Below, one piece after another: positions 1 through 51,660 of a DNA stretch of 51,660 bases (position 1 is its first letter; every line of letters begins with the position of its first letter). Source of the stretch: Phaeobacter sp. J2-8 (GTDB taxonomy: Bacteria > Pseudomonadota > Alphaproteobacteria > Rhodobacterales > Rhodobacteraceae); assembly GCF_022867865.1 (NCBI RefSeq), contig NZ_JALIEC010000015.1:1-51660 (forward strand), read 5' to 3'. The notes under the pieces were generated by a model, which saw nothing but the letters and a program-made list of their open reading frames with translations, was not told where the DNA came from and did not search any database. Both the position numbers and the translations under genes were made by a program.

Positions 1-1266
1 TGCCGATTTCATGCGGCCCTATGATCTTATCGAACGTATTCTGACCCGGCATGAGGGACGATACAAACTGTTGGCCCGGTTGGGAAATGAGGCCGAGGAT
101 GGCATCAATGCCCTGCTGTCACAGGCGCTGGCCTATGAGGCGACAGAGGTGCCCAGCCTGACCGGCTTCCTGATCTGGATGGAAACCGACGATCTGGAGA
201 TCAAACGCCAGATGGACAGCGCCGGCGACCGCATTCGGGTCATGACGGTACATGGTTCCAAAGGTCTGGAGGCGCCGATTGTGATCCTGCCGGATACCGG
301 CAAATGGCCGTTGCAGCATCGGGATGCCTTGCTGGCGATGGATGACACAATGGTGTGGAAAACCGCCGCAGGCGACAGCCCTGCCGCGATGGCCGAAGCG
401 CTGGAAGCGGCCAAGGAAAAACAACGACAGGAACGTGATCGCCTGCTCTATGTGGCGATGACCCGTGCCGAAGTCTGGTTGATGGTGGCCGCTGCGGGCG
501 ATTTGTCAAAGGATGATCCGACCTGGTATCAATCGGTGGAGGCGGCAATGAAATCCGCCAATGCCGAACGCCATGATTTTGGCTTCGGTGAGGGCCTGCG
601 GTATGAAAGTGGCGATTGGCCGACACTTGCCACGGTGCGCGACGTCCCAGAGGAGGCCCGCCCCGCGTCGTTGCCCGATTGGGCCACCCGGCCCGCAACG
701 CCGCCACCGCCCCTGCCGGTGACGCTGTCGCCCTCGAAACTTGGCGGGGCACATGCCTTGGCCGGTGAGGCCGGGCAGGATGAAGAGGCTGCAAAACGCT
801 ATGGCACTCTGGTGCATGACGCGCTGGAACGGCTGGCCGACCTGCCGCCAGAGGCCCGCAAATCACGCAGCGAAGACCCGGAACAGGCCCGCGCCATGGA
901 CGAGGCTTGCGCGGTACTGGACGCTCCGGCGTTGGCGCCCCTTTTGCCCCCGGAACCCTGGCCGAAGTGGCGGTCAGCGCCGATGTCGCGGGATTGGGGC
1001 GGATGCATGGGGTGATTGACCGGCTGATTGTCGAAGAATCGCGCATTCTGGCGGTGGATTTCAAAACAAATGCGGTTGTCCCGGCGCGCGCCCAGGACAC
1101 GCCAGAGGCCCTGTTGCGCCAGATGGGCGCCTATGCTGCAATGCTTAAGCAACTCTATCCAAACCATGAAATCGCCACGGCGATCCTGTGGACCGCTTCG
1201 GCCGCGTTGATGCCACTGCCACACGATCTTGTGACGGCGGCCTTGGGGCGCACAACATCACCTTGA
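1..1266 (+). CDS. addA: Double-strand break repair helicase-nuclease AddA, 3' part, frameshifted
   Basis: C-terminal part of AddA, the helicase/nuclease subunit of the AddAB complex that resects double-strand breaks for RecA loading. The open frame runs in from the window edge, so the true start is outside. Visible are UvrD motif V (TVHGSKGLEAP near base 245), motif VI (LLYVAMTRAE near 445) and the PD-(D/E)XK nuclease region (GTLVHDALE, then AVDFKTN near 1060). The first frame stops at 1015, but the nuclease domain continues in another frame to 1266 with FAPGTLAEVAVSADVAG. Restoring one T to the T run at 942-945 joins them. The nuclease residues lie after the break, so the literal sequence would lack nuclease activity. 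trxA follows 69 bases downstream. Confidence 0.9.
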
Positions 1267-1335
1267 CGCGCTGCAGCGTGATACCTAGGTTTTCCACCCA
1301 AGCCCCCGATAGACGACTCACTCAGGAGAAGACCA

Positions 1336-1655
1336 ATGGCCACAGTTGCCGTAACCGACGCGACCTTTGACGCGGAAGTCAAAGAATCCGATGTCCCCGT
1401 AGTGGTGGATTTCTGGGCCGAATGGTGTGGCCCCTGTAAGCAAATCGGCCCCGCGCTCGAGGAACTTTCGGCGCAATACGGCGACAAGATCAAGATCGCC
1501 AAGGTTGACGTAGACAGCAACCCCAACACCGCCGCCGCAATGGGCATCCGGGCATTCCCGCGCTGTTCCTGTTCAAGGACGGTCAGGTTGTGTCGAACAA
1601 GACCGGCGCCGCGCCCAAGGCCGCGCTGCAAAGCTGGATCGACGAATCGCTCTAA
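1336..1655 (+). CDS. trxA: Thioredoxin 1, frameshifted
   Basis: Cytosolic thiol-disulfide reductant of about 106 residues. The first 72 residues are typical thioredoxin, with the WCGPC active site (Cys31, Cys34) and [16 protein letters not shown]. After MGIR the expected [12 protein letters not shown] is only found one frame over: the sequence has GGG at 1550-1552 where GGGG would give R-G-I-P-A-L-F. With one G restored the gene ends at TAA 1653-1655 with WIDESL. The uncorrected frame runs to 1689 with an Arg/Cys-rich nonsense tail and loses the cis-Pro loop needed for substrate binding. A GGAG-type ribosome site (caggagaagacca) precedes the ATG. It overlaps tail to tail with the phosphotransferase on the other strand. 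Confidence 0.9.
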
Positions 1656-2628
1656 GCTGAGGTCGCGCCAAACGCGCGTTCTGCAATGATTTTGAGGCGC
1701 TCAAACTCGACAAGAGCTTGGGCGCCTTTTCTGTTTGACGTGCGGTTCCAATCGGTAAGCAGCTGAATACGCAACAGGAACTGCACGCCCGGATCGTCGG
1801 GACCGACGAAATCATACCCGTCGAAAAACGCTGTGATCGCTTTGGGTGGCAGCAGGTGACCATCGGGAATCGCCGTCAGGTCCGCCGCCGTTACCGCATA
1901 ATTCAGCAGCAACCGGGCAATATCATATCCCACCGGCGCGTGGCTGATGGGCATGAAATCATAGCCGGCAACGTCTTTGCCATCGATCAGGATGTTGTGG
2001 CAGTTCATATCGCCGTGTTTGGCCGCAACCCGGCTTTCGCGACCTTCGTGATCGGCGACAAAATCCTGAACAAGATGTGCCAGCTGGATAAATCTGTCTT
2101 GGCCGCGAATGCGCCGTTCGCCCGCCGTCATCTGGCCCGCAAGGTGCAGCATGTGCCTGGCCATGAAGCGGGGTTGAAACCGGCGGTTTTGTTGAAAAGT
2201 GCCGCGATGATACGCGGCAAGCCAACGCCCGGCCTGGCGCAGATAGGGCTGGTGATCTTCGTGGGTCAGGCAAAGATCGCGCAGGGTGTCACCCGGTTGA
2301 AATGTCATCAAACAGGCCTTGATGTCGCGATCTTCCGCCAAAATACGCGGCACCGTGACCCCCGGCACGGGTCCACCGCCCGTTGCGCCAAATGTTGCGC
2401 ATCCAGCATGCCATTGAATTCGCTGGGATCTTCGGGTCGAAACACCTGTTTCAGGATCAGGGGCGCCTGCCCCGGCGCATCAAACCGCATCACCAGATGA
2501 AGCCGATCAGGATTGTCCTTCATCCAATGGCGCGTATGGGCATAGGCCCGCGCATCAAACCCGGCTTGCTCGGCGAGATGGTTGAAAACCTCTTGCGCCA
2601 GCTCTTGCAGATCAGAAAACGCGTTCAA
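1652..2628 (-). CDS. Aminoglycoside/choline-kinase-like phosphotransferase (APH family), frameshifted
   Basis: Protein-kinase-like phosphotransferase of the APH superfamily, about 325 residues; the substrate is unknown. Visible are the catalytic loop [12 protein letters not shown], the metal-binding region [23 protein letters not shown] and an N-lobe with [11 protein letters not shown]. The frame breaks near 2369-2371: upstream reading ends [12 protein letters not shown], and the next frame begins [21 protein letters not shown]. One extra C on the coding strand (GGGG instead of GGG on the plus strand) joins them. I prefer a TTG start at 2628 because AAAGGA lies six bases before it and the protein then begins [10 protein letters not shown]; an upstream ATG at 2673 is the alternative. 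It is divergent from hslV. Not evidence of antibiotic resistance: this family has many housekeeping members. Confidence 0.78.
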
Positions 2629-2704
2629 TTCCGGTCCTTTCCCCTGTACACCCTTGCGAAGCCTCAGGCCCATTCACAAGTACTGGCTAAACGGAGATCT
2701 ATCC

Positions 2705-3262
2705 ATGCAAGAAAACGAGTTCCCCGGCTGGCACGGCACCACGATCATTGGCGTCAAAAAGGGCGGCAAGGTGGTGATTGCCGGTGACGGCCAGGTCAGC
2801 CTTGGCCAAACCGTGATCAAGGGCACCGCGCGCAAGGTGCGCCGCATTTCGCCCGGTGGGTCTGATGTGGTCTGTGGCTTTGCCGGATCGACGGCGGATG
2901 CCTTTACCCTGCTGGAGCGGCTGGAGGCCAAGCTGGAAAGCACCCCCGGCCAACTGGCGCGCGGCTGTGTCGAACTGGCCAAGGACTGGCGCACCGACAA
3001 ATACCTGCAGAAACTGGAGGCGATGCTGATTGTCAGCGATGGCGAGCAGATGTTCGTGATCACCGGCGCGGGCGACGTGTTGGAACCCGAACATGATGTC
3101 ACCGCCATTGGATCGGGCGGCAATTACGCGCTGGCCGCCGCACGCGGGCTGATGGAAACCGATTTTTCCGCCGAAGAAATTGCGCGCAAGGCGATGGCGA
3201 TTGCCGCCGACATCTGCGTCTACACCAATGGCAACCTGACGGTTGAAACGATTGGGGGCTGA
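2705..3262 (+). CDS. hslV: ATP-dependent protease subunit HslV
   Basis: Proteasome-like peptidase of the HslUV (ClpQY) protease, 185 residues and full length. The mature N-terminal catalytic Thr lies in [20 protein letters not shown], so a short propeptide ([11 protein letters not shown]) is removed on assembly; GDGQVSLG and [14 protein letters not shown] are family hallmarks. An ATG at 2705 gives this propeptide; longer in-frame extensions upstream lack family sequence. It is followed 44 bases later by hslU, as expected for the two-gene operon. The protease degrades misfolded cytosolic proteins after ATP-driven unfolding by HslU. Confidence 0.97.
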
Positions 3263-3306
3263 TCGGGTTTTCGCCGAAAACCCGCCCCTCAAACGAAAGG
3301 ACCCCC

Positions 3307-4614
3307 ATGACCGACCTCACCCCCCGCGAAATCGTTTCCGAACTCGACCGGTTCATCATTGGCCAGGCCGACGCCAAGCGCGCCGTGGCCGTGGCGCTGC
3401 GCAACCGCTGGCGGCGCAAGCAGCTGTCGGATGATCTGCGCGACGAAGTGTACCCGAAAAACATCCTGATGATCGGCCCCACCGGCGTCGGCAAGACCGA
3501 GATCAGCCGCCGTTTGGCCAAGCTGGCGAAAGCGCCGTTCATCAAGGTCGAGGCGACAAAATTCACCGAGGTCGGCTATGTCGGTCGCGATGTCGAACAG
3601 ATCGTGCGCGATCTGGTGGATGCCGCCATCCTGCAAACCCGCGAAATGATGCGCGAAGACGTCAAGGCCAAGGCCCATCAGGCCGCCGAAGACCGCGTGA
3701 TCGCCGCAATTGCCGGGGAAGACGCCCGCGACGGCACCCGCGACATGTTCCGCAAAAAGCTGAAGGATGGCCTGCTGGATGATACAATCATCGAGCTGGA
3801 ACTGACCGACACCTCCAATCCGATGCCGACAATGGACATCCCCGGCCAGCCCGGCAGCCAGATGGGCATGATGAACCTCGGCGATATCTTTGGCAAAGCC
3901 TTTGGCGGCCGTACCGTGCGCAAACGCATGACGGTGCGCGAAAGTTATGACATTCTGATTTCCGAAGAGGCTGACAAGCTTCTGGATGATGAAACCGTGA
4001 CCAAGGCCGCGCTGGAATCGGTGGAACAGAACGGCATCGTGTTCCTGGACGAGATCGACAAGGTCTGCGCCCGCAAAGAGGCCCGCGGCGGGGATGTTTC
4101 GCGGGAAGGTGTGCAGCGCGATCTGTTGCCATTGATCGAAGGCACAACCGTCAGCACCAAACATGGCGCGGTCAAAACCGACCATATCCTGTTTATCGCG
4201 TCCGGCGCGTTCCACATTGCCAAGCCATCGGACCTTTTGCCCGAATTGCAGGGCCGTTTGCCGATCCGAGTGACCCTGCGCGCCCTGACCGAAGACGATT
4301 TCGTCCGCATCCTGACCGAAACCGACAACGCCCTGACCCTGCAATATACCGCGCTGATGGGGACCGAAGAGGTCACCGTGACCTTCACCGATGAAGGCAT
4401 CGCCGCGCTGGCAAAGATCGCCGCAGAGGTCAATGAAAGCGTGGAAAACATCGGCGCCCGCAGGCTCTATACCGTGATGGAACGGGTGTTCGAGGAGCTG
4501 AGCTTTCATGCCCCTGATCGCAGCGGACAATCGGTCACGGTGGACGCGGAATTCGTGGAAAAGAACCTCGGCGAATTGACCCGATCCACAGATGTCAGCC
4601 GCTACGTGCTCTGA
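3307..4614 (+). CDS. hslU: ATP-dependent protease ATPase subunit HslU
   Basis: AAA+ unfoldase of HslUV, 435 residues, full length. Walker A is GPTGVGKTE (residues 57-65), Walker B is IVFLDEIDK near residue 250, and the second region of homology contains [10 protein letters not shown]. The end SRYVL is the expected C-terminal tail that inserts into HslV pockets. The insertion (I) domain carries methionine-rich sequence around residues 175-195 ([14 protein letters not shown]). Ribosome site AAAGGA precedes the ATG. Intact, with no sign of error. Confidence 0.98.
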
Positions 4615-4623
4615 TCACGACCG

Positions 4624-4664
4624 ATGCCCCGTCACAACAGTCACAACTGGCGGGGCATCTTTCG
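4624..4664 (+). terminator. Probable terminator after hslU
   Basis: ATGCCCCG (4624-4631) and CGGGGCAT (4651-4658) are perfect 8-bp inverted arms, followed by CTTTC. The hairpin sits 10 bases after the hslU stop and ahead of the convergent binding-protein gene, so it may serve both. The T tract is short and the loop is long (19 nt), hence moderate confidence. Confidence 0.5.
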
Positions 4665-4673
4665 ATCGGCGCG

Positions 4674-6218
4674 TTACACCGCCGACCAGCGTTCCGCCAT
4701 CCGGGCATTGTCCATCCCCCAGAGACCGCCAATGCGGTCCGGCGTGGTGATCCGGCTGGACACCGCCTCTACCCAATTGGCAAACATCGGGATCACAACC
4801 CCACCATCGTCACGCAACATCATCTGCATCTCGCCATACATCGCATTGCGCTTGCCGCTGTCGATCTCGGACCGAGCGGCCAATAGAAGCTGTTGAAAAC
4901 GTTTGTCTTCCCACTGGCTTTCATTCCACGGTGCGCCAAATGCATAGGCGGTCGCGAACATCCAATCCTCTGTTGCGCGCCCTGACCAGGCCCCGGCACA
5001 GAACGGCGTATTCCGCCAGACCTGCGCCCAATAGGCCGTTGGCGGATGATCCACCACATTGATATGTATGCCCGCAGACCGCGCTGCACCCTGATAGAGC
5101 CGCGCCGCATCAACCGCGCCGTCAAAGGCCGCCGTCGACACCGTCAGGTCGATATTCAGCGAGGTCAATCCGGCCTTGGCCAGATAAAAGGCCGCCTTGT
5201 CCGGATCATACGGCAATTGCGCCAGATCAGCCGCGAAATACTGATTTGCCGGGCCAATCGGACTGTCGTTGCCAATATGGCCATGCCCCAACAACACGCG
5301 ATCCACCATGTCCTGGCGATCAATCCCGTATTTCAACGCCCGGCGCAGATTGATATCATCAAACGGCGCGCTGCCGCTGCGCATGGGAAAGGTGAAATGC
5401 CGATTGCCGGTGGTTTCGATCAATCGCAGCGCCGGGTTATTTGACACGCGCGCCGTATCCGCCAGATCGACACGGTTGATCGCATCAACCTGACCGGACT
5501 TTAGCGCATGCATCCGCGCCCGCGCATCGTTCAGCGCAATGAACTCGACCTCATCAAACCAACCGGCCTTGCCGTCCTTGTAATGGCTGTCCACGCGTTT
5601 TCCGATGAATCGCACGCCGGGTTCGAACCGCACCGCCCGATACAATCCGGTGCCAATACCCTGCGCCATCGCCAAGTCGACTTGGCCCGCCGGATATATC
5701 AGCAGGTGATAATCCGAAAGGAGATACGGCAGATCGGCATTGCCGGTCGCCAGGGTAAACTGCACCTGATGGCTGCCCAGTTTCTTGATCTCGGTCATCG
5801 CCGCAACAATGGGCCGCGCTGCGGAATCCGATCCCGGCGCAACATGCAATTGCAGCGATTGAATGACATCATCGGCGCCAAACGGCTTGCCGTTATGGAA
5901 CGTTACGCCCCGGCGCAGATTGAAAATCCAGCTGCGGGCATCTGTGCTGGCCTCCCAGCTTTCGGCCAGTTCGCCAACCAATGTGCCGTCGGCGCGCACC
6001 TCGGTCAGGGTGTCAAACACCGCGCCCTGCCCTGCGGCCTGCATGAAGATGTCGTTGTGGCGCCGCCCGTCCCAGCCATCGGTCGGATCTGCGCCCGCCA
6101 GCCCAACCCGAAGCCGCCCGCCACGCCGGGTTTCCGCCTGCAGCGACAGGCCAGACGCCGCAAGCACACCGGCGGCGGCCCCCTTGCGCAGCAATCCCCG
6201 TCGCGTCAATCGTGTCAT
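4674..6218 (-). CDS. ABC transporter substrate-binding protein, peptide/nickel type (family 5)
   Basis: Periplasmic solute-binding protein of the oligopeptide/dipeptide family (SBP_bac_5), 514 residues. The start at 6218 is chosen because GGAGAG lies eight bases upstream and it opens directly on a twin-arginine signal (MTRLTRRGLLRKG) followed by a hydrophobic stretch and GLSLQAETRRGG. Family features include ADPTDGWDGRRHNDIF, GELAESWEASTDARSWIFNLRRGVTFHNGKPFGADDV and LRRALKYGIDRQDMVDRVLLGHG. The ligand is unknown. No permease or ATPase gene adjoins it: neighbours are hslU and pip. It must therefore work with a transporter encoded elsewhere. Confidence 0.9.
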   Translation of the reverse strand: MTRLTRRGLLRKGAAAGVLAASGLSLQAETRRGGRLRVGLAGADPTDGWDGRRHNDIFMQAAGQGAVFDTLTEVRADGTLVGELAESWEASTDARSWIFNLRRGVTFHNGKPFGADDVIQSLQLHVAPGSDSAARPIVAAMTEIKKLGSHQVQFTLATGNADLPYLLSDYHLLIYPAGQVDLAMAQGIGTGLYRAVRFEPGVRFIGKRVDSHYKDGKAGWFDEVEFIALNDARARMHALKSGQVDAINRVDLADTARVSNNPALRLIETTGNRHFTFPMRSGSAPFDDINLRRALKYGIDRQDMVDRVLLGHGHIGNDSPIGPANQYFAADLAQLPYDPDKAAFYLAKAGLTSLNIDLTVSTAAFDGAVDAARLYQGAARSAGIHINVVDHPPTAYWAQVWRNTPFCAGAWSGRATEDWMFATAYAFGAPWNESQWEDKRFQQLLLAARSEIDSGKRNAMYGEMQMMLRDDGGVVIPMFANWVEAVSSRITTPDRIGGLWGMDNARMAERWSAV

Positions 6219-6348
6219 GTCAATCTCTCCAGGGCGGGCCCCGGCCAAATCTACCGGGTGACAGCGGCCAGCATGACAGCGGCAAGAAGATTTGACCAGC
6301 AAAGCCTTGCGGCGCGCGCGGCCTTCGATGGGTATTGCGGGATACGGC

Positions 6349-7320
6349 CTAACTTTCCGCCAATTGATCCATCACCCGCACCAATTCCTCGCTGATACCG
6401 GGTTCCGACATGGCATGGCCCGCATTACGGATCATCCGCAATTCCGCGTTTGGCCAGCGTTGCGACAATTTCCAGGCCGTATGCGGCGGACAGATCATGT
6501 CGTAGCGGCCCTGAACAATCACACCGGGGATATGGGCGATACGGTCCATTTGATCCAGAATTTGACCATCATATTCCAGAAACCCGGCATTGATGAAATA
6601 ATGGTTCTCCAACCGCGAAAACGCCCGGGCATATCCACCGGGCGGCACGCCGCTTTGACCAGAAGATTGAACCGAGGCGAGGGCATTTTCCCAAGCCGCC
6701 CAAGCCTGCCCATAACGGGTTTCCTCGACCAAATTGCCGGAAAACAGCCGCTTGTGATATGCGGCAATCATATCGCCGCGCTCATCCTCGGGAATCAGGC
6801 TGGCAAAACGCGCCCAGGTCTCTGGCCAGAATTGCCCGGCACCGCCGCCATAAAACCAGTCCAACTCCGCCTGGGTCATCAGAAACACACCGCGCAACAC
6901 CAGTTGGCGCACCGCTTCGGGATGCGCCTGGGCATAGATCAGCGCAAGCGTCGCCCCCCAGGAGCCCCCAAACACAATCCAATTGTCGACCCCCAGCGTG
7001 TGGCGAATACGTTCGATATCCGTCACCAGATGCCAGGTGGTGTTGTGACTGACGCTGGCATTGGGCTGTGATCTGCCGCAGCCCCGTTGATCAAACAGGA
7101 TCACCCGGTAAACGTCAGGGTCAAAATACCGCCGCATCCCCGGGCTGCATCCGCCACCCGGGCCGCCGTGCAACACCACAACGGGAATGCCAACCGGATT
7201 GCCCGATTGCTCCACATAGATCTTGTGGCCGTCGCCTACATCCAGCATCCGCTGATCAAACGGGTCGATCGGCGGATAGAGAAATTGCGCTGCGCGTTTT
7301 TGACCTGAGAATTTGTCCAT
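6349..7320 (-). CDS. pip: Prolyl aminopeptidase (proline iminopeptidase)
   Basis: Alpha/beta-hydrolase of peptidase family S33 that removes N-terminal proline from peptides in the cytosol; 323 residues, usual length. The oxyanion/HGGPG motif is [11 protein letters not shown] (51-61), the nucleophile elbow is GGSWG (Ser120), and later acid and histidine regions are visible as GRYDMICP and [22 protein letters not shown] is also characteristic. Divergent from ubiG, 48 bases between start codons. The start [26 protein letters not shown] matches family N-termini. Confidence 0.95.
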
Positions 7321-7368
7321 GACTTTCTATATGAGACAGAAGCACCGATTGACCATAGCGAGGACACC

Positions 7369-8114
7369 ATGCCAGAGGCCACTGTAACCGTCGACCCCGC
7401 GGAAATCGCTAAATTCGAAGCAATGGCCGCCGAATGGTGGGATCCGAACGGCAAATTCAAACCGTTGCATATGCTCAACCCCTGCCGTCTGGATTACATC
7501 ACGACACAAATCGCGGCGAATTTGGGCGCGATCTGAAATCACCACGCCCCTTTGCCGGGCTGCGTATCCTCGACATCGGCTGTGGCGGTGGGCTGTTGTG
7601 TGAACCGATGGCCCGGCTTGGCGCAACAATTACCGGCGCGGATGCCGCCGCCGGCAATATCCCCGTGGCCCAGGTCCATGCCGACCAACAGGGTCTGGAA
7701 ATCACCTATCGCCATATCACAGCCGAGGCACTGGTCGACGAAGGCGCGCAATTCGACGTCGTTCTGAACATGGAAGTGGTGGAACATGTCGCCGATCCGC
7801 TTGCCTATTTGACCGCCTGTCAGCGGCTTCTGCGCCCCGGCGGGATCGAGATCTGTTCCACCATCAACCGCAATCCCAAAAGCTTTGCCATGGCCATTAT
7901 CGGCGCGGAATGGGTGATGCGCTGGCTGCCCAAAGGCACACATGATTGGGCGAAATTCATAACGCCGGACGAACTTTTTGATCTCCTGGAAAAATCGCAT
8001 GTGACGCCGGTTGATCGCAAGGGGTTCGTCTTCAATCCGATCACCTGGCAATGGTCGCTCTCGGCCAGCGATCTCAGCGTCAATTATGTCACCACCAGCG
8101 TAAAGCCCGCCTGA
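7369..8114 (+). CDS. ubiG: Bifunctional ubiquinone O-methyltransferase UbiG, frameshifted
   Basis: SAM-dependent methyltransferase that does both O-methylations in ubiquinone biosynthesis. From ATG 7369 the reading gives [20 protein letters not shown] and [20 protein letters not shown], the family N-terminus, then stops at TGA 7533. Adding one G after 7518 (GGCGAA to GGCGGAA) restores [20 protein letters not shown] and leads into the SAM loop [10 protein letters not shown]. The corrected protein is 248 residues, the normal length. [10 protein letters not shown] and [10 protein letters not shown] are also hallmarks. A shorter start at 7434 would give a false N-terminus, so I keep the corrected gene. 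Confidence 0.92.
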
Positions 8115-8166
8115 CATCACCGGGCTCACTGAAGACACAGGTGCCCTGAATACACGGGGTCCCGCA

Positions 8167-8276
8167 CTTCTTCTGTTCAAAAATATCCTGGGGGAAGGCC
8201 ATCGGCCTGGGGGCAAAGCCCCCCGTTCTTCCACTGCGGCAAAGCCCCCCGCCTTTCCCTGCGGCAAAGCCCCCGT
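8167..8276 (-). repeat. Intergenic hairpin element, copy 1, with a 25-26 bp tandem repeat
   Basis: Plus-strand reading: TTCTTCTGTTCAAAAATATC, then CTGGGGGA, a hairpin AGGCC-atc-GGCCT (8196-8208), and a hairpin GGGGGC-aaa-GCCCCC (8209-8223). A unit around GGCAAAGCCCCC recurs three times, spaced 26 and 25 bases (CAAA at 8214, 8240 and 8265). The same core recurs at 23441-23497 with different hairpin sequence but equal pairing. Read on the minus strand, the GC-rich hairpins come first and ATATTTTTG follows, and the element lies downstream of the minus-strand marR stop. This looks like a terminator. It also separates ubiG from marR. I see no gene in 8115-8298. Confidence 0.7.
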
Positions 8277-8298
8277 CGTCCTTTGCGACGAGGCCCTG

Positions 8299-8745
8299 CT
8301 AGCCCTCTTCTTCCAACTTCAGACGCAAGTCGCGCAGGATGGGCAGGGCGGCGCGCACCTTGTCCGCGCCCAGATCCGCGACCAGTTCCGTGATCAATGG
8401 CGTGATTGCCTCAAGCGCCGCATCGCGGGCCTGCACCCCTGCCGGGGAAATCGTCACCAGTTTCGACCGCGCATCATCCCAATCCGGGCGGATATGCACA
8501 TAACCGGCGATTTCCAGCTTGTTCAACGTGTTGGTCATCGCCCCACGGGTCACATGAAAGGATTTCGCCAATTGCGCCGGCGTGCGTTCCTGTTTGAACC
8601 GCGCCAGATGGTTCAGAACCGAAAAATGCGAAAGTTCCATTCCCTTGGGCAACATCCGGCTCAGCCGGTTGCGCAGCATCTGATCGGCTGTAAACAACTC
8701 GGAAAACAGCGCAACAGCCAAGGAATTGGCGTTTTGATCGGCCAT
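8299..8745 (-). CDS. MarR-family transcriptional regulator
   Basis: Winged-helix regulator of 148 residues. The recognition region RTPAQLAKSFHVTRGAMTNT and the wing DWDDARSKLVTISPAG (with the DxRxK pattern) are clear. It binds DNA as a dimer and usually answers to small aromatic or oxidant ligands; the ligand here is unknown. Its ATG overlaps the stop of the nitrilase gene (ATGA type), making it the last gene of a comF-grxC-nitrilase-marR run. Confidence 0.92.
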   Translation of the reverse strand: MADQNANSLAVALFSELFTADQMLRNRLSRMLPKGMELSHFSVLNHLARFKQERTPAQLAKSFHVTRGAMTNTLNKLEIAGYVHIRPDWDDARSKLVTISPAGVQARDAALEAITPLITELVADLGADKVRAALPILRDLRLKLEEEG

Positions 8746-9578
8746 CAGGGCCCCTTGAATTTTCGGTCGTGGGTTAAGGCGGGCACCTGCCCGCGCGCTT
8801 TGTCCACTGCTTCGCGGTCAAGGTCAACAAAGACAATGTCAGGTTCTTCTCCCGCCTCGGCCATGACCACGCCCCAAGGGGACACCGCCATCGAATGCCC
8901 ATAGGTGCGCCGCGCCTTGCCCTGACGGATCTGATGCTGCCCGCATTGCGCCGCCGCCAATACCCAGGCGCCGGTCTCTATGGCCCGCGCTTGCAAAAGC
9001 GCCTGCCAATGCGCAGCCCCGGTCACCGGTGAAAACGCGGATGGCACCAAAAGAACCTCGGCCCCGGCCTGGGCCAAGGCGCGGTAAAGATAAGCAAACC
9101 GCACATCGTAACAGATGCTCATCCCGATCCGGGCAAATGGCGTGTCTACAACCACGGCTTGGTCCCCGGGGCGGTATCCGGCGCTTTCCCGATAGGTCTC
9201 GGTCTCACTGACCTGCACGTCGAACATGTGAATCTTGTCATATCGCGCCGCAATGCCACCATCGGGGGCAATCAGAAACGACCGATTGGCGAAACGGCCA
9301 TCGGGATCATCGGTTTTCAACGCAAGCGAACCAATCGAAAGCCATATCCCGCGCCGCGCCGCCAGATCGCGCAATCCGGTCAGCGTGTGATCATCGGCTT
9401 CGTGCTGCAACACGTTCATCTGATGTGTGCGACTGGTCGACACACAATTCGTCACCTCCGGCGTCAGGACGAATCCGGCGCCGTCCTCGACAGCCCGGTC
9501 GATCATCGCGGACGTGGTGCGCAGATTTTCAACCGGGTCATCAGTGGACGACAATTGCAGCAGCGCCGCCCGCATCAC
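8745..9578 (-). CDS. Carbon-nitrogen hydrolase (nitrilase superfamily, Nit1-like amidase)
   Basis: Nitrilase-fold amidohydrolase of 277 residues with the complete catalytic triad: Glu41 in LTPEVTN, Lys115 in RYDKIHMFDV and Cys156 in GMSICYDVRF. The DVQVSETETYRESAGYRPGD segment and YGHSMAVSPWG match the deaminated-glutathione amidase (NIT1/YbeM) branch. That role, repair of deaminated glutathione, fits its neighbour glutaredoxin, whose stop region it overlaps by four bases. The specific substrate is inferred rather than shown. Confidence 0.9.
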   Translation of the reverse strand: MMRAALLQLSSTDDPVENLRTTSAMIDRAVEDGAGFVLTPEVTNCVSTSRTHQMNVLQHEADDHTLTGLRDLAARRGIWLSIGSLALKTDDPDGRFANRSFLIAPDGGIAARYDKIHMFDVQVSETETYRESAGYRPGDQAVVVDTPFARIGMSICYDVRFAYLYRALAQAGAEVLLVPSAFSPVTGAAHWQALLQARAIETGAWVLAAAQCGQHQIRQGKARRTYGHSMAVSPWGVVMAEAGEEPDIVFVDLDREAVDKARGQVPALTHDRKFKGP

Positions 9579-9835
9579 GCGGCTTTCAGCAACGGATCAA
9601 GCTTGCCCGCGCGATCAAGCGCAAAAAGGTCATCACAGCCGCCGACGTGGATATCGCCGATAAAGATCTGTGGCACGGTGCGACCGCCATTGGCGCGCTG
9701 GATCATTTCGGGTTTGCGATCCGGGTTGGCCAGGACGTCAATTTCGCTGAACGCCGCGCCTTTCTGTTTCAAAAGCCGTTTGGCCGCGTGACAAAAACCG
9801 CAGAGCGGCGAGGTGTAGATTTCAATAGTGGACAT
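9575..9835 (-). CDS. grxC: Glutaredoxin 3
   Basis: Dithiol glutaredoxin of 86 residues, cytosolic, reducing disulfides and protein-glutathione adducts at the expense of glutathione. The active site is CGFC (12-15) after MSTIEIYTSPL; the cis-Pro loop is RTVPQIFIGD and the glutathione-binding GGCDDL follows. It lies 30 bases after comF and overlaps the nitrilase start by four bases (ATGA), so it is translated with it. Confidence 0.96.
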   Translation of the reverse strand: MSTIEIYTSPLCGFCHAAKRLLKQKGAAFSEIDVLANPDRKPEMIQRANGGRTVPQIFIGDIHVGGCDDLFALDRAGKLDPLLKAA

Positions 9836-9865
9836 GATGCGTTCCTTTACGATCTTGTCCGTAAC

Positions 9866-10597
9866 TTAGTCGTCCCGGCTCACCCTTGCCAGTGCGCCAA
9901 TGCAGAGCGGACCTGCACCTGACGCACGAAGCACCTCTGCACAGGCGCCAAGGGTCGCCCCGGTGGTCAAAACATCGTCAATCAGCAACACTGGCCGCCC
10001 GCCCGCCACGCGGCCGCGCCGCCCCCGATGCATCTGGATCGCCCCGTCGAGGATCTTGCGCCGTTCTGCGCCGCTGAATCGGTCAAGACTTCGGGTGCGG
10101 CGCACTCGTTTCAACAGATCCGGGCAATAGGCCAACCCCAATTCCCGCGCCAATGATTCGGCCAGCAGGGCGGATTGATTGTATCGCCGCGACATCATCC
10201 GCATCCAATGCAGGGGCACCGGCGCCACCAACATATCCGGCAGGATCAGGGGCCCGACCGCCCGCGCCAGCCATTTTGCCCCCACCGGGGCGATATCCTG
10301 ACGGTCATTGTGTTTCAGCCCCATCACAATCCGCCGCCCGTTGTCGCGATACAACAACGCCGCCCGCCCCCGATCCCAGGCAGGCGGCGCAGAAATGCAG
10401 GAATCACAATGGGCAATCTCTTCTGTATTCTCGCCGGGCAGGGGCACGCCGCAGCAATCACAGACCAATCCACCGGTAAACGGTGTATCGCGCCAACAGG
10501 CCCCACACAGACCAAAGTCGGTTTCAACCAGATCCCGACAGATCAGGCATTGGGACGGATAGACAACCCGCAAGGCCGTTTGAACAATCTCACTCAT
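9866..10597 (-). CDS. comF: ComF-family phosphoribosyltransferase-like protein
   Basis: 243-residue protein with an N-terminal double zinc-ribbon (CLIC, CGAC, CDCC, HCDSC pattern in residues 17-70) and a C-terminal PRPP-binding motif VLLIDDVLTTGATL. ComF proteins are linked to DNA uptake and single-strand DNA handling; here the role is only inferred from family. The ATG at 10597 starts MSEIVQTALRVVYP; the frame stays open further upstream, but that extension would run through the divergent methyltransferase gene and is not used. Head of the comF-grxC-nitrilase-marR run. Confidence 0.9.
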   Translation of the reverse strand: MSEIVQTALRVVYPSQCLICRDLVETDFGLCGACWRDTPFTGGLVCDCCGVPLPGENTEEIAHCDSCISAPPAWDRGRAALLYRDNGRRIVMGLKHNDRQDIAPVGAKWLARAVGPLILPDMLVAPVPLHWMRMMSRRYNQSALLAESLARELGLAYCPDLLKRVRRTRSLDRFSGAERRKILDGAIQMHRGRRGRVAGGRPVLLIDDVLTTGATLGACAEVLRASGAGPLCIGALARVSRDD

Positions 10598-10615
10598 ACC
10601 ACTATCTAGGCCCCT

Positions 10616-11428
10616 ATGCAGCCCCGTCTCACTGATCCTGCGGCTTTGATCCGCAACCGTCGCCGCGCCTCTTTGGATGCGCTGTTCCTGTTTGAATCTG
10701 CGCGCGAAGATCTTGAAGATCGCCTCAGCTTGGTTAAGAGAACCTTTACCGCGCCAGCAATTGTCACCGGGCAGCCGGAGATCTGGGGCAATCTGGCGGA
10801 AAACACCCGCATTGTTGCCGATGACGACACATTGCCGCTGGAGCCCGGCGCGCATGACGCGATTTTGCACAGCCACAGCCTGCATTGGGCCAATGATCCG
10901 GTGGGGCAGCTGATTCAATGTCGCCGCGCATTGAAACCGGATGGATTCTTTTTGGCGTCGCTGTTTGGCGGTCAGACCTTGCAGGAACTGCGTGCCTGTC
11001 TGGCCAGTGCCGAGACCGAGCTGACCGGCGGGCTGTCGCCGCGCATCGCCCCCATGGCCGAGATTCGCGATATGGGCGCGCTGTTGCAGCGTGCCGGATT
11101 TGCCCTGCCGGTGGCGGATGCCTTTCGATTGACGGTGACCTATGAAACACCGCTGCACCTGATGCGCGAACTGCGTGCCATGGGCGAGGGCAATGCGCTG
11201 GACGCACGTCTGCGCCGCCCAACCCGGCGCGCGGTGTTGTTGCGGGCAGCGGAGCTTTACAGCCAGCTTCACGCCCAGCCTGATGGCCGTATCCCGGCAA
11301 CATTTGAATTCATCGTCCTGACCGGATGGGCCCCCGATGACAGCCAGCCAAAGCCGCTGCGGCCCGGATCGGCCAAGGCGCGACTGGCGGACGCATTGAA
11401 AGTACCGGAAACCAAGCTGAAAGATTGA
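10616..11428 (+). CDS. SAM-dependent methyltransferase (BioC/NDUFAF5-like)
   Basis: 270-residue methyltransferase-fold protein divergent from comF (18 bases between starts). Visible family features are RLSLVKRTFTAPAIVTG near the N-terminus, LHWANDPVGQLIQCRRALKP (post-motif region) and LASLFGGQTLQELR. The usual glycine-rich SAM loop (D-x-G-C-G-x-G) is not seen: the equivalent region reads TRIVADDDTLPLEPG. Activity cannot therefore be assumed. In alphaproteobacteria this family sits next to comF and grxC; mitochondrial relatives (NDUFAF5) hydroxylate a complex I subunit. Substrate unknown. Confidence 0.85.
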   Translation: MQPRLTDPAALIRNRRRASLDALFLFESAREDLEDRLSLVKRTFTAPAIVTGQPEIWGNLAENTRIVADDDTLPLEPGAHDAILHSHSLHWANDPVGQLIQCRRALKPDGFFLASLFGGQTLQELRACLASAETELTGGLSPRIAPMAEIRDMGALLQRAGFALPVADAFRLTVTYETPLHLMRELRAMGEGNALDARLRRPTRRAVLLRAAELYSQLHAQPDGRIPATFEFIVLTGWAPDDSQPKPLRPGSAKARLADALKVPETKLKD

Positions 11429-11480
11429 CCCAACCAGCCACAGGGTTATCTGTCGCTAAATCGACATCGCGGAGACCGAA

Positions 11481-12530
11481 ATGCCCGACACACGCCCAGC
11501 CAACAGCCCGGCTGATCATCCCGCCCTGCCGCCACGAAAAATTGGTGTCTTGCTCGCCAATCTTGGGACGCCGGATGGCACCGACTATTGGTCGATGCGT
11601 CGGTATCTGGGCGAATTCCTGTCGGACAAGCGCGTGATTGATTACCCGACCTGGAAATGGCAGCCGCTGTTGCAGTTGATTATCCTTACAAAACGGCCGT
11701 TTACCTCGGGTGCGGCCTATCGGACGATCTGGAACAACGAAGCGGATGAAAGCCCGCTGATGACCATCACCAAGGATCAGACCGCCGCGATTGCCACCAG
11801 AATGGCGGACCAGTTCGGCGACAGCGTGATGGTGGATTTCTGTATGCGCTACGGCAACCCGTCGACCAAATCAAAGGTGCGGGCGATGGTCGAGGCAGGA
11901 TGCCACAAGATCCTGTTTTTCCCGCTTTATCCGCAATATGCCGGCGCGACATCGGCCACCGCAAATGACGCGTTCTTTCGGGCGTTGATGGACGAAAAAT
12001 GGCAACCCACGGCGCGGGTCGTCGACCCCTATTTCGAACATCCTGCCTATATTGATGCACTGGCGCAGTCGGTTGAGCGCAAATATACCAGCTTGGACCA
12101 ACGGCCCGACATCCTTATCTGCTCTTACCACGGCTTGCCGCAGCGGTATTTGCTGGAAGGTGACCCCTATCATTGCCAGTGCCAGAAAACGACGCGGCTG
12201 TTGAAGGAACGGCTGGGCTGGGCCGATACCGACATCAAGACCACCTTCCAATCGCAATTTGGCCCCGAGGAATGGCTGAAACCCTATACCGTGGAAGAGG
12301 TTGCGCGCCTGGCCCGCGAAGATGGCAAAAAGAATATCGCGGTCATCGCCCCGGCCTTTTCTGCGGATTGCATCGAAACTCTGGAAGAGATCAACGAAGA
12401 GATCCGCGAAAGCTTCGAAGAGGCCGGTGGAGAAAAATTCACCTATATCCCCTGTTTGAACGACGATCCGGCCCATATTGATGCGCTGTCGCAAGTGATT
12501 TCTGAAAATCTGGCTGGCTGGACGGTATGA
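11481..12530 (+). CDS. hemH: Ferrochelatase
   Basis: Inserts ferrous iron into protoporphyrin IX, the last step of protoheme synthesis; 349 residues. Hallmarks: IGVLLANLGTPDGTDYWSMR at the N-terminus, FPLYPQYAGATSATANDAFF, the conserved SYHGLPQRYLLEGDPYHCQC segment and FQSQFGPEEWLKPYT with the catalytic-region acidic residues. The gene overlaps the following VOC gene by four bases. A small membrane protein gene lies convergently beyond the shared terminator. Confidence 0.97.
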   Translation: MPDTRPANSPADHPALPPRKIGVLLANLGTPDGTDYWSMRRYLGEFLSDKRVIDYPTWKWQPLLQLIILTKRPFTSGAAYRTIWNNEADESPLMTITKDQTAAIATRMADQFGDSVMVDFCMRYGNPSTKSKVRAMVEAGCHKILFFPLYPQYAGATSATANDAFFRALMDEKWQPTARVVDPYFEHPAYIDALAQSVERKYTSLDQRPDILICSYHGLPQRYLLEGDPYHCQCQKTTRLLKERLGWADTDIKTTFQSQFGPEEWLKPYTVEEVARLAREDGKKNIAVIAPAFSADCIETLEEINEEIRESFEEAGGEKFTYIPCLNDDPAHIDALSQVISENLAGWTV

Positions 12531-12925
12531 GCGCGCTGCATCTGGGCACGGTCAAGATTCCGGTCACCGATCTGGCGCGATCGCTGCCGTTTTACTGTGA
12601 TGCCCTTGGGTTGTCTGTGTTGTTCACCGTCGAAAAATACGGCTGGGTCCAGCTTTCCGGCGGACAATTTGGCATCGCGCTATACGAGATCGGCAAATCC
12701 GACACCAGCAGGGCACCGGGCGGTGATCTCGATTTTCATATGATTTGCGAAGATCGCGCGACCACCCTGGCCCGGGTGCGCCGACAGTGCCCTGATGCGG
12801 CATGGGCGGATCATGTCAGCGGGGCCTATGTGCTGCGCTTTGCCGACCCGGACGGCAATCAGCTGCATATCTTTGCACGTGGCGAGAATGAGGATGACAG
12901 CCTGAAAACCTATCCCCAGACATAG
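12527..12925 (+). CDS. VOC (glyoxalase/bleomycin-resistance fold) protein
   Basis: 132-residue vicinal-oxygen-chelate protein with paired beta-alpha-beta modules: HLGTVKIPVTDLARSLPFYC at the start and RFADPDGNQLHIFARG at the end, the usual metal-ligand strand. Its ATG overlaps the hemH stop (ATGA), so it is co-translated with ferrochelatase. Substrate unknown; the family includes glyoxalases, dioxygenases and drug-binding proteins. Confidence 0.85.
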   Translation: MSALHLGTVKIPVTDLARSLPFYCDALGLSVLFTVEKYGWVQLSGGQFGIALYEIGKSDTSRAPGGDLDFHMICEDRATTLARVRRQCPDAAWADHVSGAYVLRFADPDGNQLHIFARGENEDDSLKTYPQT

Positions 12926-12926
12926 A

Positions 12927-12952
12927 AAAAGCGGCGCCGAGGCGCCGCTTTT
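12927..12952. terminator. Bidirectional terminator between hemH-VOC and the small membrane protein
   Basis: AAAAGCGGCGCC (12927-12938) and GGCGCCGCTTTT (12941-12952) form a perfect 12-bp inverted repeat with A on one side and T on the other. This is a classic bidirectional rho-independent terminator for convergent genes, starting one base after the VOC stop. Confidence 0.9.
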
Positions 12953-12973
12953 CCTTGTAGATGTCAGTCCGAA

Positions 12974-13168
12974 TTACTCGGAAGCTGCAACTGCGATAAC
13001 AACAGCAAGCAGGATCAGCGGGACAATGATGCCAGCCGACGAAGATGCTTGTGCAGTTTCTTCAACGATCACCGGTGCTTCGATGATGACGTCGTCTTTT
13101 GCATAGGAACCAGCGAATGCTGTCGATGCTGCTGCGGACAGTGCCGCTGCGAGTGCGAGTTTCTTCAT
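12974..13168 (-). CDS. Small secreted/membrane protein with signal peptide and C-terminal helix
   Basis: 64-residue protein starting MKKLALAAALSAAASTAFAG, a typical Sec signal, then DVIIEAPVIVEETAQAS and a hydrophobic tail IIVPLILLAVVIAVAASE. The start at 13168 is preferred over ATG 13174 because GGAGG is eight bases upstream of the former and only two upstream of the latter. From memory, similar proteins recur in Rhodobacteraceae; no function is known to me. After cleavage only about 44 residues remain, anchored by one helix. The upstream region carries an inverted repeat (see 13270). Confidence 0.8.
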   Translation of the reverse strand: MKKLALAAALSAAASTAFAGSYAKDDVIIEAPVIVEETAQASSSAGIIVPLILLAVVIAVAASE

Positions 13169-13269
13169 AATCATATCCTCCAGATATTCACCTGCCGCTC
13201 ATACCAAACTGGTTGCGGCAAGCACCCAAGACTTACCTCGTACTTTTTCTTTGCAGCTATTCTGGCGAA

Positions 13270-13289
13270 ATGCAAACCGATCTTTGCAT
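13270..13289. promoter_or_regulatory. Perfect 7-bp inverted repeat upstream of the small membrane protein gene
   Basis: ATGCAAA (13270-13276), six-base spacer, TTTGCAT (13283-13289). A further TTTGCA lies at 13250-13255. The repeat is about 100 bases upstream of the minus-strand start at 13168 and 19 bases before the adjacent gene's stop on the same strand. It looks like an operator for an unidentified regulator. Confidence 0.4.
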
Positions 13290-13317
13290 GTTCTCGCCGC
13301 GCCGCCGCCACATGTCG

Positions 13318-13911
13318 TCAAATTAGCAACACTTGAGTGCCCACTTTTGTCTGGGCGAAAAGCTCGGAGATATGTTGGTTGTAAAGACCGATACAGCCGT
13401 TCGAAGACCGGCGTCCGATTTTGCGTGTGTCGTGCGTTCCGTGGATACGGTAATACGTCCAGCTCAGGTAAAGCGCGTGCGTTCCCAGAGGGTTGTCAGG
13501 GCCTGGGCCAACAAAGTCCGGCCATTCGGGATTGCGGATTTTCATCGACGGGGTGGGGCGCCACGACGGGCCTTCCACCTTGCGCACCACCGACGTGCGG
13601 CCGCGGCGCGTCAGATCCTCTGTCAGGGGAACCGAGGTTGGATAGAGCTTGTAGGTCGTGCCATTGGCCGACCAATAATGCAGCGCCCGGCTGGTGATAT
13701 CGACCAGAATTGCGCCATTGCTGAGATCGCTGAAATAAGGCCGCCAATCCAGCGACCGAAAGCTGGAGATATTGCGGCGCACGGCGTGCGAAATATCGCC
13801 CTCAAGCTCGGTGCTGCCGTCGTTCTGGGCCAAGACCGGGGTTGCGGCCATTGCAGCAGTCCCCGCCAGAAAGGCCCGTCTGTTCCATTTTTGTGTGGAT
13901 GGTGTCTTCAT
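13318..13911 (-). CDS. L,D-transpeptidase (YkuD family), Tat-exported
   Basis: 197 residues with a twin-arginine signal (KWNRRAFLAGTAAMAATPVLAQ) and a YkuD catalytic domain. The active-site block reads HGTHDTRKIGRRSSNGCIGL near residues 157-176, with His and the catalytic Cys in place. The usual Arg in the SHGCIR motif is Gly here. These enzymes make 3-3 crosslinks in peptidoglycan or attach proteins to it, in the periplasm. PLGTHALYLSWTYYRIHG is also family-typical. The gene is followed by about 145 bases of non-coding DNA before the next minus-strand gene. Confidence 0.92.
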   Translation of the reverse strand: MKTPSTQKWNRRAFLAGTAAMAATPVLAQNDGSTELEGDISHAVRRNISSFRSLDWRPYFSDLSNGAILVDITSRALHYWSANGTTYKLYPTSVPLTEDLTRRGRTSVVRKVEGPSWRPTPSMKIRNPEWPDFVGPGPDNPLGTHALYLSWTYYRIHGTHDTRKIGRRSSNGCIGLYNQHISELFAQTKVGTQVLLI

Positions 13912-14078
13912 ATCCCACTCCCTGGGTATGCTGCATTGATCACAGTTATTTTAGTGCGCGAAAGCCGCAGTCGCAAATCAAACCACTGTCAAGACGCGGA
14001 TCATCGCCGAGGTGGGTTTGAAAGGTCACTTTTTTCCGGCTAAGTCTCGCGTAACCAAATTATTGGATGGTCTCACCG

Positions 14079-14693
14079 ATGAAACGTCTTGCTGCACTTT
14101 TGCTTCCGCTTGTTCTGATTCTTGCGGCCTGTACGACGACACCGTCGTCCACGACGCCGACCCTGGGCCCGGACGGCAAGCCGCTGCCAAAGGTGTACAA
14201 TCTGGGGCCGGGGGCAGAGGGACGGGTTCAATTCCGTATGCTTGATTCGATCAATGCATTGCGCCAGGCGCGCAGCCTGCCACAGGTGTCGCTGAATGCC
14301 GCGCTCAACGCTGCGGCCGCGACCCATGCGCGCGACATGTCGGTGCAAAACCGCCCCTGGCATTTCGGATCGGACGGATCATCGCCGATCGACCGGGTGG
14401 CGCGTGTCGGATATGCGGGCCGGATGTTGGGCGAAGCGATTTCCGAAACCTACGAAACCGAGATCGAGACCCTTGCCGCCTGGATGGAAGAACCGGGCAC
14501 CCGCGAGGTGATCATGGCAGCGGACGCGCGCGATATGGGATTCGCCTATTTTCAGGAACCCAACGGCAAAATCTGGTGGACATTGGTGATGGGCGCGCCG
14601 GGCAATGCGGGTTTTGTCCCCTCGGCCAGCCCCGCCAACAGCCAATCCATCGAAGACATCGCCGCAGCAGCCATTGATCTGAGCGACGGCTGA
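14079..14693 (+). CDS. CAP-domain (SCP-like) lipoprotein
   Basis: Lipoprotein of about 204 residues: signal MKRLAALLLPLVLILAAC with the lipobox LAAC (Cys18), a Ser/Thr/Pro linker and a CAP domain (LDSINALRQARSLPQVSLN, then AAAATHARDMSVQNRPWHFG). The domain resembles secreted bacterial CAP proteins of unknown activity. I prefer ATG 14079, which begins the signal peptide directly; ATG 14067 would add MVSP. It is probably anchored in the outer or inner membrane facing the periplasm. Confidence 0.87.
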   Translation: MKRLAALLLPLVLILAACTTTPSSTTPTLGPDGKPLPKVYNLGPGAEGRVQFRMLDSINALRQARSLPQVSLNAALNAAAATHARDMSVQNRPWHFGSDGSSPIDRVARVGYAGRMLGEAISETYETEIETLAAWMEEPGTREVIMAADARDMGFAYFQEPNGKIWWTLVMGAPGNAGFVPSASPANSQSIEDIAAAAIDLSDG

Positions 14694-14761
14694 TCGAATT
14701 CTGGTCCCCCACCCGCTGATCAGGGATCACTGGATGGGGGGTCTGATTTGTTTCGTCGCGG

Positions 14762-15742
14762 TTATGCGCGCAGCATCACCTTGCCTGCGCGTCCCGGTGT
14801 CAGCGCTGCGGTCATGGCATCGCTGACCTGATCCAGCGAATAGGCTCCGCCGTCTTCCAGCTTCAGCTCGCCATTCGCCGCCAGCATCACCAATTCCGTG
14901 ATCAGGCGCTTGCGTTCCTCCGGGGCCATTTCGCTACTGACGCGCGATCCCCAGAAGCCTTTTGCCGTGATGTGTTTCATGATCAACGCCCCCGAAGACA
15001 GCGGCATGGGCGCGCCTGTGGCTGTGCCGAACACCACCAATTCGCCGTCAACACCAAGCAGATCAACGAGATCGCCGGAAATATCGCCGCCGACGGAATC
15101 AATCGCCGATACCGCACCGGCATCGCCGATCAGCGCCTGTGCCTTTTCCTTCCACCCTTCGGACGCGGTCGAAAGCACGTTGTCGATCCCGAGATTTTCC
15201 AGCTCGGCCACCGCAGCATCCCGGCGCACGAGGTTCAGCAGATGAATTCCGCGCGATTTTGCCAGAACCGTCATGATTTTGCCGACGGCGCCATTGGCGG
15301 CTGTTTGCACGATCCAATCCCCTTTTTTCGCCTTGAGGCTTTCAAGCAGCGACAGGGCGCTGAACGGCATGGCGATCAGCTGCGCGCCAACGGTATCGCT
15401 GATCGCGGCAGGAAGCGGCAGAACCCCTTCGGCGGGGGCGGTGAAATATTCCGCCCAGCTGCCATGAATCCCCGCGATGGCAATGCGTTGACCAATCAGC
15501 GCGGCATCGACACCTTCGCCGACGGCGTCAACCGTGCCCAACGCCTCTGACCCGCCGGTTGCGCCGGGCAGTTCGGGTTTATAGCCGTAATTGCCACGGA
15601 TCGTCCAAAGATCATGGTTGTGGATCGGCGACAACGTCATCTTGACCAGGACTTCGCCTGCCTTGGGGGTGGGTTTTTCGGTTTCTGCGGTTTTAAGCAC
15701 GTCAATGGGTTCACCAAAGGTGTCGTGTACTGCGGCTTTCAT
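14762..15742 (-). CDS. Zinc-type alcohol dehydrogenase/quinone oxidoreductase family protein
   Basis: 326-residue medium-chain dehydrogenase/reductase. The GroES-like half is MKAAVHDTFGEPIDVLK to PGATGGSEALGTVDAVGEGV; the NADPH half contains VQTAANGAVGKIMTVLAKSRG. Structural and catalytic zinc cysteines are absent, as in quinone or enoyl reductases. AAGGA precedes ATG 15742; a longer frame to 15856 overlaps tetR and is rejected. It lies 5 bases after tetR and is probably its target, acting in detoxification of an electrophile such as a quinone or enal. Substrate is inferred. Confidence 0.9.
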   Translation of the reverse strand: MKAAVHDTFGEPIDVLKTAETEKPTPKAGEVLVKMTLSPIHNHDLWTIRGNYGYKPELPGATGGSEALGTVDAVGEGVDAALIGQRIAIAGIHGSWAEYFTAPAEGVLPLPAAISDTVGAQLIAMPFSALSLLESLKAKKGDWIVQTAANGAVGKIMTVLAKSRGIHLLNLVRRDAAVAELENLGIDNVLSTASEGWKEKAQALIGDAGAVSAIDSVGGDISGDLVDLLGVDGELVVFGTATGAPMPLSSGALIMKHITAKGFWGSRVSSEMAPEERKRLITELVMLAANGELKLEDGGAYSLDQVSDAMTAALTPGRAGKVMLRA

Positions 15743-15747
15743 TGTGA

Positions 15748-16353
15748 TTATCCTTGTAAGTTGTCTTGAGTGAGAAGACCGGTCGTTTGTTGTAACGCCT
15801 GTTCCAGTGGCGTCTGAGAGCGTGAGAGCTTTGCCAGGATCGACGCCCCGAGCCATTGTGCGTAGAGCATTTGCGCCGTTGCGACGGGGTCGGAAAACCG
15901 GGGCAATGACCCTTCGGATGCGCCCTGACGCAAAAGCGTTGCGATACGTTGGACAAATTCGGTGATGCCATCGTTCAGGATCACGCGCATCGCGTCAGAA
16001 AGGTCGGCCACTTCGGCCCCCAATTTGACGACAAGACATTGCGTGGCAATGCCTTCTGCCCCGGCCTGTGCCAACCAGCCGGACCAGAATGCCCCCAGCT
16101 TTTCCGCGGCGGTCCCCGGTCCATTGGCCAATCGGTCAAACCGATCCAGATAGTCCTGAACATAGTCAGCCAAAAGCGCCTGTCCAAAGGCCTCTTTCGA
16201 CGCGAAGTAGTAATAAAACGACCCCTTCGGGATGTTGCATTCCGTCAACAGGCGGGCAATCCCGACGCCGCCAAACCCGTGTTTGATCACCAGGGCCCTG
16301 CCGGTATCCAGAATATGCTGTCGCTTGCGATCTGATTTGGTTTGCTCATCCAT
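15748..16353 (-). CDS. TetR-family transcriptional repressor
   Basis: 201 residues with an N-terminal TetR helix-turn-helix (ILDTGRALVIKHGFGGVGIA, then RLLTECNIPKGSFYYYFASKEAF) and a TetR_C-type ligand domain. First gene of a two-gene unit with the oxidoreductase. A 15-bp palindrome 20 bases upstream of its ATG is the likely operator, implying autorepression relieved by the substrate or product of the oxidoreductase. Confidence 0.94.
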   Translation of the reverse strand: MDEQTKSDRKRQHILDTGRALVIKHGFGGVGIARLLTECNIPKGSFYYYFASKEAFGQALLADYVQDYLDRFDRLANGPGTAAEKLGAFWSGWLAQAGAEGIATQCLVVKLGAEVADLSDAMRVILNDGITEFVQRIATLLRQGASEGSLPRFSDPVATAQMLYAQWLGASILAKLSRSQTPLEQALQQTTGLLTQDNLQG

Positions 16354-16373
16354 AGGGCGGAGTTAATCAGTAA

Positions 16374-16388
16374 TAGACCGGTCGTCTA
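16374..16388. promoter_or_regulatory. Putative TetR operator
   Basis: TAGACCGGTCGTCTA: 5-bp arms TAGAC and GTCTA flank CGGTC, and an internal GACCGGTC is itself palindromic. It lies 20 bases upstream of the tetR start, where repressor binding would block the promoter. A related stretch, AGACCGGTCGT, also occurs at the 3' end of tetR near 15777. Confidence 0.65.
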
Positions 16389-16542
16389 GGTATCATCACA
16401 GCCATGTGACAAGGCGGTAAACCACGAGGTCAAATCCCGAAATCAAAGGTGTTTTGCGTCTTGGGACAGGCAGCATTGACCGGCTACCCACGGGCCGGGC
16501 TCTCTCGGCCAGCGTCCCTTGGCCAGTGCCCTGTTCCAGCCC

Positions 16543-17232
16543 CTAGGCCAGTTCCCGGTGGTTGGCCTGAATATCATCCCAGGCGCGGTTGATGTCGATC
16601 AACCGCCGCTCGCTCAGCCGCACGGCCTCTTGCGGCACGCCACGGGCCATCATGCGGTCTGGATGCCCTTCGCGCACCGCTTGACGCCAGACTTTGCGAA
16701 TGTCGTCCAGTGGCGTATCGGGGCTGACGCCCAGAACGGTATAGGGATCATTCGGCGCATCGGGCACAAAACGCGCCCGAAACGCCAGAAACTGGCGTTC
16801 ATCCAGACCAAAGATCATCGAAACTTCGCGCAGGAAATCGTCTTCGGCGGGATGATAGCTGCCATCCGCGACCGCGATATGAAACAGCCCCTCCAGCAGG
16901 TCGCACAGCGCGGTGCCGGTCTCATCAAACATCGCACGAATGCGGCGGGCGTAATCGGCGTAACCGGCCACATCCTGCCGGGCCAGATTGAACACCCGCG
17001 CGGCCTGGTCCTCATCCTCGGGGGCGATGTGAAACACCTCGCGGAACGCCGTCACCTCGTCCCGGGTGACAAGACCATCTGCCTTGGCCATTTTCGCGCC
17101 CAACGCGATCACCGCAATGGTAAAGGCGACACTGCGCTCTGGTGGCGTGCGCAGCTGGTCAAACACCTGACTAAGCGGCGCGCCACTGGCGAGGGCCGAA
17201 ATCGCGGCCGATATGCGGGACCATATGGACAT
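16543..17232 (-). CDS. DjlA-like J-domain protein with TerB domain
   Basis: 229 residues. The N-terminal two thirds form a TerB-like helical domain (FTIAVIALGAKMAKADGLVT, with the acidic ADG and DGSYHPAED motifs), and residues from about 163 form a J domain with the HPD motif (REGHPDRMM). It is a DnaK co-chaperone. Unlike E. coli DjlA it lacks a clear N-terminal membrane helix. The gene stands alone between the tetR promoter region and the GNAT gene. Confidence 0.9.
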   Translation of the reverse strand: MSIWSRISAAISALASGAPLSQVFDQLRTPPERSVAFTIAVIALGAKMAKADGLVTRDEVTAFREVFHIAPEDEDQAARVFNLARQDVAGYADYARRIRAMFDETGTALCDLLEGLFHIAVADGSYHPAEDDFLREVSMIFGLDERQFLAFRARFVPDAPNDPYTVLGVSPDTPLDDIRKVWRQAVREGHPDRMMARGVPQEAVRLSERRLIDINRAWDDIQANHRELA

Positions 17233-17275
17233 GGGCGAATGTTATACCTCGGTTTGATCTAAGTCAGTGTGACAA

Positions 17276-17752
17276 TCACAAAAATTTTTGCATCAGCACC
17301 AGATCAATCCAGCGCCCGAATTTATACCCGACCTCGGGCAGGACCGAAACCTGACGAAACCCGATTGCCGCATGAAAGGCGATGCCATCCGGGTTTTCCC
17401 CGCTGACGCTGGCGAACAGGGTGTGAACCCCGGCGGCACGCGCGTGATTTTCCAGCATCGCCATCAACCCGCGCCCGGCGCCAAGGCCACGGGCCTCCGG
17501 CAACAACGCAATGGAATGTTCGCAGGTATGACGATAGCCATCCCCGCCGCGAAACTGGAAATAACAGGCATATCCGATAATCTGGCCGTCCCGTTCCGCA
17601 ACAAAATAGCGGCCACTGTCGCGAATGCCTTCTGCATACTCCTGGACCGGTTTTTCATCGGATCTGAAACTGATTGTCGTGTCACGAATGACCGGGTTGA
17701 CCACAGCGGCAATTCCCGGTGCATCCCCCACCTGTGCTGGGCGCAAGATCAT
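17276..17752 (-). CDS. GNAT N-acetyltransferase, phosphinothricin-acetyltransferase-like
   Basis: 158-residue acetyl-CoA-dependent N-acetyltransferase. The family pattern is complete: ILRPAQVGDAPGIAAVVNPV, YFVAERDGQIIGYACYFQF, the acetyl-CoA loop ARGLGAGRGLMAMLENHARA, and IAFHAAIGFRQVSVLPEVGYK followed by a W-x-D-LVLMQK end. The branch acetylates amino-acid-like substrates such as phosphinothricin or methionine sulfoximine; the substrate here is unknown. It overlaps the upstream VOC gene by four bases. Confidence 0.9.
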   Translation of the reverse strand: MILRPAQVGDAPGIAAVVNPVIRDTTISFRSDEKPVQEYAEGIRDSGRYFVAERDGQIIGYACYFQFRGGDGYRHTCEHSIALLPEARGLGAGRGLMAMLENHARAAGVHTLFASVSGENPDGIAFHAAIGFRQVSVLPEVGYKFGRWIDLVLMQKFL

Positions 17753-18360
17753 CTGAAGGCCACGCTCCCCTGCGGTGTCTCGATCGACGCCACAAGATGC
17801 GGCGAGCCATGTTCAAACCGCACGCGCGCATCATCCAGATAGGGCGCAAGCCGCTGTTGCAGGCGATCCACCTCTGGGTGGAAAATCGTCAGCGCGTCCA
17901 GCGAACAGCCCGTTTCCGGCAACATCCGGCCCGGATGATCCGCGCAATCCCATTCTATCAGGGCCGGAAAACACCCATCATACGACAACATGCCATGCTG
18001 CGGAACCGACATCCGCCAGCGCAGATTGCCGCGCTCCAGCTCGACGATCCGGCCCGCCTCTGGCAGGTCACGCACAAGGGTTTCAAGATCTTTGGTCTGG
18101 CAAATCCAATTGGTCAGCCGGGGCGGCCCGGAAAAATGGTCCAGCCCGAACCAACGGGCGTGATCCAGCGCCGGCGCAGCGGGATCAATGGCAATCGCCT
18201 CGAGATAGAGCCCATCCGACAGGGACATCAGGTGATTATGGGTGCCAAAAAACGGATGTTCGCCGCCCGTCACCATTTCGACGTGCAAATGGTCCTGCAC
18301 ATGCGCGCGACCAATGTCGCGTGACAGCCCCGAAACAGCGATATGGTCTAGGTGCAGCAT
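17749..18360 (-). CDS. Glyoxalase-like domain protein
   Basis: 203 residues starting LHLDHIAVSGLSRDIGRAHV, with HPFFGTHNHLMSLSDGLYLE and IEWDCADHPGRMLPE, which fit the Glyoxalase_3-type fold. The enzymatic role is unknown. Translationally coupled to the GNAT gene by an ATGA overlap, a pairing that suggests a shared small-molecule substrate or a detoxification role. Third VOC-fold family represented here besides those at 12527 and 37003. Confidence 0.8.
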   Translation of the reverse strand: MLHLDHIAVSGLSRDIGRAHVQDHLHVEMVTGGEHPFFGTHNHLMSLSDGLYLEAIAIDPAAPALDHARWFGLDHFSGPPRLTNWICQTKDLETLVRDLPEAGRIVELERGNLRWRMSVPQHGMLSYDGCFPALIEWDCADHPGRMLPETGCSLDALTIFHPEVDRLQQRLAPYLDDARVRFEHGSPHLVASIETPQGSVAFR

Positions 18361-18502
18361 GGCATGTCTCCCGCTTGGCGTGCCCCGTCAAGAATTGGCC
18401 TTTGACCCATCTTTTTATCGGTCATTGCACCGTCATTCCGTCGTCAAGATATATCAGATTTCGTGACAAATGGGAACGCGTCACACAATCCAGACATGCA
18501 AA

Positions 18503-18533
18503 GACCCCCCGGTTTGCACCGAGGGGCAGTTTT
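18503..18533 (-). terminator. Probable terminator after hsp20
   Basis: On the minus strand CCCCTCGGT-gcaa-ACCGGGGGG forms a 9-bp stem with one mismatch, followed by TCTTTGC. It lies 15-40 bases downstream of the hsp20 stop at 18547. The T run is weak. Confidence 0.6.
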
Positions 18534-18546
18534 CGATCATTTTGGC

Positions 18547-19017
18547 CTAGTTAACGGATTGTCCGTCAACCACATCCTTGGTGATCGCGGGGGGCGTGCC
18601 GACAATTTCGATCCGGCGCGGCTTCAACGCTTCGGGAATCTCACGCTCCAGGTCGATATGCAGCATGCCGTTTTCATGGCTGGCCCCGGTGACGCGCACA
18701 TGGTCGGCCAGATGGAATTTACGCTCAAAGGCGCGGGCGGCAATACCGCGATGCAAGTAGGATTGCTTCGGTGCGTCGTCAGCCTTGCGGGCGGTGACAA
18801 CGACGGCGTTTTCCTTGGCTTCGACGCTCAGGTCTGCTGCGGAAAATCCGGCAACCGCAATCGAAATGCGATATGCATCATCAGCGGTTTTTTCAATGTT
18901 ATAAGGTGGATAGGTCTGGTTTTGGACATCATTGGCCAACACCCGATCCATCAGGTCGGCAATTTGATCAAAGCCGACAGTGGCACGGTGAAGTGGTGCA
19001 AAATCATAGCTACGCAT
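18547..19017 (-). CDS. Small heat-shock protein Hsp20 (IbpA-like)
   Basis: 156-residue alpha-crystallin-domain holdase chaperone that binds unfolding proteins in the cytosol. The alpha-crystallin domain runs from about residue 35 (YPPYNIEKTADDAYRISIAV) to 140, with VVTARKADD, YLHRGIAARAFERKFHLADH and the conserved A-x-x-x-N-G-x-L segment (GASHENGMLHIDLERE). The start MRSYDFAPLHRATVGFDQ is class A rhizobial/IbpA type. Regulation is visible: an RpoH-like promoter and a 5' UTR that folds into four hairpins, the last hiding the ribosome site. Confidence 0.96.
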   Translation of the reverse strand: MRSYDFAPLHRATVGFDQIADLMDRVLANDVQNQTYPPYNIEKTADDAYRISIAVAGFSAADLSVEAKENAVVVTARKADDAPKQSYLHRGIAARAFERKFHLADHVRVTGASHENGMLHIDLEREIPEALKPRRIEIVGTPPAITKDVVDGQSVN

Positions 19018-19106
19018 GGGTCATCCTCCATTGAGCGATACCATTATGGTGCGTCTTCCCATCGGGACAGACGGTGACATCCGGACCCACATTGGGCGTC
19101 CGAACA
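19018..19106 (-). promoter_or_regulatory. Putative ROSE-type RNA thermometer in the hsp20 5' UTR
   Basis: Read on the minus strand the leader holds four successive hairpins: GGAcgCCCA-atg-TGGGTCC (within 19081-19103), CGTCTgTCCC-gat-GGGAAGACG (19052-19073), ACCAT-a-ATGGT (19040-19050), and an SD hairpin ATCgCTC-aatg-GAGgAT (19023-19039). The last pairs the ribosome site GGAGGA against UCGCU, matching the ROSE consensus UYGCU facing the AGGA with a G-G mismatch, as known for rhizobial hsp20 leaders. Melting would free translation at heat-shock temperature. Confidence 0.7.
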
Positions 19107-19112
19107 GCAATG

Positions 19113-19141
19113 ATTTGGGGAGGGGGTTTGCCGGTTTCAAG
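19113..19141 (-). promoter_or_regulatory. RpoH (sigma-32)-like promoter of hsp20
   Basis: On the minus strand CTTGAA (19136-19141) and CCCCAAAT (19113-19120) are separated by 15 bases, close to the sigma-32 pattern CTTGAA-N13-15-CCCCATNT. A start of transcription near 19106 would give the 89-base leader described above. Confidence 0.7.
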
Positions 19142-19203
19142 ACCCCGGCGTAAACGGATTTACGCCATCCCGCGCCGACCGCCGATGTGGGCCTTGGCAG
19201 AGC

Positions 19204-19959
19204 TCAGTATCGCCGCGCCTCTGCCGCGAGGCGGTCAAAGGGATCGGGTCTTGTGTCATCAAGCAATTCGGTGTCCGGTTCAAAATCCGGGATATAGATC
19301 CCTTGGGTCCAGGACGCGGGCAACCGATCCAGCAGCTTGGCAAACCGGGCACTGGCGTCAGAGGCGCGCTGGCGGATCGCCTCGGCACGATCAGGATCAC
19401 GTTCGCGCAGCCGGGTGTACCAGCTCACAACCAGGTCACAAACCCGGTCCGGCCCCAGCGAGAAATAGACAACGGCGGCTGTCAGCAGCGCCAAAAGACC
19501 CACCGCAACCACAAGCCAGGGTCGCACCAGAACGACAATGACCAGCGCACCCAACGCCAGTGTCCGGGGCGCATCCGGGCGACGCAGAAACCGGCGAATA
19601 TGGCCCATGATCGCCATCACACCCTCACGGCGCGGGCCAGCATGCGGCCTGTTTCGGCGCTTTGCGGGAGGGTCCATTGCGTCGGTGGGTGCTGACGCCT
19701 CTGCCTGCGGCAGCACAACAGGGCGGGAAATGATATCCCGACGGGGGTTTGTCGGCTTGGCCAATGTGGGTTCTGGCTGTGCGGGTTCTGGCTGTGCGGG
19801 TTCGAGTTGCGCGGGCGCAGGCTTTGCAGGTTCGGGCGTTGCGGCGTTTTCCTCTGCCATCAGCGCACGAATTGCCAATGTCGTCGGATCATCCACCGGC
19901 CCGCCATCATCGGCGCCCGGCCGGGGATCTGTGTTCAACCTATGGCGATTGGCTGTCAT
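19204..19959 (-). CDS. Hypothetical membrane protein with Pro/Glu repeats
   Basis: 251 residues, function not recognised. The N-terminal 75 residues are polar and Pro/Ala/Glu-rich, including the repeats LEPAQPEPAQPEP encoded by 15-bp DNA repeats near 19760-19810. Two adjacent hydrophobic segments follow (LALGALVIVVLVRPWL and VVAVGLLALLTAAVVYFSLG, about residues 133-170), then an Arg-rich cytosolic tail (YTRLRERDPDRAEAIRQRA) and an acidic, tyrosine-ended C-terminus. It looks like an inner-membrane protein with disordered N-terminus. The order of hsp20 upstream of it is on the same strand but 186 bases away. Confidence 0.75.
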   Translation of the reverse strand: MTANRHRLNTDPRPGADDGGPVDDPTTLAIRALMAEENAATPEPAKPAPAQLEPAQPEPAQPEPTLAKPTNPRRDIISRPVVLPQAEASAPTDAMDPPAKRRNRPHAGPRREGVMAIMGHIRRFLRRPDAPRTLALGALVIVVLVRPWLVVAVGLLALLTAAVVYFSLGPDRVCDLVVSWYTRLRERDPDRAEAIRQRASDASARFAKLLDRLPASWTQGIYIPDFEPDTELLDDTRPDPFDRLAAEARRY

Positions 19960-20042
19960 GCGCGACCTCCGTGGCGTGTGGCGATGTTGCGTCAGCCAAT
20001 AATACCAATGCTTTCAGGCCATTTTGTGGCGCGGTTCTGCCC

Positions 20043-20087
20043 TGTCCGCCCCCGAATTGTTCGCTCCTGAATTGTCCGCCCCCGAAA
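20043..20087. repeat. Three 15-bp tandem repeats
   Basis: TGTCCGCCCCCGAAT, TGTTCGCTCCTGAAT and TGTCCGCCCCCGAAA stand head to tail in the gap between the protease (stop at 20112) and the hypothetical gene (start at 19959). In one minus-strand frame they would encode FGGGQ-FRSEQ-FGGGQ, but that frame has no recognisable protein around it. Confidence 0.6.
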
Positions 20088-20111
20088 TACTCGTCGTCAA
20101 ATTCCGAAACC

Positions 20112-20894
20112 TCAGGGCCGCAGAAATTTGGCCCCCGACGGGCGCTCATCCGTGCCGACCTGTTTGAACAAGGATTGCGCGTTCAATTCCACCTTCAGCA
20201 GCGCCAGCGGCTCTTTCAGCGAGGTGCCAAGGGATACCGGCACGCCGCCCGCCTCTGCCTTGGCAGAAATCAGCGCCACAATGCGCGGCACGCCGCCCTC
20301 TATCGAAAACACCGGTGCACCCGATGCGCCGAAATCGGCGGCACAAGACATCACAAGAACGCCGCGCCGACGGTCGATCACCTCACAGGCTTCCTGAAGG
20401 GAGGGCGCTTCGGCGCGGTCATGCGCATAGCTGACAACCGCAATCCGCGCACCCGGCGCCGGTCGGTCAGTGGTTTCAAACGGCAAAACGCCGGTGTTGC
20501 GGATTGGATGCGCCAATTGCAAAAGCGCCACATCATCGCGGACCTGCGATGCTTTGGTGTTCTGTGCAAACCGGTATTTTGGATGCACCACCGCGTATTT
20601 CACATTGCGATAGGCCGAGGCCCGGCCATTGCGCAGACCGGCGCTGAACCGGATGTCCGATGCGCCAAACCGCTCGCCTGTGGCCTTGTTGAACAGGCAA
20701 TGACCGGCGGTCAGCACCAGATCGGGCGCGACCAGCACACCGGTGCAAAATCCGGTGCGCCCAAAATCAATCCGGCCAACCGCTTCCCATCCGCGGCTGT
20801 CATCACCGGTGTTCAGCTGTCGCAACTCGCGCATTTCTGCCTGTGCCGTTGTCACGGATAAGATCACAGCGAGTAGCAGATGGAATATGCGCAA
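20112..20894 (-). CDS. Trypsin-like serine protease, secreted
   Basis: 260-residue chymotrypsin-fold protease (family S1) with a Sec signal (MRIFHLLLAVILSVTTAQA). The triad is visible: His in LTAGHCLF, Asp in RDDVALLQL and Ser in GASGAPVF (G-x-S-G). It acts in the periplasm or outside the cell, possibly in quality control. Cysteines GFCTGV and AGHC form the expected His-loop disulfide. The frame ends KFLRP at 20112; sequence beyond it stays open in another frame to 19940 (see the repeats), so the true C-terminus is slightly uncertain. Confidence 0.9.
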   Translation of the reverse strand: MRIFHLLLAVILSVTTAQAEMRELRQLNTGDDSRGWEAVGRIDFGRTGFCTGVLVAPDLVLTAGHCLFNKATGERFGASDIRFSAGLRNGRASAYRNVKYAVVHPKYRFAQNTKASQVRDDVALLQLAHPIRNTGVLPFETTDRPAPGARIAVVSYAHDRAEAPSLQEACEVIDRRRGVLVMSCAADFGASGAPVFSIEGGVPRIVALISAKAEAGGVPVSLGTSLKEPLALLKVELNAQSLFKQVGTDERPSGAKFLRP

Positions 20895-20979
20895 AAGTCA
20901 GCCCCTGTCGTCCGCCCTTTGGGCTATCAACAAGTTTAGGCAAAATTGCGGCGCCGCCAAGCCTTTTCAATTTGGCGCG

Positions 20980-22266
20980 TCACGGGCGCAGTGCCTGCGG
21001 CTTTGGCCCACCTGTCGCCCAGTCCAGCAATTCGACCGTATGCACCACGGGCACCCCGGTTCCGGAACCGATCTGCATCATGCACCCGATGTTGCCGGCG
21101 GCAATCACATCCGGGGTCACGGCCTCCAGCGTATTGACCTTTCGCGCCTTCAACTGCCCGGATATTTCCGGCTGCATCAGGTTGTATGTCCCCGCCGATC
21201 CGCAACACAAATGGCTGTCGGCCTGCTCTGCCACGGTGAACCCGGCGCGTTTCAACAGGGTCTTGGGATGGGTCTTGATCTTTTGCCCATGCTGCAACGA
21301 ACAGGCCGCGTGATAAGCCACCTTAAGCCCCTTGTCCGCCCCTTCGGGCAGGTCCAGTTTCATCAGCACTTCGCTGATGTCCATCGCCACCGCCGCCACC
21401 CGCGCGGCATCCGCCGCCAGAGGATCGTTGCGGAACATATGGCCGTAATCCTTAACCGTGGTGCCGCAGCCGCTGGTGTTGATGACAATGGCATCCAGCC
21501 CCTTGGTGTCCATTTCGGAGGTCCAAGCCGCAATATTCCGGGCCGCTGCGCCGTGGCTTTCGGCCGTTTTGCCCATGTGATGGGTCAGCGCGCCACAGCA
21601 TCCCGCGCCCTTGGCCACCACAACCTCACATCCCAGCCGCGTCAACAGCCGGATAGTGGCATCATTGATGTCGGTATTCAGCGCCTTTTGGGCGCACCCC
21701 GTCATCAGCGCCACCCGCATCTTCGGGGCGGCCTTGGGGGCAAAGCTCTGCGGATCGTCATTGCGGCTGACCGGCGGGATCTGCTTCGGGGCCATCTCAA
21801 GCATCGCGCGCAAACGCGGATCCGGCATGAAACGCGCAAATGGCCGCCCGATCTTGGCCCCCAAAAGCGCCAGCCGGAACCGCCCCGGATAGGGCAGGAT
21901 TCGCGCCAAAAGCCAGCGCAATGCCCGATCCGACCAGGGGCGGTCGTATTTCTGTTCGATATATTCGCGCGCATGATCCACCAGATGCATGTAATGCACC
22001 CCGCTGGGGCAGGTGGTCATACAGGCCAGACAGGACAGGCAACGATCAATATGTTTGACTGTCGTTTCATCCGGCACCCGTTCATTTTCCAACATGTCCT
22101 TGATCAGATAGATCCGCCCGCGCGGGCTATCCAATTCATCGCCCAGCACCTGATAGGTTGGGCATGTCGCAGTGCAAAATCCACAATGCACACAGGCGCG
22201 CAGAATTTCGTTGGCCCGCTTGGTGCCAGGATCGCGCAGTTGGTCTTCGGTAAATGTCGTTTGCAT
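20980..22266 (-). CDS. glcF: Glycolate oxidase iron-sulfur subunit GlcF
   Basis: 428-residue subunit carrying electrons from the GlcDE flavins to the quinone pool. Two 4Fe-4S clusters: CVHCGFCTATCP near residues 31-42 and CLSCLACMTTCP near 84-95. Two CCG-type cysteine-rich modules follow (MTGCAQKALNTDINDATIRL with GCCGALTHH, and HAACSLQHGQKI with CCGSAGTYN). Start follows glcE stop by two bases. Oxidises glycolate to glyoxylate with GlcD and GlcE at the inner membrane; roseobacters use it on algal glycolate. Confidence 0.96.
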   Translation of the reverse strand: MQTTFTEDQLRDPGTKRANEILRACVHCGFCTATCPTYQVLGDELDSPRGRIYLIKDMLENERVPDETTVKHIDRCLSCLACMTTCPSGVHYMHLVDHAREYIEQKYDRPWSDRALRWLLARILPYPGRFRLALLGAKIGRPFARFMPDPRLRAMLEMAPKQIPPVSRNDDPQSFAPKAAPKMRVALMTGCAQKALNTDINDATIRLLTRLGCEVVVAKGAGCCGALTHHMGKTAESHGAAARNIAAWTSEMDTKGLDAIVINTSGCGTTVKDYGHMFRNDPLAADAARVAAVAMDISEVLMKLDLPEGADKGLKVAYHAACSLQHGQKIKTHPKTLLKRAGFTVAEQADSHLCCGSAGTYNLMQPEISGQLKARKVNTLEAVTPDVIAAGNIGCMMQIGSGTGVPVVHTVELLDWATGGPKPQALRP

Positions 22267-22268
22267 GA

Positions 22269-23432
22269 TTAGCCCATAAGCCCCGGATTAAGGATACCGC
22301 GCGGATCGAATTTCGCCCGCAGACCGGCTTGCAATGCGGCCAGCGGCGCGGGTTGCGGTTCAAACACCGGCACGGTCCGGCGCAGATCCTGCGATCCCCG
22401 GAACAATGTCGCATGTCCGCCCAGCGCCGCCACCTGTTGGCGAAGGGCCCCAGCCCCGGCATCACCAGCCCCGGAATCACCGGCCTCCGGCATCAACAAC
22501 CAGACCAATCCGCCGCCCCAGTCATAAATCGCCGTATGCGTGACACCCCGCTCTGCCAATCCAGCGGTCAGGACCGGCCCGTCGCTCGGCTTGACCGAAA
22601 CGCGCCAAACCGCGCCCTCCCGCCCGGCAAAGGGCGTCACATCGCGCAGTTCACGCCACAATGCGGCACTTGCCGCGCCTTCGCGTGCCTCAAACCCGGC
22701 CAGGACGCCGCTTTGCAACCGCTCCGCACGATAAGAGACCGAGGCCGCCAATCCTTCGATCCGAACCAAGGTACGCGATGTCCCCCCAGCCGCCCCGGCA
22801 TCCAGATGCGCGGCGCCGGTCACCTCAAACGGCGTGCCAAGCGCGGCACACAGGCTGCGCACGCCGGATTTGGCATCCAATCCGTCACAGACCAGCGTCG
22901 TTTCCATTTCTGGCACCGGCATCACTTTGAACGACACTTCGCTGATCACCCCCAAGGTGCCCCAGGACCCCGACAACAATTTCACCAGATCATAGCCGGT
23001 GACATTCTTCATCACCCGGCCACCGTTTTTGACGATTTGGCCGATGCCATCGACAAACCGCACCCCCAACATGAAATCCCGTGCCGCGCCGGCCACAACC
23101 CGTCGTGACCCGCTGACGTTGGCCGCGACCACACCGCCCAGCGTCGGCACGCCCTCGGTGCCCAGCAAGCCGCGCCAATCCCCCGGTTCAAAGGCCAGCC
23201 TCTGACCCTCTGCGGCCAATGCCGCCTCAACGTCGGCCAATGGCGTACCGGCCTCGGCCACCATGGTCAGCGCGCCCGGTTCGTATAACGAAATCCCGGA
23301 CAGACCGCCGGTTTCCAGAATATCCCCTGCCACCGGACAGCCTACGGCGCGCGTCCCGCCGCCACAAATCCGCAGCGGCCCATCCGCCCCGGCAATCATC
23401 TCCGCCAATTCCGCTTCGCTTGTCGGTCGCAT
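22269..23432 (-). CDS. glcE: Glycolate oxidase FAD-binding subunit GlcE
   Basis: 387 residues with a FAD-binding type-4 (PCMH) domain: ICGGGTRAVGCPVAGDILET, TLGGVVAANVSGSRRVVAGA, MLGVRFVDGIGQIVKNGGRV and MKNVTGYDLVKLLSGSWGTL. It lacks the C-terminal FAD-oxidase domain present in GlcD, as usual for GlcE. The ribosome site seems to be AGAAGAAG, supplied by the end of the intergenic repeat at 23441-23497. Middle gene of glcD-glcE-glcF. Confidence 0.95.
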   Translation of the reverse strand: MRPTSEAELAEMIAGADGPLRICGGGTRAVGCPVAGDILETGGLSGISLYEPGALTMVAEAGTPLADVEAALAAEGQRLAFEPGDWRGLLGTEGVPTLGGVVAANVSGSRRVVAGAARDFMLGVRFVDGIGQIVKNGGRVMKNVTGYDLVKLLSGSWGTLGVISEVSFKVMPVPEMETTLVCDGLDAKSGVRSLCAALGTPFEVTGAAHLDAGAAGGTSRTLVRIEGLAASVSYRAERLQSGVLAGFEAREGAASAALWRELRDVTPFAGREGAVWRVSVKPSDGPVLTAGLAERGVTHTAIYDWGGGLVWLLMPEAGDSGAGDAGAGALRQQVAALGGHATLFRGSQDLRRTVPVFEPQPAPLAALQAGLRAKFDPRGILNPGLMG

Positions 23433-23440
23433 ATCCAGAT

Positions 23441-23497
23441 CTTCTTCTGTTCAAAAATATCTCGGGGGAGTCACCAAAGGTGACGGGGGCTGGCCCC
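23441..23497 (-). repeat. Intergenic hairpin element, copy 2, between glcD and glcE
   Basis: Plus-strand reading: TTCTTCTGTTCAAAAATATC, TCGGGGGAG, a hairpin TCACC-aaa-GGTGA (23471-23483), then GGGGGC-tg-GCCCCC (23485-23498 region). The core is shared with 8167-8200, while the first hairpin is wholly different yet perfectly paired. On the transcribed minus strand the GC hairpin follows the glcD stop immediately and is followed by ATATTTTTGAACAGAAGAAG, terminator-like but inside an operon, so it could attenuate glcE-glcF or supply the glcE ribosome site. Confidence 0.7.
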
Positions 23498-23498
23498 C

Positions 23499-24947
23499 TT
23501 ACTCTGCTGCCACATCCACAGCGCGGCGGGCCTCGGACACCTCCAGCGGAAACACCTTGGCCGGGTTCAACAACCAACCGGGATCAAACACATCCTTGAC
23601 CGCCATCTGTGCCTCCAGATCCGCCGGAGCATATTGATGCCCCATCAAATCGCGCTTCTCGATGCCAACGCCATGTTCTCCGGTCAGACAGCCACCCACC
23701 TCGACACAAAGCTTGAGGATGTCCGCACCAAACCGCTCGCACAGCTCCAGATCGCCGGGCTTGTTGGCATTGAACAGGATCAGCGGGTGCATATTGCCAT
23801 CCCCGGCGTGAAAAACGTTCGCGACATCCAAGCCATAATCGCGGCTCAACTCGCCAATGCGCCGCAGCACCAAGGGCAGGGCGGTCACCGGGATGGTGCC
23901 ATCCAGGCACATATAGTCGTTGATCTGCCCCATCGCGCCAAAGGCGCTTTTGCGGCCCAGCCAAATGCGCCCGGCTTCATCCGCATCCTGCGCCTCGCGC
24001 AGCTCCAGCGGGTCATGTTTCCGGGCAATCGCCATGATCCGCGCCAGCTGATCGTCGATTTCGGCATCCGACCCCTCGACCTCGACGATCAACAGGGCCT
24101 CGCAATCGGGATAGCCCGCATGGGCAAAGGCCTCGCAGGCGCGAATACAGGGGCGGTCCATGAATTCGATCGCCACCGGCAGGATGCCCGCCCGGATGAT
24201 ATCGGACACACAGGCCCCCGCCACTTCGTTGCTGTCAAACGCCATCAGCACCGGCCGCGCCCCTTCGGGTTTTGGCAGGATGCGCAGGGTCGCTTCGGTC
24301 ACGACGCCCAATTGCCCCTCGCTGCCACAGATTACCCCAAGAAGGTCCAGACCCGCCGCATCCATATGCGCGCCGCCAATTTCAACCACGCGGCCATCCA
24401 TCAACACCAGTGTGACCCCCAGCAGATTGTTGGTGGTCACGCCATATTTCAAACAATGCGCCCCGCCGGAATTCATCGCGATATTGCCCGCAATGGCACA
24501 GGCCAGCTGGCTCGACGGGTCGGGCGCATAGAAGAAACCGTTTTCTTCGACGGCCCCGGTCACCGAAAGGTTGGTGCGCCCGGTCTGCACCCGGACAAAG
24601 CGGTTTTCGTAATCGGTGTCGAGCACCGCATTCATCCGCGCCACGCCCAAAATGACCGAATCCGCACTGGGAAGCGCGCCACCGGCCAGCGATGTGCCCG
24701 CCCCGCGCGGCACCACCGGCACCGACATCTCATGACAAATCCGCAACACATCGGACACCTCTGCGGTGCTCGACGGCAACACCGCCAGCATCGGCGCACA
24801 GCGATAGGCCGCCAGCGCATCACATTCATAGGCGCGCAGCTCCGCCGGGTCCGAAATCACCGCACCCTGCGGCAAACATTGCTGCAATTGCCGCACCAAG
24901 GCGGATTTCCGTGCCAGCCGCTCTGGCCGGGGATCAGGCATCTGCAT
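23499..24947 (-). CDS. glcD: Glycolate oxidase FAD-linked subunit GlcD
   Basis: 482-residue catalytic flavoprotein. The FAD-binding type-4 domain shows VVPRGAGTSLAGGALPSADS and SGGAHCLKYGVTTNNLLGVT, and the C-terminal FAD-oxidase domain shows NVFHAGDGNMHPLILF and GGCLTGEHGVGIEKRDLM. The start at 24947 (MQMPDPRPERLARKSALVRQ) follows GGAGGG by five bases; the further open frame upstream is not family sequence. First gene of glcDEF. A candidate operator overlaps the leader (24957-24989). Confidence 0.96.
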   Translation of the reverse strand: MQMPDPRPERLARKSALVRQLQQCLPQGAVISDPAELRAYECDALAAYRCAPMLAVLPSSTAEVSDVLRICHEMSVPVVPRGAGTSLAGGALPSADSVILGVARMNAVLDTDYENRFVRVQTGRTNLSVTGAVEENGFFYAPDPSSQLACAIAGNIAMNSGGAHCLKYGVTTNNLLGVTLVLMDGRVVEIGGAHMDAAGLDLLGVICGSEGQLGVVTEATLRILPKPEGARPVLMAFDSNEVAGACVSDIIRAGILPVAIEFMDRPCIRACEAFAHAGYPDCEALLIVEVEGSDAEIDDQLARIMAIARKHDPLELREAQDADEAGRIWLGRKSAFGAMGQINDYMCLDGTIPVTALPLVLRRIGELSRDYGLDVANVFHAGDGNMHPLILFNANKPGDLELCERFGADILKLCVEVGGCLTGEHGVGIEKRDLMGHQYAPADLEAQMAVKDVFDPGWLLNPAKVFPLEVSEARRAVDVAAE

Positions 24948-24956
24948 TGCGTCCCT

Positions 24957-24989
24957 CCAAGATTGGTAAGAAAATATAACCAATTTTGG
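24957..24989. promoter_or_regulatory. Candidate operator of the glcDEF operon
   Basis: CCAAGATTGGT (24957-24967) and ACCAATTTTGG (24979-24989) form an 11-bp inverted repeat with one mismatch and an 11-base AT-rich spacer, ending ten bases upstream of the glcD start. The TTGGT...ACCAA arms recall GntR/FadR-family sites (GlcC is of that family), but no such regulator gene lies in the window. Confidence 0.5.
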
Positions 24990-25060
24990 AAAGTCATGCA
25001 AGCCACGTCTGGCGCGCGGCAAAGAAAGTATACAAAGGCTTGAAGAAGCACCCCTTTCGC

Positions 25061-25075
25061 CGGGAAATTTTCCCG
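25061..25075. promoter_or_regulatory. 15-bp palindrome ahead of the DUF599 gene
   Basis: CGGGAAATTTTCCCG is a perfect 7-bp inverted repeat about a single central base, ending 14 bases before the ATG at 25090, over the expected ribosome-binding region. It could be an operator or an RNA hairpin limiting translation. Confidence 0.4.
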
Positions 25076-25089
25076 CCGAGGGTGCCCGA

Positions 25090-25821
25090 ATGACATGGAC
25101 TGATCGCCTTACTCTGTTTGAGCCCCTCGACTACATCGCTGTTGCGGTCCTGATCGTGAGCTGGATTGCCATTGGATTGAGGATCGAAAATCCGGGCAAA
25201 CATCCTTCGGTTTCGACCTTGACCACCGAATACCGGCGCGAATGGATGAAACAGATGCTCACCCGCGATCCGCGCATCTTTGACAGCCAGATTCTGAGCA
25301 TCCTTCGCCAAGGGACGGCATTCTTTGCGTCGACCTGCATGATTGCCATCGGCGGTGTGCTTGCATTGATCGGCAATGCCGAGCGGCTGGCGGGTTTGGC
25401 ACAGGATCTGACTCTGGAATCCGACCCGATTGTGGTCTGGGAATTGAAGCTGATTGCCGTCATCCTGCTGGCGATCAATGGCTTCCTCAGCTTTGTCTGG
25501 TCACACCGGCTTTTTGGCTATTGCGCTGTGGTCATGGCCGCGGTTCCCAATGACCCCAACCATCCCGCCGCCCCGACACGCGCCCACAAGGCGGCAGAGC
25601 TGAACATCTCTGGCGCACGGGCATATAACAGGGGATTACGATCAATTTACTTCGCGATGGCGGCCACGGCATGGCTTTTGGGGGCCATTCCGCTCATACT
25701 GGCGGTATTATTCACTCTGGCGGTTTTGTACCGGCGCGAATTTGCCTCGAACTCTCGCGAGGCGCTATTGCTGCCCGAAACCGGCCCTGAACCGAAACCG
25801 GCAAAACACCCGGAGATCTGA
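25090..25821 (+). CDS. DUF599 family membrane protein
   Basis: 243 residues, about four transmembrane segments (LDYIAVAVLIVSWIAIGLRI, FASTCMIAIGGVLALIG, ELKLIAVILLAINGFLSFVW, ATAWLLGAIPLILAVLFTLA). Family signatures are YRREWMKQMLTRDPRIFDSQ and the FNIS-like motif region LNISGARAYNRGLRSIYFAM. Function unknown in the literature I know. Divergent from glcD. The following gene overlaps its stop by one base (TGATG), so the two are co-translated. Confidence 0.88.
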   Translation: MTWTDRLTLFEPLDYIAVAVLIVSWIAIGLRIENPGKHPSVSTLTTEYRREWMKQMLTRDPRIFDSQILSILRQGTAFFASTCMIAIGGVLALIGNAERLAGLAQDLTLESDPIVVWELKLIAVILLAINGFLSFVWSHRLFGYCAVVMAAVPNDPNHPAAPTRAHKAAELNISGARAYNRGLRSIYFAMAATAWLLGAIPLILAVLFTLAVLYRREFASNSREALLLPETGPEPKPAKHPEI

Positions 25822-26213
25822 TGTTTCGTTTTCTTCCGACCCTGGCCCTGCTCGTTTTTCCGGCTCTCTGCTTTCCTGCGGCGGCGATGGCGGGCGACCC
25901 TGAAATCGTCAAAGTCAAAGTGACCAAACCCGACATGGGCTGGCGTTTTGAGGTGACGGTGCGCCACGATGACGCCGGATGGGACCACTATGCCGACGCG
26001 TGGGAGGTGACCGACCTTGACGGCAAGCGGCTTGGCTATCGCAAATTGCACCACCCGCATGAGCATGAGCAACCGTTCACCCGCTCTTTGCGTGGCCTGA
26101 TGATCCCGGATGGCATTCGCGTTGTGTTGGTGCGGGCACATTGTTCCGAACATGGCTGGTCCAGCAACCCGGTTGAGGTCAAACTGTCCCCATCCGGGCG
26201 CGGCAGCTACTAG
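25821..26213 (+). CDS. Conserved periplasmic hypothetical protein
   Basis: 130 residues with a Sec signal (MFRFLPTLALLVFPALCFPA, cleavage near AAAMAG-DP). The mature part is short and His-rich: VTVRHDDAGWDHYADAWEV, KLHHPHEHEQPFTRSL, RAHCSEHGWSS. The histidines and single Cys hint at metal binding, which is inference. The fold looks like a small beta sandwich. It is coupled to the DUF599 gene by a one-base overlap. Confidence 0.8.
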   Translation: MFRFLPTLALLVFPALCFPAAAMAGDPEIVKVKVTKPDMGWRFEVTVRHDDAGWDHYADAWEVTDLDGKRLGYRKLHHPHEHEQPFTRSLRGLMIPDGIRVVLVRAHCSEHGWSSNPVEVKLSPSGRGSY

Positions 26214-26265
26214 CCGGTCGTCCGTTTCCCCGATTTCCGGTTATTTGATGCCGTTGTCCGTAGCA

Positions 26266-26291
26266 AACAGCGCCGTTGCATCCGCGCTGTT
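26266..26291. terminator. Hairpin between convergent genes
   Basis: AACAGCGC (26266-26273) and GCGCTGTT (26284-26291) are perfect 8-bp arms with a 10-base loop, between the stop at 26213 and the convergent stop at 26336. No T run follows on either strand, so termination is plausible but not shown. Confidence 0.4.
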
Positions 26292-26335
26292 CACCGATTT
26301 ATGGGCACATCTGCCGGAAATAACGGCTGGTCAGA

Positions 26336-27274
26336 TCAGAACGCGACCCTGTCGCCACCTTTCAGGTCAAGCATTTCGCGCGCTTCATCCGGTGTCGCGA
26401 CCTCACATCCCAGCGCCTCTACGATCTTGCGAATTTTGGCCACTTGCTGGGCGTTGCTTTCCGCCAGTTTCCCGCGCGAGATAAACAAGCTGTCTTCTAG
26501 CCCGACACGCACGTTGCCGCCCATCTGGCTGGCGGTGGTGCCCAGCGACATCTGCGATCCGCCAGCGCCCAGAACCGACCAGCGGTAATCGTCACCAAAC
26601 AGACGGTCAGCGGTGCGTTTCATGAAGATCAGGTTATCAATCTCGGGGCCGATACCGCCCAGAATGCCAAAGATGAACTGAATGAACACCGGCGCCTTGA
26701 ACAGCCCGATATCCATACAGAATTTCAGGTTATAGAGATGGCCCACATCATAACATTCATGTTCGAACTTGATGTCATGCGGTGCCAGGGTTTCGGCCGC
26801 TTCCTTGATATCGCGAAAGGTGTTGCGGAAAATGTTGCCGTCGGAATTGGCGACATAGTCCTTTTCCCAATCAAATTTCCAATCATCGTCGTTGTAGCGT
26901 TTCGCCAGCGGATGGAACGAGAAGTTCATGCTGCCCATGTTCATAGAGCACATTTCCGGACTGAAGGTCTTGGCCGGAGTGATACGCTCCTGGATCGACA
27001 GTGTCAGCGAACCGCCGGTCGAAATATTCACCACCGCGTCGGTTGCTTGCTTGATCCGGGGCAGGAAGGGCGTGAAATCCTTCACATCAACCGACGGCGC
27101 GCCGGTTTCGTTGTTCCGCGCATGCAGGTGCAGGATCGACGCCCCTGCCTCTGCCGCTTCCATCGCCTGGGTTGCGATATCGTCATAGGTATAGGGCAGC
27201 GCGTCTGACATGGTTGGCGTATGGATTGCCCCGGTGATGGCGCAGGTGATGACCGTCTTTTTCTGGCGTGCCAT
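26336..27274 (-). CDS. Beta-keto acid cleavage enzyme (BKACE, DUF849)
   Basis: 312-residue TIM-barrel enzyme. BKACE enzymes condense a beta-keto acid with acetyl-CoA, releasing acetoacetate and a new acyl-CoA. The zinc-binding HLHARN motif is His49-x-His51, preceded by AITGAIHTPTMS; NISTGGS, FEHECYDVGHLYN and GGIGPEIDNLIFMKR are typical. It is the last of ten minus-strand genes, four bases after livM. The operon also encodes two dehydrogenases able to form a beta-keto acid, so this enzyme is probably the carbon-cleaving step. The exact keto acid is unknown; carnitine-derived 3-dehydrocarnitine is one candidate. Confidence 0.9.
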   Translation of the reverse strand: MARQKKTVITCAITGAIHTPTMSDALPYTYDDIATQAMEAAEAGASILHLHARNNETGAPSVDVKDFTPFLPRIKQATDAVVNISTGGSLTLSIQERITPAKTFSPEMCSMNMGSMNFSFHPLAKRYNDDDWKFDWEKDYVANSDGNIFRNTFRDIKEAAETLAPHDIKFEHECYDVGHLYNLKFCMDIGLFKAPVFIQFIFGILGGIGPEIDNLIFMKRTADRLFGDDYRWSVLGAGGSQMSLGTTASQMGGNVRVGLEDSLFISRGKLAESNAQQVAKIRKIVEALGCEVATPDEAREMLDLKGGDRVAF

Positions 27275-27277
27275 GGA

Positions 27278-28315
27278 TCAGGTTCCTTTGGTTTTGTCTG
27301 TGTTGGCAGGCGCAATGACGCGGTATCCCAGCGGAAAGAGTTGAAGATCGAAACGGCTGCGGATCAGGCCCCAGATCCCTTTGGGCGCTTTCAGCATCAT
27401 CACGATGGCCACCAACCCCAAAACGATCAGATAAATGGTGCCAAGGTCAGCAAGCGTTTCGCGCAGCGCGAAAAACACAAGCGTTCCGATGATCGGGCCC
27501 TCGATTGTGCCAATGCCGCCGATCACCACGATAAAGATCACAAAGGCAGTCCAGTCATTGACGCTAAAGGCGGCATCGGGCGAAATACGCAGCTTTTGCA
27601 GGAAGATCAGGGCGCCGATCATGGCCGTCAGCGCCGAGGTGACCACATAAACGGTGAATTTTGTGCGCCAGATGTCGATCCCGAGGCTGCCGGCCGCCAA
27701 TTCATTGTCCCGGATTGCGGTCAGGGCAAGCCCCTTGCGCGAGCGCAGGAACAGATAAACAGCGGTGATGACCAGAACAGCCGCGCCCAGCGCCAGCCAA
27801 TAGCTCAAGGATTCACGCATCGCGCGTTTCGAGGCGAGGGATTTCACGATCGCCACCGGCAGGGACGACCCCGAACCGCCCCCCAGTGACGAAATCTGGG
27901 CAAAGCCCAACCGAAAGACTTCGGCGATTACCCAGGTTCCGATGGCGAAATAGGCCCCGCGCAGACGGAAGATCAACACAGCAATAGGCACCGAGATCAG
28001 CGCACCAAGCACGCCGGCCATTGCGATGGCCGCAATCGGAGGCAGGCCTGCGAATATGGTCAGGGCAAACAGCATGTAGCCGCCAAACCCGACAAAGGCC
28101 TGCTGCCCAACTGAAACCAGCCCGGCATATCCCGCCATCAGGTTCCACAGTGACGCCAGCGCCAGATAAAGAAACATCTCGCCCAACAGGCGCATGTCGG
28201 CGCGCCCCGCCCACCATGGGGCCGCGATAAGCACAACAAGGACAAGTGCACCAAGGATCGCGGCCATGCGGGCGGCCCCGGAGGTTCGGGTGACGTGGTA
28301 ATCCTGAATATTCAT
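27278..28315 (-). CDS. livM: Branched-chain-type ABC transporter permease LivM
   Basis: 345-residue inner-membrane permease with about eight to nine hydrophobic helices. Signatures: NLMAGYAGLVSVGQQAFVGF, RGAYFAIGTWVIAEVFRLGF, RSRKGLALTAIRDNELAAGS and GGIGTIEGPIIGTLVFFALR. ATG 28315 overlaps the livH stop by four bases. The upstream-extended frame to 28465 lies inside livH and is rejected. Forms the channel with LivH; substrate likely the organic acid or amide that the operon degrades. Confidence 0.95.
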   Translation of the reverse strand: MNIQDYHVTRTSGAARMAAILGALVLVVLIAAPWWAGRADMRLLGEMFLYLALASLWNLMAGYAGLVSVGQQAFVGFGGYMLFALTIFAGLPPIAAIAMAGVLGALISVPIAVLIFRLRGAYFAIGTWVIAEVFRLGFAQISSLGGGSGSSLPVAIVKSLASKRAMRESLSYWLALGAAVLVITAVYLFLRSRKGLALTAIRDNELAAGSLGIDIWRTKFTVYVVTSALTAMIGALIFLQKLRISPDAAFSVNDWTAFVIFIVVIGGIGTIEGPIIGTLVFFALRETLADLGTIYLIVLGLVAIVMMLKAPKGIWGLIRSRFDLQLFPLGYRVIAPANTDKTKGT

Positions 28316-29174
28316 GCCGCGATCCTTGGGAAAAGGCCGTTGGGACGAACGGCGAGGATTAAGAGAAAGGCGATATGCCCGGCCAGAAGCTGCCAGCCGG
28401 GGTCGATCTTGGCGCCGATGGTCTGTGCCACGCCAAGAATGACACCCCCAGCCAATGTGCCCCAAAGATTGCCAAGCCCGCCGATGATCACGGCCTCGAA
28501 GCCAAAGATCAGACGCCCGCCGCCGATCGAGGGGTCAAAGCTGGTGCGGATGCCCAGAAAATCCCGGCAATGGCGGTGACCCCAAGCGCCAGCGCCATGG
28601 CCAGCCCAAAGATATGCCGCCGGTTCAGCCCCATCAGCTGTGCGATATCCTGATTGTCGGATACGGCGCGAAAGGCACGGCCGAGCGCGGTATGATAGAA
28701 GGTCCATTGCAAGCCCCAGATCACCGCGATGGCCACCGCAAAGGTCAGAACCGGCAGCACACCCAGCGTCAGCCCCCCGGCCGAAAAGCTGGCCGTTTCA
28801 AGCGCCCCGGCAGCCATCTTCTGGGGGTCGGCGGAATAGACTTCGAGCAGGGCATTCTGAAGGATCACGCTTAGCCCGAATGTGACCAGAAGCGGCGGCA
28901 AAAGGTCATCCCCCAGGGTTTTGTTCAGCAACCCGCGTTGCAGCGCATACCCGATCAGCGCCATGGTCGGCACGACCAGAACCAAGGCCAGCAAGGGATG
29001 CAGACCGGTGGCGGTGGTGACAGTCAGCCCCAGATAGGCGGCCAGAACGATCAGATCGCCATGGGCAATGTTGACCAGACGCATCACACCAAAGATCAGC
29101 GACAACCCCGCCGCAAACAGGGCATAGAGACCGCCAAGCAGGGTGCCTTGTACAATTGCATTCAGCCAGTCCAT
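28312..29174 (-). CDS. livH: Branched-chain-type ABC transporter permease LivH, frameshifted
   Basis: Second permease, 287 residues when corrected. First frame: GTLLGGLYALFAAGLSLIFG, MRLVNIAHGDLIVLAAYLGL, then AIAGIFWASAPALT and a stop. The next frame continues FLGIRTSFDPSIGGGRLIFG and GLGNLWGTLAGGVILGVAQT, which is the true end. One G is missing on the plus strand near 28557 (CAGAAAA instead of CAGGAAAA), so TTCCTG is read TTCTG. As written the importer would lose its last third, including the EAA loop. Surrounding genes are intact, so an assembly error is more likely than decay. Confidence 0.9.
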
Positions 29175-29175
29175 G

Positions 29176-29883
29176 TCATTCTATCCCGAAATAGGCGCGA
29201 GAGATGTCATCGCGCGAAACCTTGTCCGCGTCGCCTTCCAGCGACACACGACCCTCTTGCAGGCAATACACCCGGCTGCTGACAGACAGCGCCTTGGTGA
29301 TGTCCTGTTCGACAATGATGGCGCTCATGCCCTCGCCGATGATGCCCGGCAGGGCGTCGTAGATGTCCTTGATGATGATCGGGGCCAGCCCGAGGCTGAT
29401 TTCGTCGAACAGGATCAGATCGGGGTTCGCCATCAGCGCACGGCCAATGGCCACCATCTGCTGTTGCCCGCCAGAGAGCGAGGTCGAGGCCTGATCCTTG
29501 CGTTCTTCGAGGATCGGAAACAGCTTGTAGACCGCGTGAATGTCCCAGGGCCCCTTGCGCCCGACCTGTGCGCCAATCATCAGGTTTTCCCGCACCGACA
29601 GCGATGGAAAAAGCTGCCGCCCCTCCGGCACCATCGCCAGCCCCCGCGCGGCGACCTCGTCTGCCCGCAGGCGGCTGATGTCCGTGCCGTGATATTTGAT
29701 CTGGCCGGGACCGTTGCGCAAAAGCCCGGTGATTGACCGCATCAGGGTGGTTTTCCCCGCGCCATTTGCACCGATGATGGCCAGGATTTCGCCTTCGGAA
29801 ACGGCCATGTCGACGCCATAAAGCGCCTGAAAATCCCCGTAATGGGCATCAAGCCCCTGCATCTGAAGAATGGGTTCAGGCAT
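29176..29883 (-). CDS. livF: ABC transporter ATP-binding protein LivF
   Basis: 235-residue cytosolic ATPase of the branched-chain type. Walker A GANGAGKTT, signature LSGGQQQM, Walker B LILFDEISLGLAP, and the LivF-type MVPEGRQLFPSLSVRENL. ATG 29883 overlaps the livG end by eight bases, giving MPEPILQMQGLDAHYG; the longer frame to 29955 is not used. Energises the LivHM importer with LivG. Confidence 0.95.
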   Translation of the reverse strand: MPEPILQMQGLDAHYGDFQALYGVDMAVSEGEILAIIGANGAGKTTLMRSITGLLRNGPGQIKYHGTDISRLRADEVAARGLAMVPEGRQLFPSLSVRENLMIGAQVGRKGPWDIHAVYKLFPILEERKDQASTSLSGGQQQMVAIGRALMANPDLILFDEISLGLAPIIIKDIYDALPGIIGEGMSAIIVEQDITKALSVSSRVYCLQEGRVSLEGDADKVSRDDISRAYFGIE

Positions 29884-30604
29884 CGGCTTCAATCCCCAGA
29901 TAGATTTCTTTGACTTCCGGGCTGTCCATGATCGCCTGTGGGTCGCCCTCGGCAATCTTTCTGCCGAAATCGATCACGATCAGCCGGTCAACCACGGCAA
30001 GCAGCGCATGCACCACATGTTCGATCCAGATGATGGTCACGCCCGAGGCATGGATGTCCTTGATGGTCTGAACCAGCGACCGGCACTCGGCCTCGGTCAG
30101 CCCACCCGCGATTTCGTCAAGCAACAGCAACTTTGGCATCGCACAGAGCGCCCGCGTAAGTTCCAGCCGTTTGCGCCCCAGCAACGTCAGACCGCCGGCC
30201 ATGGTATTGGCCTTTGACAACAGCTCGGTCTTTTCCAACACCTCAAGGCAAAGCTGCTCTGCCTCTGGGCCGCGCAGGCCAGCCGATTGGGTGGCCGCAA
30301 TCATCGCATTTTCAAACACGGTCATATTGGAAAACGGCTGTGGCACCTGAAAGGATCGCGCAATGCCGGAATGGCTGCGTTTTGCCGCGCTCCAGCCGGT
30401 GACGTTCTGCCCGGCAAATTCCACGGTCCCGGCATCGGGTGACACGGTTCCGGTGATCAGGTTGAACATCGACGTCTTGCCAGCCCCGTTCGGGCCGATC
30501 ACGCCCAGTGCTTCGCCTTCGGCCACTTCATAGCTTTGCCCATCGGCAACCTTTACGGCGCCGTAAGCTTTGCAAAGGTTGTCGAGTTTCAGAATGGTGT
30601 TCAT
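29876..30604 (-). CDS. livG: ABC transporter ATP-binding protein LivG
   Basis: 242-residue ATPase, partner of LivF. Walker A GPNGAGKTS, Q-loop region GIARSFQVPQPFSNMTVFEN, signature-region TLLGRKRLELTRAL, Walker B LLLLDEIAGGL. Start at 30604 (MNTILKLDNLCKAYGAVKVA) follows the binding-protein gene by 48 bases. Signature LSGGQ is replaced by the LivG-type GRKRLE form, as normal for this subunit. Confidence 0.95.
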   Translation of the reverse strand: MNTILKLDNLCKAYGAVKVADGQSYEVAEGEALGVIGPNGAGKTSMFNLITGTVSPDAGTVEFAGQNVTGWSAAKRSHSGIARSFQVPQPFSNMTVFENAMIAATQSAGLRGPEAEQLCLEVLEKTELLSKANTMAGGLTLLGRKRLELTRALCAMPKLLLLDEIAGGLTEAECRSLVQTIKDIHASGVTIIWIEHVVHALLAVVDRLIVIDFGRKIAEGDPQAIMDSPEVKEIYLGIEADA

Positions 30605-30652
30605 TCTAGTCCCCTTGGGTGGTGAGCGGTGCAACCGCACCGCTCATACGCA

Positions 30653-31936
30653 TCAGCCAAGCAATTTCAGATCGCCGGTCAACGGAATGTCCGGCGCCGC
30701 CGAATTGGCCACGATCTTCAGATCAAAGGAGTCGCCCTCTTTTTGCCATTGGCCGGCAACCAGCGGCGTCTTGGTGACATTGTTGATCGGGCCATTTGCC
30801 CAGTTCACATTGCCAACAATGGTGTCGAGGTTGGTTCCAGCGATGGCCGCGACGATGGCCTCGGGATCTTCCAGATCTTCGGACCGCTTCATTACATCTG
30901 CCACCACTTCGAACAGCGCGTGTTTAAAGCCGATCGGCTGGGTCCAGGGGCGGCCGGAAGCCGCAGAATAGCCTTCGGCCAGTGCCTTGGACGATGCCCC
31001 CGACAACGAGGACGAGAAGGGATGGTTTGGGGACCACCAAACCTCGGACGACAGACCGTCGCCCCGATCCCCAAGCAATTCAATCACCGACGGGAACAAC
31101 AGCGCCTTGCCGATTGTCACAACTTTGGGGGTGAACCCCTGTTGCGCGGCCTGGCTCCAGAAGGTCGCAAAATCGGGGGCGATCATGTTGCCTGTGACAA
31201 TCTCGCAGCCCGCCGATTTGAATGCGGCGATCTGGTTCGAAAAATCATCCGACGGCGGCTGATAACGGCCCGGATCAATGAGGTCATAGCCCGCTGCGGC
31301 CAGCGGCGTGGGCAGGCCCAGCTCTGGATGGCCCCAGGCGTTGCCGTCCGCGTCGTTCGGAAACAGCCCGCCGACGGTCTTGGCCGCGCCCGATTGCCCC
31401 CACATGTCAAGGAACGCGCCGATCACGTCCTCAAGCCCCCAGAAGAAATGATAGGTCGAGGCGAACCCCTCTCCCGGGACACCATTGCGGCCAAAGAAAT
31501 AAGGCTGCCATGGGCAATCGGTGGTGATGCAGGGCACTTCGTTCACTTCGGCCTGATCGCTGACCGGGTTGACCGTGTCCGGGGTCGAGGCGGCGACGAT
31601 AATATCGACCTCATCCCCCAGAATCAGGTCTGCGGCCACTTCGGCAGCCCGGTTCGGGTTCGACTGGCTGTCCTTCGAGATGATTTCGACATTCCAGCTT
31701 TTGCCGTTGTTTTCGATGCCGCCCGCAAACACCTTTTCGATGCCTGCCAGCACATAATCATCGGCCTCGGCAAATCCTGCCAGGGGTCCGGTGCGGGGGC
31801 TGACATGGCCGATGCGCAACGTGGGGTTGGCGGCATAGGCGCGCGTGGCGCTCAGCAATGCCGGGGTGGCCAATGCGGCTGCGGCCCCTCCCAGGAAACC
31901 GCGCCGGGTTGGGCGTTGTTTGATGATCTTTGACAT
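30653..31936 (-). CDS. ABC transporter substrate-binding protein, branched-chain amino acid type
   Basis: 427-residue periplasmic binding protein (Peripla_BP_6) with a twin-arginine signal (PTRRGFLGGAAAALATPALL, SATRAYA). Mature sequence opens NPTLRIGHVSPRTGPLAGFA and contains ISKDSQSNPNRAAEVAADLI, TPDTVNPVSDQAEVNEVPCI and WWSPNHPFSSSLSG. The ligand pocket is not assignable; this branch binds aromatic or amide compounds and carboxylic acids as often as amino acids. It sits in the middle of the catabolic operon and likely captures its substrate. Confidence 0.93.
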   Translation of the reverse strand: MSKIIKQRPTRRGFLGGAAAALATPALLSATRAYAANPTLRIGHVSPRTGPLAGFAEADDYVLAGIEKVFAGGIENNGKSWNVEIISKDSQSNPNRAAEVAADLILGDEVDIIVAASTPDTVNPVSDQAEVNEVPCITTDCPWQPYFFGRNGVPGEGFASTYHFFWGLEDVIGAFLDMWGQSGAAKTVGGLFPNDADGNAWGHPELGLPTPLAAAGYDLIDPGRYQPPSDDFSNQIAAFKSAGCEIVTGNMIAPDFATFWSQAAQQGFTPKVVTIGKALLFPSVIELLGDRGDGLSSEVWWSPNHPFSSSLSGASSKALAEGYSAASGRPWTQPIGFKHALFEVVADVMKRSEDLEDPEAIVAAIAGTNLDTIVGNVNWANGPINNVTKTPLVAGQWQKEGDSFDLKIVANSAAPDIPLTGDLKLLG

Positions 31937-31975
31937 TTCTTCCTCCCTTTCATCGGCTTTTCGCCGACCAATCGT

Positions 31976-32905
31976 TTAATCGTCGAGAATGGTCCCCAGT
32001 TTGTTCAGATGGCTGGCAACACGCGCACGCACGGCATCAGCGTCTTCTTTGGTCCATTTCCGAAAACCTTCGCCCGATTTCATCCCCAAGCGCCCGTCTT
32101 CGACGAGCTTTGCAAGATAGGGTGACGGTCCTTTGCGGCTTTCGAGGTCGTGCAGAACGTTTTCGTGGATATCGAGCGTCAGGTCGGTGCCAACCAGATC
32201 GGCGTTTTCCAACGGGCCAAGAACGGCAAGGCGGCGACCAAAACAGGACTTTACAACCGTATCGACATCTTCTGCTTCGCAGATCCCGTTTTCGACCAGG
32301 CTCACGGCCTCGCGCCAGAGGGCGTGCTGCAACCGGTTTCCGATGAACCCGGGCACGTCTTTTTCGACCATCACCGGCGTTTTGCCGGCATCGGCCAGCA
32401 GATCAAAGATGGTCTTTGCAACGGTGGGGTCGGTCCATTCGGTTTTGACCACCTCGACCAAGGGGATCATATGTGGCGGATTCCACCAATGGGTGCCCAC
32501 AGCGCGGTTTTTCAACCGCAGCTTCGACATGATCTGCGTGATCGGCATGACAGATGTGTTCGACGCCAGGATACAGCTGTCTGGCGCGTGCTGCTCAACT
32601 TCGGCAAAGATCTGTTGCTTCAGCGCCAGCTTTTCCGGCGCAGCCTCGAACACGACATCCGCCTGCCGCACCGCACCCGCGGTCGAGTTGAACACCTCGA
32701 TCATCTTCATTGCCTTGGCGGCGGTCTTTTCGTCGTCGCCCATGGCCTCCATACTCTGAAGGATGCGATCGACAACCGATGCGCGGGCCTCTTCGAAAGG
32801 ATCGGTGATGGCCACATATTGCCCGGCCTTGGCCAGGGTCAGCGCAATGCCATGCCCCATAAGGCCGGCACCGATCACCGCGATCTGCTGTTTCTTGGCA
32901 ACCAT
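31976..32905 (-). CDS. 3-hydroxyacyl-CoA dehydrogenase family protein (carnitine-dehydrogenase-like)
   Basis: 309-residue NAD-dependent beta-hydroxy acid dehydrogenase. Rossmann loop GAGLMGHGIA (10-19), then FEAAPEKLALKQQIFAEVEQ, ILASNTSVMPITQIMS, GTHWWNPPHMIPLVEVV (catalytic His region) and the C-terminal dimer domain with GFIGNRLQHALWREAVSLVE. Stand-alone rather than fused to enoyl hydratase, which fits small-acid oxidisers (L-carnitine, 3-hydroxybutyrate, gulonate) rather than fatty acid oxidation. In this operon it would make the beta-keto acid for BKACE. Confidence 0.9.
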   Translation of the reverse strand: MVAKKQQIAVIGAGLMGHGIALTLAKAGQYVAITDPFEEARASVVDRILQSMEAMGDDEKTAAKAMKMIEVFNSTAGAVRQADVVFEAAPEKLALKQQIFAEVEQHAPDSCILASNTSVMPITQIMSKLRLKNRAVGTHWWNPPHMIPLVEVVKTEWTDPTVAKTIFDLLADAGKTPVMVEKDVPGFIGNRLQHALWREAVSLVENGICEAEDVDTVVKSCFGRRLAVLGPLENADLVGTDLTLDIHENVLHDLESRKGPSPYLAKLVEDGRLGMKSGEGFRKWTKEDADAVRARVASHLNKLGTILDD

Positions 32906-32908
32906 GCT

Positions 32909-33703
32909 TCAGCCCGCCGTATAGCCACCGTCAGCATACAGAATATGCCCGGTGTAAAAATCAGAGGCTTTTGAGGCCAGGAACAACAAGGGGCCGGCGA
33001 GGTCTTCGGGTTCGCCAAGACGGCCCTTGGGCACACGGGCCAGGAAACCATCCCTGACCTTCTTTGCCTCGTCCGTGTCGGCGAACATCCAGGCGGTCAA
33101 AGGCGACCGGAACACGGTCGGCGCGATGGCATTCACGGTGATGCCGGACGGCCCCAATTCACATCCCAACGCCTTTGTCAGACCGTCGGTCGCGGCCTTG
33201 GACGCGCAATAGGCGGTATAACCGGCCGGATGTCCCAAAAGCCCCCTTGCAGAGGAGACCAGAACAATCTTGCCGCTGCCCTGCTGTTTCATCTGTCCCG
33301 CGGCGGCACGGGACAACAGCCAGGTTTGATTGACGTTGGCATCCATGACCGATTGAAAGGTTTCGGGCGTCATGTCGTTGATCAGCGCGACTTTGTTCAT
33401 CCCCGAGGCCACCACCAGAATATCCAGCCGGCCATAAGCTTCGACCGCTTGGGCGACCAACCCGTTACAGATGTCTTCATCCGTGGGGCGGGTGTTGATG
33501 GCGGTCACCTCTGCGCCCATGCTGCGGCATTCGCCGGCAATCTCGTCCAGCGCGGTCTGGTTGCCGGCAACCAGCACCAGCTTGCAGCCGGCACCGGCCA
33601 AAATGCGCGCCGCGACCATCCCGAATGCGCCAGAGGCCCCGGTGATCAAGGCGGTGTTGTCTTTGACGTCGAACATGGACAGTGGGTTTTGCATGACATT
33701 CAT
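32909..33703 (-). CDS. Short-chain dehydrogenase/reductase
   Basis: 264 residues of classical SDR: cofactor loop TGASGAFGMVAARIL near residue 20, NVNQTWLLSRAAAGQM, catalytic Ser in VLVSSARG and Tyr/Lys in YTAYCASKAATDGL. Start 33703 and stop 32909 leave three bases to each neighbour. Interconverts an alcohol and a ketone with NAD(P). A second dehydrogenase besides the adjacent hydroxyacyl-CoA-type enzyme suggests two oxidations or two stereoisomers. Confidence 0.92.
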   Translation of the reverse strand: MNVMQNPLSMFDVKDNTALITGASGAFGMVAARILAGAGCKLVLVAGNQTALDEIAGECRSMGAEVTAINTRPTDEDICNGLVAQAVEAYGRLDILVVASGMNKVALINDMTPETFQSVMDANVNQTWLLSRAAAGQMKQQGSGKIVLVSSARGLLGHPAGYTAYCASKAATDGLTKALGCELGPSGITVNAIAPTVFRSPLTAWMFADTDEAKKVRDGFLARVPKGRLGEPEDLAGPLLFLASKASDFYTGHILYADGGYTAG

Positions 33704-33706
33704 AAG

Positions 33707-34051
33707 TCAGGCCTCCGCAGGATAGGGGATGACAACCAGCATCTTGCTGGTCAGGTTCGTCCGGTTTTCCAAAAGGCGGATTTCGCCGGCTGGAATGGTG
33801 CAGCTGTCCAATGGGCCCAGAACGGTCGCTTCGCCGTCGATGGTCACTGTCATCTCGCCCTCGAGCACGACGTAAACCTTTTCAAACGGTGTGGAATCCG
33901 GCCCCGCGCCGCCACCGGGAAGGAATTGACTGAACCCAACCCATTGGTTGGTTGGCCCGCCTTCCTCAAACCCCTGCAATCGAAGTCCGTGACAGCCGAA
34001 ATGATTTGCGGCCTCATAAGGCTGGGCATCGTGAAAGCGTTTAAGGTGCAT
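33707..34051 (-). CDS. Cupin-domain protein
   Basis: 114-residue single cupin: FLPGGGAGPDSTPFEKVYVV is motif 1 region and LGPLDSCTIPAGEIRLLEN is motif 2 region. Metal-ligand histidines of motif 1 are largely replaced (no clear G-x5-HxH), so it may bind a ligand rather than act as a dioxygenase. It sits between the cyclase gene and the SDR gene, three bases from the latter. It may be an isomerase, a lyase-like step or a binding accessory. Confidence 0.8.
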   Translation of the reverse strand: MHLKRFHDAQPYEAANHFGCHGLRLQGFEEGGPTNQWVGFSQFLPGGGAGPDSTPFEKVYVVLEGEMTVTIDGEATVLGPLDSCTIPAGEIRLLENRTNLTSKMLVVIPYPAEA

Positions 34052-34124
34052 GGAAATCTCCTCGGGCGTGTCGGAAGTGGGGCTGAAAATGGTCGCCGGT
34101 CCCCCGGCGACCAGTCAGGGAGGA

Positions 34125-34961
34125 TCAGAAGTCGGCGCCATCGTCGATGCGGAAGCCCTGGCTCTTGTCCATCATCGCCACGAGGCGAATGATGCAACCG
34201 TCGCCGCGGTCCCAGTTCCAGGGGAAGAACGCAAAGGTACAGCGCTTGCCGGTCACGGCATCAAGATCACCGCCGACGTTTTCAATGCCCAGAATACCGT
34301 TTTTGAACAGGATGTTATGAACCGGTTCCCACTCTGGAAAGGCGACGTCCCACGGAATACCGCCGGACCATTCGAGGTATTCCTTCTCCAGATGCGGCAA
34401 CAGCGGGCCGTTCCGCTGTGGGCCGATGGCGGTGGCCAGCGGGTGGTCATTGGCCTGGGTGTCGTGGCCGACAACCTTGATGCCCTTTTCCACCATCCAC
34501 TCTGCCGCTGACGGCACCAGCCCAGGGCAATAGGCAAAGTAGTCACCATCCTCATAGTCATGGTGCCAGCCGGTGTTGATGATCAGAACGTCCCCCTTGC
34601 GGATCGCTTGACCACAGGCTTTTTCCAGGTCGTCTGCGGTGATCTGTTCCCATTTCTTCTTTGGGATCGAAACAACCAGCCCGGTGCCAAAGAAATGCGG
34701 CAGCGGCACTTCGTCGATGAACGGCGTGCCCTGCACCACATGCGCCGGGGCGTCGATATGGGTGGTGGCGTGCATCGTGGTGGTGATGCGTTGGCTCAGC
34801 ACACCGGATTTCGCCATGTAGTGGATGCGCTCGATCTTGGTGTCCTGAAAATAAGGCCAGTTCGGGTTCTGGAACCCAAAGCGGTGGCTGAGATTGTAGA
34901 ACTCCAGTCCCATGTCGTTGTCGGTGTTCGATTGGAACTCGATGCCACGGATTTCAACCAT
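34125..34961 (-). CDS. Cyclase-family (kynurenine formamidase-like) hydrolase
   Basis: 278 residues of PF04199 type. The metal-binding motif is HATTHIDAPAHVV (the H-x3-H-x-D-x-P-x-H pattern). VLIINTGWHHDYEDGDYFAY and VVGHDTQANDHP are further family segments. These metal-dependent enzymes hydrolyse amides or cyclic imides and lactams (N-formylkynurenine, isatin). Start 34961 is chosen because GAGGAG lies nine bases upstream (MVEIRGIEFQSNTDND); ATG 34970 is less well placed. First gene of the ten-gene operon, so it probably opens a ring or cleaves an amide in the incoming substrate. Confidence 0.9.
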   Translation of the reverse strand: MVEIRGIEFQSNTDNDMGLEFYNLSHRFGFQNPNWPYFQDTKIERIHYMAKSGVLSQRITTTMHATTHIDAPAHVVQGTPFIDEVPLPHFFGTGLVVSIPKKKWEQITADDLEKACGQAIRKGDVLIINTGWHHDYEDGDYFAYCPGLVPSAAEWMVEKGIKVVGHDTQANDHPLATAIGPQRNGPLLPHLEKEYLEWSGGIPWDVAFPEWEPVHNILFKNGILGIENVGGDLDAVTGKRCTFAFFPWNWDRGDGCIIRLVAMMDKSQGFRIDDGADF

Positions 34962-35056
34962 TGGACACATCTCCTCTGTTCGCCGGAATCCCGGCGTTTT
35001 CGATTTTAAACTGTCAGGATGGCTCCTCCACCTGTCCCGCATATTGATGCACATGC

Positions 35057-35069
35057 ACCGCATTGCGGT
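35057..35069. promoter_or_regulatory. Putative IclR operator 1
   Basis: ACCGCATTGCGGT is a perfect palindrome (6-bp arms, one central base) in the 216-base gap between the divergent cyclase operon and iclR, about 96 bases upstream of the cyclase start. Confidence 0.55.
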
Positions 35070-35082
35070 CAATAAAAATATT

Positions 35083-35112
35083 CACGATGCGGTTGACATG
35101 TATCGCATTGTG
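35083..35112. promoter_or_regulatory. Putative IclR operator 2
   Basis: CACGATGCG (35083-35091) and CGCATTGTG (35104-35112) are 9-bp arms with one mismatch and a 12-base centre that includes GTTGACA. It shares the ATGCGG/CCGCAT element with operator 1 thirteen bases away. Confidence 0.5.
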
Positions 35113-35177
35113 GGACACTGATTGAGTAATCACATCCCGCAACCCGCGCCGCAATTACCGATGGGGACACCCTGTAT

Positions 35178-35933
35178 ATGTCTGAAGACAAGACGAAAAA
35201 TGATAGATCCGGCATCCAGGTGATCGCCCGCGCGGCCTCGATACTCAGGGTGTTGAAGGATGCTCAATCGGGTATGAGCTTGGGGAAAATTGCCGAGCTC
35301 GCCGATTTGCCCCGCTCTACGGTACAGAGAATCACCGGCGCATTGGCAGAGGAAAACTTTGTCATCAGCGATATGCAGGGGGGTGGGCTGCGGCTGGGTC
35401 CAGAGCTCAGCACGCTGGCGGGGGCGGCGCATTACAACATCGTCGAACACTGCCGTCTGCTCTTGACCGAACTGACACAGAAAACAGGAGAAACGACTGA
35501 TCTGGCGGTGATGCGCGGCATCGGCATGGTGTTTCTGGATCAGGTGCCGGGAACGCATCGGCTGACCACGGTTTCCAAAGTTGGCGAGGTTTTTCCCCTG
35601 ACCACGACGGCCAATGGCAAAGCCTGCCTTGCGATGATGGATCAGGAAGACGCCATCAAGCTGATCCGCAATGAATGGGATCGCAATGGGGTGACACAGG
35701 ATCTGGCGCAGTTTCTTGCGCAACTTGAAGAGATCCGGAACTGCGGCCTGGCCTATGACCTTGACGAACATGCCTCTGGTGTTTCGGCGATTGGATTTGC
35801 CTTCCGGGATTGGGGCGGCGACCTGCATGCCATATCGGTCCCGGTGCCATCAACGCGTTTTGGCGACCAAATGAAGACGATTGAAAATGCGCTTATCGAC
35901 ACCAGCGCCAACATTCAGCGCACATTCGAGTAG
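35178..35933 (+). CDS. IclR-family transcriptional regulator
   Basis: 251 residues: winged-helix domain with GMSLGKIAELADLPRSTVQR, then an effector domain (TGETTDLAVMRGIGMVFLDQ, FPLTTTANGKACLAMMDQED, YDLDEHASGVSAIGFAF). Divergent from the ten-gene cyclase-to-BKACE operon and separated from it by two inverted repeats, the standard layout for an IclR regulator of a neighbouring catabolic operon. Effector unknown, likely the substrate or first intermediate. Confidence 0.94.
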   Translation: MSEDKTKNDRSGIQVIARAASILRVLKDAQSGMSLGKIAELADLPRSTVQRITGALAEENFVISDMQGGGLRLGPELSTLAGAAHYNIVEHCRLLLTELTQKTGETTDLAVMRGIGMVFLDQVPGTHRLTTVSKVGEVFPLTTTANGKACLAMMDQEDAIKLIRNEWDRNGVTQDLAQFLAQLEEIRNCGLAYDLDEHASGVSAIGFAFRDWGGDLHAISVPVPSTRFGDQMKTIENALIDTSANIQRTFE

Positions 35934-36151
35934 CGTCTGCGAGCAATTTTGGCCCAAAGACATCGGGCCAGAGTGCCCAAGGCGACCGCAGAGAATGCTG
36001 GGCGGCGATATGGGTAATCCGCTTCTTTGACCGGTACAGCGCAAGAATACACGATATTTGGACGCCACGCCCAGCGGTCTTTCCGACACAGACGGAACAC
36101 CGGGCGAGGCCAGATTGGCCGCACCCCAACGCTGGTTCAAACTTCATCCAA
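35934..36151. other. 218-base non-coding gap
   Basis: Between the iclR stop and the response regulator stop. Open frames on the minus strand here (for example across 35850-36140) have no recognisable protein content. I see no hairpin, operator or RNA gene. Confidence 0.5.
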
Positions 36152-36868
36152 TCAAATGGCAATCCGGTGCGTCAAACGTTCCTGAATAAGGCCGGCAATA
36201 CGCGCGGTTTGGCTGCCCACTGGCTGGCCCTCGCGGCGCATCAGAATCAACTTTTCGGCGGCATCGCTTAATGCGTCGTCATGGGCGATACGTGCGACCC
36301 CGCTCAGGAATTGACCGACGTAATCCATGGTTTTGTCATCGGTGCCATCACAGAGGATACCGGCGATATGCGCCATATCGTCCTGAAAAGCGATCTGATC
36401 TGGATGCAACTCGACCTCGGTCAGGGGGCGGGGGCCGGTGGGTTGGCGTTCCGGCGGCAGAAGCGACAGGATCAATTCCTGAAAATTGATCAGCGAAACA
36501 ATGGGTTTCAACATGAACCCATCCGCGCCGGCGGCCACGGCCATATCTTCGGCAAAATCATCGCCACTGGTGCCCAGAATCACCGGGATGCGCGGGCTGC
36601 CAGCGGCCAGTTCGGCAATCAATTCTGCACCCGAACCATCGGGCAGGCCAAGATCGACAATTGTCACCGATGGCCGGTACACCCGCAAATGCCGTCGTGC
36701 CGAGCGCAGACAATCCGCCCGCCTGATGCGCGCACCGGACCTGAGACACAGCAATCGCATCGCCTCACAGGCGAAACGGCTGTCTTCGACCACAAGAACG
36801 GTTAACCCCAACAGGGGTCTTTCCGGTGATGGTGTGCGATCAATTTGCAGATTTTCGAGGTCGTCCAT
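36152..36868 (-). CDS. Response-regulator receiver protein with uncharacterised C-terminal domain
   Basis: 238 residues. The receiver domain is complete: acidic pocket VVEDS, phosphoacceptor Asp in IVDLGLPDG, Ser/Thr in GTSGDD and Lys in MLKPI. The last about 100 residues (from HPDQIAFQDDMAHIAGILCD) are helical and contain no recognisable DNA-binding or output domain. No histidine kinase gene adjoins. GGAGGG six bases before ATG 36868 supports this start. It may act by protein-protein contact. Confidence 0.85.
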   Translation of the reverse strand: MDDLENLQIDRTPSPERPLLGLTVLVVEDSRFACEAMRLLCLRSGARIRRADCLRSARRHLRVYRPSVTIVDLGLPDGSGAELIAELAAGSPRIPVILGTSGDDFAEDMAVAAGADGFMLKPIVSLINFQELILSLLPPERQPTGPRPLTEVELHPDQIAFQDDMAHIAGILCDGTDDKTMDYVGQFLSGVARIAHDDALSDAAEKLILMRREGQPVGSQTARIAGLIQERLTHRIAI

Positions 36869-37002
36869 GCCTAGCCCTCCAATTCCCTCCAGAATGCGCA
36901 TTCGAAGTTACCAAAGGTTTAATGCGCGCTCCTGTCCAATTGCCTGTTGCCGCCACAACGGCGATAACCTTCGCAAATGACCCGCAAACAGGAGCCTCGC
37001 CC

Positions 37003-37407
37003 ATGATCGGCCGCCTCAATCACGTTGCCATCGCCGTCCCTGACCTTGACGCCGCTGCGGCGCAATATCGCTCTGCTTTGGGGGCCACAGTCGGCGCACC
37101 GCAGGACGAACCGGATCATGGCGTCACGGTGATTTTCATCGAATTGCCAAACACCAAAATCGAATTGCTTTACCCCCTGGGCGAAGATTCCCCCATCCAA
37201 AGGTTTCTGGACAAAAACCCGGCCTGCGGCATTCATCATATCTGCTACGAAGTAGACGACATCCTGGCCGCGCGCGACCATTTGCAATCCACCGGCGCCC
37301 GGGTTCTGGGCAGTGGCGAACCAAAGATCGGCGCCCATGGCAAACCGGTTTTGTTCTTGCATCCCAAAGACTTCAACGGCTGTCTCGTTGAACTGGAACA
37401 GGTGTAA
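37003..37407 (+). CDS. mce: Methylmalonyl-CoA epimerase
   Basis: 134-residue VOC-fold epimerase interconverting (2R)- and (2S)-methylmalonyl-CoA in propionyl-CoA catabolism. MIGRLNHVAIAVPDLDAAAA (first metal His), PNTKIELLYPLGEDSPIQRF, GIHHICYEVDDI and FLHPKDFNGCLVELEQV (last metal Glu) are hallmarks. ATG 37003 follows AGGAG; further upstream frame is not family sequence. Followed six bases later by the DUF1467 gene. Confidence 0.94.
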   Translation: MIGRLNHVAIAVPDLDAAAAQYRSALGATVGAPQDEPDHGVTVIFIELPNTKIELLYPLGEDSPIQRFLDKNPACGIHHICYEVDDILAARDHLQSTGARVLGSGEPKIGAHGKPVLFLHPKDFNGCLVELEQV

Positions 37408-37413
37408 TCGAAA

Positions 37414-37701
37414 ATGGCCATCACATCCGCCATCGTGCTTTTTGCTGTTTTGTGGTTCATGACCTTTCTGGTGGTCATCCCGTTTCGCATCCAGACCCAG
37501 GGCGATCTGGGCGAGGTGGTTGAAGGCACCCACGCCGGTGCCCCCCAAGTGCATAACCTGAAGCGCAAGGCATGGATCACCACCGCCATCGCCGGCGTCC
37601 TCTGGGCGATTTTGACAGCAATCATCCTACTAGAGATCGTGACCGTCCGCGACATCGACAGCTGGATGTTCCAACGGATGCCGCCCGCGACCACGCAATA
37701 G
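37414..37701 (+). CDS. DUF1467 family small membrane protein
   Basis: 95 residues with two transmembrane segments (SAIVLFAVLWFMTFLVVIPF and AWITTAIAGVLWAILTAIIL). PFRIQTQGDLGEVVEGTHAG is a family signature. Function unknown; in Rhodobacteraceae it sits next to methylmalonyl-CoA epimerase and nitroreductase-like genes. Co-transcribed with mce. Confidence 0.92.
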   Translation: MAITSAIVLFAVLWFMTFLVVIPFRIQTQGDLGEVVEGTHAGAPQVHNLKRKAWITTAIAGVLWAILTAIILLEIVTVRDIDSWMFQRMPPATTQ

Positions 37702-37714
37702 GCAAACGCCCCGT

Positions 37715-37738
37715 TTTCCCGGCATTACCGCCGGGAAA
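37715..37738. terminator. Hairpin terminator between convergent genes
   Basis: TTTCCCGGC (37715-37723) and GCCGGGAAA (37730-37738) are a perfect 9-bp inverted repeat with a six-base loop, placed between the DUF1467 stop and across the stop of the convergent gene (37725). Only short T/A runs flank it. Confidence 0.55.
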
Positions 37739-38414
37739 GCGCGTGATAAATATGGGTAAAGGTCGCCGCCCCCAGAATCGGAATCAGCAGGTTCACCAAC
37801 GGGATACTCAGCGGCATCGCCATCAACACCCCGGCAATCCAGATCGTGCCAAGATGTTTCTTGCGCATCGCGCGCGCGCCGTCGCGGCCAATGCGCCGCA
37901 TCGCGGCCAGGGTGAAATATTCCCGCCCCAACAAGAACCCGTTCATTCCCCAAAAGATGAACAGCGCGGCAAAGGGCAACATCACGTAAAGGATGATCGC
38001 CAGGATATTTGCCGCCACCAATACACCCAGGAAATTCAGCGTATCGCGCAGCGCATCGGCAAAGGGCACCGGGGCAGCGGCGGGCAAATGCGAATAATGT
38101 CGGTCTTCGACCGCCTGCGCCACCTCGTCCAAAAACAGCGATGTGATCGCTGAGGCCACCGGCACCATCAAAAACGCCGACAACACCACCATGAAGATCA
38201 GCGACCCAAAACTGAGCAGATCGCCAACCCAGGTCACCTCGCCCACCAGCGGCAATGTCGTTGTGTCGCCGGTCATCCATTCGACCAGCCACAACAGCCC
38301 GGCATAGGCACCAAACAACAACGCCAACGTCAGACCGATTCCCATGCCAAGGACACGACGAAAGCGCGGATCGCTCAGCTGGGCCAGAGATTTGGTAAAG
38401 GCGGCAAGAATCAT
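37725..38414 (-). CDS. EI24/CysZ-like membrane protein
   Basis: 229 residues, about four to five transmembrane segments (GIGLTLALLFGAYAGLLWLV, FMVVLSAFLMVPVASAITSL, LGVLVAANILAIILYVMLPF). The FLDEVAQAVEDRHYSHLPAA segment, MNGFLLGREYFTLAAMRRIG and NLLIPILGAATFTHIYH match the EI24 family, to which the sulfate transporter CysZ belongs. Substrate unknown. Overlaps the nitroreductase gene by four bases. Confidence 0.85.
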   Translation of the reverse strand: MILAAFTKSLAQLSDPRFRRVLGMGIGLTLALLFGAYAGLLWLVEWMTGDTTTLPLVGEVTWVGDLLSFGSLIFMVVLSAFLMVPVASAITSLFLDEVAQAVEDRHYSHLPAAAPVPFADALRDTLNFLGVLVAANILAIILYVMLPFAALFIFWGMNGFLLGREYFTLAAMRRIGRDGARAMRKKHLGTIWIAGVLMAMPLSIPLVNLLIPILGAATFTHIYHALSRR

Positions 38415-38989
38415 GTGTCCATCCAGGTTGTCTTGGCTGTCAGATCCGGGCGCGGGCGTTCGGGCGGTGCGGCACGTTCGGTGCCGATATGCAGGATGCC
38501 CGCCACCTGTTCCCCGGCGGACAACCCCAGACCCTGTTCAACAAAATCACGGTCATGACTGGCCCAACCCGACAACCAGTTCGCCCCCCACCCCGAGGCC
38601 AAAGCCGCATTCAGCAGCGCCAGACAGACCGCCCCGGCGGAATAGAATTGCTCTATCTCCGGCACTTTTTCCGAAGCAACCGGCGCGGCAACCACAACCA
38701 CCGCCAGCGGGCTGTCGGCAAAGGCGGCCTGGGCCTTGGCAATCTGTTCGCCATCCATCGCCAGCGCCGCACCCCGCGCACCAACCAGCGCCGCCAATCG
38801 GTCCAGCGCCGCACGTTCCAACACGATAAACCGCCAGGGTTCCAGCTTGCCATGATCGGGGCTGCGCGCCGCCGCGGTCAGGATCGGGGCCAGTGCCGCA
38901 CGATCCGGCGCCGGCGCCTGCAATGTCTTGGCCGGGCGGGACCGGCGGTTCAACAGAAATTCCATGGCGGCAGGATTCGGCTGGGGCAT
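38411..38989 (-). CDS. Nitroreductase-family flavoprotein
   Basis: 192-residue FMN-dependent reductase: LLNRRSRPAKTLQAPAPDR is the FMN-phosphate-binding RRS motif, AARSPDHGKLEPWRFIVLER and AGAVCLALLNAALASGWGAN follow, and GILHIGT is near the end. YdjA-like in size and pattern. Substrates of this branch are broad (nitro compounds, quinones). Head of a two-gene unit with the EI24 protein; ATG at 38989. Confidence 0.9.
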   Translation of the reverse strand: MPQPNPAAMEFLLNRRSRPAKTLQAPAPDRAALAPILTAAARSPDHGKLEPWRFIVLERAALDRLAALVGARGAALAMDGEQIAKAQAAFADSPLAVVVVAAPVASEKVPEIEQFYSAGAVCLALLNAALASGWGANWLSGWASHDRDFVEQGLGLSAGEQVAGILHIGTERAAPPERPRPDLTAKTTWMDT

Positions 38990-39086
38990 CGGATCTCCAA
39001 TGTATCGCGCGTTATGTCATGCCTTCGGTATGTCACCCGCCCCGTGCCGGGTTTCAAGTGCCCTGCCCCCGGTTTATGCCAGAGAG

Positions 39087-39344
39087 ATGAGGAAGCTGCC
39101 CGATCTTGCCCACCTGGCCCAGACCGACACCGACATCGCCGTGCGCGTCACGCCGGGGGCCTCGCGCAATGCGATTACCGTCGCAGAGGGGCTTATTTCC
39201 GTCCGCGTTACGGCCCCGCCACAGGATGGCAAAGCCAATGAAGCGGTGCGCAAATTGCTTGCCAAATCTCTGGGTCTGGCCAAATCCCGGTTGACCTTGG
39301 TCCGGGGGGCGACATCACGGGACAAGGTTTTTCGGGTGAATTAG
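39087..39344 (+). CDS. DUF167/UPF0235 protein (YggU-like)
   Basis: 85 residues: VRVTPGASRNAITVAEGLIS, RVTAPPQDGKANEAVRKLLA and LGLAKSRLTLVRGATSRDKV, which is the whole UPF0235 domain. Function unknown; small alpha/beta fold. ATG 39087 follows AGAGAG. Longer in-frame readings overlap the divergent nitroreductase start and are rejected. Confidence 0.93.
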   Translation: MRKLPDLAHLAQTDTDIAVRVTPGASRNAITVAEGLISVRVTAPPQDGKANEAVRKLLAKSLGLAKSRLTLVRGATSRDKVFRVN

Positions 39345-39353
39345 TCAAGCGGC

Positions 39354-39875
39354 TTATCGCGGCGCCAGCCCTTCGGTCGGGGGACGCGGCGAAGAAGCGG
39401 TCACAAATTCTGCCCGGCGCTTTTCATAGAACGCGTTGCCGCCGGTGGTCACCACATAATGCATGTTGTTGTAATTGGCCTGATACCAGGCTGCGTGGAA
39501 AAACTTGGCAATTCCGACATGCGGGTGCCGTGTCCCGCTGAGCACCGCGCGGGCGGCCTCCTGTGCCAGCGGCGCGCCGCGATCGGTCATCGGTTTCGAC
39601 ATGACGCCGGGGGCAAATTGGTTTTTCTGGCTGACGACACCACAGACGGTGTTCGGGAAAGCATCCGATTTGACCCGGTTCATCACCACACTGCCGACCG
39701 CGATCATCCCGTCCCAGCTGGACCTGTTGGATTCAAAATACATCGCCCGCGACATGCATTCCAAATCCGCGGCCTGTGGTTTGGATGGCTTTGATTTCGG
39801 GCCGCCACAGGCCGCCAAAACGGACAAACCGACCAAAGCGATGACCCGCAGGCCGGTCATTTGGGTTACGGACAT
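39354..39875 (-). CDS. Cell-wall hydrolase, SleB-like lipoprotein
   Basis: 173 residues: signal with lipobox LSVLAACG, a short Lys/Pro linker and a hydrolase_2 (SleB/CwlJ) domain: CMSRAMYFESNRSSWDGMIA with the catalytic Glu, VMNRVKSDAFPNTVCGVVSQ, NQFAPGVMSKP and IAKFFHAAWYQ. Probably a peptidoglycan-cleaving lipoprotein at the envelope. ATG 39875 begins MSVTQMTGLRVIALVGLSVL; an ATG at 39860 is possible. The frame open to 39992 is not used. Confidence 0.88.
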   Translation of the reverse strand: MSVTQMTGLRVIALVGLSVLAACGGPKSKPSKPQAADLECMSRAMYFESNRSSWDGMIAVGSVVMNRVKSDAFPNTVCGVVSQKNQFAPGVMSKPMTDRGAPLAQEAARAVLSGTRHPHVGIAKFFHAAWYQANYNNMHYVVTTGGNAFYEKRRAEFVTASSPRPPTEGLAPR

Positions 39876-40074
39876 GAGTGCGGCCTTTTCTTGGGACTTT
39901 GGGACGGAGCGCATCGCCAGATTTACCCGGCATTCGCCGCCAAGGGCAAGGGGCGGCTTTGCCCGGGACACACGCCCAGACCAAAGCATCACGCCCAGGG
40001 ATTAAACACCAAAAGGCGCGGCAAAAATCCCGTTAGCAGCCTGATAAAAAACGGAAATCAATCCCGACCGGCGT

Positions 40075-40314
40075 CTAGTCTTCGCCTTCGTTGCGCCGGT
40101 ACACCCCTTCGGGCAGGTCGATCGCCGTGGCCAGATCACGCATTTGCGATATGGAAAAGGTGATTTTATGCACCTTGTCTTCGCGCGGATCGTATTGTTC
40201 GACGGTGATACATTCCGCAAAGCTGTTGACGACAACATCCTCCTGAAGCGGTGTTTCGCCTTCATCCACCAGTGTGACCACTGTGGCATCAAATTCGTGC
40301 TCGATGCTGAACAT
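40075..40314 (-). CDS. Small conserved hypothetical protein
   Basis: 79 residues: MFSIEHEFDATVVTLVDEGE, then VEQYDPREDKVHKITFSISQ, ending with an acidic YRRNEGED. No signal or membrane segment. Acidic and beta-rich in appearance; I do not recognise a named family, though codon usage and starts look genuine. It lies alone, followed by 122 bases before the M48 gene. Confidence 0.75.
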   Translation of the reverse strand: MFSIEHEFDATVVTLVDEGETPLQEDVVVNSFAECITVEQYDPREDKVHKITFSISQMRDLATAIDLPEGVYRRNEGED

Positions 40315-40435
40315 AGCCGCAGATTAGCCACTGATCCGGCATTTGCAACCGCGGCCCGCCGATAACCGGAATTTGCCGCTTCGTGATCATTCGCCTCTGG
40401 CACCTTGCCGGAACCCTCCGTAATCTGGGGTGGAT

Positions 40436-41165
40436 ATGATCCGCTATGTACTCTTCATTTCCCTGTTTCTGCTCTCGGCCTGCGCCGAGATCACACCCAT
40501 GCCGCCCACAGCGCCCGGGGATGAAAGAGACACGCTCAGCGATGTCGAAATCCAACGCTTTGCCGACCGCGCCGCCCGGCAATTCGTCCGTGTGGTCGAA
40601 ACGGTAGAGCCGGTCGCCGAAGCCGAATGTCGCAATCGCACGCGGGATGTGTCCTGCGATTTTCAGATTGTGGTGGATGATCGGCTGAACCAGCCGCCAA
40701 ATGCGTTTCACACGCTGGATCGCAATGGCCAGCCGATCATCGCATTCAACCTTGCGCTGATTCTGGCGGTGGAAAACGCCGATGAGCTGGCCTTTATCAT
40801 GGGCCATGAGGCCGCACACCACATTGCCAGGCCATATTGAACGCGCCCGCCAGAACGCGACCCTCGGCGCGCAGGTCCTGGCCAGTGCGGCGGCGACGAT
40901 ATCCGGTGGCGACAGCGATGCCATCCGCGCCGGGCAACAGCTGGGCGCGGCCATCGGACGCCAGAGTTTCACCAAGGATTTCGAGCTGGAGGCAGATGCC
41001 CTTGGCACGATCATCGCCTACCGGGCCGGGTATGATCCGGTGAAGGGCGCGAAATTCTTTAGCCGCATTCCTGATCCCGGCAACCGGTTTCTGGGCACCC
41101 ATCCGCCCAATGCCGCGCGCATCGAAACGGTGCGCCGGGTCGCGGCGGGGCTACAGGGCAGCTAA
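40436..41165 (+). CDS. M48-family zinc metalloprotease lipoprotein, frameshifted
   Basis: Corrected length 242 residues. Signal MIRYVLFISLFLLSACAE with lipobox LSAC; zinc motif HEAAHH (His124, Glu125, His128); third ligand region FELEADALG. The first frame dies at 40840 after HEAAHHIARPY. The other frame resumes GHIERARQNATLGAQVLASA. Removing the extra A at 40829 (GCCAGGC to GCCGGC) restores HHIAGHIERAR. The only insertion among six indels in the window. Family members resemble BepA/Loi-type periplasmic proteases for outer membrane quality control. Confidence 0.88.
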
Positions 41166-41292
41166 CGCCAATTCCCCGCTCGCGACAGCGACTTGCGCAG
41201 TGACGCTGTGTCGGAACGTCGGTGTTCATGTTCCAACAATGTCGAAAACCCTCTAGACTGCGCCGAAATCACCCGCGGGGACGTCGATTGCC

Positions 41293-42294
41293 ATGGCAGT
41301 GACATTGAAAGAGGTCGCAGAACGCGCCGGGGTGTCCCGGTCGGCGGTGTCACGCACCTTTACCGATGGGGCATCGGTGTCGGCGAAAATGCGCAGCAAG
41401 GTGGAAAAAGCCGCGCGTGAATTGGGCTATAGCCCGAATGCGCTGGCCTCGTCGCTGACCACCGGGCGCACAAAGCTGATCGGGTTGGTCTCCAACAACT
41501 TTCACAACCCGGTGTTTCTGGAGGTATTCGATCTTTTCACCCGTGGCATTCAGGATCGCGGCCTGCGGCCCCTGTTGGTCAACCTGTCAGAGGAAACCGA
41601 TGCCCAGGCCACGCAACGCATGTTGCAGCAATATTCGGTGGATGGGGTTGTTGTGGCGTCCTCCACCCTGCCACCGGGGTTTTCGCGTGCGTTTCGCGAT
41701 GTGGATGTGCCGGTGGTCCATGCCTTTGGCCGCGCGACCACCCCGGCCCAGGTGCATATGGTCGGGATAGACAACACGGCCTGCGGGCGCATGGCAGCGC
41801 GGGAATTCATCACGCGCGGCTATCGCGCGCTTGCGTTCCTTGGCGGGCCAGAGGCCGCAACATCGACCCAGGACCGGCTGTCCGGCTTCCTGTCTGAAAT
41901 TGCCCAGCACCCGGACATAACCGCCAGTTTCAGTTTTGCCGAGGCCTATTCCTTTGACGCGGGTCGCGCGGAAATGGAACGTCTTTTGACCTGTGTCCCG
42001 GCAGAGGCCTATTTCTGCGGCGATGATGTCCTGGCGATTGGGGCGCTTTCGGCGATCAAGGATCGCGGGCTGACGGTGCCCGGCGACATCGGTATTCTGG
42101 GCCTGAATGACATGCAAATCTCAGGCTGGCCCAATATCGACCTGACGACCATCCGGCAGCCGTTTCCACAAATCGTGGCCTCGGCGTTGGACATGATCAC
42201 ATCAATGCTGAAGGCGCCTGCAAGTCTTCCGGAAACCCGGGTTTTTCCCTGTACGCTGGTTGAACGCGGAACACTGCGATTGCCGCCGCGGTGA
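41293..42294 (+). CDS. LacI-family transcriptional regulator
   Basis: 333 residues. The HTH is VTLKEVAERAGVSRSAVSRT followed by the hinge-type ELGYSPNALASSLTTGRTKL; the sugar-binding domain runs to the end, with VDGVVVASSTLPPG and GDDVLAIGALSAIKDRGLTV, and IGILGLNDMQISGW. Convergent to the Gfo/Idh gene and at the edge of the inositol-like cluster. Its likely operator is the 14-bp palindrome at 44414, by position. Effector likely an inositol or related cyclitol. Confidence 0.93.
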   Translation: MAVTLKEVAERAGVSRSAVSRTFTDGASVSAKMRSKVEKAARELGYSPNALASSLTTGRTKLIGLVSNNFHNPVFLEVFDLFTRGIQDRGLRPLLVNLSEETDAQATQRMLQQYSVDGVVVASSTLPPGFSRAFRDVDVPVVHAFGRATTPAQVHMVGIDNTACGRMAAREFITRGYRALAFLGGPEAATSTQDRLSGFLSEIAQHPDITASFSFAEAYSFDAGRAEMERLLTCVPAEAYFCGDDVLAIGALSAIKDRGLTVPGDIGILGLNDMQISGWPNIDLTTIRQPFPQIVASALDMITSMLKAPASLPETRVFPCTLVERGTLRLPPR

Positions 42295-42305
42295 TCCGCG
42301 TGCCC

Positions 42306-43463
42306 TTAGCGAAACATCGGTGGCCGGGCATCCACCCATGCGCCGTCATGCGCGCCGCTGTGCGCCACGGCAAAAACCGCCGCCATCGACCGCAGACCAT
42401 CCTCGGCACGCGGATATAGATCCGCCGCCGGGTCGATGGGGCGCGCGTCTTTTTCTGCGCGGATCGCCTCGGCCAGATCAGAATAGATATTGGCAAAGGC
42501 CAGCGGCATCCCCTCGGCATGGCCGATGGTTACCCGGGTTGTACGATCCGCCTCGGGCGAGAGGCCGGCCTCGCCACGTTCGATCACCTGCAACCGCCCG
42601 CCAAGGGGCATATGATAAAGCTGATTTGGCTGTTCCTGCGCCCAGCGCAATCCGCCCGTTTCGCCGAACACCTGCAAGGTCAATCCATGTTGACGGCCCA
42701 ATGCAATGGACGAGGTCCAAAGCCGCCCAACCGCACCGCCGTCAAACCGCAGATTGACCATGGCGTCATCTTCCAGAACCCGGCTTTGGATGCACGACAC
42801 CGTATCGGCCGAAAGCTTTGTCACCTCCTGCCCGATCACGAAACTTGCCATATGCAACGCGTGAATGCCGCAATCCGCAAATTGCGCGCTGACCCCGGCC
42901 TGTGCCGGATCATAGCGCCAGCGGACCCGCGGATTGTCGGCGTCGCCCGCATCGGCGTGGTGGCCATGGGCGAATTCCGCCTTGATCAGCCGGATTTTCC
43001 CCAGATCCCGCCGCGCCACCATCGCCCGCATATGTCGGACCAGCGAATAGCCGGAATAGCCGTAATTGACCGCACAGATCCGTCCGCTGGACTTGGCCAG
43101 CCGCACGATTTCCTCGGCCTCTTCCACGGTCATCGTCATTGGCTTTTCGCACAGCACGTGAAACCCGGCTGACAAGAAACCCTTGGCAATTTCAAAGTGG
43201 GTGGCATTTGGCGTGGCGATTGTCACAAGATCAACCCGGTCATCGCGGCCCTGTTCGCCCGCCAGCATCTCTTGCCAACTGCCATAGGCGCGATCCGCCG
43301 CCAGCCCAAGCCGCTGGCCATACTCCCGCCCGACGTCCGGGCGGTGATCCAATGCGCCAGCGACAAAGTCAAACGCGCCATCAAGCCCGGCACCCAACCG
43401 ATGCGCAGGCCCGATTTGACTGCCCTCGCCGCCGCCGATCATACCCCATTTCAACTTTGCCAA
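42306..43463 (-). CDS. Gfo/Idh/MocA-family oxidoreductase (inositol-dehydrogenase-like)
   Basis: 385-residue NAD(P)-dependent sugar/cyclitol dehydrogenase. The Rossmann start is LKWGMIGGGEGSQIGPAHR, the CEKPMTMTVEEAEEIVRLAK motif (catalytic Lys) and the GIHALHMASF segment (catalytic His) follow. A TTG start at 43463 is preferred: GAGGGGGG precedes it by about eight bases and the protein begins M-A-K-L-K-W; the nearest downstream ATG is inside the first beta strand and one upstream (43520) lies inside the neighbouring gene. Probably the dehydrogenase step. Stop is 12 bases from the convergent lacI. Confidence 0.88.
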   Translation of the reverse strand: MAKLKWGMIGGGEGSQIGPAHRLGAGLDGAFDFVAGALDHRPDVGREYGQRLGLAADRAYGSWQEMLAGEQGRDDRVDLVTIATPNATHFEIAKGFLSAGFHVLCEKPMTMTVEEAEEIVRLAKSSGRICAVNYGYSGYSLVRHMRAMVARRDLGKIRLIKAEFAHGHHADAGDADNPRVRWRYDPAQAGVSAQFADCGIHALHMASFVIGQEVTKLSADTVSCIQSRVLEDDAMVNLRFDGGAVGRLWTSSIALGRQHGLTLQVFGETGGLRWAQEQPNQLYHMPLGGRLQVIERGEAGLSPEADRTTRVTIGHAEGMPLAFANIYSDLAEAIRAEKDARPIDPAADLYPRAEDGLRSMAAVFAVAHSGAHDGAWVDARPPMFR

Positions 43464-43477
43464 TTCCGGTCCCCCCC

Positions 43478-44371
43478 TCAGGTAAAGCCAATGGATCGAA
43501 GGTATTCGCGATTCTTGCAAGCATCACCCAGCGGATCAGGGTCAAGCGCAGGATCGCAATCCTGTTCCACCGTACACCAGCCGCTGAAATCTGCATCCAG
43601 AAGCAGCTGTCGGACAGCGGCCAAATCGACATCCCCCGCGCCGAGATTACAGAATATGCCCTGCCCGCACGCATCGTAGAACCCGGTGCGGTTGGCAATG
43701 ACGCGGGATTTGACGGCTGGGTCTATATCCTTGAAATGCACATAGGAAATCCGGTCCATATGGCGCTTCATGAACGCAACCGGATCGTAACCGGCATAGG
43801 AATGGTGACCGGTATCCAGGCAGATTTTCAACAGGCTGTCGTCGACTTCGGCCAACAGCCGCTCCAGCTCTGGTTCGAAATCAATAAATCCGCCAGCATG
43901 TGCATGGATGCCAACCGTCAAGCCGTATTCCTGCGTCGCAATCCGCGCCGCTTCTGCGATGCGATCGCGAAAGGCGACCCATTCAGCGGGCTCCATTTGC
44001 TCGGCCTCTTGCGCGCGGCCCGCCGTCGGGGCGCGTCGTGGCGAAATCGAGTCAATCAAAACCAGATGCTGCGCGCCATGCGCCCGCAAGGCCCGCGCGG
44101 TGCGGTGGGTTGCATCCAGCACGTCATCCCAGGCCCCCGGATCATGAAACGGGCGAAACACCACGCCGCCAATCAACGTCAGATCATGATCGGCCAGCGC
44201 CGCGCCCAACACCGCCGGATCCTCTGGCATATAGCCAACAGGGCCAAGTTCGATCCCGCGAAACCCGGCGGCGGCGCAATCGCGCAGCACGTCCTGCCAG
44301 GTTGGATTGCGCGAATCCTTGGCAAATTCCACGCCCCAGGAACAGGGCGCATTGCCGATCTGAATGGTCAT
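43478..44371 (-). CDS. TIM-barrel sugar isomerase/epimerase, inosose-dehydratase-like (IolE)
   Basis: 297 residues of AP_endonuc_2 type. The N-terminus IQIGNAPCSWGVEFAKDSRN and GFRGIELGPVGYMPEDPAVL, with metal ligands in GIHAHAGGFIDFEPELERLL, ICLDTGHHSYAG and YVHFKDIDPAVKSRV, resemble inosose dehydratase. Would convert 2-keto-myo-inositol to a diketone. ATG 44371 follows the operator region and lies upstream of the Gfo/Idh gene (14-base gap). Alternative: another keto-sugar isomerase. Confidence 0.85.
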   Translation of the reverse strand: MTIQIGNAPCSWGVEFAKDSRNPTWQDVLRDCAAAGFRGIELGPVGYMPEDPAVLGAALADHDLTLIGGVVFRPFHDPGAWDDVLDATHRTARALRAHGAQHLVLIDSISPRRAPTAGRAQEAEQMEPAEWVAFRDRIAEAARIATQEYGLTVGIHAHAGGFIDFEPELERLLAEVDDSLLKICLDTGHHSYAGYDPVAFMKRHMDRISYVHFKDIDPAVKSRVIANRTGFYDACGQGIFCNLGAGDVDLAAVRQLLLDADFSGWCTVEQDCDPALDPDPLGDACKNREYLRSIGFT

Positions 44372-44413
44372 TTTCGGCCCCTTTATGATCGTGGTGCACC
44401 AATCAATTGCCAA

Positions 44414-44427
44414 TGCAACCGGTTGCA
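44414..44427. promoter_or_regulatory. Perfect LacI-type operator between the divergent iol-like operons
   Basis: TGCAACCGGTTGCA is a perfect 14-bp palindrome, the classic LacI-family form with a central CG. It lies 43 bases upstream of the minus-strand start (44371) and 84 bases upstream of the plus-strand iolC start (44511), so one site could repress both operons. Confidence 0.75.
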
Positions 44428-44510
44428 AAATTTGTAGCCCCGGCTATGCTGCCGCGCAAGTAACATCCCGCCAAACAGCGCGTTTTGCAATCATGAGGGG
44501 AGCGCCGCAT

Positions 44511-45527
44511 ATGACAGATCAGGTCCGGGAAACCGGCCAGGGCCGCCTGATTGATGGTATCCAAAAGGGTCGCTTTGTGGTCTTTGGCCGTGCAGGAATG
44601 GATATGTTTGCCGATCCCCCCGGCACCCCCGCGGATGAGGCCGAAAGCTTCCGTGCCGATCTGGGCGGGTCATCGGCCAATATCTGTGCCGGGCTGTGCA
44701 AGCTAGGGTTGCAGGCGGCTTTGGTGACCTCGGTGTCCCATGATGCGGCCGGGCGGTTTTGCGTCAACCGGCTGCGCCATTACGGGGTGAATACCGATTA
44801 TGTCCGGGTTCTGGACGGCGAGCATCGGGTGTCACTGGCGGTCTATGAAAGCCGGATCGAGGATTTCCAACTGGTGATCTATCGCAACAATGCGGTGGAT
44901 TTTCAGGTCAGCAACGCGGATGTCGACCGGGTGAATTATGCGGATTTTGGCGCATTGATCACGGCGGGCACCGTCTTTGCCGCCGAACCGTCGCGCAGCT
45001 CGACCTTTCATGCGTTTTCCAATGCACGTGCCGCCGGGGTGCCGGTGATTTTTGACATTGATTACAGGCCGTACTCCTGGCCGTCGCCGGAAATTGCCTC
45101 TCAGGTTCTGACCCGTGCGGGCGAAGAAAGCGACATGATTGTCGGCAATGACGAGGAATTCGGCTTTATGGCTGGCGGGATCGAACGTGGCTTGGACAAG
45201 GCCCGCGCGCTGGCGGCACAGAACAAATTGGTGATCTACAAGCGGGGCGAAAAGGGCGCGATTACCCTGATGGGGGATCAGGAGATCCACACCGGCATTT
45301 ACCCCGCCACCCCGATGAAACCGGTTGGCACCGGTGACAGTTTCATGGCCGGGCTGCTGGCCGCCTTGGCCGAGGGGCGCCCGCTGCGTGACGCGGTGTT
45401 GCGCGGGTCTGCCTGTGCTTCGATCGTGGTGGGCCAACCCGGTTGCGCCCCCGCGATGCCGACCTTGGCCGAATTGAACGCCTATCTTGGGTCGCATCCC
45501 GGCCCCACAGACCCCGACAAAGGATGA
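44511..45527 (+). CDS. iolC: 5-dehydro-2-deoxygluconokinase-like PfkB kinase
   Basis: 338-residue PfkB (ribokinase-type) sugar kinase. Typical IolC start: GRFVVFGRAGMDMFADPPGT, ADLGGSSANICAGLCKLGLQ; catalytic Asp in PVGTGDSFMAGLLAAL. ATP plus 5-dehydro-2-deoxy-D-gluconate gives the 6-phosphate in inositol catabolism. ATG 44511 follows AGGGGAG; the longer frame from 44364 is not coding. First gene of iolC-iolB-aldolase, three bases before iolB. Confidence 0.9.
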   Translation: MTDQVRETGQGRLIDGIQKGRFVVFGRAGMDMFADPPGTPADEAESFRADLGGSSANICAGLCKLGLQAALVTSVSHDAAGRFCVNRLRHYGVNTDYVRVLDGEHRVSLAVYESRIEDFQLVIYRNNAVDFQVSNADVDRVNYADFGALITAGTVFAAEPSRSSTFHAFSNARAAGVPVIFDIDYRPYSWPSPEIASQVLTRAGEESDMIVGNDEEFGFMAGGIERGLDKARALAAQNKLVIYKRGEKGAITLMGDQEIHTGIYPATPMKPVGTGDSFMAGLLAALAEGRPLRDAVLRGSACASIVVGQPGCAPAMPTLAELNAYLGSHPGPTDPDKG

Positions 45528-45530
45528 AAG

Positions 45531-46370
45531 ATGCATATCGCCCCCTATGACAACGCCAACACGCCCATCGTCGATGTCGATCACGACCTGGTGCCGCTGA
45601 ATTATTTCAATATCGTCAAACTGAAAGCGGGCGACACATTCGAATACGACGTCGCGGGGTATGAAACCTGCGTTGTGCCCGCGACCGGCACTGTCGATGT
45701 CGATGTCGAGGGCGCGGTGTTTTCCCAGATCGGCAATCGCGGCGTAGATGTCTGGGACGGCGAGCCAGAGGGCGTCTATGCGCCCACCGGCACCAAGGTG
45801 CGCCTGAGCTGTACCCGTGATGCCGAAGTATTTGTTGCCGGCGCAAAATTTGACCGCGTGCTGGAACCGTTCGAGGTCCGGCCAGATGCGCTGGACAAGG
45901 TGCAATACGGCTCTGACGACACCAAGACCCATCGCAAGATCAAACATATTCTGGGCGCGACGGATCATGACCGGGTGGGCCGTTTGTTGGTCAGCGAATT
46001 GTTTACGGTTGGCACCGGCGGCTGGTCGGGATTTCCCAGCCACAAACACGACACGGACCGTTTGCCAGAGGAAACCCGCCACGACGAAACCTATAACTTT
46101 CGGTTCAAGCCGGACTACGGCTCTGGGCTTCAGATGCTGCAACGGGTCGATAATGAGCCCGGCGATGCCTATCATATCGTGAATGGATCGACGGTTCTGA
46201 TCGACAAGGGATACCACCCCTGCGTCGCGCTGCCGGGGTATGAGATGTATTATTTCACCATTCTGGGCGGGCTGACCCAGCGTTCGCTAAAGCAATATTT
46301 CCAACCCACACATGCCGAGCAATTACACACCATCCCCGGCATCATGGATATGGTGGCCAAGTTCAAATGA
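45531..46370 (+). CDS. iolB: 5-deoxy-glucuronate isomerase
   Basis: 279-residue cupin-fold isomerase: 5-deoxy-D-glucuronate to 5-dehydro-2-deoxy-D-gluconate, the step before IolC. Metal/active region TGGWSGFPSHKHDTDRLPEE, TYNFRFKPDYGSGLQMLQRV and YHPCVALPGYEMYYFTILGG are family hallmarks. Overlaps the aldolase gene start by four bases. Full length and intact. Confidence 0.96.
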   Translation: MHIAPYDNANTPIVDVDHDLVPLNYFNIVKLKAGDTFEYDVAGYETCVVPATGTVDVDVEGAVFSQIGNRGVDVWDGEPEGVYAPTGTKVRLSCTRDAEVFVAGAKFDRVLEPFEVRPDALDKVQYGSDDTKTHRKIKHILGATDHDRVGRLLVSELFTVGTGGWSGFPSHKHDTDRLPEETRHDETYNFRFKPDYGSGLQMLQRVDNEPGDAYHIVNGSTVLIDKGYHPCVALPGYEMYYFTILGGLTQRSLKQYFQPTHAEQLHTIPGIMDMVAKFK

Positions 46371-47197
46371 CCCTGGCGACCTTGGCTCAGGTGCTGCAAC
46401 CGGCGCTGCACGGCGGCTCTGCCGTGGCGGGTCTGGTCACGCTTGGCTGGGAAGATATGTGCGCCTATGTCGCCGCCGCCGAGGCCGAGGGCGTGCCGGT
46501 GATCCTTCAGGCCGGGCCGGGATGTCGCGATCATACCCCCCTGCCGGTCCTTGGCGCGATGTTTCGGCATTTGGCCGAAGGCGCATCTGTGCCGGTGGTG
46601 GCGCATCTGGATCATGGTTATTGCACCGAGGATTGCCGCATCGCGATTGACTGTGGCTTTACCTCGGTCATGTTCGATGGGTCGGGCGGCCCCCTGCAAC
46701 AGAACATTGACGAAACCGCCGCGATTGCCGAAATGGCCCATGCGGCGGGGGTGTCCTGTGAGGGGGAAATTGGGTTCGTCGGCTATGCCGACGGTGCAGC
46801 CTCGACCGGCACCGCCCCGGACGAGGCCGCGCAATTCGCAAGAGAGACCGGCGTAGATGCCATGGCAATTTCGGTCGGCAACACGCATCTGCAACAAAAA
46901 ACCGGCGCCGGATTGGATGAAGACCGCATTCGCGCGATTGAAGCCGTCACAGACGTGCCCCTGGTCATCCATGGCGGGTCTGGCGTGCCGCTGGACCAGC
47001 GCCGCCATCTGGCCCGGACGTCAAAGATCTGTAAATTCAACATCGGCACCGAATTGCGGATGGTGTTCGGTCAATCGCTGCGCGCGGCATTGGCAAATGA
47101 CCCCGCTGTCTTTGACCGCAATGCGATCCTGCGCGCAACGCAAGATCCGATGATTTCGGCCGCCCGGCAGGTGCTTCGGGCGTTCAAACCGACCTGA
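46367..47197 (+). CDS. iolJ: Class II fructose-bisphosphate-type aldolase (IolJ-like)
   Basis: 276 residues; zinc-dependent aldolase with metal histidines in VVAHLDHGYCTED and VIHGGSGVP, and the C-terminal NIGTELRMVFGQSLRAAL. In inositol pathways it cleaves 2-deoxy-5-keto-gluconate-6-phosphate to dihydroxyacetone phosphate and malonate semialdehyde. Translationally coupled to iolB by a 4-base overlap. Role assigned by context; other class II aldolase substrates are possible. Confidence 0.88.
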   Translation: MTLATLAQVLQPALHGGSAVAGLVTLGWEDMCAYVAAAEAEGVPVILQAGPGCRDHTPLPVLGAMFRHLAEGASVPVVAHLDHGYCTEDCRIAIDCGFTSVMFDGSGGPLQQNIDETAAIAEMAHAAGVSCEGEIGFVGYADGAASTGTAPDEAAQFARETGVDAMAISVGNTHLQQKTGAGLDEDRIRAIEAVTDVPLVIHGGSGVPLDQRRHLARTSKICKFNIGTELRMVFGQSLRAALANDPAVFDRNAILRATQDPMISAARQVLRAFKPT

Positions 47198-47205
47198 CCC
47201 AGTTT

Positions 47206-47247
47206 TTGATACACATCAAAGTTCCGTGCGACCCCGGCCCCTATGCT
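47206..47247 (+). promoter_or_regulatory. FnrL/FNR-type box and -10 element
   Basis: TTGATACACATCAA (47206-47219) is a perfect match to the FNR consensus TTGAT-N4-ATCAA. A TATGCT -10 lies at 47242-47247. If transcription starts near 47254, the box is centred at about -41.5, the class II activator position. It overlaps no gene (aldolase stop 47197) and is unlikely to belong to anything but the downstream gene. Confidence 0.85.
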
Positions 47248-47281
47248 GACACCCAACAGCCAGAATCGGGAAGGACAGCAG

Positions 47282-47539
47282 ATGCTTTCGTCGGAACAGA
47301 TCAAACGCCACGCGATCCTGATGGACCGCATGGGCGATGCCCGCGGGCTGGATATGGAAGAGCAGGTGCTGCGCGGCAAAATCACCAGCGCGGAACTGGC
47401 CGATCGGGTGCTGAGCTGTGCCAATTGCACCGGACCACAGGATTGCGCGCATTGGCTGGATACCCGCACCGGCGTAGAGGGTGAAAGCCCAAGCTATTGC
47501 CGCAATGCGGATCTGTTCGACGACCTTTCAAAACGCTGA
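47282..47539 (+). CDS. DUF6455 family protein
   Basis: 85 residues, MLSSEQIKRHAILMDRMGDA, then cysteine-rich CANCTGPQDCAHW and SYCRNADLFDDL. The cysteines could hold a metal or iron-sulfur cluster, which is inference. ATG 47282 is chosen over 47243 because the latter lies inside the -10 element; GGAAGGA precedes it. The FNR box means oxygen-dependent control, so it probably works under low oxygen. Function unknown. Confidence 0.88.
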   Translation: MLSSEQIKRHAILMDRMGDARGLDMEEQVLRGKITSAELADRVLSCANCTGPQDCAHWLDTRTGVEGESPSYCRNADLFDDLSKR

Positions 47540-47597
47540 CAACTGTTCCCAAAGGGCGCAGGTTGTGGGGGAACCGGCACCCGGAGGGCGGGGAGGT

Positions 47598-47627
47598 GTG
47601 ATGGCCATCCAAAGAGGTGGCCATCAC
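47598..47627. terminator. Hairpin downstream of the DUF6455 gene
   Basis: GTGATGGCCA (47598-47607) and TGGCCATCAC (47618-47627) are perfect 10-bp arms with a 10-base loop. It lies between the plus-strand DUF6455 stop (47539) and the minus-strand ygiD stop (47656). No T run follows, so it may end transcription or stabilise RNA ends. Confidence 0.55.
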
Positions 47628-47628
47628 C

Positions 47629-47658
47629 GTTCAGCGCCATTCAGTTCAACGCCATTCA
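47629..47658. repeat. 15-bp tandem direct repeat at the ygiD stop
   Basis: GTTCAGCGCCATTCA followed by GTTCAACGCCATTCA, 14 of 15 bases equal. The second unit contains the ygiD stop codon (47656-47658), so copy-number change could extend the protein or move the stop. Confidence 0.6.
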
Positions 47659-48474
47659 GTGAAAAATGAAGCTGCGCATGGATATGCTGGACATATCAAT
47701 GTTTTCGGTCATGAAGGTCAGCTGATCCGCAGTATTTGCCGCCCCGGCCACCGCCAATGCAGGCAAATAATGATCAACCGAAGGGTGTGCCATGGTCAGC
47801 AGGTTGCCCAACCCACGGCGGTCCGTCAATGCGGCCAGATCGCGCTCTGCCAGACGATCGGCGAACAGCGTGTCGAATTCTGTGGCCCAATCATGCGCCG
47901 ATGCGCCCGGACGAATCTGCCGCAAGTTGTGCACCACATTGCCACTGCCAAGGATCAACACACCGCGATTGCGCAGCTCGGCCAGCTTCTGACCAATCTC
48001 CAGATGCCAATCCAGATCTTTGGTCATGTCGATCGACAATTGAAACACCGGCACATCGGCCAGCGGATACAGGAATTTCAACACCTGCCAGGCCCCGTGA
48101 TCCAGACCCCAGGTTTCATCACCCTCGGCATGATGGCTGGCCAGCAGTGAAATCACGTCTTGCGCCAAGGCCGGATCGCCCTTTGCGGGATATTGTTCAC
48201 GGTACAGCGCCTCCGGAAAGCCGTTGAAATCATGGATCGTGCGCGGCATCGCCGATACATCGACCAGCGTGCTGCCACGGGTCATCCAATGCGCCGACAC
48301 CACCAGAATCGCCTGCGGCCGGGGAAGAGTGCGACCCAGCTCAGCCCAGCTTTTGGCATAGGGGTTGTCTTCGATGGCGTTCATCGGGCTGCCATGGCCA
48401 AGAAAAACCACCGGCATCCGATCCGAAACAGCAAATCGGTCTTGTAACGATTGCAGTGATTGAGCGACGCTCAT
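47656..48474 (-). CDS. ygiD: 4,5-DOPA-type extradiol dioxygenase
   Basis: 272-residue LigB-superfamily non-heme enzyme. VVFLGHGSPMNAIEDNPYAK, VVSAHWMTRGS and LDHGAWQVLKFLYPLADVPV carry the metal-binding His residues; GVLILGSGNVVHNL and MAHPSVDHYLPALAVAGAAN follow. E. coli YgiD opens DOPA at 4,5. AAAAGGAG precedes ATG 48474, so I use MSVAQSLQSLQDRF rather than the longer frame. Natural substrate unknown; any catechol is possible. Confidence 0.92.
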   Translation of the reverse strand: MSVAQSLQSLQDRFAVSDRMPVVFLGHGSPMNAIEDNPYAKSWAELGRTLPRPQAILVVSAHWMTRGSTLVDVSAMPRTIHDFNGFPEALYREQYPAKGDPALAQDVISLLASHHAEGDETWGLDHGAWQVLKFLYPLADVPVFQLSIDMTKDLDWHLEIGQKLAELRNRGVLILGSGNVVHNLRQIRPGASAHDWATEFDTLFADRLAERDLAALTDRRGLGNLLTMAHPSVDHYLPALAVAGAANTADQLTFMTENIDMSSISMRSFIFH

Positions 48475-48736
48475 GTCTGGCTCCTTTTGAAATGCAGCTC
48501 CTGTGCCGCCTTGCAAAAAATATAGCCCAGCGCGGGGCTTATACCTATGGCGATAGGATCACAGACAATGTGCAGGAAAACGCGACTACCGGCAGAGCAT
48601 GGCCGATATGCAAAAATTTCGGAAACATTTGAAACTCAAGTCTTGCCCGACTCAGAATGATGGCCTAATTGCGATTCTAGAGAGACAGGTAAACCAACGG
48701 CCAATTTGGCCACATGACGAGCGACAGGAGGCCACC

Positions 48737-48862
48737 ATGCCGACGACCCGCGACGAATGGATCCGCGACGTACGCAGCCGGGCAGCAACACTGCCGGCGG
48801 TGTTTATCGTGTATGGTTTTCTTGTGATCACGATGATCGCCACCGGGATGGCGATGACCTAG
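48737..48862 (+). CDS. Micro-ORF, 41-residue single-pass membrane protein
   Basis: MPTTRDEWIRDVRSRAATLP then VFIVYGFLVITMIATGMAMT, one hydrophobic helix in the C-terminal half. AGGAGG lies six bases before ATG 48737, a strong ribosome site. It lies in 262 bases between the ygiD start and the ABC operon, in its own transcription direction. No family recognised. The positive cytosolic N-terminus and single helix fit a small membrane-stress or transporter regulator protein. Confidence 0.55.
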   Translation: MPTTRDEWIRDVRSRAATLPAVFIVYGFLVITMIATGMAMT

Positions 48863-48919
48863 GATCGGCTTGACGCCCCCGGGCTGTCGCCGTTTTCAGC
48901 AATCTTGACCGATGACACA

Positions 48920-48945
48920 CGCCCGGCTTTTGCCGGACGCATTTT
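48920..48945 (+). terminator. Possible terminator after the micro-ORF
   Basis: CGCCCGGC-tttt-GCCGGACG with one mismatch, then CATTTTGATTT. A short GC stem followed by T-rich DNA on the plus strand. Confidence 0.4.
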
Positions 48946-48962
48946 GATTTCCCGCGACTGAC

Positions 48963-50612
48963 CTAAACCTCGGCCCCTTCGCCAAGGTTTTCTATGCCGC
49001 GTTCCTCCAGCAAATCGGTCAGCCAATTCGGATCCATTTCCGGCACTGAGCTTAGCAACAGATCGGTATAGGGATGGTGCGGCGGGGTGAACATCTGGTC
49101 TTTGGCCCCCTGCTCAACTACCTTGCCCTGCTGCATCACCACAACCTCGTCTGCGATTGAACGCACCGTTGCCAGATCATGGGTGATGAACATATAGGCC
49201 AGATCCAATTCGCTCTGAAGCCGGTCGAGCAGTTTCAGAATGCCTTCGGCCACCAGCTGGTCAAGCGCCGAGGTCACCTCGTCACAGATGATGAACGTCG
49301 GTTCCGCCGCCAATGCCCGGGCAATACCGATCCGCTGTTTCTGACCGCCCGAAAGCTCTGGCGGGTAGCGGTTGTAATATTTCGACGGTTCCAGCTCGAT
49401 CAGATCGAGCAATTCATCCACCCGATGTTTCAGCGCCGCGCCGGACAGGCCCGAATAAAACTGCGCCGGACGGCCAATGATTTCACTGATCCGTACCTTC
49501 GGATTCAGCGCGGTATCGGCCATCTGATAAATCATCTGTGCCTGACGCAACTGATCCTTGGACCGGTTCAGGTAGCTGGGCGGCAGGGCCTCGCCTTTGA
49601 ACAGGATCTCACCCGACATTGGCGGCAAGAGGCCGGTGATACAGCGCGCGGTGGTCGATTTGCCCGATCCGCTTTCGCCGACAACCGCAACCGTCATGCC
49701 CTTGTAGATATCGAATGACACGTCATCCAACACCTTGGCGCCGCCGGTATAAGCCGCGCTGACGTTTTTGACCGAAATCAGCGGGCCTTCGTCCGTTGGC
49801 CGGGATTTTTGCGGCTTTTCAAAGCTGCGCACCGCCCAGAGCGATTTGGTGTAATCCTCTTGCGGGTTTTCCAGCATGTCTTCGGTCGAGGCCTGTTCGA
49901 CCTCTTCGCCCTTGAGCAGCACCTTGATGGTATCTGCCATCTGCGCCACGACCGCCAAATCATGGGTAATATAGATCGCGGCGGTGTTGAACTGATCAAC
50001 GATGTCGCGGATCGCGGCCAGAACCTCGATCTGGGTGGTCACGTCCAGCGCTGTGGTCGGTTCGTCAAAGATGATCAGATCGGGACGACAGGCCATCGCC
50101 ATCGCGGTCATCGCCCGCTGCAACTGACCGCCCGACACCTGATGCGGATACCGAAAGCCGATTTCCTGCGGATTGGGCAGGCGCAGACGTTCGTACAGAT
50201 CCATCGCATCTTCTTGCGCCTCGATGCGTTTCTGGATGCGATATTGCAGCGGCGCTTCGGTATGCTGATCAATGATCTTATGCGCCGGATTGAAGGATGC
50301 CGCCGCCGATTGCGCCACATAGGCGATGCGCGATCCGCGCAACGCCCGTTTTTCGCCCTCTGTCGCGGTGGTCAGCTCCATCCCGTCGAATTCAATCGAC
50401 CCGCTGGAAATCCGCGTACCATCCCGGGCATAGCCCATGGCCGCGGCCCCAATGGTGGATTTGCCAGCCCCGGATTCCCCGATCAGGCCCATGACCTCGC
50501 CACGGTGCAATTTCAGGTCAACGCCCTTGATGATCGGCACCCAGTCTTCGCCGGTATAGCCCTCAATGCGCAGATCTTCGATGTCGAGAAGGACAGATTT
50601 ATCATGTACCAT
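48963..50612 (-). CDS. ABC transporter ATP-binding protein, dipeptide type with two ATPase domains
   Basis: 549 residues holding two ATPase domains in tandem (DppD-DppF fusion, YejF-like). First: Walker A GESGAGKST, signature SGGQLQRA, Walker B LIIFDEPTTAL. Second: Walker A GESGSGKST, signature SGGQKQRI, Walker B FIICDEVTSAL. It drives the permease encoded two bases upstream; substrate-binding protein and partner permease are outside the window. Ligand likely a peptide or similar, not certain. An orphan binding protein lies at 4674 but is unlinked. Confidence 0.94.
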   Translation of the reverse strand: MVHDKSVLLDIEDLRIEGYTGEDWVPIIKGVDLKLHRGEVMGLIGESGAGKSTIGAAAMGYARDGTRISSGSIEFDGMELTTATEGEKRALRGSRIAYVAQSAAASFNPAHKIIDQHTEAPLQYRIQKRIEAQEDAMDLYERLRLPNPQEIGFRYPHQVSGGQLQRAMTAMAMACRPDLIIFDEPTTALDVTTQIEVLAAIRDIVDQFNTAAIYITHDLAVVAQMADTIKVLLKGEEVEQASTEDMLENPQEDYTKSLWAVRSFEKPQKSRPTDEGPLISVKNVSAAYTGGAKVLDDVSFDIYKGMTVAVVGESGSGKSTTARCITGLLPPMSGEILFKGEALPPSYLNRSKDQLRQAQMIYQMADTALNPKVRISEIIGRPAQFYSGLSGAALKHRVDELLDLIELEPSKYYNRYPPELSGGQKQRIGIARALAAEPTFIICDEVTSALDQLVAEGILKLLDRLQSELDLAYMFITHDLATVRSIADEVVVMQQGKVVEQGAKDQMFTPPHHPYTDLLLSSVPEMDPNWLTDLLEERGIENLGEGAEV

Positions 50613-50614
50613 TC

Positions 50615-51595
50615 TTATTGCTCCTTCAGACCAGAGGACCGGAACAGCATCCAGTCGACCACGAAGTTGACCGCCACAGTCAGCAGCGCAATCGCCCCGG
50701 CCGGGATCAGGGGGGTGATATCGCCAAAGGAAATCAGCGTCGCGTTTTCACGCACCATCGACCCCCAATCGGCGGTGGGCGGCTGAATGCCAAGACCCAG
50801 GAACGAAAGCCCCGCCACCAGCAGGAAGACGAAACAGAATTCCAACCCGAACTCTGCCACCAGAGGCGCGGAACAATTGGGCAGGATTTCCTTGCGGATC
50901 AGATACCAGGTCTTTTCACCGCGCAGCTTGGCCGCTTCGATATAATCCATGACGACAACATTGCCCGCCACCGCCCGTGTCAGACGGAACACCCGTGGCG
51001 CATAGATGATGGCGACGGCCACGATGATGACAATGGTCTGCGGACCAAAGATCGACAGCATCAACAGGGCAAAGATCAGTGACGGGATCGACATGATCAC
51101 ATCGGCGAACCGACCCATCAGCTGGTCGAACCAGCCGCCTTTGGTTGCGGCCAGAAGTCCGGCAAACGCCCCCATGCCAAAGGCAGAGATCGTCGCCAGA
51201 AGCGCGAGACCCACGGTATTGCGGGCGCCGTAAATGATCCGGCTGAACATATCGCGGCCCAATTGATCGGCACCAAGCAGCATGTTTTCATCTGCCGGGG
51301 CAAAGGAGGATGCGATCACCTCGCTTTCGCCAAAGGGCGCGATCCACGGCGCAAAGATACCGGCAATCGCATAGGTAAAGATGATGAACATGCCAAAGGC
51401 CGCGGTCAAAGGTGCGGTCTTCAGCTCCTTTGACAGGTTGGTGGGCGTGATCAACACCAGAAATTCGCGGAAACAATAGGACGTCGCCGCCGCAAATCCC
51501 AAAAGACCCGCCGCAATCGCCACATTGCGCAGCGGCCCAACGCCGCCGACAATGCCCAGCACGAAACTGACCAGTGTCAGCGAAAACAACAGCAT
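50615..51595 (-). CDS. ABC transporter permease, dipeptide type (DppC-like)
   Basis: At least 326 residues of inner-membrane permease with about six helices. ADENMLLGADQLGRDMFSRI and the EAA loop RLTRAVAGNVVVMDYIEAAKLRGEKTWYLI region, then LSFLGLGIQPPTADWGSMVR identify DppC. There is no ribosome site before ATG 51595 and family-like sequence (RHIEKRGAF) continues upstream, so the true start is probably beyond; see the edge feature. Confidence 0.88.
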   Translation of the reverse strand: MLLFSLTLVSFVLGIVGGVGPLRNVAIAAGLLGFAAATSYCFREFLVLITPTNLSKELKTAPLTAAFGMFIIFTYAIAGIFAPWIAPFGESEVIASSFAPADENMLLGADQLGRDMFSRIIYGARNTVGLALLATISAFGMGAFAGLLAATKGGWFDQLMGRFADVIMSIPSLIFALLMLSIFGPQTIVIIVAVAIIYAPRVFRLTRAVAGNVVVMDYIEAAKLRGEKTWYLIRKEILPNCSAPLVAEFGLEFCFVFLLVAGLSFLGLGIQPPTADWGSMVRENATLISFGDITPLIPAGAIALLTVAVNFVVDWMLFRSSGLKEQ

Positions 51596-51660
51596 GAATG
51601 CGCCGCGCTTTTCAATATGCCGCCAGACAGGAGGCGATGATCAGACAGGCGAAGTAGAGA
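51596..51660 (-). other. Upstream extension of the permease, possible further frameshift
   Basis: In frame before ATG 51595 the codons read PPVWRHIEKRGAF after an in-frame TGA. In another frame the edge reads LYFACLIIASCLAAY, which looks like a helix. One surplus base would join LIIAS to VWRHIEKRGAF. Too short to settle. Confidence 0.35.

Follow-up and report, generated by a model that had tools for sequence, protein, structure and literature searches.

Phloroglucinol (1,3,5-trihydroxybenzene) is the unit of brown-algal phlorotannins and a building block of tannins. Its closest described degradation system is that of Clostridium scatologenes, for which, according to the main text of Zhou et al. 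2023 (PMC10470551), four chemical steps were shown and the pathway PGR-DPGC-TfD-TAL was rebuilt in vitro, where the reaction runs without a cupin. The same text ascribes to the reductase an NADPH-binding TR(S/N) motif, to the cyclohydrolase CsDPGC a Trp/Tyr pair (W-x-Y) replacing the Ile/Leu of isatin hydrolase, to the dehydrogenase catalytic Ser, His and Asn together with the loss of the CoA-binding Lys56 and Asn221, and to the lyase CsTAL a Trp16 in place of Glu14 of Kce; it also states that the cluster is present in marine alphaproteobacteria. Judged by title and abstract, this was the only study of this gene cluster in the open-licence literature on phloroglucinol reductase and dihydrophloroglucinol, and since 2023 it was the only paper with the term dihydrophloroglucinol cyclohydrolase among the matches listed. 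Open-licence work on phloroglucinol degradation in Rhodobacteraceae was unrelated by title and abstract, and further searches yielded, among the matches listed and on the same basis, nothing on the operon described here.

The window analyzed here is a stretch of 51,660 nucleotides from Phaeobacter sp. J2-8 (contig NZ_JALIEC010000015.1 of GCF_022867865.1), in which positions 26336-35933 carry ten genes on the minus strand and, divergent from them, one gene of the IclR family (Table 1). Open reading frames and profile matches bear out the genes, order, strands and families listed in a sequence-only reading of this DNA, as well as its largest intergenic gap, 73 bases between the cyclase and cupin genes. 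The ten-gene cluster is one conserved operon: the PF04199 cyclase, the short-chain dehydrogenase/reductase (SDR), the 3HCDH-family dehydrogenase and the BKACE are co-located in relatives as in the window, the order of the operon genes is kept, and among 67 loci with room the dehydrogenase was linked in 66, the SDR and the cupin in 65 each, the binding protein in 62 and the BKACE in 58; in the remaining nine, the stretch within reach contained no relative of the window-type BKACE. The locus records include the names Ruegeria, Roseibium, Tateyamaria and SAR116, among others. The flanking genes tested, glcF, glcE and DUF599 on the left and a response regulator, a CysZ/EI24-type gene and a nitroreductase on the right, showed no link to the operon. 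Scans for promoters (1 versus a mean of 3.4) and for terminators (14 versus a mean of 10.9, SD 3.5) showed no excess over shuffles, and an Rfam search returned no family.

Table 1. Operon genes, regulator gene and putative operator copies, in window coordinates
Feature	Position	Strand	Basis
BKACE, proposed triacetate (3,5-dioxohexanoate) acetoacetate-lyase	26336..27274	-	PF05853 347 bits
livM-type permease	27278..28315	-	PF02653 108.7 bits
livH-type permease, frameshift-split between about 28515 and 28560	28312..29174	-	intact Pacificitalea livH
livF-type ATPase	29176..29883	-	PF00005 107.7 bits
livG-type ATPase	29876..30604	-	PF00005 and PF12399
Periplasmic binding protein, Liv-type ABC importer	30653..31936	-	PF13458 136.8 bits
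3HCDH-family enzyme, proposed (S)-3-hydroxy-5-oxohexanoate dehydrogenase	31976..32905	-	PF02737 180.8, PF00725 79 bits
SDR, proposed phloroglucinol reductase	32909..33703	-	best solved match 5g4k, 171 bits
Small cupin, proposed reductase partner	33707..34051	-	Cupin_2 41.2 bits
PF04199 'cyclase', proposed dihydrophloroglucinol cyclohydrolase	34125..34961	-	PF04199 118.2 bits
Putative operator copy 1, inverted repeat ACCGCA-T-TGCGGT	35051..35068	.	repeat search and conservation
Putative operator copy 2, degenerate	35096..35113	.	83% identical to copy 1
Divergent IclR-family regulator	35178..35933	+	BhcR scores highest among NCBIfam models, 111.1 bits (cut-off of 350 not reached)

From family membership, diagnostic residues and gene linkage, we predict, with a probability of roughly 0.85, that this is a phloroglucinol catabolic operon. 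It resembles the C. scatologenes system, as given in the main text of its description, in combining the four enzyme families in one cluster, in the reaction order proposed there, and in the diagnostic residues of the cyclase and dehydrogenase. The route is thus not the complete new one that had been proposed for this DNA: its four enzymes match the pathway rebuilt in vitro (PMC10470551), and the cluster corresponds to an already characterized pathway, because the main text of Zhou et al. 2023 (PMC10470551) already reports it in marine alphaproteobacteria. The proposed course of events fits the protein families well: a compound is imported, its ring is opened by hydrolysis, a beta-hydroxy acid is oxidized, and the BKACE cleaves the product to acetoacetate and an acyl-CoA, here probably acetoacetyl-CoA.

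By analogy, the SDR would act first, reducing the keto tautomer of phloroglucinol to dihydrophloroglucinol. It is identical to 5g4k at 102 of 250 aligned residues (41%), and the two have in common the motifs AGYTxYCxSK and PTVFRSxLTxWMF, which are missing from the next two proteins; we take 5g4k, labeled merely as an SDR in the structure search, to be the Clostridium phloroglucinol reductase. Unlike the C. scatologenes enzyme of the published main text, the window SDR lacks the NADPH arginine: the position, mapped to TGRN of 5g4k, reads AGN in the window, and Arg occurs in only one of 95 aligned sequences. The PF04199 enzyme would then open the ring by hydrolytic C-C (retro-Claisen) cleavage, yielding (S)-3-hydroxy-5-oxohexanoate. 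Its start is placed by homology at 34961, giving 278 aa that are 94% identical over 278 residues to a Pacificitalea manganoxidans protein, and, by comparison with the published residues, it resembles CsDPGC in its W-x-Y pair: with residues counted from 34922, W22 is present in all 99 aligned sequences and Y24 in 96 of them.

The 3HCDH-family enzyme is predicted to oxidize the free acid (S)-3-hydroxy-5-oxohexanoate to 3,5-dioxohexanoate. Ser118, His139 and Asn190 are invariant in 85 aligned sequences, an NAD-type Asp35 is present in 82 of them (Glu in the other three), and the nearest solved relative is 4om8 (190 bits); as regards the CoA-binding residues, the loop appears to differ, reading FGRRLAVLGP with R225 in 85/85. 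With acetyl-CoA, the BKACE would convert 3,5-dioxohexanoate to acetoacetate and acetoacetyl-CoA. It passes the model for 3,5-dioxohexanoate:acetyl-CoA acetone transferase (NF053538; 535.6 bits, cut-off 430), a model match that suggests this activity, and fails those for lysine fermentation (235.5 versus 382) and 3-oxoadipate (162.2 versus 350). Where CsTAL, according to the published main text, has Trp16, this NF053538-subfamily protein has Ile17 (68 of 69 sequences, Met in one), and the Glu is absent too; the BKACE of A. noterae, which has the Trp, belongs to another subfamily (35% identity). Thiolase and CoA-transferase genes, like the MFS transporter gene, are absent from the window operon and form part of the C. 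scatologenes cluster of the main text; elsewhere in the genome, three scoB-family and eight thiolase matches exceed the cut-off, and such enzymes would bring acetoacetate and acetoacetyl-CoA to acetyl-CoA. The whole route would need no oxygen. As to genes that release phloroglucinol upstream of it, PF18089 had no match in the genome, and the search controls gave none either.

The substrate had been suggested to be an amide, cyclic imide or lactam, hydrolyzed by the PF04199 enzyme ahead of oxidation and BKACE cleavage in a new route. The PF04199 family includes formamidases and isatin hydrolase, and the cyclase weakly matches kynurenine formamidases (E 5.9e-5 to 3.1e-4), but it fails the arylformamidase model TIGR03035 (48.1 versus a cut-off of 223.05), and amide hydrolysis would leave an SDR with phloroglucinol-reductase motifs and a 3,5-dioxohexanoate BKACE unexplained; we consider it very improbable, and propose by analogy that the cyclase cuts a C-C bond, not an amide. 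Least credible of all is a variant of carnitine degradation, with the dehydrogenase acting on carnitine and the BKACE on dehydrocarnitine. That route indeed shares the dehydrogenase-BKACE pair, but the window dehydrogenase failed both carnitine dehydrogenase models (152.6, cut-off 592; 127.2, cut-off 414), in agreement with the earlier view that the substrate is probably not carnitine, and the cyclase, SDR and cupin would be left without a role.

A closer competitor, although still unlikely, is the same chemistry on an acyl-, alkyl- or carboxy-phloroglucinol or another meta-trihydroxybenzene, to which the cupin and the divergent SDR would be adaptations. At positions named in the main text of Zhou et al. 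2023, neither the SDR nor the BKACE is of the Clostridium type, an amidohydrolase or intradiol dioxygenase follows the dehydrogenase in related loci (L075, L108), and variant clusters carry two tandem cyclases (L024, L033, L037). However, the BKACE passes the model for unsubstituted 3,5-dioxohexanoate, and the W-x-Y pair of the cyclase is conserved.

Relative to the main text of Zhou et al. 2023, several features of the phloroglucinol operon proposed here are not described: the Liv-type importer (an MFS transporter in C. scatologenes), the IclR regulator with its conserved operator, the Trp-less BKACE, the arginine-less SDR and the extra cupin. The word cupin is absent from that main text, and nothing was found in the open-licence literature on phloroglucinol degradation with a cupin. 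Of 74 usable loci, 73 have the cupin gene directly adjoining that of the SDR, and the remaining one is without both. Clusters with the cupin occur in Pseudomonadota, Bacillota and Actinomycetota, thus in three phyla, and in the Pseudomonadota and Bacillota clusters seen it lies directly beside the reductase. In Acetoanaerobium (Clostridia), relatives of the cupin, SDR, dehydrogenase, cyclase and BKACE are followed by a DAPG/phloretin-hydrolase-like gene (22.1 bits, just below the cut-off of 22.7). Five loci from Rhizobiales and Skermanella plasmids (L119-L123) resemble the window in uniting a cupin relative (41-48% identical) with a BKACE, alongside an SDR and, in four of the five, a zinc-binding alcohol dehydrogenase, but have an intradiol dioxygenase instead of any cyclase or 3HCDH relative found; the two of their BKACEs tested (L119, L120) fall below the NF053538 cut-off.

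The predicted cupin structure (pLDDT 95.0) has the fold of the TM1459-type single-domain cupins, RemF and KdgF (TM-scores of 0.84, 0.83 and 0.73). The metal-ligand positions of TM1459, H52, H54 and H58 from structure entry titles and presumably H92 as the fourth, are replaced by Asp52, Thr54, Lys58 and Arg92, so that none of the four histidines is kept; Lys58 is conserved in 93 and Arg92 in all of 95 aligned sequences. The cupin may be an accessory enzyme that has been overlooked, perhaps a tautomerase that works without metal. It would be a partner of the reductase, and its likeliest substrates would be tautomers of either the trihydroxybenzene or dihydrophloroglucinol. In a more far-reaching reading, which we consider less likely than not, this metal-free barrel (conserved His17, Lys58, Tyr60 and Arg92) would act as a keto-enol tautomerase and fifth pathway enzyme, supplying keto phloroglucinol to the reductase or handling dihydrophloroglucinol tautomers, the operon would have a dedicated ABC importer, and the reductase would have lost its NADPH specificity, so that it would share one NADH/NAD+ pool with the dehydrogenase and the ring would be opened without net reductant.

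The importer is predicted to take up phloroglucinol or a close derivative; its binding protein had no relative among solved structures at E 1e-5. The livM start is refined to 28315 (345 aa). The livH gene, listed previously as if intact, is present but matches the intact Pacificitalea livH only in two frames (frame -2 at 28515-29174, frame -1 at 28318-28560). This frameshift is probably an assembly error or indel rather than a real lesion, because other genes of the genome, thiolases on contigs C1, C11, C15 and C16 and a BKACE on C1, also appear as neighboring pieces.

The iclR gene is divergent from the cyclase gene in relatives too. The two inverted repeats noted earlier between them are real, but are better described as two direct copies, the first of which contains a perfect inverted repeat. 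These operator repeats are conserved more than expected by chance: the copy-1 17-mer, allowing up to four mismatches, occurs in 62 of 83 iclR/cyclase intergenic regions, including that of the window, and at least twice in 35, compared with a mean of 1.15 (maximum 4) and with 0, respectively, in 20 rounds of shuffling, part of the excess reflecting the relatedness of these regions by descent. The IclR protein would control the operon through the two copies.

Overall, the supposedly new route can be given the name of a pathway and put to the test, and the bacterial group that carries it is widespread. Bacteria of this group mostly live with oxygen, and the operon may let them use phenolic carbon from algae without an oxygenase. 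If the pathway has a component still missing, the cupin is a concrete candidate for it, and the cofactor change in the reductase makes a simple, testable prediction: if true, ring opening in the alphaproteobacterial version would, unlike that in C. scatologenes, require no net reductant.

In the available part of Zhou et al. 2023 (PMC10470551), the pathway was rebuilt from phloroglucinol with four purified Clostridium scatologenes enzymes, proceeding through dihydrophloroglucinol, (S)-3-hydroxy-5-oxohexanoate and 3,5-dioxohexanoate to acetoacetate and acetoacetyl-CoA. These enzymes belong to the SDR, 'cyclase', 3-hydroxyacyl-CoA-dehydrogenase-type and BKACE families, and the cluster is stated there to be present in marine alpha- and gamma-proteobacteria too. 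The enzymes of the window operon are of the same families, with the cupin as an extra. The sequence-only reading had seen in these genes a "complete new degradation route"; because Zhou et al. rebuilt a route with the same four families and placed its cluster in marine proteobacteria, neither the route nor its occurrence in such bacteria is new.

Coordinates of the operon and of features in related clusters (L, record handles)
Feature	Position	Strand	Basis or content
Cyclase, cupin, SDR, 3HCDH-family dehydrogenase, binding protein, livG, livF, livH, livM, BKACE	34961 -> 26336	minus	
IclR gene, divergent from operon	35178-35933		
livH, spread over two reading frames	28312-29174	minus	comparison with intact Pacificitalea livH
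livH, frame -2	28515-29174		same comparison
livH, frame -1	28318-28560		same comparison
L024	11153-17100		two tandem PF04199 cyclases, SDR, dehydrogenase, cupin
L033	8382-17778		as L024
L037	7723-11285		as L024
L118	8971-13592		consecutive cupin, SDR, dehydrogenase, cyclase, BKACE relatives
L075	12900-13874		amidohydrolase (PF04909)
L108	12900-13766		intradiol dioxygenase (PF00775)
L018	12873-13856		MBL-fold hydrolase
L019	15364-16332		MBL-fold hydrolase
L090	10001-11891		cupin and SDR both missing
L025	12001-13065		truncated cyclase, transposase gene

The individual proteins agree with this assignment. The window BKACE passes NF053538 (3,5-dioxohexanoate:acetyl-CoA acetone transferase; 535.6 bits, cut-off 430) and falls below the cut-offs of both the lysine-fermentation and the 3-oxoadipate models. 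The best solved relative of the SDR is 5g4k, which we take to be the Clostridium phloroglucinol reductase (171 bits; 102 identities over 250 aligned residues), and the motifs AGYTxYCxSK and PTVFRSxLTxWMF are common to the two proteins and absent in the next two listed. The dehydrogenase Ser, His and Asn are kept in all 85 aligned sequences; among solved structures, the closest to this enzyme is 4om8, whose name refers to a pyridine-carboxylate substrate and not to a CoA ester. Of 99 aligned cyclase sequences, all have W22 and 96 have Y24 (numbering from 34922); the same Trp/Tyr pair is described for the C. scatologenes cyclohydrolase CsDPGC, in place of the Ile/Leu of isatin hydrolase (PMC10470551, available part).

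The gene set, order and gaps agree with the ten-gene minus-strand run and divergent IclR gene reported from sequence alone, the intervals in transcription order being 73 (the largest), 3, 3, 39, 48, -8, 1, -4 and 3 bases if livH ends in its second frame (28312). That reading had listed livH as one gene, which instead matches its Pacificitalea counterpart in two frames; since the same genome also has split thiolase genes on four contigs (C1, C11, C15 and C16) and, on C1, a split BKACE gene, an assembly indel is the probable cause. The whole genome contains one PF04199 match and six BKACE matches; two of the BKACE matches overlap each other at a single site and resemble halves of one gene. The flanking genes tested were glcF and glcE (glycolate oxidase subunits) and a DUF599 gene on the left, and response regulator and nitroreductase genes on the right.

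Departures from the Clostridium type were found in the reductase and the BKACE. The NADPH arginine is absent in the window SDR, which reads AGN where that of Acetoanaerobium noterae reads TGRT, and Arg is present in only 1 of 95 aligned sequences. At the position of a Trp in the C. scatologenes lyase CsTAL, the window BKACE has Ile, the C. scatologenes enzymes being compared through positions named in the available part of PMC10470551, not by direct alignment. The A. noterae BKACE, 35% identical to that of the window, retains this Trp. Given that the A. noterae and Mycobacterium riyadhense enzymes score far below the NF053538 cut-off of 430 (228.1 and 181.1), whereas those of the related clusters L020 and L030 pass (503.9 and 545.9), two BKACE subfamilies seem to serve the same pathway step. 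The C. scatologenes reductase is described as using NADPH and the dehydrogenase as preferring NADH (PMC10470551, available part). Dehydrogenase Asp35, at a position where NAD-type enzymes carry an acidic residue, is found in 82 of 85 aligned sequences, with Glu in the other 3. As a prediction from the missing SDR arginine and this acidic position, the SDR and dehydrogenase steps could share one cofactor pool, although the AGN stretch of the SDR contains no acidic residue either, so that the SDR may prefer NADH or NADPH.

A comparison of gene neighbourhoods bore out the linkage of these genes: among 67 loci with room, the cyclase was present in 67, dehydrogenase in 66, SDR and cupin in 65 each, LivG and LivF in 64, LivH, LivM and IclR in 63, the binding protein in 62 and BKACE in 58. 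Cupin and SDR could be judged in 74 of the best 80 of at least 507 cyclase relatives; both were present in 73, adjoining and on one strand in every case, and in L090, a locus with no N, both were missing between cyclase and dehydrogenase. The cupin lies within 400 bases after the cyclase in 68 of the 73 loci; in the other 5 it does not, but the pair stays intact there as well, which ties the cupin to the reductase. The same adjacency is seen in L030 and in the cluster of A. noterae, a member of the Clostridia; in M. riyadhense, the cupin lies between cyclase and BKACE, not paired with the SDR, and in L024 and L033 it is apart from the SDR.

The AlphaFold2 model of the cupin (pLDDT 95.0, pTM 0.86, from 49 sequences) retrieved TM1459 variants first in Foldseek (TM-score 0.84), with RemF and KdgF lower. 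By profile alignment, the four His ligands of TM1459 (H52, H54 and H58, taken from entry titles, and presumably H92) correspond to D52, T54, K58 and R92 in the window cupin. K58 is conserved in 93 of 95 aligned sequences, R92, H17 and Y60 in all 95, and the latter three are invariant in a wider set (n=38). With the ligand positions replaced and K58 and R92 conserved, a metal at the usual cupin site appears unlikely, and we propose that the protein may be a tautomerase.

Related clusters vary in composition. The tandem cyclases of L024, L033 and L037 are 41-51% identical to the window cyclase, and a search of the three stretches turned up no BKACE relative; a fumarylacetoacetase-family gene adjoins L024 and an enoyl-CoA-hydratase-family gene L033, so the final cleavage may be of another kind in this variant. 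Plasmid clusters L119-L123 combine a cupin relative (41-48% identity), intradiol dioxygenase, SDR and BKACE, with a zinc-binding alcohol dehydrogenase in four of the five, and represent a second context of this cupin type, probably also with polyhydroxybenzenes and beta-keto acids. In L118, a 2.6-Mb A. noterae record labelled plasmid, the gene after the BKACE relative weakly matches DAPG hydrolase (22.1 bits, below the cut-off of 22.7). The L075 and L108 genes follow the dehydrogenase, replacing the importer and BKACE genes, and the MBL-fold hydrolase genes of L018 and L019 (Pacificitalea manganoxidans and Aminobacter sp. MSH1) lie within the operon at differing positions.

Between iclR and the cyclase gene, an 18-base sequence occurs in two copies 45 bases apart. 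The repeats noted from sequence alone are thus present, the first copy holding an inverted repeat, but the two copies are direct repeats of each other. Of 83 intergenic regions, 62 contain a 17-mer from the first copy at up to 4 mismatches (1.15 after shuffling) and 35 contain it at least twice (0 after shuffling); when up to 5 mismatches are allowed, spacings of 44 and 43 are the commonest. IclR probably binds at these copies.

Cyclase relatives are patchy, occurring at E 1e-40 in 3 of 289 genomes of the class sample and 6 of 61 related genomes (one with the 46-51% type only), in 8 of 398 of the phylum sample (E 1e-30; one at 35% identity only), the own genome counted each time, and in one of three other genomes of the genus. 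A scan of named genome contigs yielded at least 586 stretches and at least 507 relatives; the best 80 kept are, by title, alphaproteobacterial nearly throughout, which is not a measure of wider spread. Eight plasmid records match the cyclase. One, L025 from Rhodobacteraceae bacterium SC52, retains only the first 99 cyclase residues (37%), followed by an IS5-family transposase gene. The patchy occurrence and plasmid locations suggest horizontal movement. Overall, the operon serves a pathway already described, here in a host group of interest, and its new content is real but modest: the importer, the operator, the subfamily swaps and a cupin without an assigned role.
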